Origin: Promethearchaeota archaeon
GTDB taxonomy: Archaea > Asgardarchaeota > Lokiarchaeia > Sigyniarchaeales > SOKP01
DNA: 36,125 bases
Direction of reading: 5' to 3'
NCBI GenBank assembly: GCA_004524535.1
Contig: SDNY01000029.1
Location: forward strand, 1-36,125
Notes under the pieces: model-generated
The model's input: the letters and a program-made list of their open reading frames with translations, nothing else
Database searches by the model: none
Told to the model about the DNA's origin: nothing
Part shown: positions 1 through 36,125 of the stretch, piece by piece
How positions within the stretch are numbered: position 1 is the first letter of the stretch
Layout of the letters: every line of letters begins with the position of its first letter
Program-made: the position numbers and the translations under genes

Positions 1-4
1 AAAA

Positions 5-361
5 ATGAATGAAGCTAAACATTTAGATGACTTGAACAATGATAATTATTATTTTGGAATTCCTTGTGAAGAATGTTTTAAAATAGTCCGTAACATTCAT
101 GGGAAGTTCTCTGATTTAAATCAAATCCAGAATTTTATTTTAAATTATAGAACTTGCCCCATATGTGGCACTAAGAACCATGAGAAATATCTGATTGATT
201 TCTATTATGATAATTCTAAAATAGAATTAAGGAATAATTTGATTCATATTTCCAATTTGAAAAAAAAAGAGAAAAGTCTTAAAGTAAATTTTGGAATTCC
301 CTGCTGTAATTGCTTTAATAGAATCTTTGGGGAAACTCCTAATTTAAATTCCTTTTCTTAG
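5..361 (+). CDS. Small zinc-knuckle protein with two related halves, the second cut short
   Basis: A 118-residue protein of unknown function. The first half has a CxxC pair in the motif FGIPCEECF, then a second pair, CPICG, about 33 residues later, so it probably binds one zinc ion. Near the C terminus the motif recurs as FGIPCCNCF followed by a similar Gly...LN-x-F stretch, but the protein stops after LNSFS. The second unit therefore never reaches its second CxxC pair. The gene ends 3 bp from the convergent thiolase gene. The ATG lies at the very edge of the window, so an upstream start or promoter cannot be excluded. No signal peptide or membrane segment is visible. A nucleic-acid or protein-binding role is only a guess. 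Confidence 0.55.
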   Translation: MNEAKHLDDLNNDNYYFGIPCEECFKIVRNIHGKFSDLNQIQNFILNYRTCPICGTKNHEKYLIDFYYDNSKIELRNNLIHISNLKKKEKSLKVNFGIPCCNCFNRIFGETPNLNSFS

Positions 362-364
362 ATT

Positions 365-1711
365 TTATCTTGGATTCTCATTTCGAATAATTGTAGCTGT
401 TGACATTCCAAAACCAACACACATTGAAGAAATAGCGTATTCTTTTCCAGACTTTTCTAATTGATGTAGATTTGTTCCAATTAATCTACAACCTGTCATT
501 CCTGTAGGATGTCCAAGAGCTATTGCTCCACCCCATGGATTAAATCTAGGATCGTTCCAATCTAAACCTAAATCATAGCAACATGCATGAACTACCGGAC
601 TAAAAGCTTCGTTTATTTCGATAAAAGACATATCATCGAATGTCATACTTGCTCGCTTTAAAGCCTCAGGCATTGCCTTAATAGGTCCTGTTAACATTAA
701 AACGATATCCGATCCAATGGAGGCAAAATTGACAATAGTAGCTCTAGGTTTTAATCCTAAATCTTCAGCAAGCTCACGAGTCATCCATATTTGTGCTGCT
801 GCACCATCAGTTGTGGGACAGCTGTTTCCAGCGGTGAGAAATGCTACTTTCTTACGCCCTGTTATAGTCTTTAATTTACTTAATACTTCCATGGAGGTAT
901 TAGGACGAGGTCCTTCGTCACGACTTGTTAAAACAGAAAGACTTTCATCTTGAGCCACATCATTCTTCTCATCTAAGAGAGGCTTTCCGTTTTCGTCAAG
1001 CTTAGGACACCAAATTGGCTCAATTTCCGTCCCACGCTCATCCCAATGGGAGCAAGCTTTTTTATGAGAATGTAAAGATAACTCGTCCATTTCTTGGCGA
1101 TATTCTTCCGTTGTTTGCCCAGTTTTCTTTTGCCATTGTATCCCAATTTGATGAGCAGCATTAATCTGGCCTGTGATAGAAGTGGAATATTCTCTCAATT
1201 TGGCAGCAACTTCAGGATTCGTTATAATCTTTTTATTCGGAGCAACCATAATGGGTTTACCGAGTTCATTATCAAAGACATAAGTATCACTTTGAATTGG
1301 ATAACGATTTTGGACTTCAATTCCACCACAAATAACGGCATCGTGGATCCCAGAGGCAATCATTTGCCATGCTGTAAGTACAGCTTGAGCTCCACTTGCA
1401 CAATGTCGATTAACTGACATGCCTGGAACGCTTTGCGGTAAGTGAGCGCCTAATGCGGCATTCCTACCTATATCTAAGGCGCATTCTCCAATTTGACTGC
1501 AACACGCAACAACAGAATCTCCTAAAAGATTGTGATCAAATTCATTACGTTTAAGAAGAGTTTCATAACAATGAATTATTAAATCATCTCCTCTATGGCG
1601 CCCAACTGTTCCTCGTTTTTTTCCCATAGGCGTTCTTACATAATCAATTAAAACTGGCTCGCGTTTTGGATCTTTATAGTATTTTTCATACATGTTTACT
1701 GGTTCTACCAA
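365..1711 (-). CDS. Thiolase family protein (acetyl-CoA C-acyltransferase)
   Basis: A 448-residue thiolase, which condenses two acyl-CoAs or cleaves 3-ketoacyl-CoA. The nucleophilic cysteine is Cys104 in VNRHCASGAQAV. The C-terminal catalytic motifs are NEAF, GHP (His401) and CVGFG (Cys431). The length fits FadA/AtoB-type enzymes, slightly long. The start is TTG, supported by a Shine-Dalgarno-like AAAAGGTG (complement of 1719-1726) 7 nt upstream; an in-frame ATG at 1693 is the alternative. No hydroxyacyl-CoA dehydrogenase or DUF35 partner lies beside it, so direction and chain length cannot be told. It could serve fatty-acid or amino-acid degradation, or acetoacetyl-CoA formation for isoprenoid lipids. 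The family is clear, the substrate is not. Confidence 0.93.
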   Translation of the reverse strand: MVEPVNMYEKYYKDPKREPVLIDYVRTPMGKKRGTVGRHRGDDLIIHCYETLLKRNEFDHNLLGDSVVACCSQIGECALDIGRNAALGAHLPQSVPGMSVNRHCASGAQAVLTAWQMIASGIHDAVICGGIEVQNRYPIQSDTYVFDNELGKPIMVAPNKKIITNPEVAAKLREYSTSITGQINAAHQIGIQWQKKTGQTTEEYRQEMDELSLHSHKKACSHWDERGTEIEPIWCPKLDENGKPLLDEKNDVAQDESLSVLTSRDEGPRPNTSMEVLSKLKTITGRKKVAFLTAGNSCPTTDGAAAQIWMTRELAEDLGLKPRATIVNFASIGSDIVLMLTGPIKAMPEALKRASMTFDDMSFIEINEAFSPVVHACCYDLGLDWNDPRFNPWGGAIALGHPTGMTGCRLIGTNLHQLEKSGKEYAISSMCVGFGMSTATIIRNENPR

Positions 1712-1989
1712 AAATAAACACCTTTTACTATTTTTTATTAATTTAAATGATTTTATTTAAGATTTTTAAATCTTGGATTAAAAATAATGTTATTGTATTA
1801 CTCCAAAACTAATTGACTTATTTGTATTCAATCATCTTATTATGCAAAATATCTTTTAAATTAAACCAATAATCCAATGATTAAATGTAGTAAAACGATT
1901 ATAGTTAGGAAAAAGTATTAATATCTATAGTTCTACTTAAACAAAGTTTAAGAATAAAATTATTTCGCATAATCAAAATCGAATTAACC
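1712..1989. other. Divergent intergenic region, thiolase / PAP2
   Basis: AT-rich spacer between divergent genes. The only structure I see is an interrupted palindrome at 1759-1774, AAGATTT-TT-AAATCTT. Its 2-nt centre is too tight for an RNA hairpin, so if real it would be a protein-binding site. No gene is supported here. Confidence 0.3.
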
Positions 1990-2631
1990 TTGCCAGTTAA
2001 AAATTCTTCAAAGGGTATAATTCAAAGAATAATCGAGTGGGATCACAAAACATTTTTGAAGCTGTACAGGGAAAAAAGATTTCAGGGAAGAAAGATTAAA
2101 GTAATTGCAAAAATTGTCTCATTCATCGCCGCGGGAGAGTTTTGGGGTCTTATATGGCTTATTTGGACAATTTATGGTTATATCACTAAAGATTATTATC
2201 TTCTTGTCTTATTTACTGGCGGATTTATTCAAAGCATTATACTTCATATTATCATTCGTTATAAAATTGTGCAAAGAAAACGTCCTTATATTACGTTAGA
2301 AGACAAAGGAGTCAAACAGCATGATGAATTAATAAGAGAAGATAAATCATTCCCCTCTGGGCATGTGGCCTTTTTATTGTTGTTTGGGATAATCTTTGCC
2401 TTCTTTTTCCAGAATTGGATAATTTTACTAATTTTCATTTTATTGGATGTAATTGTGGCAATAACTCGATTGATTTTAGGTGTGCATTTTCCGACTGATG
2501 TATTGTGTGGATTTCTTTTTGGAGCACTTTATGCTCTCTTATATCTTGCTCTAACTTATCTTTATTGGGTTGATTTATTCTATTGGTTAGGTGGAATTTT
2601 TTCTCCAATAATTCATTTTTGGAAGAATTAA
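1990..2631 (+). CDS. PAP2-superfamily membrane phosphatase
   Basis: A 213-residue polytopic membrane protein with all three signatures of the type 2 phosphatidic acid phosphatase family: K92-x5-RP (residues 92-99), PSGH at 122-125, and R160-x5-H166-x3-D170. His125 and His166 would be the acid/base and nucleophile of the phosphohistidine mechanism. About five hydrophobic segments surround the motifs, so the active site probably faces the outside of the membrane. Likely substrates are lipid phosphates or polyprenyl diphosphates, for example recycling of the dolichyl carrier used in glycosylation. The start is TTG with no obvious Shine-Dalgarno; no ATG or GTG lies closely upstream in frame. It stands alone, divergent from thiolase and convergent with the nitroreductase. 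Confidence 0.88.
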   Translation: MPVKNSSKGIIQRIIEWDHKTFLKLYREKRFQGRKIKVIAKIVSFIAAGEFWGLIWLIWTIYGYITKDYYLLVLFTGGFIQSIILHIIIRYKIVQRKRPYITLEDKGVKQHDELIREDKSFPSGHVAFLLLFGIIFAFFFQNWIILLIFILLDVIVAITRLILGVHFPTDVLCGFLFGALYALLYLALTYLYWVDLFYWLGGIFSPIIHFWKN

Positions 2632-2728
2632 AGAAATTGATCTTATTAAAAAAATCTCTTATTTGAAGAATAGTTATATTTGCCTAAGTTCTTGGAAAAG
2701 GGAGTCCAATTAAGTTAAGTTAATTTTT

Positions 2729-3265
2729 TTAATACCAATCGATAAAATCATCTAATGGTCTTCTTTCTCTCGGTGATTCTCCTTTCAATTTTATGATTTC
2801 TTCATCAATTTCTCCCACAGCGATGACTCCCATGAGTTCATATTTCCCAGTATTTAATCTAAATATTTCATTAACTTGCTCTTTGTTTTTTAGAATTTCA
2901 CCAATCCATACTCCGCCTAAGTTCATAGCATGAATGCCTAAGAGAATATTCTCCATGAATGCTCCTATAGATTGAAGATCCTTGACTCTATCGTATACTT
3001 TTTCTAAATCTAAAAATATAACAAAATTAAGGTAAGCGCTTTCTATTATATTACCGCTCATCGTGAGATCTCCAAGCATTCTTTTAACAGTGGGATGAAT
3101 TACTATATTAACGCGCCATGGTTGATTATTTTTCCCTGAGGGGCTGAATTGTCCACATTCTAAGATTTGTAAGATTGTATCACGCTGAATTTTGCTGTGA
3201 ATAAAATTTCTAATACTTCTTCTTGATTTAATAAATTCTAAATATTTTTTTGATTCGTTTTCCAT
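2729..3265 (-). CDS. Nitroreductase family flavoprotein
   Basis: A 178-residue single-domain protein of the nitroreductase/FMN reductase fold. The N-terminal SRRSIRNF motif (FMN phosphate contacts) is followed by SPSGKNNQPWRV, typical of the second FMN-binding segment, and near the C terminus by GGVWIGEIL. The family binds FMN as a dimer and moves electrons from NAD(P)H to nitro compounds, quinones or metabolic intermediates. The substrate cannot be read from the sequence. The ATG at 3265 lies about 26 bp downstream of a TATA-like box, so the mRNA is probably leaderless. No redox partner lies next door. Confidence 0.88.
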   Translation of the reverse strand: MENESKKYLEFIKSRRSIRNFIHSKIQRDTILQILECGQFSPSGKNNQPWRVNIVIHPTVKRMLGDLTMSGNIIESAYLNFVIFLDLEKVYDRVKDLQSIGAFMENILLGIHAMNLGGVWIGEILKNKEQVNEIFRLNTGKYELMGVIAVGEIDEEIIKLKGESPRERRPLDDFIDWY

Positions 3266-3561
3266 AATTTTAATTATTTATTTTTAAATTTATAATTTTA
3301 ATTAAATTATTTTTACAGATTAGATAAGGTTTTAGTGTATTATTTAGATGTTATATTTTTTAAAATATTTAAGGAATACATCAATTTATATAAAAAGATT
3401 AAATTTTTGATAAGATCTCAATATTATTCCTATTATCTCCTACATCACATATGTGTATCTTTACAGAACACATCTAGATAACTTTCTTATTTAAGTACTC
3501 TAAAAATTAAATTATCCTTGTAATTAATAAAATTTAAAATATAGGTTATGGTGTGTGAATA
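3266..3561. other. Divergent intergenic region, nitroreductase / SepF
   Basis: No gene seen. It holds the nitroreductase TATA box at its left end and a perfect 10-bp palindrome, CACATATGTG, at 3446-3455. The palindrome lies about 110 bp upstream of sepF and could be an operator. Nothing else stands out. Confidence 0.3.
3285..3300 (-). promoter_or_regulatory. TATA box of the nitroreductase gene
   Basis: Read on the minus strand, an AT-rich TATA-like stretch (AATTATAAATT) is centred near 3291, about 26 bp before the ATG at 3265. This is the archaeal TATA-to-start-site distance and implies a leaderless transcript. Confidence 0.45.
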
Positions 3562-3921
3562 TTGAAATTTTGGAAAAAAGAATTTGATGATATTTTAGGG
3601 GATGGTTCCCCTCACGAAACGCTTGGTTTCACAAAAGAAAGGAATTACGTTCTTCCAATGATTCAAAAATTCTTAATAAAGAAATATAATTTTAAGTCAA
3701 TTGAGCAAGTTAATGATATAAAACAACAACTTTCCGGCAAATCAATCTTAATAATTAATGCGAGAGACCTTCTTAATAACGACACAATTCCTATTGAAGA
3801 GCTAAAAAACAGTATAAATGAAATTAAATCTTTCTTAAATGAACGTGGCGGCTCTATCGGTCGAATAGGCGATCAATACTTAATTTTAACCCCCAGTCCT
3901 CATATCAAAATGACGATGTAA
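3562..3921 (+). CDS. sepF: SepF-like cell division protein
   Basis: A 119-residue protein matching archaeal SepF, the membrane anchor of the FtsZ ring. The N terminus MKFWKKEFDDILG is a plausible membrane-binding amphipathic helix. The SepF core follows a short linker, with INARDLLNNDTIPIEELK and ERGGSIGRIGDQYLILTP, the conserved Gly-rich loop of the dimer and FtsZ interface. The start is TTG, and a stop codon in the same frame 6 nt upstream excludes an earlier start. The upstream spacer is almost 300 bp. FtsZ is not in this window. Family assignment is strong; the exact division role is inferred from other archaea. Confidence 0.85.
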   Translation: MKFWKKEFDDILGDGSPHETLGFTKERNYVLPMIQKFLIKKYNFKSIEQVNDIKQQLSGKSILIINARDLLNNDTIPIEELKNSINEIKSFLNERGGSIGRIGDQYLILTPSPHIKMTM

Positions 3922-4040
3922 TTATTTAAATAATCGGATTAATTCATTTTTTAAAATTTGTGAAACATCCCAATATACATTTAAGAGACCATTATTTAGA
4001 GAATTTATTAGTTCGGATGGCTGGATCATCTTCTGTTGAT

Positions 4041-4073
4041 AATTTTTGTATCTGAAAGATGTTCACAAAAATT
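4041..4073. other. Imperfect hairpin in the sepF / giant-gene spacer
   Basis: AATTTTTGT (4041-4049) pairs with ACAAAAATT (4065-4073). An inner 4-bp stem, ATCT/AGAT with a GAA loop, stacks on it, leaving a 4-nt bulge. It lies about 120 bp after sepF with no T-tract directly behind. It may be an RNA processing or termination structure, or chance in AT-rich DNA. The rest of 3922-4218 shows nothing I can name. Confidence 0.3.
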
Positions 4074-4218
4074 CTATTATTAGATTTTTCTCTATTCGTC
4101 AATTAAATTGATTTTATTTTTTATTAGATTATTTTAAGGGTCAATTCATTAATTCCTTTTAAACTAGAGTAGTATCGTTTAAATTTTAAAAGATATTTTT
4201 GTTTTATTTTAAAAGAGC

Positions 4219-4310
4219 AGATAGTCAAAAATCCGTCCTTATGATTTTATAAAGGTGGGTGAGATAGATTTATATACAGATCTGTATTAGATAAATGTAA
4301 TAGACAAAAA
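4219..4310 (+). promoter_or_regulatory. Promoter region of the giant surface protein, shared with the beta-helix gene
   Basis: Three elements recur upstream of the gene at 12909. A distal box, AGATAGTCAAAAATCC, starts at 4219; a TATA-like TTTATATAC lies near 4269-4277; and an initiator-like GTAATAGACAAAAA occupies 4297-4310. The distal and initiator boxes are 78 bp apart here and 76 bp apart at the second gene. TATA to initiator is about 26-30 bp, as in archaeal promoters, so transcription probably starts near 4300. This would give the giant gene a leader of roughly 120 nt. Confidence 0.55.
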
Positions 4311-4316
4311 AGTAGT

Positions 4317-4376
4317 ATGAAAGGTTTGAATGAGAATAAATTTCAATATTTGATATTATTAATTAATTTTTCCTAA
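4317..4376 (+). CDS. Possible 19-codon leader ORF upstream of the giant gene
   Basis: An ATG at 4317 opens a 19-codon frame whose product ends in QYLILLINFS, hydrophobic like the start of a signal peptide. It sits about 15 nt after the predicted transcription start, close to where the start codon sits after the matching promoter at 12896. The frame differs from that of the large gene at 4423. It may be an upstream regulatory ORF or a fossil of an earlier signal-peptide start. Translation is not shown. Confidence 0.25.
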   Translation: MKGLNENKFQYLILLINFS

Positions 4377-4422
4377 TCAAACAAGACCAATATCTTCAGA
4401 ATTATAAAATACAAGTGTAAAT

Positions 4423-7400
4423 ATGAATATTTACAGAAAAAAAGGTAAAACGGTTTTAGTTTTAATCAGTTTATTTACTATCTTGTATTTTCTAACATTT
4501 ATTTTCAATTCGGTTAATTTTATTCAGTATAACAATGAAAATGAGCAAAAATTTAAAGAGGATATATATGGAAATCCTCTTTCAGACGAAGAAGATAATA
4601 TTATATTAGATGATTTGAATTTTGAAGATAAATTACCACAACTTAGCAGCCCTATATTACAAAATTATACAATGATTGTAGGCAATCCTTATAGTTGGAT
4701 TAGTGCAGCTGGAGGCACTGAATTATTATTATTGGATAATAGCTATGTATCACGATCTTTACCATTTAGTTTTGATTTCTATAATGAGTCCTATTCAACA
4801 ATTTATTTAGGAGTAAATGGATATTTAAGTTTCACTGATTCATCACCTTCTGATTTTTCTAATGATCCGATTCCTTCAACGGATCCTGATAATACTTATC
4901 TAATCGCTCCATTTTGGGATGATTTGCTAACTGCTTGGGGTGGCGGAGGTGGAACGATTTATGTACGCTCATTTGGCACATATTGGGTTGCTGAATGGTT
5001 AAACATAGAACATATTTCTGGTCCTACTGTTGGTACATTTGAAGTTATTTTATATGATAATGGAGATATTGTTTTTAATTATGATTATATTAGTTATGTA
5101 GCTGGTGGGTATACTTGTGGATTAAATTTGGGTTTAGACACTAGTTATTACAATGAATATTCAGGTTTAACTGCATCAACAAATGATTTTTCATTACTTT
5201 TCACTCCTACAAATGATTATGCACCTCAATTATCAGCAGAGTCAGTTATACCTACAACAGGTGGTCAAACCACACAATTCAATTTTAGTGTAGAATATAC
5301 GGATCAAGACAACAATCCTCCCATTTATGTTAATGTAACTATAAATGGTACCTCTTATTCAATGAGTCAAGTAAATCCCTTAGATAATGATTATACTGAT
5401 GGTTGCATTTATCAATATATAACCTATCTACAACCAGCTGCATTTAATTATACTTATTCGTTTGAATGTAGCGATGGAGATAATTTTAATTCAACAATTA
5501 CTTACGACAATTTGGAAGTAATTCATGTAAATGATTATGGACCAGAACTTCTTAATCCACAAGTTACTCCATCAATAGGAGGGAATTCTAAATTATTCAA
5601 TTTTACAGTGAGATATTTTGATGATGATAACAATTTTCCTGTAAATATTAACATTACATTAAATAGCACGACAACATATTTGATGCTACCTGTAAATCCT
5701 CTAGATACCAATGCTATGGATGGTGTTCTTTATTATTTCAATACCACATTAGATTTTGGATATTATAGTTTTCAAATTAATTGTTCGGATGGAGTTTTCA
5801 CGAATTCAACAGGATGGATTATAGGCCCGGAAGTTAATCCTTTTTATGGACAGTGGAGCGATTTTACACTTTTCTATGATGATTTTGAACGAGCATCTCT
5901 AGGTTCAGATTGGACGCATATTGGTGGTGGATCATATGGAATTAATACCGATACTTTTCAATCACCGACTAGATCGGCTTATCATTGTTGGAATACTGGT
6001 GAAATCCAATCAAGAATATTTGACTTGAGTTTCTATCGTTATGTTAATATTTCCTATTGGGTTAGACAAGGAGATACGTCACTAGGGAGTGAACAACCCG
6101 AGACAGGTGAAGATTTCTTTGTTGAATACTATAATAATCTGGGGAGTTGGATTCCCCTTGATCAATTTTTAGGTGCTGATCCTGGTGCCACAATCTATAT
6201 ACGATCACACCAATTACCAGCTGATGCCCTACATTCCAATTTTCAAATAAGATTCAGACAGTTTGGGGGTTCTAATTCTGATTGGGATTGGTGGCATTTT
6301 GATGACGTGCGAATTGATGTTAATTCAGTACTGAATTTGCATTTACCCCTAAATAATAGTATTCACTTTAATGGTTTTATCAACTTCACATGGGACAGCT
6401 TAGATGCTTATATTGGTGCTTGTAATTATACTCTTCAAATCTCGAATCAAATAGACTTTTCAGTAATTAATATTGAAGAATTGAATATTCCAGAAACGCC
6501 TGATAATACCAGTATACTCATAGATGTAAATTTAGCGGCAGATCAATACTATTGGAGAATCCGTCCAACCTATGGTCCATTTTATCATAATTGGTCTGAT
6601 GTTTTTACATTTAACTTAACTATTAATAATTTCACTCCAAATTTATCATCTGTAGAAGTTATTCCATTATATGGTTCACAAATGACAAAATTTAACTTTA
6701 CAGTTATGTATTCTGACCAAGACAACAATCCTCCCATTTATGTTAATGTAAATATAAATGGTACATCTTATTCGATGAGTCAAGTAAATCCCTTAGATAC
6801 TGATTATACGGATGGTTGTATTTTCCAATATTTGTCTAAATTATCTCCAGCAACGTTCAATTATACTTATTCTTTTGAATGCTATGACGGGAAATATGCT
6901 AATTCTACTATCCTCTATGATAATTTAGAAGTAATAGAAATTAACCTAATTGCACCAAACCTTATTAATCCACAACTAAATCCTTCTATTGGAGTTAATT
7001 CTACTCTGTTTAATTTTTCTGTGTGGTACTATGATATAGAGAATAATCAACTCACCTATATCAATATCACAATAAATGATACTGGCACATTTTTAATGGA
7101 AAAAGCAGATCCATTGGATTTTAATGCGACAGATGGAATACTTTACTACTATACTACTACCTTACCTTGGGGTTATTATAAATTTCAAATTAATTGTTCG
7201 GATGGAGTTTTTACGAATTCAACAGGATGGTTGATTGGTCCTGAGGTTAATCCATTTTTAGGTTTGTCAGATTTGTCAACAGATCCTATTAAAATAGTGA
7301 TATTAGATTCAGCAGCGTCTGATGCTCCTCGTAATGGTATTTGGGCAAATTTGAATGCTAACTGGAATTTATATGGAACTTATAATATTTCAATAGATTA

Positions 7401-10400
7401 TACAACCTTAAACTTTAATGGGATAACTTATAATGACTTAGTTAATTCTGGAGCTGACGTAGTTGTTATTGCGGACGCTCATAGTAGTTATGACTACATG
7501 TTGCCAGAGATAAGGGCAATATATCAATATACTCAAGAAGGTCATGGGCTGGTTGGCTCGGGGGTGACTTTTTGGTCTTGTACTAACAATGATCGATTAG
7601 CTCCATTATTTGGAATGTATAGTAATATGACACCAAGTATTCCTCAAAATCCGAACAGTTTAGATATTGATCCCTTAGGGTATGGTTATAGTAGTACAAT
7701 ATTATTCAATAATCTGATTACACCTATGGAAGGATACACTGGTTATGCGCTAAATGGCTGGCAATTGAACTTTTCTGATCCAGCTGAATTTGCGGCGGCT
7801 TATGTTGGGGCGCCTACTGGAAATCTTAAAAGTGTTTTTTATGGCGCCGCAGTTTTAGTTCATGAAGGTGGTTCAGCTGGTTTGGGAAGATCTGTATTTG
7901 CAACACATTTAAGCACTTATAATTATGGTGGAACATGGACGTCTGAAGAAACACAGTTATATTATAATATTCTAATTTATGCTGCTATGAAGAATCTTAA
8001 AATTTCGAGTGCTATTAATTTAAAGTCCCCTGTTAACGAGAGTAGTTTTTTTAACGATGTATATAACTTTACTTGGTCAAGCTTAGATGCATATTTTGGA
8101 CCATGTAATTATACCCTCCAAATTTCGAATCAAATAGACTTTTCAGTAATAAATATTGAAGAATTGAATATTCCAGAAACGCCTGAAAATACGAGCATAC
8201 TTATAGATGTAAATTTAGCGGCAGATCAATACTATTGGAGAGTTCGTCCAACCTATGGTCCATTTTATTATAACTGGTCTGAAGTTTATACATTTAACTT
8301 AATCATTAACAATTACACTCCCAATCTCACATCTGTAGAAGTTATACCTCTTTCTGGTTCACAATTGACAATTTTTAACTTTACAGTTATTTATTCTGAT
8401 CAAGACAACAATCCTCCCATTTATGTTAATGTAATTATAAATGGTACCTCTTATTTGATGAGTCAAGTTAATCCCTTAGATACGGATTATACTGATGGTT
8501 GTATGTTTCAATATAAAACTAAATTATCTCCCGCAGTGTTCAATTATACCTATTCTTTCGAATGCTATGACGGGAAATATGCTAATTCTACTATCCTCTA
8601 TGATAATTTAGAAGTAATAGAAATTAACCTAATTGCACCCAACCTTATTAATCCACAACTAAATCCTTCTATTGGAGTTAATTCTACTCTTTTTAATTTT
8701 TCTGTGTGGTATTATGATATAGAGAATAATCAGCTCACCTATATCAATATCACAATAAATAATACTGGCATATTTTTAATGGAAAAAGCAGATCCTTTGG
8801 ATTTTAATGCAACAGATGGAATACTTTACTACCATACTACTACCTTACCTTGGGGTTATTATAAATTTCAAATTAATTGTTCGGATGGTGTTTTTACGAA
8901 TTCAACAGAATGGTTGATTGGCCCGGAAGTTAATCCTTTTTATGGTGATCCAATTTTACCCCTTTTAACACCATTAAATGAGAGCTTGTGGTTTACAAGT
9001 TTATTTGATTTCACATGGACAAGTTTAGAATTACCAAGTGGTGCCGTAGTAAACTATAGTTTGCAAATTTCGAATTCTACAGATTTTTCTTTTATTATTT
9101 TCGAAAAAGAAAATATAGAAGAGTTATCTGGGGTCTCAAATTTAACCCAATACATAGATTACCAATCCGGGTTATATTATTGGAGAGTTTGTGCCATATA
9201 TGAGGTTTTTACCAGTAACTGGTCAAATTATTATATGTTTAATTTAACCTACAATGAAAATATTCCGAATCTGTTTTCTGGTTCTGTTATACCTCGTACT
9301 GGAAGTCAATTGACTAAATTTAATTTTACTGTGGTATATATAGATCCTGATAATAATTACCCATATTCTATTACCGTTACTATTAATGGAACATCCTATG
9401 AGATGGTAAAAGTCAATTCTGCAGATAATAATTACACAGACGGGTGTGTATATCAATATCTCATATACTTGGCTCCCAGTGACTTTAATTATACCTATTA
9501 TTTCGAATGCTATGATGGTAAATATACCAATTTTACAATAAGTTATAATAATTTAGAGGTCAATGAATCTTTTCTGATTGCCCCACTGCTTATTAATCCA
9601 CATCTAAATCCATCTACTGGAGATACTTCTACACTGTTTAACTTTACAGTGTGGTACTATGATATAGAGAATAATCAGCTCACCTATATCAACATAACAA
9701 TAAAAAATACTGGCACATTTTTAATGGAAAAAATAAATCCTTTAGATTTCAATGCAACAGATGGAATACTTTACTACTATACTACTACATTACCTTGGGG
9801 TTCTTATAAATTTCAAATTAATTGTTCTGATGGTGTTTTAACAAATTCTACAGGATGGATTCATGGTCCCGAGATTAATCCTCCAGAGATTACGATTATA
9901 TCTCCAATACCTTACCAATTATTTGGAAATAAAACGTTTGAATTTGTATTATATATCTCTAATACAGAAAATTTATATTCAACATGGTATTCTTTAAATG
10001 GAGGTTTAAATTATACTTTTTCCGGTACAACTGGAACTATAAATCAATCAGCCTGGGATGCATGTGGAAATGGAACCGTTATTATAAGATTTTATACGAA
10101 TGATACTGTAGGTAATATAAATTTTACTGAGATTACTGTTCGAAAGGAAACAAGTTCTCCAAATATAACTATTAATCTTCCTTACGCCAATGATTTATTT
10201 GGAGCTGGGGCCCCAAAGTATAATGTTACTATAGATGATAATAAATTAAATACAACTTGGTACTCCTTAAATGGCGGATTAAATTATACATTCACCAGTT
10301 CAACGGGATTATTCAATCAGACTGCCTGGGATGCATGTGGAAATGGAACAGTCATTATAACTTTTTATGCGAATAATACCGCAGGAAATTTAAATTCTGA

Positions 10401-12771
10401 ACAATTAATTGTTCGTAAGGATATTATTGCTCCAATTATTACTATTAATTCTCCTTTTTCTAATGATTTGTTCGGATTTTCTGCATGTAGTTTTGATATT
10501 TCTATTATAGAGGCAAATCTAAACCTTACATGGTATACTTTAAATGGAGGCGCAAAATATAATTTCACAGGAACTAATGGTATAATTAATCAAACAGCTT
10601 GGGATGCGTTTGGAAATGAAACTATAATTATTAGATTCTATGCCAATGACACACTTGGAAATGAAGGATATGAGGAGAGATCTGTCCGTAAATATACACA
10701 TATTCCTGATATTACGATTGTTTCACCTACTGACTTACAGACATTAACGACATATATAATAAATTTTAATTTAAATATTGATGAGAAATACATTTTTGAA
10801 TCCAAATATTCATTAAACGGTGGCTCTAATTACACTTTTTCTGGTTCAAGCGGAACTATAAATGAGAATGCTTGGATAGTCTGTGATAATGGCAATGTTA
10901 ATATTACTTTTTATGTAGAAAATGATGTAGGTACGATTGGTTCAGAGAAGGTGACCGTTATTAAAAATACACCCTTATTGGAAAAAGATGCTTATGCTAT
11001 TATAATAGGCATTGAAAACTATCCAGGTACTTTTGATGATTTGTATTATTGTAGAGATGATGCACTTAGTATTAATTCAATGTTAATTAATCGATATCAT
11101 TTTAAATCTGCTAACATAATTTTACTTTTAGACTCTGCAGCTACTAAAAGTGCTATTACAAATGCATTTTCTCAAGTTTCTTCTAATATTGATTCTGAAG
11201 ATATCTTTTTCTTCTATTATGCGGGTCATGGAGGTTCTCAAACCGTTTTTAGACAATATATTTGCCCTTATGATTCTATTCCGGATACTCCAAGTAATCG
11301 TTATTATGATTATGAATTAAGTTCGCGCCTTAGTAGTTTTTCTGCAGCAGAAAAGTATGTTGTAATTGATTCTTGTTATAGTGGAGGGATGATATCGGAG
11401 TCACAATCTTCTCGACGATTTATAATGACTGCGTGTGATGATGATGAATCATCTTATGAATCTAGTTCTTTTGGACATGGTATTTTTACATATTATTTTT
11501 TAAGATCACCAACATATGCTTCAGACTCTAATGGAGATGGAGTTAAATCAATGGAAGAATGCTTTTCATATGCTGATGCTCGAACAGTAATATATACCTC
11601 GGGTGATCAAGATCCCCAAAAATATGACGCAATTAGTGGTCAAGCTGTATTTACACCTTCAATAACCTCATTAACCCTTTCAATTTCTGGAAATCAGTTA
11701 GATTATTCATTTTACATATATGGTACTAGATTAATAGAAACATTACGACTTAGTGTATGTGGTATTAATCCAATTACAGCAACTAAAACTATTAATTTTA
11801 AGGATAAAGCAACAACAAAAAGTGGATTTGGATATTATTCTGGTTCAATTATATTGGAAGGATGTACAAATATAACAGGATATGAATTCTCGGCAGAAAT
11901 TTCTGATAATTTACTTTCGTTTAATCAAAAATATGGTGATACTGATATTGATGACCTTTACGATATCGATGAAATTTTAGAATATGGAACTGATCCGAAT
12001 AACTGGGACACAGATGGTGATAGTTATAGTGATGGATGGGAAGTAGCAAATGGGTATGATCCTTTAGATCCTGATGATCCTCCCGAACCAGATGATGATG
12101 ATGATGATGACGGCGGTGGTGGGGCTGGTGCTGAGGAGGGATTTTTAATTATTATATTAATCCTTGTTGCAATAGGAGTCATTGGTTTTGTAGCAACAAT
12201 TGTAATAGTTAAGAGAAAGAGTAAAAGTACAATTAAAAGTACATATAAACCGACTATTAAGGGAAAGAGCACATATAAACCGAGTATCAAGGAAAAGACA
12301 CTACCCGAAAGTGCTTGGTTTAAGAAACCTACTGAAAAACCACCTATAGAGTCATATAGAAGACCCTATAAAATACCAGAGCCTAAATTGGATATTAATT
12401 ATTGTACGAATTGTGGTTCTAAAGTAAAGAAAGAAGATAGGTTTTGCACAAATTGTGGCACTTCAATAGAAAGCAAATTAGAGCCTAAGTCGCAATTTGA
12501 TAGGGGCGTGCCTTTAGGAGCGGACCGAGCTAAAATGAAATTAATATTGAAAGATTTTATCCTAAATAAAACACCGCCACCAAAATCCCAATTTTCTCTA
12601 GAGGGAAAAAGAGCAATAATGGTAGCTAAGATGGCAAATGATAAAATTATAGAAGGAAAATTGGCCGAAGCACTCAATTTAATGATGGAGTCTTTAAGGT
12701 TAGGCGTGCCTGAACCTTATAATACACGAATTAAAGCTACCCTATTAGATTTGTTAGAACGAGATTTTTAG
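4423..12771 (+). CDS. Giant membrane-anchored surface protein with caspase-like protease domain
   Basis: A 2,782-residue protein. Order: signal or anchor helix (1-35); nidogen-like domain (about 80-264); Ig-like pair (268-474); jelly-roll/MAM-like domain (485-640); FN3-like plus Ig pairs, three sets; an amidotransferase/ThuA-like domain (about 947-1198) between the first two sets; four Ig-like repeats of about 90 residues (1822-2184); a peptidase C14 caspase-like domain (about 2187-2413); a thrombospondin-3-like Asp-rich Ca-binding linker ending in poly-Asp; a membrane helix (2574-2596); and a cytoplasmic tail with a zinc ribbon (Cys2661, 2664, 2675, 2678) and a helical end. The caspase dyad is His2269 in YYAGHGG and Cys2318 in DSCYSGG. 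The Asp two residues before the Cys resembles metacaspases, which cleave after Arg/Lys. Predicted topology puts the protease outside and the zinc ribbon inside. N-x-S/T sequons are abundant. Function is inferred: adhesion or sensing coupled to surface proteolysis. Confidence 0.85.
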   Translation: MNIYRKKGKTVLVLISLFTILYFLTFIFNSVNFIQYNNENEQKFKEDIYGNPLSDEEDNIILDDLNFEDKLPQLSSPILQNYTMIVGNPYSWISAAGGTELLLLDNSYVSRSLPFSFDFYNESYSTIYLGVNGYLSFTDSSPSDFSNDPIPSTDPDNTYLIAPFWDDLLTAWGGGGGTIYVRSFGTYWVAEWLNIEHISGPTVGTFEVILYDNGDIVFNYDYISYVAGGYTCGLNLGLDTSYYNEYSGLTASTNDFSLLFTPTNDYAPQLSAESVIPTTGGQTTQFNFSVEYTDQDNNPPIYVNVTINGTSYSMSQVNPLDNDYTDGCIYQYITYLQPAAFNYTYSFECSDGDNFNSTITYDNLEVIHVNDYGPELLNPQVTPSIGGNSKLFNFTVRYFDDDNNFPVNINITLNSTTTYLMLPVNPLDTNAMDGVLYYFNTTLDFGYYSFQINCSDGVFTNSTGWIIGPEVNPFYGQWSDFTLFYDDFERASLGSDWTHIGGGSYGINTDTFQSPTRSAYHCWNTGEIQSRIFDLSFYRYVNISYWVRQGDTSLGSEQPETGEDFFVEYYNNLGSWIPLDQFLGADPGATIYIRSHQLPADALHSNFQIRFRQFGGSNSDWDWWHFDDVRIDVNSVLNLHLPLNNSIHFNGFINFTWDSLDAYIGACNYTLQISNQIDFSVINIEELNIPETPDNTSILIDVNLAADQYYWRIRPTYGPFYHNWSDVFTFNLTINNFTPNLSSVEVIPLYGSQMTKFNFTVMYSDQDNNPPIYVNVNINGTSYSMSQVNPLDTDYTDGCIFQYLSKLSPATFNYTYSFECYDGKYANSTILYDNLEVIEINLIAPNLINPQLNPSIGVNSTLFNFSVWYYDIENNQLTYINITINDTGTFLMEKADPLDFNATDGILYYYTTTLPWGYYKFQINCSDGVFTNSTGWLIGPEVNPFLGLSDLSTDPIKIVILDSAASDAPRNGIWANLNANWNLYGTYNISIDYTTLNFNGITYNDLVNSGADVVVIADAHSSYDYMLPEIRAIYQYTQEGHGLVGSGVTFWSCTNNDRLAPLFGMYSNMTPSIPQNPNSLDIDPLGYGYSSTILFNNLITPMEGYTGYALNGWQLNFSDPAEFAAAYVGAPTGNLKSVFYGAAVLVHEGGSAGLGRSVFATHLSTYNYGGTWTSEETQLYYNILIYAAMKNLKISSAINLKSPVNESSFFNDVYNFTWSSLDAYFGPCNYTLQISNQIDFSVINIEELNIPETPENTSILIDVNLAADQYYWRVRPTYGPFYYNWSEVYTFNLIINNYTPNLTSVEVIPLSGSQLTIFNFTVIYSDQDNNPPIYVNVIINGTSYLMSQVNPLDTDYTDGCMFQYKTKLSPAVFNYTYSFECYDGKYANSTILYDNLEVIEINLIAPNLINPQLNPSIGVNSTLFNFSVWYYDIENNQLTYINITINNTGIFLMEKADPLDFNATDGILYYHTTTLPWGYYKFQINCSDGVFTNSTEWLIGPEVNPFYGDPILPLLTPLNESLWFTSLFDFTWTSLELPSGAVVNYSLQISNSTDFSFIIFEKENIEELSGVSNLTQYIDYQSGLYYWRVCAIYEVFTSNWSNYYMFNLTYNENIPNLFSGSVIPRTGSQLTKFNFTVVYIDPDNNYPYSITVTINGTSYEMVKVNSADNNYTDGCVYQYLIYLAPSDFNYTYYFECYDGKYTNFTISYNNLEVNESFLIAPLLINPHLNPSTGDTSTLFNFTVWYYDIENNQLTYINITIKNTGTFLMEKINPLDFNATDGILYYYTTTLPWGSYKFQINCSDGVLTNSTGWIHGPEINPPEITIISPIPYQLFGNKTFEFVLYISNTENLYSTWYSLNGGLNYTFSGTTGTINQSAWDACGNGTVIIRFYTNDTVGNINFTEITVRKETSSPNITINLPYANDLFGAGAPKYNVTIDDNKLNTTWYSLNGGLNYTFTSSTGLFNQTAWDACGNGTVIITFYANNTAGNLNSEQLIVRKDIIAPIITINSPFSNDLFGFSACSFDISIIEANLNLTWYTLNGGAKYNFTGTNGIINQTAWDAFGNETIIIRFYANDTLGNEGYEERSVRKYTHIPDITIVSPTDLQTLTTYIINFNLNIDEKYIFESKYSLNGGSNYTFSGSSGTINENAWIVCDNGNVNITFYVENDVGTIGSEKVTVIKNTPLLEKDAYAIIIGIENYPGTFDDLYYCRDDALSINSMLINRYHFKSANIILLLDSAATKSAITNAFSQVSSNIDSEDIFFFYYAGHGGSQTVFRQYICPYDSIPDTPSNRYYDYELSSRLSSFSAAEKYVVIDSCYSGGMISESQSSRRFIMTACDDDESSYESSSFGHGIFTYYFLRSPTYASDSNGDGVKSMEECFSYADARTVIYTSGDQDPQKYDAISGQAVFTPSITSLTLSISGNQLDYSFYIYGTRLIETLRLSVCGINPITATKTINFKDKATTKSGFGYYSGSIILEGCTNITGYEFSAEISDNLLSFNQKYGDTDIDDLYDIDEILEYGTDPNNWDTDGDSYSDGWEVANGYDPLDPDDPPEPDDDDDDDGGGGAGAEEGFLIIILILVAIGVIGFVATIVIVKRKSKSTIKSTYKPTIKGKSTYKPSIKEKTLPESAWFKKPTEKPPIESYRRPYKIPEPKLDINYCTNCGSKVKKEDRFCTNCGTSIESKLEPKSQFDRGVPLGADRAKMKLILKDFILNKTPPPKSQFSLEGKRAIMVAKMANDKIIEGKLAEALNLMMESLRLGVPEPYNTRIKATLLDLLERDF
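6340..7256 (+). repeat. Internal duplicated segment, copy 1 (FN3-Ig-Ig)
   Basis: This part of the giant gene matches 8023-8939 at a constant offset of 1,683 bp with no indel that I can see. Long runs are identical, for example around 6906-6956 and 7020-7060. It encodes one FN3-like and two Ig-like domains. Confidence 0.85.
8023..8939 (+). repeat. Internal duplicated segment, copy 2 (FN3-Ig-Ig)
   Basis: Second copy of 6340-7256. The single-copy amidotransferase-like domain lies between the copies. A third, more divergent set at about 8947-9880 shows that the array grew by repeated duplication. Confidence 0.85.
9886..10973 (+). repeat. Four tandem Ig-like repeats of about 90 residues
   Basis: Four units of about 270 bp begin near 9886, 10156, 10426 and 10700. 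They share WYSLNGGLNYTF-like and AWDACGNGTVII-like motifs; the fourth is the most divergent. They form the stalk just before the caspase-like domain. Confidence 0.8.
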
Positions 12772-12819
12772 TTCAAACCCTAATTTCTAACTAATTTTAT
12801 TTTTTAAATATTAAATAGA

Positions 12820-12909
12820 AGATAGTTAAAAATCCTCCCTTGTGAATTTTTATATTCACCATTCTAAAGTATTATATATAAATGGATAATAATTAGTAAT
12901 AGACAAAAA
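12820..12909 (+). promoter_or_regulatory. Promoter of the truncated beta-helix gene, copy of the giant-gene promoter
   Basis: Contains AGATAGTTAAAAATCC from 12820, a TATA-like TTATATATA near 12872-12880, and GTAATAGACAAAAA at 12896-12909, running into the ATG at 12909. The order and spacing match 4219-4310. The predicted transcription start lies only a few bases before the ATG, so this mRNA would be nearly leaderless. Confidence 0.55.
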
Positions 12910-13280
12910 TGAAAAGTAGAACATTCTATTTATTAGTATTTTTTGTGTTTTTAGTGTATTTTAGCATTATAATTCAAGAAAATGTTGATGATAATAATGA
13001 TATAGAGTCTAGTAGTCATAAGAGTGAAAAGAGAGATAAGAATAATAAAACCATAAAAAAAGCAGATTCATGGATACTTTCGCCATTCGTTATAGACGAC
13101 GAGAGGGGAACAGGAGATTATAATTGGTCGGAAGCTGCTGATCAAGATTGGTGTTCTGGTTCAGGTACTATAGGTGATCCATATATAATAGAAAATGTTA
13201 CTATTAATGTTGTAGGGTCAAGAAGTGGGATACATATAAAGGATTCCGATGTATATTTTATAAATATTAAACCGTACTAA
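12909..13280 (+). pseudogene. N-terminal fragment of a secreted parallel beta-helix surface protein
   Basis: A 123-residue product: signal peptide or anchor (MKSRTFYLLVFFVFLVYFS), a charged linker, then PFVIDDERGTGDYNWSEA, DWCSGSGTIGDPYIIENVTI and GIHIKDSDVYF. This is the usual opening of NosD-like right-handed beta-helix surface proteins, which are common in Asgard genomes and normally run for several hundred residues. The frame stops one strand into the helix, and I found no continuation in another frame downstream. Its end lies 7 bp from the remnant dehydratase tail at 13288. It could be a decayed gene or a short secreted peptide, and it keeps a recognisable promoter. Confidence 0.6.
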
Positions 13281-13287
13281 TTGAATA

Positions 13288-13346
13288 TTATTTTTTTTTC
13301 CGCTCCCTTAGAATTTCAATAAAACTTTCAATTTTATTTGTTATGT
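13288..13346 (-). repeat. Orphan copy of the dehydratase C-terminal tail (direct repeat, distal copy)
   Basis: Read on the minus strand this encodes ITNKIESFIEILRERKKK and a stop. The intact dehydratase gene ends VSNQIESFIEILHKRKKK. Thirteen of 18 residues match, and 20 bases are identical (13313-13332 against 14712-14731). The repeat begins over the last codons and stop of the endonuclease gene. Confidence 0.8.
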
Positions 13347-14573
13347 AAATTTTAGTATTCCATCATTATAATACAGGTCTCTCCAAGATATTTTTTTTTT
13401 CTTGATTTTAATCCCAGTTTGATTTGTAAATTCTTTAATAATATATTGAAACCTCTCATCTTTTTTTATATGATAAGGAACTACAATTAAATAATAATCC
13501 TTTCTGTTATATTGTTCAAATAATAAAACTTTTTCTTTATCTCTTCTTATTAATTTTCTCCAATCTAAATGTGAACCTTTTCCATGTGTTATTCCTAAAA
13601 ACGCTAGCCAACCATCATTTGAGTTTTCATGCTGGGCACCTTGATATTCAATCGCTAGCCTTATCAAACGATTATTTATTTTTAATATCGCAAAAAGATC
13701 TACATGAACATTGAAATGAGACAGAATCTTTGGTAGTTTTATATCTGCAAATATCTTGTATATGGGATGTTCAGTAATGAAATTTTCCGAGACTATACAA
13801 TCACTGAAAATATATCGGCAGATTTTTTGAGTTATTAACTGATTTTTGAAAATATTACAGTTTGGACAAGCAGAATCTTTATAAGCAATATAGGAATATC
13901 TTTTTAGGAATTTTTCTCCACATCTTTTACATTTCCATCTTAATTCAGCATCAGTATTTTTACCCGATTTTCTTTTTGCATTTTTCTTGGCTTGTTTAAA
14001 TTCATTTTCTGATGATAATAATTTAAGATTTCTAGATTTGCTTAATTCTAAAACGTCATCAAAGTTTATAGCTTCTTTTAAATTATTTAAAGCATTATCT
14101 AATCTACAAATATTGCACCCTCTTTTACCTATATTTTGAATTGATTTTTTATTTTCATGACCACACATATATTTCACCTTAATTTTTAAGTCTTGAATTG
14201 ATTTAGTTTTTCTTAGCTTTAAGATTTCAAACCAATTAGTTGGTGTAGTTTTTAGTTTTAGATCTGCTTTTTTACATTTTCTAACTAGATCATGATATGA
14301 TGTTATTGCTTTACCAAATATCATATCATAGATGACGTTAGCTTTAATAGGTGAGCGAAAAATATTTGTTAAAATATGAATTGAATACTTTTTCATAGTT
14401 GTAGTCGATTTTATACCAGCATTTAATCCTGCCTCGAATGTTTGGTATAATCTTTTCCCAGATCTTGAATATTCCTGTAGTTGTTGATTAATTATCGCCC
14501 TTAATTTTTTTAATTTGGGATATGTAGATTGATATCTCCATTTCTTTTTTACTTCAAAATTTGGTGAAGGCAA
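13341..14573 (-). CDS. Zinc-finger protein with Vsr/PD-(D/E)XK-like endonuclease domain
   Basis: A 410-residue basic protein. The N-terminal 130 residues are Lys-rich and helical, probably DNA-binding. Two zinc sites follow: Cys137/His139 with Cys153/Cys156, and CKRC (215, 218) with CPNC (236, 239). The C-terminal third has the restriction-endonuclease-like pattern HVDLF (Asp292), IEYQGAQH (Glu309, Gln311, His314) and a later RRDKEK helix, as in Vsr-type and related nucleases. It probably cuts DNA at a specific site. It lies in the same direction as the dehydratase operon, 113 bp behind it, and its stop overlaps the duplicated dehydratase tail. The context suggests a free-standing homing-type endonuclease; a stand-alone nicking or repair enzyme is the alternative. 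The domain call rests on motif reading only. Confidence 0.65.
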   Translation of the reverse strand: MPSPNFEVKKKWRYQSTYPKLKKLRAIINQQLQEYSRSGKRLYQTFEAGLNAGIKSTTTMKKYSIHILTNIFRSPIKANVIYDMIFGKAITSYHDLVRKCKKADLKLKTTPTNWFEILKLRKTKSIQDLKIKVKYMCGHENKKSIQNIGKRGCNICRLDNALNNLKEAINFDDVLELSKSRNLKLLSSENEFKQAKKNAKRKSGKNTDAELRWKCKRCGEKFLKRYSYIAYKDSACPNCNIFKNQLITQKICRYIFSDCIVSENFITEHPIYKIFADIKLPKILSHFNVHVDLFAILKINNRLIRLAIEYQGAQHENSNDGWLAFLGITHGKGSHLDWRKLIRRDKEKVLLFEQYNRKDYYLIVVPYHIKKDERFQYIIKEFTNQTGIKIKKKKISWRDLYYNDGILKFT

Positions 14574-14745
14574 ATAAATAACCTGAATTCATTCTTAAGG
14601 AGAAAAAGATAAATTTATTTATATTTGAAAGAACTCTGCTGGTTTTTTGAACTTGCTAAATAAAAATAGGATTAAAAAAATGATCCTTATTTTTTCTTTC
14701 TTTTATGAAGTATTTCAATAAAACTTTCAATCTGATTTGAAACTT
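13347..14745 (-). mobile_element. Candidate 1.4-kb mobile unit inserted at the dehydratase 3' end
   Basis: One endonuclease-like gene is bounded by two copies of the dehydratase tail in direct orientation. The simplest reading is an element that entered the 3' end of the dehydratase gene, supplied a replacement tail that keeps the reading frame, and pushed the original tail downstream. This is how elements that target gene 3' ends behave. I see no inverted repeats and no transposase. The alternative is decay of a tandem second dehydratase gene whose body was replaced. Boundaries are taken from the tail homology and are approximate. Confidence 0.5.
14687..14745 (-). repeat. Dehydratase C-terminal tail (direct repeat, gene copy)
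   Basis: The last 18 codons and stop of the dehydratase gene, repeated 1,399 bp away at 13288-13346. By my count 42 of 57 bases match. Between the copies lies a single-gene unit. Confidence 0.8.
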
Positions 14746-15949
14746 GAGTTTCATTCATCTTTCTAGGATCATTCATATCGCTTGTTATGATAAGGCATGG
14801 AATATCATAATCGTCGCTTAATCGTCTTTTCAAGTCGTATAGCCCACACGCATTAGGTCTGCAGGACATGTTATTATGTAAAAGAACGCCATCAATTTTC
14901 CATTCATCAACAGTTTCTTTGAATTTTTGAATGCGCGTTTTCAAGTCGAAGATATACCAGAAACTAAGCATTAATTCCGACATAGCTTCAATTGGCTTGT
15001 TTAATAACATATCTTTAGTAACATTTGGGTTCATAAATTTACTAAATGCATAAGTATAAGGTTCATATACAATTATAGCCCCATATTTTTCAAGCATGGC
15101 AAAATATTTTAAGTTGTACCAGAAGGGGATGCCTTCAAACATAAGTCTGTAGTTTTCCTGTTCCAGAGCACCAATCCCAGCATCTACACGAGCTTTTGCC
15201 TCTCGGTACATCCTTTTATATAATTTAATAGGAGCCTTCAATCCTGGCATTGTAAATAACGGAAATAACCCGCCAAAAGTATCTTTAGTAGATATGGGAC
15301 AAGGTATATTTTTTCTTAACTCATAGATCTCTTGCCAAACCATACTTAAGTCGTACGAATTCTTGGCAACTTCCTTGGATCTCTCCATATTCATTTCATG
15401 CCCCGTTACTTCTTGAATAAAATCTAAAAGTTCCCAGACCTGTTCTGCTACATATTTTTTAAAATAATTATATTGTCTATTATTGGTATTACTTACTACG
15501 TGAGGGACATCAATAGTAAAATGTGGCACATTCATTCTTTCTGCTTGTACTTGAAACCAATTTACGTGTGTATCACAAATAACATCACTGGACAACATAA
15601 AAGTAGGTTTATTTATTCCGCCTATGGTCACGTCCACATTACTTTCCACGGCTCCAATATTAGTCTTAAAATAAGAACATAAATCGTAAGAAAATCCTTG
15701 ATCCTCAGCTAGTTCAATAAATTTTTGCGAGTATTTTCGTGCAGCTGATATTGTAGCTGAATTCTCTGGAAGCATTGGTTGAACATCCATTGCATATAAT
15801 AGCTCAACAGGAGTTCCTGATGTCGCCCAAGCCGTTGGTGTTCCATCTCTAATAGCTTGTTCAATTGCAAGGAAATGTCGTCCCATTATATTTTTTAATC
15901 CTAACGTAGCTTTTAACAATTTAGATTTTTTTACATATGCTTTTGACAT
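14687..15949 (-). CDS. 2-hydroxyacyl-CoA dehydratase, subunit (HgdB/BcrB family)
   Basis: A 420-residue subunit of the 2-hydroxyacyl-CoA dehydratase/benzoyl-CoA reductase family. These iron-sulfur enzymes remove water from (R)-2-hydroxyacyl-CoA through a ketyl radical and need an ATP-driven activator. Family marks are TSGTPVELLYAMDVQP, Cys125 in VICDTHVNWFQ, Cys91, and C363/C368 in SCRPNACGLYDLK, which probably include the 4Fe-4S ligands. I place the start at the ATG at 15949, because the in-frame GTG at 15958 falls inside the Shine-Dalgarno GAGGTG. This sits just behind the stop of the preceding subunit gene, so translation is probably coupled. The last 18 codons are duplicated beyond the neighbouring endonuclease gene. 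No activator ATPase gene is nearby. Substrate unknown; amino-acid fermentation is plausible. Confidence 0.88.
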   Translation of the reverse strand: MSKAYVKKSKLLKATLGLKNIMGRHFLAIEQAIRDGTPTAWATSGTPVELLYAMDVQPMLPENSATISAARKYSQKFIELAEDQGFSYDLCSYFKTNIGAVESNVDVTIGGINKPTFMLSSDVICDTHVNWFQVQAERMNVPHFTIDVPHVVSNTNNRQYNYFKKYVAEQVWELLDFIQEVTGHEMNMERSKEVAKNSYDLSMVWQEIYELRKNIPCPISTKDTFGGLFPLFTMPGLKAPIKLYKRMYREAKARVDAGIGALEQENYRLMFEGIPFWYNLKYFAMLEKYGAIIVYEPYTYAFSKFMNPNVTKDMLLNKPIEAMSELMLSFWYIFDLKTRIQKFKETVDEWKIDGVLLHNNMSCRPNACGLYDLKRRLSDDYDIPCLIITSDMNDPRKMNETQVSNQIESFIEILHKRKKK

Positions 15950-15961
15950 TCTAAACACCTC

Positions 15962-17005
15962 TTAAATTATTTCAGCAAAAGCTTCAAATCTTGTGGCCAA
16001 TTGTTTATAAGATTCGCGATTATATTCCATCTCAATAAATAAATATGGAATTGGATTTTTAAGTTCCTTAAATTTTTTAGCCATAAAAGGATGGTCGTAT
16101 AATATTGGTTCACAAAACTTTTGAGCTATATTTACAACTCCATCAACGTTATATTTTGCGGCTAACTCTTTAACAAAATCAAACCTTTTTTGAGACGGTA
16201 CTTTTGTAGAATAAATTGGCTTGCTTAAGTGATATTTTGCCAGAGCTTTTATTGGTTTTTCAGTTTCATCAACATTAATCCAGAAATATCTCGTACCAAT
16301 GCATAGGTCATCTTGTACAATCTGATACCCAAGAGATTCTAAAAATTTAATAAATTCAGTATCGTCAATGACAGAGCCAGTTAAAAAGATTTTTTTAAGA
16401 TTTTTATCTGTAAATGGAGTTCTAGTTTTAATTTCCTCTAATTTGTCTTCGAGCATTTTCAAAGCTTCCTTTTTATCTTTTTGTTGCACATTTTTCACGA
16501 TATGGTGAAATTCTGAACCCTTTAATGTCATTTTACTTCGATACTCTGAAATTTCTTTAAGTAGATTCCTTATTTTATTCATCAATTTAATAGCTTCGAT
16601 TATTTTCTCATTTGTAATATTTACGTTGAAATGTTCTTCTAATTGAGTGATTAATTCTTTTATGTCTTTAACAAAAAATTTTAGGGAAGTTTTATCGCGC
16701 TTTAATGGAGCATTAAGGAAAAACATAAAATCAAGATCAACACACTCCAACCAAATATCAAATTCTCTGTTAGTACAATCACAGCCATGGGTTACTATAA
16801 CACCTTTAATATCGCTATCAAGCCCTTCAATTGCTTGCTCAAGGATATTTCTTGCCCAAACGCAATGAGTTGGAGGAATATGCTCATTTGCCTTGTCGAT
16901 CCCAATATTAGGATTGCCTAAAAGTCTAATGGGTACCAAATCAGCAGCAATTAAAATCTCTTCTGGAGTGATAATTCCCGCATCAAAATATGCAATTTTT
17001 TTCAA
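15962..17005 (-). CDS. 2-hydroxyacyl-CoA dehydratase, partner subunit
   Basis: A 347-residue paralogous subunit of the same enzyme family, first gene of the operon. The N terminus KKIAYFDAGIITPEEILIAA is typical. Cys48 (HCVWARN), Cys75/Cys77 (THGCDCTNREFD) and Cys298 (QKFCEPILYDHPF) are candidate cluster ligands in the usual places. It should form the heterodimer with the following gene, each subunit holding one cluster. The start is TTG with no clear Shine-Dalgarno. It is divergent from the LSm gene. Family assignment is firm; reductase versus dehydratase activity cannot be told, though the gene pair and sizes suit a dehydratase. Confidence 0.87.
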   Translation of the reverse strand: MKKIAYFDAGIITPEEILIAADLVPIRLLGNPNIGIDKANEHIPPTHCVWARNILEQAIEGLDSDIKGVIVTHGCDCTNREFDIWLECVDLDFMFFLNAPLKRDKTSLKFFVKDIKELITQLEEHFNVNITNEKIIEAIKLMNKIRNLLKEISEYRSKMTLKGSEFHHIVKNVQQKDKKEALKMLEDKLEEIKTRTPFTDKNLKKIFLTGSVIDDTEFIKFLESLGYQIVQDDLCIGTRYFWINVDETEKPIKALAKYHLSKPIYSTKVPSQKRFDFVKELAAKYNVDGVVNIAQKFCEPILYDHPFMAKKFKELKNPIPYLFIEMEYNRESYKQLATRFEAFAEII

Positions 17006-17130
17006 GATTTTATAGCTCTACAATTTAATATTTATTATTTGATATCTTTAATCAGAGAATATAAAAAAATATTTATATTTTCAATTATAACTAAATATAG
17101 TTAGATTTATTTTCAAGAGATTTATATTCT

Positions 17131-17445
17131 ATGAGTCAACCAACTATATCACGGACTTTAAGCAAAGCAATTCTTCAGCCCGAAGTTAGAATTAAATTAA
17201 AAATTTGGAACACATATCTTACTGGAAAGTTGGTAAAATTTGATAATTATATGAATTTAATTGTCGAAAATGCTAAAGAGATTTATTTTGGTCGAGGAGG
17301 AAAAAGATCTAAGGATTTAGGGACCGTGATGATCCGAGGGGCTTCAATTATTTTCATTGGTCAGGAAAGAGAAAAAATAATTTTTTCTGATACAGAGCTT
17401 AATCATGATAAATTAATGCACACGCATGAATCAGAGGAAGAATAA
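17131..17445 (+). CDS. LSm/Sm-like RNA-binding protein
   Basis: A 104-residue archaeal Sm-like protein. The Sm1 motif lies in VRIKLKIWNTYLTGKLVKFD with NLIVENA, and the Sm2 motif is LGTVMIRGASIIFI, with the MIRG/VIRG signature that contacts uridines. Such proteins form hexa- or heptameric rings that bind U-rich RNA in RNA processing. There is an N-terminal extension of about 15 residues and an acidic, His-containing tail (ELNHDKLMHTHESEEE). The next gene is eL37, 17 bp downstream, a pairing conserved across archaea that supports both calls. Confidence 0.92.
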   Translation: MSQPTISRTLSKAILQPEVRIKLKIWNTYLTGKLVKFDNYMNLIVENAKEIYFGRGGKRSKDLGTVMIRGASIIFIGQEREKIIFSDTELNHDKLMHTHESEEE

Positions 17446-17462
17446 AAAAGTTTGGTGATAAA

Positions 17463-17663
17463 ATGGGTAAAGGTACACCGAGTAAAGGTAAGAAAAATAA
17501 AGCAGCCACTCATAAAACGTGTAGACGATGTGGAAGACATTCTTTTCATAGGAGAAAAAGATATTGTTCGTACTGTGGTTTTGGGAGGACTGCTAAATTG
17601 AGGCAACCTAGTTGGCGAAATCGGTACAGAGCTTTCAACGGGAATAAAGGTTTTTATCGATGA
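17463..17663 (+). CDS. rpl37e: Large-subunit ribosomal protein eL37
   Basis: A 66-residue basic ribosomal protein with the zinc ribbon CRRC...CSYC and the N terminus MGKGTPSKGKKNKAATH expected for eL37. It is shared by archaea and eukaryotes and sits in the large subunit. The Shine-Dalgarno GGTGAT (17454-17459) lies 3 nt before the ATG, a useful local reference for start-site spacing in this genome. It is cotranscribed with the LSm gene. Confidence 0.96.
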   Translation: MGKGTPSKGKKNKAATHKTCRRCGRHSFHRRKRYCSYCGFGRTAKLRQPSWRNRYRAFNGNKGFYR

Positions 17664-17699
17664 TATTCTGAACAATAAGGAAGCTAAAATCTTAGTTTT

Positions 17700-17714
17700 A
17701 AATCTATTAGATTT
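17700..17714. promoter_or_regulatory. Palindrome before the roadblock gene
   Basis: AAATCTA-T-TAGATTT is a perfect 15-nt palindrome, and flanking bases extend it imperfectly. It ends 26 bp before the ATG at 17741. It could be an operator or a small RNA hairpin; AT-rich chance is possible. Confidence 0.25.
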
Positions 17715-17740
17715 TAAAATCACCAAAAGTTTAATTATTA

Positions 17741-18121
17741 ATGAGTTCAGAAGACAGAACTGAAGAACTTCATGAATTATTGATGAATTTAGAAGTAATT
17801 AGCGGAATAATTGGTACTGCAATAGTAAAAAGTAATGGGTTATTAATTACTTCTAGATTACCAAGGGACATTGATGACCGAAAGTTTGGAGCAATGGCAG
17901 CTACTATGTTAGGTGCAGTTGAAACTGCTACAAGTGCTTTAGGGAATACAAATATTAATAATCTAACAGTTGAATTGGGAGACGATTACCAATTGATCGT
18001 GATGAAAGCCACTGATCAGATAATTCTTGTCTCATTATTAGATTTAAATGTTAATTTAGGTTTAATTTTAATAGAAATTGAAGAAACAATTAAAAAAATT
18101 AAAGAAATATTAATTTCATGA
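17741..18121 (+). CDS. Roadblock/LC7 domain protein
   Basis: A 126-residue single-domain roadblock/LC7 protein. The helix ELHELLMNLEVISGIIGTAI, the strand IVKSNGLLITSRLP, the central helix with GAMAATMLGAVETA and the final helix EETIKKIKEILIS fit the fold. In eukaryotes and Asgard archaea such proteins regulate small GTPases or act as scaffolds; in bacteria (MglB) they act on polarity GTPases. No small GTPase gene is in this window, so the partner is unknown. No Shine-Dalgarno is visible. The stop overlaps the ribosome-binding site of the next gene, suggesting cotranscription. Confidence 0.88.
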   Translation: MSSEDRTEELHELLMNLEVISGIIGTAIVKSNGLLITSRLPRDIDDRKFGAMAATMLGAVETATSALGNTNINNLTVELGDDYQLIVMKATDQIILVSLLDLNVNLGLILIEIEETIKKIKEILIS

Positions 18122-18131
18122 GGCGATTTAT

Positions 18132-18872
18132 ATTTTAACAGAAAACCAAAAAGAGAGATACTCTCGACAAATAATATCCCCTCTAATTGGTGAGGAGGGG
18201 CAAGAAAAATTATTAAATATTAGCGTATTACAAATTGGAATGGGGGGATTAGGATCTCCATGTTCTTTATATCTTACTGCAGCAGGAATAAAAGAATTGA
18301 CGATTATAGATAACGATGTTTTAGATCTTTCAAATTTACAAAGACAAATTTTATATAACGAGACACAGGTAGGTAGAGATAAAGCTGAAATAACAAAAGA
18401 GGTATTATCCAATCTCAATTCTGAAATTCAAATTAAGACTTATAAGGATTATATAGACGAAAATTCAATTAAAAAGTACTTAAAAGGTCAAGATTTTATA
18501 GTTGATTGCAGCGATAATTTACAAACTAAATTTCTCGTAAATAAAGTTGCGATTGAAAACAATATGAAATGTGTAATTGCTGGAATAAAAGATTTCTATG
18601 GTCAAATAATTACAATTAATCCTAAAAAGAGTGCTTGTTATCAATGTGTTTTTCCAGATCCCGAAAAAGATTCGATAGATCCAAATGCTGGTCCTTTACC
18701 AGTAATAGGTGTTACTCCAGGGATTTTAGGAACATTAGAAGCCTTAGAAGTTATTAAAACAACATTAGGACTTCCAAATTTATATGACAATCTATTAATG
18801 GTAAACTTATTAGATTTAAGTTTTAATAAAATACAAGTTGTTAAAGATGAGAAATGTATTTGCTCTAAATAA
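18132..18872 (+). CDS. E1/MoeB/ThiF-like adenylyltransferase, probable ATT start
   Basis: A 246-residue activating enzyme that adenylates the C-terminal glycine of a ubiquitin-like or sulfur-carrier protein. The ATP-binding motif QIGMGGLGSP (Gly36-Pro43), Asp62, the Arg finger in SNLQRQ (Arg71) and the CSDN motif (Asp128) are intact. Zinc ligands are CYQC (169, 172) and Cys242/Cys244, the last pair spaced CxC instead of CxxC. The loop that normally carries the thioester cysteine reads DPNAGPLPVIG (about 183-193) and has none, so it may adenylate only. The typical family N terminus (LTENQKERYSRQ) lies upstream of the first ATG at 18240. The only start that includes it is ATT at 18132, 4 nt behind the Shine-Dalgarno GAGGCGAT (18120-18127). 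It follows the roadblock gene. Molybdopterin or thiamine biosynthesis are alternatives to protein conjugation. Confidence 0.85.
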   Translation: MLTENQKERYSRQIISPLIGEEGQEKLLNISVLQIGMGGLGSPCSLYLTAAGIKELTIIDNDVLDLSNLQRQILYNETQVGRDKAEITKEVLSNLNSEIQIKTYKDYIDENSIKKYLKGQDFIVDCSDNLQTKFLVNKVAIENNMKCVIAGIKDFYGQIITINPKKSACYQCVFPDPEKDSIDPNAGPLPVIGVTPGILGTLEALEVIKTTLGLPNLYDNLLMVNLLDLSFNKIQVVKDEKCICSK

Positions 18873-18894
18873 ATAAAAAAATAAAATAGAATAA

Positions 18895-19443
18895 TTAATA
18901 TTTTGTATATTCTGGATTTTTTTCAAAAAATTCCTTAAAAGCCTTTCCATTTTTAACATAACCTCCACTAGTTCTAGCTCCAATTAATTGAGGGCTATCA
19001 GGTAATTGTTTCTTAACATCTGCAGGAGTTCCTACTGCTAAACATTTTGGAGGAATCTCTTTATTCACAAGTGTGGCCCCAGCAGCTAATAGAGAGCCTT
19101 CACCTAATTTGGAATTATTCAATACATTAGATCCTATTCCAACTAAGCAACCATCCTCAATCACACATGGACCATGGATCATTGCATGGTGCCCTATTAT
19201 GCAATCTGCTCCAATAATTACAGATTTACCCACTTCTATATGAATAGTGACATTTTCTTGAACGCTTGTATTTCTTCCAATCTTAATTGTACCCCAATCT
19301 CCTCTCATTACAGCTCCAAACCACACATTAACTCCCTCCTCAATTATAACATCCCCAATGATTGTTGCACTTGGAGCTATATATGCATTCTCATGGATCT
19401 GAGGTTTCTTTCCTGTTTGTGGACTAGGCATTATTATCGGCAT
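18895..19443 (-). CDS. Gamma-class carbonic anhydrase-like hexapeptide-repeat protein
   Basis: A 182-residue left-handed beta-helix protein with hexapeptide repeats from about 25 to 150. The three zinc-ligand positions of gamma carbonic anhydrase are filled: His68 (VTIHIE), His85 and His90 (GHHAMIHG), with the Arg-Gly-Asp of VMRGDW in its usual place. It lacks the long acidic loop of the Methanosarcina Cam enzyme, like CamH/YrdA relatives, so CO2 hydration is possible but unproven. A trimer is expected. A Shine-Dalgarno GAGGA precedes the ATG by about 7 nt. It is convergent with the E1-like gene. Confidence 0.88.
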   Translation of the reverse strand: MPIIMPSPQTGKKPQIHENAYIAPSATIIGDVIIEEGVNVWFGAVMRGDWGTIKIGRNTSVQENVTIHIEVGKSVIIGADCIIGHHAMIHGPCVIEDGCLVGIGSNVLNNSKLGEGSLLAAGATLVNKEIPPKCLAVGTPADVKKQLPDSPQLIGARTSGGYVKNGKAFKEFFEKNPEYTKY

Positions 19444-19669
19444 ATTATTCCTCTAATATTGTGTCATTTTTTAGTTTTTAATTTTTAATTTTTCTCTTAT
19501 TTCTATATGTTTTTGAAACTAACTCTTTTCTCAGGTAAGATATCATTTATCTCTAGTAAGGATATAATATTCAAATTAAAAGTTTAATTCTTAATAAAAA
19601 ATTGGTTTAATTATTTTTAAGAGGATAATATCAGCTTTTTTTATTCTCAATTATTATTATGAAAAGAAT
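19444..19669. other. Intergenic spacer
   Basis: 226 bp of AT-rich DNA between two minus-strand genes, holding the carbonic-anhydrase ribosome-binding site at its left end. Nothing else is recognised. Confidence 0.3.
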
Positions 19670-21469
19670 CTAAACTAACCTAATAAATACAAATAACAGA
19701 AAAATAATTAAAGGGAAAAAGAATATCAGCATAGCAGGAAGGATATTCTTATATATTTTCCTTAATTTTATCATTAACATTAGTACAATCCAAAAAACAA
19801 GTCCTATCAAAGAAAAGATCAATATTTGACCGATTTCGCCACTAATAGGTAGCCCCGTAAAAGAGAAAGCAGGAATAGGAATAAATATATAAAATATCAT
19901 GAGAGTTAAAGGTCTTAAAAAGATTAGGATCATTGAGTGTTTAGTTTTTAATCCACGTACCAATAAATAGTCCATAAAAAAGGTGCTAATTCCCATTGAA
20001 AGGTATATCATTGTTGAGGTATTAAAAAATGGAATAGGGGCTTTTATCATTTGATATGCATTGAAATTAAAAATTAGAACAAAAAATAGTATAGGCACTA
20101 TAACTATTATTATGCCATATAGAAGTAATTTAAAATTATTTTGATACCAATAATTCCATTCTGATTTCAAATGGGATTTCCATTTTGATTTCCAATCAGA
20201 ATATTCAAAACGTGGCATTAAAAGAAATAGAATTATCGTAGCTATTGGAATTATTAAGGCATATCCAAATAAATAAGATGGATTAAATACAGCAAAAAAG
20301 GGGGCGCCAATAGCGACTGGAATAATATAAATAATTACACGGGAAAACACCATTTTTTTATAACTTTGAATATCTTTCTCGTTTGATATTTTGCTTTGTA
20401 AATTTGAAGTAATTTCGCTTGAAAGATGCCATACTTTTGTTGTTAATAGTAATAAACTAAATCCTAAAAAGAAAATTATTGAAGAGGTTATAATGAGTAA
20501 TTCTGGAATTGAACTATCAGGATATTCAAAATCTTCGAATTTTATATAGGTAATTTCTAAATCTCTATTAGTTATATCAATAGAACTATCAATATAAAAA
20601 TGTTCGAGCCAAATAATCGCATATTTAAAAGATTCATCATCTAGATCGTTTTCTAAATGATTCAAATCGGGCCGAATTTCCAATCCGATATCATTTCGAT
20701 AAGGTCCACTTACTTGCTCATAGAGTTCTTTGCTATCATCTGGGGATATAAGTTCATCATCTTTTCCGTGAATTAAAAGTAAATTTTTTGTATTTAATGT
20801 TGTGCATTCTTCAAGCCCATCTTCAATATCTTCTAAATGCCCCATTCCATACGTGAAACCAAAAAGGTTTTGGAAAGGCATTAATTCAATTAAATGATCT
20901 ATTGAGACCAAAGGGTGATAAAGTACGGAGGCATAAATTCTATCGTCTTTTGCTTGGAGAATTGCTCCTACACCACCTCCATAAGACAATCCTAACAAAG
21001 CTATGTGTCTTGAGTCAGAAAAATCGTAATGTTTTTCTATATAATCAATTATTTTTTCCATATCGCCCGGTTCTTTTCTCAAAAAACTGCAAAACCCTCC
21101 TGATTCTCCATGTCCACGCTGTTCCACAGAAAAAACGGCAAATCCACGCTTTACAAGTTGAAAAATTTTATATCTTTGATCTTCTTTCCGACCATTAATT
21201 CCATGTAGGAATAAAACTGTAGGCACTGAATTATCCTCTTTTTCTTCTAGATCTTTATCAACATATAGTAATCCCTTAATTTCTACATTATCCTTCATTT
21301 TAACAGAGAATTCTTCGAGATAAATATCCTCTTTTTCGAAAAATGCCATTCGTTGAGAATGTATTGAGAACGCAAAAATGATTGACAAGATTGCTAAAAA
21401 AATACTTGATATTATAAGAAGGAAGCTGATAATTAGAAATAATTTTTTTCTCTCCATTGATTTAATCAT
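19670..21469 (-). CDS. Membrane-bound alpha/beta hydrolase with C-terminal multi-helix domain
   Basis: A 599-residue fusion. An N-terminal anchor helix (about 8-36) precedes an alpha/beta hydrolase domain (about 50-300) with HG oxyanion motif (FLHGING), nucleophile Ser162 in GLSYGGG, an acid at Asp237/238 (HGKDDELI) and His271 (LNHLEND). The C-terminal half (about 325-599) has around eight hydrophobic helices. The layout suggests an esterase, lipase or peptidase facing the outside, held by a membrane module that may handle lipids. I do not recognise the membrane half. Starts at 21469 or at Met5 (21457) are both possible. A TATA-like stretch lies near 21495. It is divergent from nadA without evident functional connection. 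Confidence 0.8.
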   Translation of the reverse strand: MIKSMERKKLFLIISFLLIISSIFLAILSIIFAFSIHSQRMAFFEKEDIYLEEFSVKMKDNVEIKGLLYVDKDLEEKEDNSVPTVLFLHGINGRKEDQRYKIFQLVKRGFAVFSVEQRGHGESGGFCSFLRKEPGDMEKIIDYIEKHYDFSDSRHIALLGLSYGGGVGAILQAKDDRIYASVLYHPLVSIDHLIELMPFQNLFGFTYGMGHLEDIEDGLEECTTLNTKNLLLIHGKDDELISPDDSKELYEQVSGPYRNDIGLEIRPDLNHLENDLDDESFKYAIIWLEHFYIDSSIDITNRDLEITYIKFEDFEYPDSSIPELLIITSSIIFFLGFSLLLLTTKVWHLSSEITSNLQSKISNEKDIQSYKKMVFSRVIIYIIPVAIGAPFFAVFNPSYLFGYALIIPIATIILFLLMPRFEYSDWKSKWKSHLKSEWNYWYQNNFKLLLYGIIIVIVPILFFVLIFNFNAYQMIKAPIPFFNTSTMIYLSMGISTFFMDYLLVRGLKTKHSMILIFLRPLTLMIFYIFIPIPAFSFTGLPISGEIGQILIFSLIGLVFWIVLMLMIKLRKIYKNILPAMLIFFFPLIIFLLFVFIRLV

Positions 21470-21569
21470 ATAATTGGTTAAATTTTAAGATATTTTTTTA
21501 AAAGGAGATAATTTAATTTCTTTTGAATCTTTTATTAAGATAAAAAGATTAAAAGTAGATACAATAAAA

Positions 21570-22514
21570 TTGAGAGTGAAACAATTACAAGAGGAAATTT
21601 TAGATTTAAAAAAGAATTGCGATGTTACCATTTTAGCTCATTATTATCAAACAATTCAAATTCAACAAATAGCGGATTATTTAGGTGATTCACTAGGTCT
21701 CTCTCAAATTGCGAGAGATAAAGCGAATACAGAATATATTATATTCGCTGGAGTTGATTTTATGGCTGAAACAGCCTCAATTTTAAATCAAGATAAACAT
21801 GTATTAATTCCTAACTATGAATCATGTTGCCCAATGGCAGCTTTTCTCACTCCTGAAATGGTCAAAGATTTTAAAAAGAAAAATCCAGGGTTGCCAGTTG
21901 TTACATATGTAAATTCTACTGCTGCTGTCAAAGCAGAATCTGATATTTGTTGTACTTCCTCCAACTCTGTGAATATCGTCAAGAATATTAGTAAGGATTT
22001 TCATACTGAAACTGTTTTATTTGGACCAGATGCAAACTTAGCAGATTATACAGAACAACTTTCAAAAATAAAAACAATAAAAATGCCAGAAAATGGTCAT
22101 TGTTATGTCCATTCTCAATTATCTATTGAGGATGTTGAAAAAAGGAAGAGAGAATATCCAAATGCTAAATTAATTGTACATCCTGAATGTATTAGAGCCG
22201 TCAGGGAAATAGCAGATTTTATTGGCTCCACAACAAAAATGTATAATTATGTAAAGGATTATAATTCTGATATTAATGAATTCATCATAGGGACCGAAAA
22301 AGGTTTATTAGAAAGATTAGCGGAAGATTTTCCACATAATAAATATTACTTGGCAAGCGATAAAATGATTTGCTATAATATGAAAAAACACAGTTTAGAA
22401 TTAATAAAATATATCCTTGAAAATTTAGATGATAAAAATTATGAAATCAAAGTCCCAAAACAGATTGCTGAAAGAGCATTAAGTCCTATAAATAAGATGC
22501 TCGATTATTCTTAA
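21570..22514 (+). CDS. nadA: Quinolinate synthase NadA
   Basis: A 314-residue NadA, the 4Fe-4S enzyme that condenses iminoaspartate with dihydroxyacetone phosphate to quinolinate in NAD synthesis. The cluster cysteines are Cys87 (YESCCPMA), Cys178 (GHCYVHSQ) and Cys268 (SDKMICYNMKKHS). Other marks are LAHYYQ, GDSLGLSQ, GPDANLADY and HPEC. The length is normal for archaeal NadA. The start is TTG at 21570 or the GTG two codons later; no Shine-Dalgarno is visible. No nadB or nadC lies nearby, so the operon is split. Confidence 0.95.
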   Translation: MRVKQLQEEILDLKKNCDVTILAHYYQTIQIQQIADYLGDSLGLSQIARDKANTEYIIFAGVDFMAETASILNQDKHVLIPNYESCCPMAAFLTPEMVKDFKKKNPGLPVVTYVNSTAAVKAESDICCTSSNSVNIVKNISKDFHTETVLFGPDANLADYTEQLSKIKTIKMPENGHCYVHSQLSIEDVEKRKREYPNAKLIVHPECIRAVREIADFIGSTTKMYNYVKDYNSDINEFIIGTEKGLLERLAEDFPHNKYYLASDKMICYNMKKHSLELIKYILENLDDKNYEIKVPKQIAERALSPINKMLDYS

Positions 22515-22668
22515 AATAAATTCTTCTCTTTTTTACATCCCCATTTATAATACATAGTTGACTATCGTGTAATCTGATATAAACTTCATTTTAATAACAT
22601 AAATTTTTAAATAAAAGAAAAAGATAATTATTTAAGCTTAATTTCCAAAAAATAAAAATGATTTAATA

Positions 22669-23721
22669 ATGAAAGTATCAAAAGCAATATTATATGGATT
22701 GTTGATTGTCTCATTACTACTACCTTATATTGCGGTTGGACACGCTGCTCAACCTAATTATCTCGGAGTTAATGAAAACCAAGAGTTTATCTATAATACT
22801 GAATTCGATAATGGGCCATTAGAAGATTATTTTGAAGATTGGGGTGTGACCGATCCAGAAACTAGAGATAGATATGCAGATGCTATTTTCGACCAACTCG
22901 AATTTGATGATGATATCGTTAGTTGGAAAGTTTTTGTAGATGATATCAAAGACGACGATGATACAGATTATGACGGAGCTATAGACGATGAAGATGATGT
23001 CGGTTATGTAAAGACAAAAATAAATATCTATGAAAAAGAAGAAGAAGGAGATTGGGAAGATTTAGATAAAAGCGAATCCTTTAAAATTTGGGAAGGTGAA
23101 GAGATCGTCTATTCCGATTATCTATTAGCAAGCTTTGCGGATCAATTGATTCCGTATACAACACCCTCTGGCACACAAACTTTTATACCCGTTCAACTTG
23201 GTATGGGGCTATATTATTATTCTATTACTAAACAATTTACCCCTACAGGTCCAGTTATGCAAGATCCATTTGATTGGGTTGTTTCACCAGAATGGCCAAT
23301 GTTTTTTGCTCCAAAAAATTTAGACTATGATGATGTAGCTGATGATTGTGATGAATGGATCGAAGATAGAGGATATGTATCGGATTATGGAACCAATCTC
23401 GAAGATCGTGTTAGTGTAGGTGCACCTGATGTTAATTATTTTTTCCGAGATAGAGATGTTGGACTTTGGACCAATGTCGAATTAATCGGTGATTTCGAAG
23501 AATTCGATTCTGAAATCAGATTTAATAATGATGGTATTATGTATTATTATGAGTGGACTTACGATGGAGACATTATTGCGAAGTTTGAATTGACGCAATG
23601 GGGATTTAGTGCAGTATATATTACTGAAAATTGGTGGTGGATTGCTCTTATAGCTGGTGCTGTAATTATCGGATTAATTGTCCTTGTTGTTTATATAATA
23701 ATTAGGAAGAAAAGAAAATAA
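22669..23721 (+). CDS. Acidic surface protein with signal peptide and C-terminal membrane anchor
   Basis: A 350-residue protein of unknown function. The signal peptide MKVSKAILYGLLIVSLLLP is followed by a likely cleavage site near GHA-AQP. The ectodomain (about 28-320) is strongly acidic, with runs such as DDIKDDDDTDYDGAIDDEDD, suggesting calcium or cation binding. A single membrane helix (about 323-345, starting WWWIALIAGAVII) and a KKRK stop-transfer end follow. Such type I membrane proteins are frequent in Asgard genomes and often have no known role. It has its own promoter region and a T-tract terminator. Confidence 0.75.
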   Translation: MKVSKAILYGLLIVSLLLPYIAVGHAAQPNYLGVNENQEFIYNTEFDNGPLEDYFEDWGVTDPETRDRYADAIFDQLEFDDDIVSWKVFVDDIKDDDDTDYDGAIDDEDDVGYVKTKINIYEKEEEGDWEDLDKSESFKIWEGEEIVYSDYLLASFADQLIPYTTPSGTQTFIPVQLGMGLYYYSITKQFTPTGPVMQDPFDWVVSPEWPMFFAPKNLDYDDVADDCDEWIEDRGYVSDYGTNLEDRVSVGAPDVNYFFRDRDVGLWTNVELIGDFEEFDSEIRFNNDGIMYYYEWTYDGDIIAKFELTQWGFSAVYITENWWWIALIAGAVIIGLIVLVVYIIIRKKRK

Positions 23722-23760
23722 TCTACTGAGTAATGTAAGGCTATATCAATAAAAATCAAA

Positions 23761-23771
23761 TTTTTTTTTTT
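23761..23771 (+). terminator. T-tract terminator after the acidic surface protein
   Basis: Eleven consecutive T residues lie 40 bp after the stop codon, the archaeal intrinsic termination signal. No hairpin is needed or seen. Confidence 0.55.
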
Positions 23772-23798
23772 ATAAATTTTTAAATCTTATTTTAATAA

Positions 23799-24917
23799 TT
23801 AACTTTCATTCTCTATAATAGTGAGAATATTTAAGTTCTCTTCAATCCTTGAGCCCTCTAAAATACTTTCTTGAAGCTTTCGACCTTCAATCGATTTAGG
23901 CAATTTTTTCGATTGAGAAATTATTTCCATTAATTTTTTCCTATCGGTTTCTAAGAAACCCATGTCAATAGCATTTTTTATTATAAGGTTCAAAATTAAT
24001 AGTTCAAATTGTTCTTGAATTGCATTCCATATTAATCCCATCTCTTTTAAGTGTTCGGCTATTTCTTCTGACATTTTATCTAAATCATAAATTTCAGAAT
24101 GGATCCCGGCATCAATATATATTATTTCCTCAATTAATCGATCTTTTATCAAACGCAAAGTTGTTGTTCCTAACAGATCTTCTTCATGGAAAAAAAAGTC
24201 GTCATTTTTACGTTTAATTAAATAAAAACCAAGCTCATTTGTCATTAGCTTAAGTCTCGCCAAATAATTTATAGCTTCTGGTGCTATTTTATAAATTTCA
24301 CAAAATTGATCTAATTTTAATTTATAACCTGAGAATTCTTCAGGTCTTTTTGTATCATTTAATTCATCAAGTCGCCAATATTTTTTTGCAAAAGCACCTT
24401 GTCCGAGAATTGAGTTATAAAAAACATAAAAAAGGGCAAGATAAAGATCTCTATCTTGTTGAATTTCAAAAAAATTATCGCCGATTTTGGAAATAATTCT
24501 TACTATATGAAAAATAAATGATTCTTCTACGCTTATTTCTTTATAGAATGCGATTAAATTTTCAAGCTTTTTAACATTATTTTTAAGTTCATTAATCATA
24601 AATAATTCTTTCTTCAATCTTAAAGGTTCTTCACCAAGCTTTTCAATGCCCCTTTCCGTAATAACATACCCTTGATATTGTTTATTGGATAATTTATCAG
24701 TAATTATTCTCTGTTCAACATAATTATTTTTTCTATGGAAATTTAAATATTTTGAGACTGTAGATCTACTTAAATTAGAATATTTTATTAAATTGGTAAA
24801 TCTTTGTGGACCAAGATTTCTTAGAATAAACAATATTCTTCTGCTATTATCTTCAATACCACTGGCTTTTGTTAATAACTCCCCTTTTAGCTTTTTAGAA
24901 ATATTCCAGCTTTCCAT
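23799..24917 (-). CDS. Winged-helix transcription regulator-like protein
   Basis: A 372-residue protein with an N-terminal winged helix-turn-helix (about 20-95): ILFILRNLGPQRFTNLIKYS, then NLSRSTVSKYLNFHRKN as recognition helix and a wing ending YVITERGIEKLGE. The remaining 270 residues are helical, Lys/Glu-rich and unfamiliar, possibly an effector or dimerisation region. Similar two-part regulators occur in families in Asgard genomes. A TATA-like box near 24935-24948 places a leaderless start at the ATG. It is divergent from the small coiled-coil gene and could regulate it. Confidence 0.7.
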   Translation of the reverse strand: MESWNISKKLKGELLTKASGIEDNSRRILFILRNLGPQRFTNLIKYSNLSRSTVSKYLNFHRKNNYVEQRIITDKLSNKQYQGYVITERGIEKLGEEPLRLKKELFMINELKNNVKKLENLIAFYKEISVEESFIFHIVRIISKIGDNFFEIQQDRDLYLALFYVFYNSILGQGAFAKKYWRLDELNDTKRPEEFSGYKLKLDQFCEIYKIAPEAINYLARLKLMTNELGFYLIKRKNDDFFFHEEDLLGTTTLRLIKDRLIEEIIYIDAGIHSEIYDLDKMSEEIAEHLKEMGLIWNAIQEQFELLILNLIIKNAIDMGFLETDRKKLMEIISQSKKLPKSIEGRKLQESILEGSRIEENLNILTIIENES

Positions 24918-25117
24918 AATAGAAATATAATAATATAAATATAAAAAATTATACTTTTTTTCTGGACTAAAACTCTTTTTTTTCTGAAAAACCTTTATAT
25001 TTAAAAAAGTATAGATCCCGACACAAATGGTTTCTCTAATAAATTTAGATAAAAATATTAAAAATAATTAGGATCATAATTATAAAACTACAAAGAATAA
25101 ATTAAATTAATATAAAT

Positions 25118-25306
25118 ATGTCATTAGAAAACCCGAATTTATTAGAAAGGATTAAAAATATTGAAAAAAAGATAAATGAGATAGAAAAAAGACTTTCATC
25201 GTTAGAAAATTTATTGCAACGCCCTCCATTCAGACCTGGCCCCCCGATTCCTCCTGGTCCCACGCCACCTGGACCCCCACCTCCACCTGAACCATTTCGG
25301 TTTTAA
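25118..25306 (+). CDS. Mini-protein: coiled coil plus polyproline tail
   Basis: A 62-residue protein. Residues 8-34 form a heptad-like coiled coil (ERIKNIEKKINEIEKRLSSL), and residues 35-59 are a Pro/Gly tail with PGPPIPPGPTPPGPPPPPEP. The coiled coil would multimerise the tail, giving a multivalent polyproline ligand of the kind bound by profilin, SH3, WW or EVH1-type domains in eukaryotes. Asgard archaea have profilins, but no partner is in this window. The codon pattern and clean ATG support a real gene. Nothing more is known. Confidence 0.55.
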   Translation: MSLENPNLLERIKNIEKKINEIEKRLSSLENLLQRPPFRPGPPIPPGPTPPGPPPPPEPFRF

Positions 25307-25465
25307 AATATCTAACACCATCTTGAAGATCTAATTGAATCCTATAAAAATATAGCTTTAAACTCAAGTATACCCTTTTAGACTAAAATCTTTAATTATT
25401 TTTATTATCTATATATATTTAATAATATATTTTATATCCGAATTTAAAAAAGGAAGTGATTAAAA

Positions 25466-25720
25466 ATTACACAATACAGATTTAGGCTTACTGGAGTCCC
25501 TCCAGACCAGGCTATAAAATTAATTGAGGTAGATCCTAATCAAAATATTGCTGATATTAAAAAATCCGTTCAGAGAGAATATAAGCTGAATCCGATTTTA
25601 GCGATTCAATTTATTTTTAAAGGGAAGGTTTTACCCGATCAATTAAAATTTGCAAAAATTGGTATCCACCCTAAGAAGGACGTAATCACGGTTATGGCTA
25701 CGCAGGCTGGCGGATTCTGA
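25466..25720 (+). CDS. Ubiquitin-like protein ending Gly-Gly-Phe, probable ATT start
   Basis: An 84-residue beta-grasp protein not openable from ATG, GTG or TTG. It begins ITQYRFRLTGVPPDQ, continues with VDPNQNIADIKKSV (helix), IQFIFKGKVLPDQ and GIHPKKDVITVMATQAGGF. The segment FIFKGKVLPD matches ubiquitin's LIFAGKQLED, and the C-terminal Gly-Gly plus one Phe resembles ubiquitin precursors that need trimming before activation. The start is ATT at 25466: a TGA at 25457-25459 closes the frame upstream, and a near-perfect Shine-Dalgarno AGGAAGTGAT (25451-25460) ends 5 nt before it. The E1-like gene at 18132 is a possible partner. No E2, RING or JAMM protease gene is in the window. Sulfur carriage is the alternative role. 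Confidence 0.85.
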   Translation: MTQYRFRLTGVPPDQAIKLIEVDPNQNIADIKKSVQREYKLNPILAIQFIFKGKVLPDQLKFAKIGIHPKKDVITVMATQAGGF

Positions 25721-25763
25721 ATTCTGATGAAGGAAATCTGCGATTAGGTTTTGAGATTATACA

Positions 25764-25786
25764 TTTTTTCTTTTTTTTTTATTTTT
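25764..25786 (+). terminator. T-rich terminator after the ubiquitin-like gene
   Basis: Two T-runs separated by single C and A bases, about 45 bp after the stop codon, typical of archaeal termination. Confidence 0.5.
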
Positions 25787-25883
25787 ATTAGATTTGCCGA
25801 TGAAATTATTTTGGGATAAGAAATTAAAAATTAAGGGAAGAGCATATATTTAAAATTGTGAATGGCGTTAGTTATTATAGAGT

Positions 25884-27401
25884 ATGGAGGAAAATAAAAA
25901 AGTGAAGCAAGGTTCGCAAAATATGCGGGAATTTACGGTTAACGAGTATCTTACGCTTAAGTTGGAAAAGGATGAGACGATTATCTATGTTGCCGGAGAG
26001 AAATTTGAGCAGTGTAAATTTTTGTTATTAGAGATACGTGTTACTGAGACGGAATTTTTAGATAAGCTTGAATCGATTGATGAAGCGGCTGAGCGGTTAG
26101 ATGCATCTTTGGAACCCAGAGGAGGTCGCAAGAACATTATTCCTCCCGATGTGGAGTTCTGGGGCCATTGTTCAGATTTACAAGTGTGGTACGAGCAGGA
26201 TTATAATACTCGTTTGCTCCACCGCAATTTAGCATTCCCTCTCTTAAAGGCGTTAGCAGATGCGGGGGATCCAAAAGCCAAGCGTAACTTTAAGGAGGAG
26301 ATTGGGAAGCGTTTTTCGAGTAATTTTGGTTCTGTTATAGAGTATTTATTGGAGGAAAATTATTTATTTTATTTGGAACAGGAAGAGCTAGAAGTGTTGA
26401 GTTCACTTTTAAGTAATGAGACAAAAGCACGAGTAGTAAATTTTATTCAAAGGAGATTAGAAAAAATACAGGGTGATGCGAATCAGCGAAATCAAATTTA
26501 TGATCATTTAAGCATATTGTGTAATGAGGAGGACCTAAAACAAATTGAGTATGTGGAGTATGAGGGCACAAAATATTTTGTAATAAATAAACGTTTAGCT
26601 ATACCAAATGTGAAGAAAATTGGGGATATTAAAGGCCTATCATCACTTGTAAATCTAGAAGGGCTTTATTTGACAGGTAAATCGTATTTCAAAGAACATC
26701 AAATCAATAAAATAGAAGGTCTTGAGCATCTTAAAAATTTAAAAGTTCTTGATCTAAGTGTTAATAAAATTTCAGAAATCAATGGACTTGATAATCTTGG
26801 GAAGTTAGAGATTTTGAAATTAGAATCCAACAATATTTCAGAGATTAAAGGTTTAGAAAATCTGAAAAAATTAAAAAAATTGCATTTAAGCAATAATCTG
26901 ATTATAGAATTAAAAGGACTTGAGAATTTAAAGCACTTAGAAAAATTATATTTGGATTCTAACAAAATTACGGAGATTAAAGGTCTTGAAGAACTATCAA
27001 ATCTAAATATGCTTTCTCTTAGCTATAACAATATCAGTGAAATTAAAGGTTTAGAAAATTTGTGCGAATTGGAGCAACTTTATTTGGACAATAATCAAAT
27101 TGAGGAAATTAAAGGCCTCGATTCACTCAAAGATCTAAAACTGTTTTATTTATATAAGAATAAGATAAAAAAAATAGAATGCTTAGAAAATTTAGAGAAT
27201 TTGGAAGATCTTAATCTTGGGTATAATATGATTAGTAAAATCGAGGGCCTGAGCAAACTTAAGAAATTGAAAGGAATAGAATTAGAGTATAATAATATCC
27301 TTGAGATTGAGGGTCTTGAGGGCTTATATAACTTAGAATATCTTGGATTAACAGATGAAGAATACGATGAGGCGGAATTAGGTAGGTTTATATTGAATTA
27401 A
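25884..27401 (+). CDS. Leucine-rich-repeat protein with conserved Asgard N-terminal module
   Basis: A 505-residue protein in two parts. The N-terminal module (about 15-230) contains FTVNEYLTLKLE, EFWGHCSDLQVWYE, NTRLLHRNLAFPLLKALAD and AGDPKAKRNFKEEI, a signature that recurs with LRRs in Asgard and some other archaeal proteins. The C-terminal part (about 240-495) holds around eleven 22-residue SDS22/internalin-type repeats with the frame LENLxxLxxLxLxxNxIxEIxG, forming a curved binding surface. No signal peptide or membrane helix, so it is probably cytoplasmic and binds proteins. ATG at 25884; an internal ATG at 25923 is an alternative. In sampled lines the N-terminal part is clearly richer in G+C than the repeats. 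Ligand unknown. Confidence 0.85.
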   Translation: MEENKKVKQGSQNMREFTVNEYLTLKLEKDETIIYVAGEKFEQCKFLLLEIRVTETEFLDKLESIDEAAERLDASLEPRGGRKNIIPPDVEFWGHCSDLQVWYEQDYNTRLLHRNLAFPLLKALADAGDPKAKRNFKEEIGKRFSSNFGSVIEYLLEENYLFYLEQEELEVLSSLLSNETKARVVNFIQRRLEKIQGDANQRNQIYDHLSILCNEEDLKQIEYVEYEGTKYFVINKRLAIPNVKKIGDIKGLSSLVNLEGLYLTGKSYFKEHQINKIEGLEHLKNLKVLDLSVNKISEINGLDNLGKLEILKLESNNISEIKGLENLKKLKKLHLSNNLIIELKGLENLKHLEKLYLDSNKITEIKGLEELSNLNMLSLSYNNISEIKGLENLCELEQLYLDNNQIEEIKGLDSLKDLKLFYLYKNKIKKIECLENLENLEDLNLGYNMISKIEGLSKLKKLKGIELEYNNILEIEGLEGLYNLEYLGLTDEEYDEAELGRFILN

Positions 27402-27435
27402 TCTAATTCTCAAACCAATGATTTATGAATGGCAG

Positions 27436-29187
27436 TCATATCCATAAATCGTTAGCTGTTCCATATTTATTTAAAAATTTTCGCGTGTTAATTGGCATAA
27501 AGTAATTGTTTTGAGACCACTCTTCGTTCGGATTGGAGCCACTAGGTTCCACATGAAAATTTCCGATTGTGCTCTCAGAACCAGAAATTTGAGTAAATTT
27601 ATATCCTTGGGCACTTGGGGCATTTGGTTCCGAATAGCATCCGAAAAACCTGAAAATTTTGTGATGTGTAAACGCACAGATGCTCGGGTCAGACGGGCTT
27701 GCGCCATATTCTTTCATTACAAGCATCAAGTTTGTTTTTATTTTTTGCGTGTCGTAGGTGACATAAATCATCGAAAGCGCGGTAATATAGAGGAGTTTTT
27801 CTCTTTCGGCAGGATCATTCGAGGTAAGATCCACATCATAATGCACAATCTGGTAATCTTTAGTTGAAGGTCTCAGGAAATATTCTGGAGGTTGATAACT
27901 TAATTGAGTCCCGGCAACTTCGATATATTGATATCCATATTCGGGGCCTCGATTCATCGCAAGATAAAAGGTTGCTTTTTTGTCATTGCTCATGATAAGA
28001 TTATAGAGAATGTTATATCTATTGCTAAGAACCATATCATAATGCTGATCAAGAGAATCGCCCAGTTCTTGGATTTTATGTCTCGTATCTCTATATATTT
28101 TAATATCTTTTCCAATAAAATCATCCTTATCTAAATTAATTTCTAATGTATCTTTTATAGGAGTTCCAAATCGATCTCGGATAACTGTTCCATAAGCATT
28201 ACGTCTATTATATAAGAAATTATGGAAAATAATGGTTCTGGTATAAGAATTCGTTGCTGTGGAGTGTATAGTGTCGGAATGTTTATATCCGATAAGCAAG
28301 TTCTCAATTTGAGTTCTTATAATATAATTTCCATGAGTTTCCATGCGTTTATTTAGAATCTCCCATTTTAATTGTAATAGTAATTGATCGTATATGGCGT
28401 TTCTTTTATTACCCTCATCCCTAATTTGAGTTATAGCATACCATAACTTTTTATTCACACTGTCAAATATATTTTTTCCAGATTCTAAATATTCACTAAT
28501 TTCTCTTTTATTTTTTTTATAAGCTTCATATCCCGTTAAAAAGGATTTTTGCAGGATTTTATTAAATTCATACTGTTTATTTGCAGAGAAGGGCGTATTT
28601 AAAAATGGTATAGGAGAATAATCGAAATATACTTTATTAGTTTCAGATAATAAATTATCTTTTACAGGTAAATACATAAAAGAATTACCGAATAATAGAG
28701 AGAATAAGTGTTGCGGGATACTTTCTAAACTTAAAAATTCATTGTAATCGTGGGTAACTGTTTGACTTGAGGATCGGATATCATAGTGTTCAACCAATTT
28801 TTTTAATTCTCGAGATGTTGGTATAATTGTATGGAAATCGAGTTTAAATCCAGATTTATGCATTGAAACAAATTGGTCTTTATAATAGATATAATCCCCC
28901 TTATAATAGTCCAGTAAATGTAAAAACAAACACATTAAATTAACATGTCCGAATAAATCTCTTATTTCATAAAAGATAAGCTTTCCATATTCAAGTTCAG
29001 ATATTTCACCAGTTTCTGAGAAAATTACTCTCTCGTTGTCTATATCTAATGGATTAATATAGTTTCCATATTGATCAATTCCAGGGGAGATTTTTCTGAG
29101 GGCTTCTCTTGCCTCTTTAATTAATTGACTTGCTCGATCAACACTTAATTCTGAGTCAGGAAAGTTAGTAATCTTATCAAATAACAT
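27436..29187 (-). CDS. Unrecognised 583-residue protein
   Basis: A large soluble protein that I do not recognise. It has no signal peptide, membrane helix, Cys-rich motif or nucleotide-binding loop. The N-terminal third is mixed helical and includes RDLFGHVNLMCLFLHLLDYY. The middle is helical and charged, with many Tyr/Asn. The last 200 residues look beta-rich and aromatic (MNRGPEYGYQYIEVAGTQ, NNYFMPINTRKFLNKYG). Its length, one clean frame and AT-biased third positions support coding. It is convergent with the LRR gene, 34 bp away. Structural protein of a mobile element, enzyme or scaffold all remain open. Confidence 0.6.
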   Translation of the reverse strand: MLFDKITNFPDSELSVDRASQLIKEAREALRKISPGIDQYGNYINPLDIDNERVIFSETGEISELEYGKLIFYEIRDLFGHVNLMCLFLHLLDYYKGDYIYYKDQFVSMHKSGFKLDFHTIIPTSRELKKLVEHYDIRSSSQTVTHDYNEFLSLESIPQHLFSLLFGNSFMYLPVKDNLLSETNKVYFDYSPIPFLNTPFSANKQYEFNKILQKSFLTGYEAYKKNKREISEYLESGKNIFDSVNKKLWYAITQIRDEGNKRNAIYDQLLLQLKWEILNKRMETHGNYIIRTQIENLLIGYKHSDTIHSTATNSYTRTIIFHNFLYNRRNAYGTVIRDRFGTPIKDTLEINLDKDDFIGKDIKIYRDTRHKIQELGDSLDQHYDMVLSNRYNILYNLIMSNDKKATFYLAMNRGPEYGYQYIEVAGTQLSYQPPEYFLRPSTKDYQIVHYDVDLTSNDPAEREKLLYITALSMIYVTYDTQKIKTNLMLVMKEYGASPSDPSICAFTHHKIFRFFGCYSEPNAPSAQGYKFTQISGSESTIGNFHVEPSGSNPNEEWSQNNYFMPINTRKFLNKYGTANDLWI

Positions 29188-29356
29188 AGCAAGCCATTGT
29201 TTTTTAGAATAGATGGATTTAGAAATTGGATTTTTAATGGTTTGGTTAAAATATATACAATTGTTATTTAAATATCAATATATATGATGATTTTAAGTTT
29301 CACCTGAAATGAATAATTCATACCAATGGATAAGAAAACAATAGGTGAGAAAATAA

Positions 29357-29545
29357 ATGGAACAAATAGGTGTGATTTCCTCCTCGTTATCAAGAATATG
29401 CTCTGGGGGCATAGCGGCAGTGGCAATAATCTATTTTAAGAAAATAAGACTCTATTTTAAGAAAATAAGACTATGCTCTGGGGGCATAGCGGCAGTGGCA
29501 ATAATCTATTTTAAGAAAATAAGAAAGCCTTATTATAAATATTAA
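29357..29545 (+). CDS. Possible small repeat protein (SGGIAAVAIIYFKKIR twice)
   Basis: A 62-codon frame with the 16-residue unit SGGIAAVAIIYFKKIR present twice and an extra YFKKIR between. AGGTGA at 29343-29348 lies 8 nt before the ATG, so translation is possible. Each unit is a short hydrophobic stretch followed by basic residues, which could lie on a membrane. The frame is preserved because the DNA repeat is 75 bp long, a multiple of three. It may equally be a non-coding repeat. Confidence 0.3.
   Translation: MEQIGVISSSLSRICSGGIAAVAIIYFKKIRLYFKKIRLCSGGIAAVAIIYFKKIRKPYYKY
29397..29524. repeat. 75-bp direct repeat with nested 21-bp repeats and small hairpin
   Basis: A 53-bp unit occurs at 29397-29449 and 29472-29524, offset 75 bp and identical as far as I can read. 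Within it TCTATTTTAAGAAAATAAGA occurs three times (29430, 29451, 29505). Each copy opens with a potential 5-bp hairpin TATGC-TCTGGGG-GCATA. The G-rich core stands out from the AT-rich surroundings. The rest of 29188-29665 shows no other gene that I can support. Confidence 0.75.
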
Positions 29546-29665
29546 TTATAGGACAGTAAAAAATTCTTTAAGCTTAAGAACTTCTTGTTCATTAACTATG
29601 TCCATGAAGACAAAAAAAATCTAAAAAATAATTTATATTTTTTATTCTATTTTTTTAACAGATTT

Positions 29666-30235
29666 TTATATTTTTTCAGTAATTTTTTTTATTATATCTA
29701 TTAGCTTATCTGCTACATTTTTAATAGTGTCTGATAAATTAAAATTAAAAAAAGGTAAATCGATATTCTCAGAGTAATCATCAAGGGTTAATTCTTTCTC
29801 CTTATAGAGTGTTAATTCGGTAAATCCATTTAAATCTTCTGGAACTAATCCAATCATGAAAATCACCACATTTGGCAATTGTTCTACTAATAAATCAATT
29901 ACAACAGAGAGCGGAATAGTATGAGTTGAAATAGGTATATAATCACCCATATTTTCACGTTTTAATATCGCAACAGTTCCAGGGGGACCATTATATGTAC
30001 AAGTGTCTATAAATACTATATGTGAAGGGTTAAAATCTACGATTTCATCAATTCTATCTATTGGATCGGTACTTGCATTAATAAAAAGGAACTTTTCATT
30101 ATTGTATGATAAAAGTTCACTTATAATATATGGTCCTACTCCATCATCGTTTAATTTAGCTTCTCCAATCCCAACGAAAATGATTTTTGAAGCACCATTT
30201 AATTTATTTAAAATGGTTTCGAGCAAATTCTTCAT
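29666..30235 (-). CDS. Hydrogenase maturation protease (HycI/HybD family)
   Basis: A 189-residue protein of the family that trims the C terminus of the [NiFe]-hydrogenase large subunit after nickel insertion. The N-terminal GIGEAKLNDDGVG replaces the usual GN-x-L-x2-DDG-x-G, with an acidic nickel ligand at Asp30 or nearby. Asp77 in FIDTCTYNGPPGTV and His105 in STHTIPLS fill the other two nickel-sensing positions. Length is normal, with a somewhat long helical end. No hydrogenase structural genes are in the window. It is divergent from the EndA-like gene. The classical Asn after the first Gly is lost, so target specificity may differ. Confidence 0.85.
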   Translation of the reverse strand: MKNLLETILNKLNGASKIIFVGIGEAKLNDDGVGPYIISELLSYNNEKFLFINASTDPIDRIDEIVDFNPSHIVFIDTCTYNGPPGTVAILKRENMGDYIPISTHTIPLSVVIDLLVEQLPNVVIFMIGLVPEDLNGFTELTLYKEKELTLDDYSENIDLPFFNFNLSDTIKNVADKLIDIIKKITEKI

Positions 30236-30332
30236 AATTAAATTCCATAATATTCTACACTAATTTAATTTTCTTAAAAACCCTTAGAATGGTTAAATTC
30301 ATTAATTAGAAAATATAATTATAAACTAGGAT

Positions 30333-30938
30333 ATGACAGAAAAATCTGATGAGAAGATTCAAATAGAAGCTGCTATAGAACAAGATAAAGTTATAATTTC
30401 GGATCTTGAAGGAATTGAAGAATTTTACAAAAATTCATACATAGGTAATGTTGAAAAAACAAAAGAAGAAAACGAAATATTAATATTAGCCCCGGTCGAA
30501 ACGCTACTTCTTTGTGAAAGGAATAGAATACTATTATGGAAAGATAATGATAAAACTAAAAAGCAACTTGATTTTGAAGATTTATTAACTTATTTTACTC
30601 AATTTGACGATAGATTATGGCATAAGTATATCATTTATATGGACTTAAGAAAGAGAGGGTATATAGTTCGCACGGGATATGGCAATGGAATTGAATTTCG
30701 AGTATATAATCGAGGAGCAGATTACGAAAAAGATTCTGCAAAATATTTGATTTTTCCCGTTTTTGAAGGAAATCCAATTGAATTAAGAGATTTAGATAAA
30801 ATGTCTAAAGTTGCTCTGAGTTCTCGCAAGGAACTAATTGTTGCAACTGTGGATAGATTAAGTAAGCCTATTTATTATAGTGTTAAGAAATTTCAGATTA
30901 TGAATAAGGATGTAGATTCTGATTTTAATGCCAGATAA
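30333..30938 (+). CDS. tRNA-intron endonuclease-like protein, catalytic His replaced
   Basis: A 201-residue protein with the EndA/Sen2-Sen34 catalytic fold: MDLRKRGYIVRTGYGNGIEF, then FRVYNRG, KYLIFPV and SRKELIVATVD. By spacing to Methanocaldococcus EndA (Tyr115, His125, Lys156), Tyr125 and Lys166 are kept, exactly 41 apart, but the histidine position is Ser135 (KDSAKYL where HSKYL is expected). It may therefore be the non-catalytic partner of a heteromeric enzyme, as in Crenarchaeota, or an enzyme with altered chemistry. It overlaps the following PIN-ATPase gene by 11 bp, so the two are cotranscribed. Confidence 0.75.
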   Translation: MTEKSDEKIQIEAAIEQDKVIISDLEGIEEFYKNSYIGNVEKTKEENEILILAPVETLLLCERNRILLWKDNDKTKKQLDFEDLLTYFTQFDDRLWHKYIIYMDLRKRGYIVRTGYGNGIEFRVYNRGADYEKDSAKYLIFPVFEGNPIELRDLDKMSKVALSSRKELIVATVDRLSKPIYYSVKKFQIMNKDVDSDFNAR

Positions 30939-32577
30939 GTTTGCATGCGATACATCAGTAATATTCAATGGTCAAATTCTCGCTCTAATTGAAGATGGAG
31001 AATTAGGGGAATATCCTGAAATTATTATAGCAAATATTGTTGTAGCCGAAGTAGAATATAGAACAAATATTCAAAAAGAGATTGGCTTTTTTGGATTGAA
31101 TGTGCTAAAACAATTGAGACGATTACACGACGAAAACAAAATAAAATTGCGTATTGTAGGGGAACGTCCAACCAGAGAAGAAATAAAAATGGCCCCGGGT
31201 GGAGAATTAGATGCGTTAATACGAGAGTCAGCTCAACAAAATGATGCTGCCCTTATAACAGCAGACCGTATCCAAGGGGATATAGCAATTTTTGAAGGTT
31301 TAGAAGTTTTATTTGCATGGGAAAAAAAACCTCAAAAAACTAAAGAACCACTTTCACTAAAGTTACTTGAATATTTTGATGAAAATACAATGAGTATCCA
31401 TCTTAAAAGGAATTTAGCTCCCTATGCTAAGAAGGGCGCCCCTGGAAATTGGCTTTTAGTGAAAATATCAGATGAAATTATTGAGAATCAACAAATTGAA
31501 GATTTAGCATTAGAAATTATAGAAAATGTTCGAGAAGATGAACACTCTTTTATAGAAATAGAAAGGGAGGGAGCAGTAGTTGCCCAAATGAGAGAGTTTA
31601 GAATTGTAATTACAAGACCGCCTTTTTCTAATGATGTAGAAATAACCGCCACTCGTCCTCTTGTAAATTTAACTCTTTCTGATTATAATATTGATGCCAG
31701 ACTACAAAAGAGATTGCAAACCGCAGAGGGAATATTAGTTTGCGGATCTCCAGGAGCAGGTAAATCGACTTTTTCTGCAGCATTAGCTAATTATTATTTA
31801 GGTCAGAATAAAGTAGTTAAAACTTTAGAAAGTGTGAGAGATCTACAAGTTGAACCAGAAATTACTCAATATACTAAATTAGAGGGAAATCTTGAAAATT
31901 CTGCAGATATTCTCCTATTAGTAAGACCTGATTTCACTATTTTTGATGAAGTAAGAACCACAAAAGATTTTGAGATATACTCAGATTTTCGGTTATCTGG
32001 TGTTGGTATGGTTGGAGTGGTCCACTCTTCCTCGGCAATAGATGCAATCCAAAGATTTATTGGCCGCATCGAACTTGGAATGCTTCCTTCTATTATAGAT
32101 ACAATTATATTTATAGAGGGGGGCGACATTTCAACAGTTTTAATAATAAAAATGACAGTAAAAGTACCTCATGGTTTTAGAGATAAAGATCTTGCCAGAC
32201 CTGTTGTAGAAGTTAGAGATTTCAATTCAAGACAACTTGCCTTCGAGATTTATAGCTTCGGGCAAGACGTAGTTATATCAAAACTTTCAAAAGCTCTCTC
32301 GCGTGATTTTAAAAAAACATCATCCGCTTTTAAGCGAACAACTTCAAACAAGGAAAGAATTGAGCTTGATGTAATAATAAAAAAAGATAAAATTATATTA
32401 AAAGCAGCTCCAAGATTTGCCAGTCAAAATATTAAAGTTTTCGCCGACCAAAAGGAAATATTTACTGGTTCTTTGAGCAGAAATAGTGAAATTAACTTAT
32501 CATTATCTAATAAAGAAGGAAGAAGAATTCTCAAAGAACGTGATAGAAATAAAAAGATTTATGCAAAGATCAAATAA
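30928..32577 (+). CDS. PIN domain / PilT-type ATPase (COG1855 family)
   Basis: A 549-residue archaeal protein of the COG1855 type. The N-terminal PIN nuclease domain (1-130) has the acidic set Asp8, Glu41, Asp95 and Asp113. A PilT/VirB11-like ATPase follows (about 230-440), with Walker A GSPGAGKST (273-281) and a Walker B-like DFTIFDEVR. A basic C-terminal KH-like region completes it. The family is widespread in archaea and thought to process or unwind RNA, though its role is unsettled. The start codon lies inside the end of the EndA-like gene, which suggests an RNA-processing pair. Confidence 0.9.
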   Translation: MPDKFACDTSVIFNGQILALIEDGELGEYPEIIIANIVVAEVEYRTNIQKEIGFFGLNVLKQLRRLHDENKIKLRIVGERPTREEIKMAPGGELDALIRESAQQNDAALITADRIQGDIAIFEGLEVLFAWEKKPQKTKEPLSLKLLEYFDENTMSIHLKRNLAPYAKKGAPGNWLLVKISDEIIENQQIEDLALEIIENVREDEHSFIEIEREGAVVAQMREFRIVITRPPFSNDVEITATRPLVNLTLSDYNIDARLQKRLQTAEGILVCGSPGAGKSTFSAALANYYLGQNKVVKTLESVRDLQVEPEITQYTKLEGNLENSADILLLVRPDFTIFDEVRTTKDFEIYSDFRLSGVGMVGVVHSSSAIDAIQRFIGRIELGMLPSIIDTIIFIEGGDISTVLIIKMTVKVPHGFRDKDLARPVVEVRDFNSRQLAFEIYSFGQDVVISKLSKALSRDFKKTSSAFKRTTSNKERIELDVIIKKDKIILKAAPRFASQNIKVFADQKEIFTGSLSRNSEINLSLSNKEGRRILKERDRNKKIYAKIK

Positions 32578-32582
32578 ACAAT

Positions 32583-32623
32583 AGAAAAAAAAAAGATTAG
32601 ATTTAGATATTTTTTGTTTGTTT
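32583..32623. terminator. Bidirectional T-tract termination region
   Basis: A run of ten A residues (32585-32594, T on the minus strand) serves the leftward MFS gene. A T-rich stretch (32610-32623) serves the rightward PIN-ATPase gene. The two genes converge here. Confidence 0.45.
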
Positions 32624-33908
32624 AAGACTCAACTGCTGTTAAATCTGTTCCTTTAGTCTCTTGAATATACTTATATGTTAGAGGTATGTTTATTAGTAGG
32701 GGTAGAGTGAATACTATGAAGGCAATACCCAGCCCAAAAAATAAGATCACGATACTGCTCAAAAGTAACCCGACCGTTGTACCTGTTGCTGTAAGTAGAG
32801 ATCTAAGACCCGCACTCGTACCTCTTTTTTCTGTTGGAACAATTTCAACTGAAATTATTCTTACAGCACCTAGTGATCCCCATATTGCCGAAACTCCTAA
32901 GCCAGCAAATATCCATGTAATGATACTAGAAGCTAGACCTATACTAACTAAAACAACTGTGGTTATTACGAAGATTGGCATTGCTATTGACCAGAAATAT
33001 AATAAAAATTTTCTTCCAATTTTATCCCCCGTCAATGCTGAAAATGTATATCCTGCTAGAATCATGAAAAAAGTGAATATTAATACCAGATTCAGTTGTG
33101 GTTCTGATAAGCCTCCTTGATCTGCAAAATATGCCATTGCCATAGCCTGGAATAGAAAACTGAGCCCTCCAATAAAGGTTATTAGTAAAAGTACAAGCAT
33201 CTGAGTACGACTGGAAGATTTAAAAATATCGACCACATTTTCTTTAAAACCAGGTTTAAGATCTTCTCCCTTCTTTTCTTTATTTTCTATGAAAATTGAG
33301 GTTTCTTTAACTGCAAAGATAGAAAGAATTCCCAATCCAAATCCCAATACTGCTGCAAATAAAGCAAGACCACGCCAGCCAATTTCACCAGGTTGTCCTG
33401 TAATAAAGATTCCTCGCAGAATTGTAGCAAGTAATAATCCGAAAACACCGCCGGCAACAATAATATTTGCCCAAACTACTCTTTTCTCAGAGGGACATTC
33501 TTCATTAATATATATCATCCATATATCTGAGCTGAAAAACATATATAGCAAAAAGAGAAATATAACATACATAATGAAGCTTGTCGATAATGCAATCATT
33601 AGTGAGGCAAATCCCATACCCAAACATGTAAAAACTAACATAATTTTTCTACCAAATCTATCTGCAAAGTATTGGCTCACAATGACAAAATACATACCAA
33701 TCATTGCAATCCCAGAACCTAACGCAAAAATAGCTTGAGCTGTATTGGTCTTATAATCATTTAAAAATTCAGCTATAATATTACTTGGTATAATTCCCGG
33801 TAATCCGGTAGTATATGCATCTAAGATTTCTATTAGGATTAGAATAACGACTAAAAGACGAAAATAAGCCTTACTGACTCTTATTGAGCTCTTGTTAGTT
33901 TCAGTCAT
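32622..33908 (-). CDS. Major facilitator superfamily transporter
   Basis: A 428-residue membrane protein with about twelve hydrophobic helices in two halves. The loop after helix 2 carries ADRFGRK, and the matching loop in the second half carries TGDKIGRKF, both MFS signatures; a PTEKRG motif after helix 10 resembles sugar/metabolite:H+ symporters. The central loop (about 205-225) is charged. Substrate unknown; carboxylates, sugars or aromatic acids are typical. I chose the ATG at 33908 over the upstream TTG at 33917, because a TATA box (33931-33940) places the transcription start almost exactly on it. Confidence 0.9.
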   Translation of the reverse strand: MTETNKSSIRVSKAYFRLLVVILILIEILDAYTTGLPGIIPSNIIAEFLNDYKTNTAQAIFALGSGIAMIGMYFVIVSQYFADRFGRKIMLVFTCLGMGFASLMIALSTSFIMYVIFLFLLYMFFSSDIWMIYINEECPSEKRVVWANIIVAGGVFGLLLATILRGIFITGQPGEIGWRGLALFAAVLGFGLGILSIFAVKETSIFIENKEKKGEDLKPGFKENVVDIFKSSSRTQMLVLLLITFIGGLSFLFQAMAMAYFADQGGLSEPQLNLVLIFTFFMILAGYTFSALTGDKIGRKFLLYFWSIAMPIFVITTVVLVSIGLASSIITWIFAGLGVSAIWGSLGAVRIISVEIVPTEKRGTSAGLRSLLTATGTTVGLLLSSIVILFFGLGIAFIVFTLPLLINIPLTYKYIQETKGTDLTAVES

Positions 33909-33930
33909 AATATTCAATTTGTTGTCAAAA

Positions 33931-33940
33931 CATATAAAGT
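33931..33940 (-). promoter_or_regulatory. TATA box of the MFS gene
   Basis: ACTTTATATG on the minus strand, centred near 33935, lies about 26 bp before the ATG at 33908. It implies a leaderless mRNA and decides the start. Confidence 0.5.
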
Positions 33941-34037
33941 TAGTCTTCCTTATTTTGTCTATTTTAAGTAAAAAAGTAGGAAAAATAATGAAACAATAGG
34001 TAAAAATAATGAAAAATCTGCAAAGTTGAATAATAAT

Positions 34038-34796
34038 TTAACTATAATTTAAAGTTGCTTTTACTTTTTCAAAGATTGGAGGAAGTACGTCTTCTATTTT
34101 ATTGGAAAACCTTAAGTCTACCACGCTATCATAAGGGGTTTCTCCCATATTTAAGATAATTAATTTTGCACCACTTCTTCTTGCGTACTCTGGCATATTT
34201 GCTGCTGGCGTAACAACTAATGAGGAACCTATCACAAAAAATAAATCAGATTGCTGAGATCTTTTTATTGATTCATATAATTCGTCTTCTGGTAAAGGAT
34301 CCCCAAAATTAACTATGCTTGAAATTAGCCTTCCCCCACAGTTCGGGCATGTAGGCTGACCATTGCGAACACGATTTGTACGATATCCTTTACCCCATTT
34401 TTTTTTATCCCATCCAGCATCTTCAAAAGTCATTTTTTTTCCACAATCACCTAAACACTTCATAAAGTAGAGATTTCCGTGGAGCTCAGCAAGTTTTTCA
34501 AAAGGAACTCCTGATTTCGCATGAAGTCCATCAACGTTTTGAGAAATAATAAAATCTACTTTTCCCATTTTTAATAATTCTACAATGATGTAATGGCTCT
34601 GATTAGGTTTTACTTGATCCCACGGAGGCGATTTTGGGGGAGGGAGGCCTGCATCTTTTCTGGTCCATACGCCATCTGGACCCCTATAATCCGGTAATCC
34701 ACTCCCAGTCGAAATTCCCGCACCTGTAAAAATTACTAATTTATTTGACTCAGCTATCCATTTTGCAGCTAATTCAATTTTTTCTTCTAATTCCAT
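34038..34796 (-). CDS. Sirtuin-type NAD-dependent protein deacylase, SIRT6/7-like
   Basis: A 252-residue Sir2-family enzyme that uses NAD to remove acyl groups from lysine. Motifs are GAGIST (25-30), GLPDYRGPDGVW, QNVDGLH (86-92), catalytic His106 in ELHGN, and a zinc site Cys114/Cys118 and Cys150/Cys153. The GLPDYRGPDGVWT loop and small zinc module resemble class IV (SIRT6/SIRT7) enzymes. The start at 34796 is preferred over an upstream ATG at 34871, because a TATA box about 26 bp before it implies a leaderless mRNA and the family begins here. Targets unknown; chromatin proteins such as Alba or histones are candidates. Confidence 0.9.
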   Translation of the reverse strand: MELEEKIELAAKWIAESNKLVIFTGAGISTGSGLPDYRGPDGVWTRKDAGLPPPKSPPWDQVKPNQSHYIIVELLKMGKVDFIISQNVDGLHAKSGVPFEKLAELHGNLYFMKCLGDCGKKMTFEDAGWDKKKWGKGYRTNRVRNGQPTCPNCGGRLISSIVNFGDPLPEDELYESIKRSQQSDLFFVIGSSLVVTPAANMPEYARRSGAKLIILNMGETPYDSVVDLRFSNKIEDVLPPIFEKVKATLNYS

Positions 34797-34816
34797 AATA
34801 TAAACTAAAAAAATGC

Positions 34817-34829
34817 GATTATAAAAAGA
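34817..34829 (-). promoter_or_regulatory. TATA box of the sirtuin gene
   Basis: TTTTTATAAT on the minus strand, centred near 34823, lies 26-27 bp before the ATG at 34796, supporting the shorter sirtuin start. Confidence 0.5.
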
Positions 34830-34951
34830 TAATGAATATTTCAATTTTATACTTGATAACGATATTAACACATCGCAAAATCTTTATAAGTAATAAATCT
34901 AAAGTTTTTGTAAGCAATTATTTAATTAAGTAATAATTTTGAGGTAAAAAA

Positions 34952-35491
34952 ATGGCAAAACAAGATGAAGTAAATGTAAAGGATTGGATAGTCCTCTCTA
35001 CCACATTGATAGGCGCTCTTTTAACGATACTTGCTTTAATTTGGCAGTTCAAACCTAAACATGGGATAATCACTGTAACTTTTTTGTTAATGATGGCTTT
35101 TATTTTATTTATTAATTCAGTAACCGCAAATTCAAGAGCACATTATGAATCTCAATTTGAAGAAATATCTGCAAAGAAAATTAAGAGATTTATTAACTTT
35201 GCGGAATATACCTTTGGGCTTGGATTTACGTTTGTTATAATTGGATTTGTTATTCTTGGTTATAAATATTTAATAGATTTCACTAATGGACACATTATGG
35301 CATTGATCCTTCCGGTTGTAATTCTTTTATTAGCTTGGATATTGATGTTTATTTACAATATAATCAGTTATAGTGGTGGTAAGGGATTAAAAGTAGTAAG
35401 GAATTTGAAACGGAATCTCTGGCTCTTAATAGAAATAGGATTTTTAGTTTTAATAATTCTCGATTATTATCAAGTTTTTAAAATTATATAA
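34952..35491 (+). CDS. Small membrane protein with about five hydrophobic segments
   Basis: A 179-residue polytopic membrane protein that I cannot assign. Hydrophobic segments cover roughly 13-30, 38-55, 83-105, 114-137 and 153-172. A soluble loop (HYESQFEEISAKKIKRF, 64-80) lies between the second and third. A Shine-Dalgarno GAGGT precedes the ATG by about 7 nt, and a TATA-like CTTTATAAGTA lies further upstream, so this gene has a leader. It is divergent from the sirtuin gene. A run of eleven Ts (35502-35512) after the stop is a likely terminator. Confidence 0.7.
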   Translation: MAKQDEVNVKDWIVLSTTLIGALLTILALIWQFKPKHGIITVTFLLMMAFILFINSVTANSRAHYESQFEEISAKKIKRFINFAEYTFGLGFTFVIIGFVILGYKYLIDFTNGHIMALILPVVILLLAWILMFIYNIISYSGGKGLKVVRNLKRNLWLLIEIGFLVLIILDYYQVFKII

Positions 35492-35501
35492 TTCATATTC
35501 A

Positions 35502-35512
35502 TTTTTTTTTTT
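35502..35512 (+). terminator. T-tract terminator after the membrane protein
   Basis: Eleven Ts starting 10 bp after the stop codon at 35491. Confidence 0.5.
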
Positions 35513-35575
35513 CTGAGAACTAATATTTAAAAAAAAACATATATATCATTAAATATTTCCAAGAGAACTATTACT

Positions 35576-35992
35576 ATGGCAGAAAATAACATATCAAAAG
35601 CAGAAGAACTTAACAGACAGTTAAAAAAAAATGTAGAAGAAATAGGATTTTATGAATTTAAACCAGATGATAAAGAGATAACAAAATTCTGTGATTTGAT
35701 AGGGGATGATAATTTAATTTATCTTGATAGTATTGCGGCAGAAAAAGCAGGATTTGAGGGTAAAGTTATCCCCCCAAGTTATATGACGACCTTAACGAAT
35801 CCTTTAGTTCAACTTATTCTTATTAAAGGTGGACCCCATATATTCTCAAAATTAGTTAAGGCATTTATACATGTAGGTTCAGAAATTGAATTCCTTAAGC
35901 CAATGACAATGAATAAAAAATATAAAATCAAAACGGAATTATCAGAGCCGATTAAAAAATCTGGTAGAAAGTTAATTAGAGTTTATTTTTAG
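35576..35992 (+). CDS. MaoC-like (hot-dog fold) dehydratase, short at the C terminus
   Basis: A 138-residue protein of the MaoC/FAS1-like dehydratase N-terminal family, which hydrates enoyl-CoA or acts in hydroxyacyl-thioester metabolism. It shows FCDLIGDDNLIYLD, AAEKAGFEGKVIPPSYM with the conserved PP turn, and HVGSEIEFLKPM. The usual last strands of the fold, with an N-Q-x-G-E-like turn, are missing after SGRKLIRVYF, and no continuation appears in the other two frames. It may be a truncated or degenerate copy, or one half of a two-gene enzyme. A TATA box near 35537-35547 supports its own promoter. A link with the thiolase and dehydratase is plausible only. Confidence 0.7.
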   Translation: MAENNISKAEELNRQLKKNVEEIGFYEFKPDDKEITKFCDLIGDDNLIYLDSIAAEKAGFEGKVIPPSYMTTLTNPLVQLILIKGGPHIFSKLVKAFIHVGSEIEFLKPMTMNKKYKIKTELSEPIKKSGRKLIRVYF

Positions 35993-36125
35993 ATCTATAA
36001 ATAAACCTTATTTTTAAAAATTATAAATCTTATTCCGACTAAATTTCTGATTATCCTATTTTAAATTTTGTCGCAAAAATCGAGTAAGGAGCTAGGTCCT
36101 AATAAGAAATCAAATAATATATCAG
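35993..36125. other. Right-edge spacer
   Basis: 133 bp of AT-rich DNA after the MaoC-like gene. No gene or clear element is seen; any downstream promoter would lie partly outside the window. Confidence 0.3.

What the first reader, a model, noticed from the sequence alone, without database searches (positions are those of the whole stretch)
13288..14745. Endonuclease gene bounded by duplicated tails of the dehydratase gene: a possible 3'-end-targeting mobile unit
The last 18 codons of the 2-hydroxyacyl-CoA dehydratase gene occur again just past the endonuclease-like gene, same orientation, offset 1,399 bp. The orphan tail encodes ITNKIESFIEILRERKKK-stop against VSNQIESFIEILHKRKKK-stop in the gene, with a 20-base identical run. 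This looks like an element that enters a protein gene at its 3' end, supplies a compatible new tail and leaves the host gene functional. A single-gene nuclease unit doing this would be a homing-like strategy without intron or intein. Decay of a tandem dehydratase copy is the main alternative.
Basis: partly seen in the sequence, partly recalled or inferred. Interest (0 to 1): 0.88.

Follow-up and report, generated by a model that had tools for sequence, protein, structure and literature searches.

The report
Nuclease gene with replacement gene tail
In Lokiarchaeota, a small nuclease gene has inserted itself into the end of a working gene, bringing a substitute end so the host gene stays intact and pushing the original end aside; at least five such events at four genes suggest a homing-like parasite that needs no intron or intein, known before only from fungal mitochondria.

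Summary
In a Lokiarchaeota genome (G000), the tail of a HgdB-type dehydratase gene is followed by a 410-aa nuclease-like gene and then an orphan second tail. A close relative (G004, gene body 97% identical) has the empty site. Its single tail matches the DISTAL copy (98%, sharp junction), while the carrier gene's last ~130 nt drop to ~73% identity. The proximal tail is therefore foreign and the distal one is the displaced native tail. A second carrier (G003) shares the insertion. The same signature, checked against sister species, occurs in at least four more events: an alcohol dehydrogenase gene in this same genome, an acyl-CoA synthetase-type gene and a CooC-like ATPase gene (whole gene replaced) in G018, and the same dehydratase in G017, there with a GIY-YIG nuclease. 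Nuclease clades track target genes. This is what fungal mitochondrial mobile ORFs with foreign C-termini look like; I found no report of it in archaea. DNA cleavage and mobility are inferred, not shown. Orphan tails also occur beside other genes, so homology-assisted illegitimate recombination remains a partial rival.

The parts
14819..15958 (-). HgdB-type 2-hydroxyacyl-CoA dehydratase gene, native body (about codons 1-380)
   Evidence: PF06050 E=8e-69; 90-100% nt identity to empty-site relative G004 in 60-nt windows
14687..14818 (-). foreign replacement tail of the dehydratase gene (last ~130 nt incl. stop); in frame, gene intact
   Evidence: identity to G004 falls from 97% (1086/1119) to 72.5% (87/120), Fisher p=2.6e-18; to the other carrier G003 it stays 94%
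14574..14686 (-). spacer between dehydratase stop and nuclease start, also absent from the empty site
13341..14573 (-). nuclease-like gene, 410 aa: helical N-terminus, zinc-finger-like Cys pairs, C-terminal NVHVD...EYQGxQH...RDxxK domain; inserted DNA ends at 13344, the stop codon TAA (13341-13343) is supplied by the target
   Evidence: junction
13288..13343 (-). orphan (native) dehydratase tail, displaced; decayed in G003 (frameshift)
   Evidence: 98% to G004 tail; G003 orphan lacks the in-frame stop
13254..13287 (-). native 3' flank of the dehydratase gene still attached to the orphan tail
   Evidence: alignment to G004 runs from TAACAAATAAAATTG (13343) to about 13254

Best explanation
This is a free-standing homing-endonuclease-type mobile unit that carries a replacement 3' end for the gene it invades. 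Shown by sequence: the unit [foreign in-frame gene tail + stop + nuclease ORF] sits exactly at one point inside the dehydratase's 3' coding end; the host gene now uses the foreign tail; the native tail lies displaced and decaying on the far side; close relatives have the uninterrupted site; and the same pattern recurs with related nucleases (and one GIY-YIG nuclease) at several genes. Inferred: the nuclease cuts the uninterrupted tail at the junction (here ...CTCAAG^TAACAAATAAAATTG...). The break is repaired from a carrier allele. The left end pairs with the gene body and copies the foreign tail (co-conversion, from ~130 nt up to a whole gene). The right end pairs with, or in a first cross-species event is simply joined to, the native tail, which remains as the right-hand homology arm. 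The new tail differs at the cut site, so the carrier should be resistant. The substitute tail does the job an intron or intein does in other homing elements.
For: Empty/filled pair with shared flanks: G003 (filled) and G004 (empty) have the same downstream surface-protein gene, orphan+flank aligned over 317 nt. Step in identity at the 3' end in carriers: G000/G004 body 0.971, tail 0.725 (p=2.6e-18); G003/G004 p=1.3e-12; G017/G022 p=1.2e-14; 31 empty-empty pairs have mean difference -0.016, sd 0.066. G017: GIY-YIG protein between foreign tail and orphan; orphan+downstream 98% over 334 nt to G039's native tail. ADH gene in G000: body mostly 0.9-0.98 to G004, tail 0.56-0.65, orphan+downstream 94% over 255 nt to G004. 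ACD-type gene in G018: body ~0.93, then ~0.75 to sister G011; orphan+downstream 91% over 316 nt. CooC in G018: both flanks 91-94% to sister G011, gene itself 63-83% to G011 but mostly 82-98% to G046/G053. Same dehydratase tail hit in another genus (G047) with the related nuclease inverted. Tree: nucleases group by target: dehydratase 0.89, CooC 1.00, RadA 0.999. Enrichment of orphan tails around this family: 6/47 loci vs 4/635 genes, p=1.3e-5. Relatives of the nuclease match PHROG homing / intron-encoded endonuclease families.
Against: No cleavage or mobility data. The window's own nuclease has only weak family hits (phrog_681 E=4e-5) and no significant solved-structure match. Most loci of the family (about 40 of 47) have no detectable orphan tail, and in G044 and G061 the nuclease abuts the same target without one. 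Orphan tails also enclose non-nuclease genes (toxin-antitoxin-like pair in G020, ordinary genes in G001). The relatives are draft, largely metagenome-assembled genomes.
Confidence: 0.82

Rival explanations
1. Homology-facilitated illegitimate recombination of transferred DNA: incoming fragments pair with the gene body, cross over, and the other end is joined anywhere downstream; the nuclease is passive cargo.
For: Explains foreign tail + native orphan without nuclease activity. Orphan tails also flank TA-like genes (G020, G077) and ordinary genes (7 pairs in 793 kb of G001).
Against: Nuclease genes of this family are enclosed about 20 times more often than average genes. Related nucleases recur at the same gene in different genomes and in both orientations. 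The dehydratase tail was hit at least three times by nuclease genes (G000/G003, G047, G017).
Confidence: 0.13
2. Decay of a tandem dehydratase duplicate, the nuclease replacing or sitting in the remnant.
For: A duplicated tail alone would fit.
Against: Distal copy plus downstream flank matches the single-copy relative; the PROXIMAL tail is the odd one; no upstream remnant of a second gene; no relative with two full copies.
Confidence: 0.01
3. Site-specific integrative element (tyrosine or serine recombinase) using the gene's 3' end as attachment site.
For: Such elements are known (general knowledge) to enter gene 3' ends and supply a new tail.
Against: The 1.4 kb unit holds one ORF without a recombinase match; orphan lengths differ by target (18-124 aa), including between insertions in the same gene (18, 20 and ~43 aa in the dehydratase); conversion tracts extend upstream of the junction, up to a whole gene.
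Confidence: 0.03

Closest known systems
Fungal mitochondrial mobile ORFs with foreign C-termini (Allomyces atp6; Glomus atp6/atp9/cox2/nad3; PMC3630166, also PMC4019555)
   Same: Endonuclease ORF inserted in the 3' coding end, foreign in-frame C-terminus proximal, native C-terminus displaced downstream and most similar to close relatives.
   Different: Here in archaeal chromosomes, in metabolic and repair genes; main nuclease family is a zinc-finger + Vsr/PD-(D/E)XK-like protein rather than LAGLIDADG (one GIY-YIG case is shared); conversion can cover a whole gene; nuclease may be inverted.
Free-standing homing endonucleases of T4-like phages, intronless homing (PMC2988022)
   Same: Nuclease gene lies next to a conserved gene, patchy distribution, co-conversion of flanks.
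   Different: Phage examples sit in intergenic DNA and can cut at a distance; here the insertion is inside the coding end and brings a substitute tail, leaving an orphan tail.
Heimdallarchaeal HeimM2 element with homing-endonuclease homologue (PMC8813620)
   Same: Asgard archaeal element with a homing-endonuclease-like gene placed at one exact site.
   Different: Located between a 16S rRNA and a tRNA gene, 8 kb element; no replacement gene tail described.

Membership tests
mORF-type homing unit carrying a foreign C-terminus | endonuclease ORF inserted in the 3' coding end of a conserved gene | tested here: met
   position and empty site; nuclease assignment by motif and relatives only
mORF-type homing unit carrying a foreign C-terminus | proximal C-terminus foreign, host gene intact and in frame | tested here: met
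   identity step, Fisher p=2.6e-18, and controls
mORF-type homing unit carrying a foreign C-terminus | native C-terminus displaced downstream, like close relatives | tested here: met
   98% to G004
mORF-type homing unit carrying a foreign C-terminus | mitochondrial location, LAGLIDADG or GIY-YIG nuclease | tested here: not met
   archaeal genome; window nuclease matches neither; GIY-YIG only in G017 (E=0.0017)
free-standing homing endonuclease | site-specific cleavage of the empty allele | not testable with these tools
   needs biochemistry
free-standing homing endonuclease | carrier allele resistant to cleavage | tested here: inconclusive
   4 changes in 15 nt around the junction in the foreign tail; orphan lacks the left half-site; effect unknown
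free-standing homing endonuclease | patchy distribution with empty sites; co-conversion of flanks | tested here: met
   10 of 79 order genomes carry a relative at E<=1e-10; conversion-like tracts
EDxHD / Vsr-like or PD-(D/E)XK nuclease | fold and catalytic residues | tested here: inconclusive
   invariant D292, G312, Q314, H315, D345; relative in L204 weakly matches DUF2726; Foldseek finds no significant hit, BamHI/MspJI/PaqCI among weak ones
group I intron / intein | self-splicing element | tested here: not met
   no Rfam match; each tail has its own stop, so nothing needs splicing
integrase-driven genomic island in a gene 3' end | integrase gene in the insert | tested here: not met
   single ORF, no recombinase hit

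The most novel reading that the evidence does not exclude
Lokiarchaeota carry a widespread class of single-gene homing parasites, from at least two nuclease families, that use a substitute gene 3' end in place of an intron or intein, cross species, and replace up to whole host genes by co-conversion: the first such class in a prokaryotic chromosome.
Probability: 0.65. Interest if true: 0.85.

Novelty: new variant of a known kind. Interest (0 to 1): 0.78.

Why it matters
It would extend a rare fungal mitochondrial strategy to archaea close to the origin of eukaryotes, and give a third way, besides introns and inteins, for a homing nuclease to live inside important coding sequence without harming it. 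It also gives a concrete mechanism by which pieces of, or whole, housekeeping genes are swapped between Asgard species, which would mislead gene phylogenies. The empty/filled pairs make it directly testable.

Tried and rejected
Own-genome paralogs C155 and C43 show no tail repeats; there the domain is the C-terminus of large proteins. A DNA-level repeat scan of +/-900 bp missed the CooC case, and a later scan missed ADH; protein tails were needed. The full profile could not seed a collection scan; a smaller one found only two genomes. Viral contigs and phages: no relative. PDB by sequence and by fold: nothing significant. G039's extra 121-aa fragment and G020's toxin-antitoxin insertion were set aside as other kinds of event (no identity step in G020). 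Weak or paralog tail matches (L051, L056, L185) were rejected. Literature: no archaeal or bacterial precedent found in the open library, which does not cover most subscription journals.

Full report
OBSERVATION. The window is one contig (C84) of a 3.66 Mb genome, G000. Its relative G003 is a Lokiarchaeota MAG, TEKIR_6S. Two copies of a dehydratase gene tail flank a 410-aa ORF (13341-14573, minus strand) at an offset of 1,399 bp.

EMPTY SITE. The dehydratase gene was compared in about 40 family genomes. G003 carries the same insertion (nuclease 94% identical). G004 (gene body 97%) does not. Its dehydratase runs straight into the surface-protein gene that follows the orphan tail in G003. G004's single tail equals the distal copy of G000: alignment begins at TAACAAATAAAATTG, exactly at the insertion point, and continues past the stop codon. 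The nuclease's own stop codon is the first three bases of this target DNA.

FOREIGN PROXIMAL TAIL. Along the dehydratase gene, G000 and G004 agree at 90-100% per 60-nt window until about nt 1141, then at 70-73%. Body 1086/1119 against tail 87/120 gives p=2.6e-18. G003 against G004 gives p=1.3e-12. The two carriers agree in the tail (94%). Thirty-one pairs of genomes that both lack an insertion show a mean change of -0.016, sd 0.066, with a few outliers down to -0.21. So the tail now used by the gene arrived from elsewhere, and the orphan is the displaced original. In G003 the orphan has lost its frame.

SAME SIGNATURE ELSEWHERE. (a) G017, same dehydratase gene: a 609-aa protein with a weak GIY-YIG match (E=0.0017), inverted, lies between tail and orphan. 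The gene body is 96% to G022 with the tail at 73% (p=1.2e-14); the orphan with its downstream DNA is 98% over 334 nt to G039. (b) G000:C16, an alcohol dehydrogenase gene: most of the body is 0.9-0.98 to G004, the tail 0.56-0.65, and orphan plus downstream is 94% over 255 nt to G004. (c) G018:C66, an acyl-CoA synthetase-type gene (ADP-forming; name from general knowledge of similar sequences): body ~0.93 to sister G011, last third ~0.75, orphan plus downstream 91% over 316 nt. (d) G018:C41, a CooC-like ATPase gene: upstream flank 94% and orphan plus downstream 91% to G011, but the whole gene is 63-83% to G011 and mostly 82-98% to G046/G053, so the entire gene is foreign. Two successive displaced tails and the remnant of a second nuclease lie behind it. 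(e) G012:C120, a RadA-like gene: 124-aa orphan with a nuclease between; no close relative was available to test for a step. (f) G047, same dehydratase gene in another genus: a broken, inverted relative of the window's nuclease, then an orphan tail, then the glycosidase gene that directly follows the dehydratase in G049.

NUCLEASE AND TARGET GO TOGETHER. In a tree of 33 relatives the dehydratase-associated nucleases group (G000, G003, G047; support 0.89), as do the CooC-associated (G018, G044; 1.00) and RadA-associated ones (G012, G061; 0.999). Several sit next to the same target without a detectable orphan (G044, G061).

CONTROL. Orphan tails are not confined to nucleases. In 793 kb of G001 (635 genes) seven gene-orphan pairs were found, most around ordinary genes and one around a large protein that reads as having a GIY-YIG-like stretch. 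Genes enclosed by a pair within 3 kb: 4/635, against 6/47 loci of this nuclease family (p=1.3e-5; 5/46 without the window event, p=1.2e-4). The two searches used slightly different cut-offs, so the ratio is approximate.

THE NUCLEASE. It has zinc-finger-like Cys pairs (weak DUF4379 match) and a C-terminal domain with invariant D292, G312, Q314, H315 and D345 and near-invariant K348. AlphaFold gives pLDDT 84, with the C-terminal domain mostly above 90. Foldseek finds no significant PDB match; restriction enzymes are among the weak ones. Relatives at CooC and RadA match PHROG families annotated as HNH, homing and intron-encoded endonucleases (E down to 8e-40). Calling it a Vsr-like/EDxHD or PD-(D/E)XK nuclease is inference from motif.

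MECHANISM. Shown by sequence: precise insertion, foreign in-frame tail, displaced native tail, patchy distribution, recurrence and association with targets. Inferred: the nuclease cuts the uninterrupted tail at the junction; repair from a carrier copies tail and nuclease; the native right half is kept as the homology arm, so spread within a species needs only ordinary two-sided repair. A first cross-species event may have been one-sided. The foreign tail differs by 4 of 15 nt around the junction, which could make the carrier resistant.

KNOWN KINDS. Fungal mitochondrial mORFs have the same anatomy, including higher similarity of the displaced C-terminus to close relatives (PMC3630166; PMC4019555). 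T4 free-standing endonucleases share homing without intron and co-conversion (PMC2988022). An Asgard element with a homing-endonuclease homologue is known at an rRNA/tRNA site (PMC8813620). I found no report of replacement-tail homing units in archaea or bacteria in the open literature searched. Verdict: new variant of a known kind, well supported by comparative sequence, untested biochemically.

Noticed in passing
L035 (G020:C4) 6105-6816; L084 (G077:C66) 4617-5219: Toxin-antitoxin-like pairs (Polbeta + HepT-like in G020) also sit between a gene and a displaced copy of its tail; no identity step in G020.
   Followed up: partly
L054 (G000:C155) and L003 (G000:C43); L224 14434-18492 (G001:C9): The nuclease domain is the C-terminus of very large proteins followed by small ORFs; one shares its N-terminal scaffold with a G001 protein that seems to carry a GIY-YIG-like domain instead, as in polymorphic toxins. 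The Lrp-type gene beside the latter has an 85% identical 72-aa tail copy 6.6 kb away.
   Followed up: partly
L195 3269-4529 (G012:C120); L204 4454-5609 (G061:C255): A RadA-like gene reads in two overlapping frames at the same place in two genomes; frameshift, intron or error not resolved.
   Followed up: no
window 12909-13280: Truncated surface-protein ORF directly beyond the orphan tail in G000; G003 and G004 have a different gene there, so G000 probably suffered a later rearrangement.
   Followed up: no
L088 (G039:C217) 2782-3150: A 121-aa dehydratase fragment with stops lies beyond the native downstream acyltransferase gene and cuts into the next gene; a different kind of event.
   Followed up: partly
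L229 7025-9175 and 739 bp downstream (G001:C9): Metal-ATPase gene with a 95% identical 66-aa copy of its tail, a recent partial duplication around an 85-aa ORF.
   Followed up: no
L093 (G057:C11): Dehydratase tail of G057 is unusually divergent (0.62 vs 0.83 body to G067) with no orphan or nuclease: perhaps a conversion scar.
   Followed up: partly

Follow-up and report, generated by a model that had tools for sequence, protein, structure and literature searches.

The window analysed here is a stretch of 36,125 nucleotides (contig SDNY01000029.1) from a lokiarchaeial genome of 3.66 Mb that is 99% complete. It carries a gene for a ubiquitin-like protein and one for an E1-like adenylating enzyme, both of which appear to open at an ATT codon. 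The features concerned, with the evidence for each in brackets, are as follows.

18119-18127, + strand: weak Shine-Dalgarno-like element, TGAGGCGAT, 5' of the ThiF start; mostly GGTGAT-like in relatives (sequence, homologues)
18132-18872, + strand: E1-like adenylating enzyme of the ThiF/MoeB type, predicted to open at ATT 18132-18134, there being no suitably placed canonical start (PF00899, homologue column, linkage)
25450-25460, + strand: Shine-Dalgarno-like element, AAGGAAGTGAT, complementary to the archaeal 16S 3' end (GGAGGTGATC type) and containing the in-frame TGA 25457-25459 (sequence, homologues)
25466-25468, + strand: putative ATT start codon, 6 nt after GTGA (column occupied by ATG, ATT, ACG or TTG in homologues)
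25466-25720, + strand: ubiquitin-fold protein of 84 amino acids ending VMATQAGGF, with the stop codon TGA at 25718-25720 (Pfam, alignment, model)

The product of 25466-25720, ITQYRFRLTGVPPDQAIKLIEVDPNQNIADIKKSVQREYKLNPILAIQFIFKGKVLPDQLKFAKIGIHPKKDVITVMATQAGGF, matches the Pfam ubiquitin family PF00240 (E=3.9e-9; 36.6 bits against a cut-off of 25.4), and its AlphaFold model is a confident beta-grasp with a mean pLDDT of 92. Foldseek matched the model to 1ubq (TM 0.83 by target, 22% identity) and to the Caldiarchaeum ubiquitin 6fnn; alignment with 1ubq gave a Z of 11.4 and an rmsd of 2.0 with 76 residues aligned, and both ubiquitin and ISG15 align with the model in Foldseek and VIA-align. The gene was found in 63 of the 83 genomes of the class. 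It is not a chance reading frame, since many homologues are 94-99% identical to the window's protein and 30 alignment columns, like the C-terminal Gly-Gly (G82 G83), are invariant among 28 diverse homologues. Judged by its sequence, the gene is thus a real and strongly conserved ubiquitin-like modifier. A related ubiquitin-like domain (RLTGISADEAVKFI...) also occurs in large proteins of the same genome, in frames of 600-1600 codons (L002-L008). Just 5' of the gene, at 25118-25306, lies a small predicted protein with a proline-rich end, and similar short frames precede the ubiquitin-like gene at L018, L019, L025, L030 and L047.

The original prediction held that this frame has no ATG, GTG or TTG before the fold begins and is closed upstream by an in-frame stop. 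Both points are seen in the sequence, where the frame measures 86 codons from stop to stop: the TGA at 25457-25459, two codons 5' of the ATT, shuts the frame, and a scan for ATG, GTG and TTG encountered the first only at codon 77 (offset 76 of 84 from the ATT). The start region reads AAGGAAGTGA (25450-25459), then TTAAAA, then the ATT, so that the near-perfect Shine-Dalgarno element that had been placed 5 nt before the start is indeed there, at 5 nt when counted from GTGAT and at 6 nt from GTGA. When the same position was read in related genomes, across 58 loci of Lokiarchaeia and their relatives, the start column contained ATG at 37 (34 at the exact column and three, L056, L068 and L069, one codon before or after it), ATT at 15, ACG at three and TTG at three. 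The ATT loci are spread over five genera (three in g1, one in g2, nine in g7, one in g8 and one in g9), four of which also hold ATG, and the GTGA-like element is retained, mostly 5-7 nt 5' of the start, in ATG- and ATT-start homologues alike. Most homologues therefore have ATG at the very codon that is ATT in the window, and translation of the ubiquitin-like gene very probably starts there; all the sequences compared are metagenome assemblies. ACG occupies the column in L014, L015 and L016, and in L014 there are TTG codons further 5' in the frame.

It could be argued that a sequencing or assembly error has destroyed an ATG, the window coming from a single metagenome assembly. ATT recurs, however, at 15 loci in five genera, on contigs from many separate sequencing projects that include two single-contig chromosomes (CP070831 and CP070805). 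A base error was rejected because of this recurrence among homologues, and we accord it practically no chance. A second argument would place the true start upstream, joined to the frame by an archaeal intron, a frameshift or stop readthrough. Intron-like insertions do exist in related genes: the genome of the window has an interrupted E2 gene, and at L052 (about 6222-6251) and L064 (about 192-221) the ubiquitin-like gene carries 30 extra nt, inserted at one and the same position (DVI^TVM). It should be emphasized, however, that there is no ATG in the roughly 130 nt 5' of the ubiquitin-like gene, that homologues with ATG begin at the same codon, and that in homologues the codons 5' of the start column are unconserved and the frame is mostly closed within a few codons. 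An upstream exon was discarded for want of a nearby ATG and of conserved upstream coding sequence. Nor can the GTG within the Shine-Dalgarno element serve as a start followed by a frameshift: the spacing varies among homologues such that this GTG falls in all three frames relative to the gene, which is why the GTGA-like element is read as a Shine-Dalgarno element and not as a start. An upstream start is accordingly very unlikely. The two outcomes named in advance as fatal to an ATT start, a conserved upstream ATG in a longer frame and a base error, were thus looked for in the homologues and not found. The insertion at L052 contains an in-frame TAG and a stable hairpin and is a possible archaeal intron; in a check for a bulge-helix-bulge fold it scored a z of -3.3 on a 40-nt piece and only -2.1 on a 55-nt piece, while L064 scored -1.9 and -0.1.

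The gene for the E1-like enzyme lies 7.3 kb from the ubiquitin-like gene in the window and matches PF00899 (E=1.7e-55 for its shorter ATG frame). At its start column most close relatives have ATT, ATC or ATA and others ATG, mostly behind GGTGA-like elements. Both genes could be mapped in 46 genomes, and in 31 of these they lie on a single contig; this count is biased by short contigs, and general synteny could contribute to it. In 28 of these 31, which include the more distant family f3, the genes are 4-16 kb apart with ThiF nearly always upstream and on the same strand; in the other three, on long contigs, they are far apart. This linkage suggests that the modifier may be activated by the ThiF-type E1. 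The protein resembles CsUb of Caldiarchaeum, whose operon comprises CsUb, E1, E2, RING (E3) and Rpn11 and whose precursor has a tail of nine residues (PMC5654768, PMC6043591), in that both are archaeal ubiquitin folds with a precursor tail after Gly-Gly. Unlike the genes of that operon, however, the window gene is a solitary one with a ThiF/MoeB-type E1 in its neighbourhood, and the tail measures 0-3 residues in most homologues. The Caldiarchaeum layout, with the modifier beside E1, E2, RING and Rpn11, was not found in the window; its genome does contain E1-, E2- and JAMM-type genes, including two E1-E2-JAMM clusters (contigs C123 and C181) with their own ubiquitin-like genes. The short ThiF/MoeB type of the linked E1 also recalls SAMP/Urm1-type modifiers and their UbaA/MoeB-type E1, but, unlike those modifiers, the window protein matches PF00240, and no match to MoaD, ThiS or Urm1 appeared among its Pfam matches at E<=0.1.

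From the single residue after Gly-Gly it had been deduced that the protein must be processed by a protease before activation. The homologues bear this out only in part: of 60, 36 carry one variable residue, five carry two or three, and 19, about a third, end exactly at GG; longer tails occur in a few further homologues. The tail is not a conserved signal, because it is absent in 19 of the 60 and a variable residue in others. Trimming after GG by a JAMM-type enzyme has been shown in Caldiarchaeum (PMC5654768, PMC6043591), and by analogy it is plausible here: the short variable tail would be removed, probably by a JAMM protease, to give a mature protein ending in Gly-Gly. A second ubiquitin-like protein of the genome (L147 944-1223, G000 contig C181), ending ARVVGGF, is encoded beside E2-, E1- and JAMM-type genes. 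A short insertion divides the E2 gene at L146 5742-6311 (G000 contig C123, 16741-17310) between two frames. In nearly all relatives this gene is one continuous frame of 169-205 codons, and the break represents an intron, a frameshift or an assembly error.

The ATT start is not peculiar to the ubiquitin-like gene, which is one case of a wider class of genes that open at ATT, ATC or ATA (ATH). Screening for genes that lack a canonical start brought to light, first, the E1-like gene of the window, but most of the initial hits were artefacts of upstream extension, and larger genome pieces were then used with a test of Shine-Dalgarno position. In 2.0 Mb from three related genomes we considered codons that open frames of 80 codons or more and have no canonical start 5' of them. 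Such codons were ATH in 24 of 54 cases 6 nt after GGTGA, as against 13 of 132 at +9, +12, +15 and +18 (Fisher p=3.5e-7), the +6 and control counts sharing some frames. The enrichment was significant singly in G041 and G042 and not in G003 or G022. The genes listed by their ATH starts include those for uL15, a DJ-1/PfpI protein, an MGMT-type protein, a Gtr/Rag-like GTPase, a DsrE-like protein and a response regulator; some of the candidates may be false positives, and Pfam confirms the uL15, DJ-1, MGMT-type, Gtr/Rag-type and aIF1 families among ATH-start genes. In 13 genomes the uL15 gene has its ATT at a distance of exactly 6 nt from the preceding GGTGA, and in most others an ATG lies one codon later. 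At the level of sequence, the ubiquitin-like gene is a member of this class of AUH-started genes in these Lokiarchaeia. In a review, AUG, GUG and UUG are the only archaeal start codons given (PMC7531240), and in a search of open-licence papers AUU starts did not turn up for Asgard archaea. Should Lokiarchaeia use AUU, AUC and AUA, gene finders that accept only ATG, GTG and TTG are likely to mis-call or miss some of their genes, eukaryotic-signature proteins among them.

Initiation at such codons could depend on the element that precedes them. The Shine-Dalgarno element would set the initiator tRNA over the AUU, which would presumably be decoded as methionine, and a strong, well-spaced element would compensate for the weak start codon in AUH-started genes, whose output might be lower or regulated. 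A 5-nt Shine-Dalgarno element was present at only 33 of 349 homology-supported genes with canonical starts, in agreement with the published rarity of these elements in Lokiarchaea (PMC7531240, PMC12993045). A pairing of strong element with weak start would explain why certain genes keep a Shine-Dalgarno element in genomes where such elements are rare.

It could be argued that this pairing has no regulatory meaning, a strong Shine-Dalgarno element allowing any near-cognate codon to work adequately, so that ATG is replaced by ATT, ACG or TTG, and restored, by drift. Indeed, on a tree of ThiF, aIF1 and uL15 the ubiquitin-like gene has changed its start codon several times, ATT filling g1 and most of g7, returning to ATG in one g7 clade and being found again in one g8 genome; the ThiF start wanders among ATT, ATC and ATA, and ACG and TTG also occur at the ubiquitin-like start column. 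Against such drift, all 15 ubiquitin-like starts other than ATG, TTG and ACG are ATT, with no ATC or ATA, although AT-rich composition may explain part of this bias. The start of aIF1 also argues against it. This SUI1-family protein is the start-codon fidelity factor, and in archaea discriminates against such non-canonical start codons. The aIF1 frame contains no ATG, GTG or TTG before the conserved zinc-binding N-terminus, and of the 30 closest homologues 29 open at ATT, while the gene of the window's own genome opens at ATC. A pattern search recovered the leader GGTTGTGA-N9-ATH-AAR in 38 genomes, with ATT in 37 and ATC in one, and a control with the reversed pattern gave no matches. The gap from GTGA to the start was exactly 9 nt in all 38, though 4 to 10 were allowed. 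Drift would not be expected to keep both ATT in 37 of 38 genomes and a leader of fixed length. We grant neutral drift of the start codon slightly less than an even chance. That the loose starts stem from a loss of aIF1 was rejected, since the factor is present in 70 of the 83 genomes and in all 18 of those of the best quality.

The ATT start of aIF1 and of other genes suggests, by analogy, a self-limiting control circuit like that of bacteria. In bacteria, as cited in PMC4611024 and PMC9845219, IF3 represses AUU starts; infC, the gene that encodes it, itself has an AUU start, and changing this codon to AUG abolishes the autocontrol (Butler et al. 1987 and Brombach and Pon 1987, cited in PMC9845219; La Teana et al. 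1993, cited in PMC4611024). As with infC, the archaeal gene for a fidelity factor has a non-canonical start behind a Shine-Dalgarno element (ATT or ATC in the 38 genomes), the ubiquitin-like gene likewise has an AUU behind such an element and no canonical start, and the factor would act on further AUU-started genes as well. The factor here is, in contrast with IF3, aIF1, with a SUI1 fold and a place in archaeal translation, and the class contains, unlike the infC case, a ubiquitin-like protein, an E1-like enzyme and uL15. Eukaryotic eIF1 is autoregulated through a poor start context (Ivanov et al. 2010, as cited in PMC9845219); aIF1 belongs to the homologous factor family and may similarly control the stringency of its own start, but with a non-AUG codon and a Shine-Dalgarno element in place of an AUG in poor context. 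We tentatively propose, at somewhat worse than even chances, that aIF1 represses its own AUU-started mRNA and so limits its own synthesis, and that a set of AUH-started genes (among them those for the ubiquitin-like modifier, the linked E1-like enzyme and uL15) forms a regulon that follows start-codon stringency under the same control. Such a circuit in archaea would correspond by convergence to infC autoregulation, eIF1 providing a eukaryotic parallel, and would mean that bacteria, archaea and eukaryotes have each put a start-codon fidelity factor under its own control.

In aIF1 leaders (for example L307 1484-1521) the conserved sequence extends into the coding part, beyond what a Shine-Dalgarno element alone would need. 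In the single-contig genome G042 (C1) aIF1 is found in two distant pieces, residues 1-25 at 1032005-1032079 on the - strand and residues 20-105 at 1385113-1385370 on the + strand, a split that reflects a rearrangement or an assembly error.
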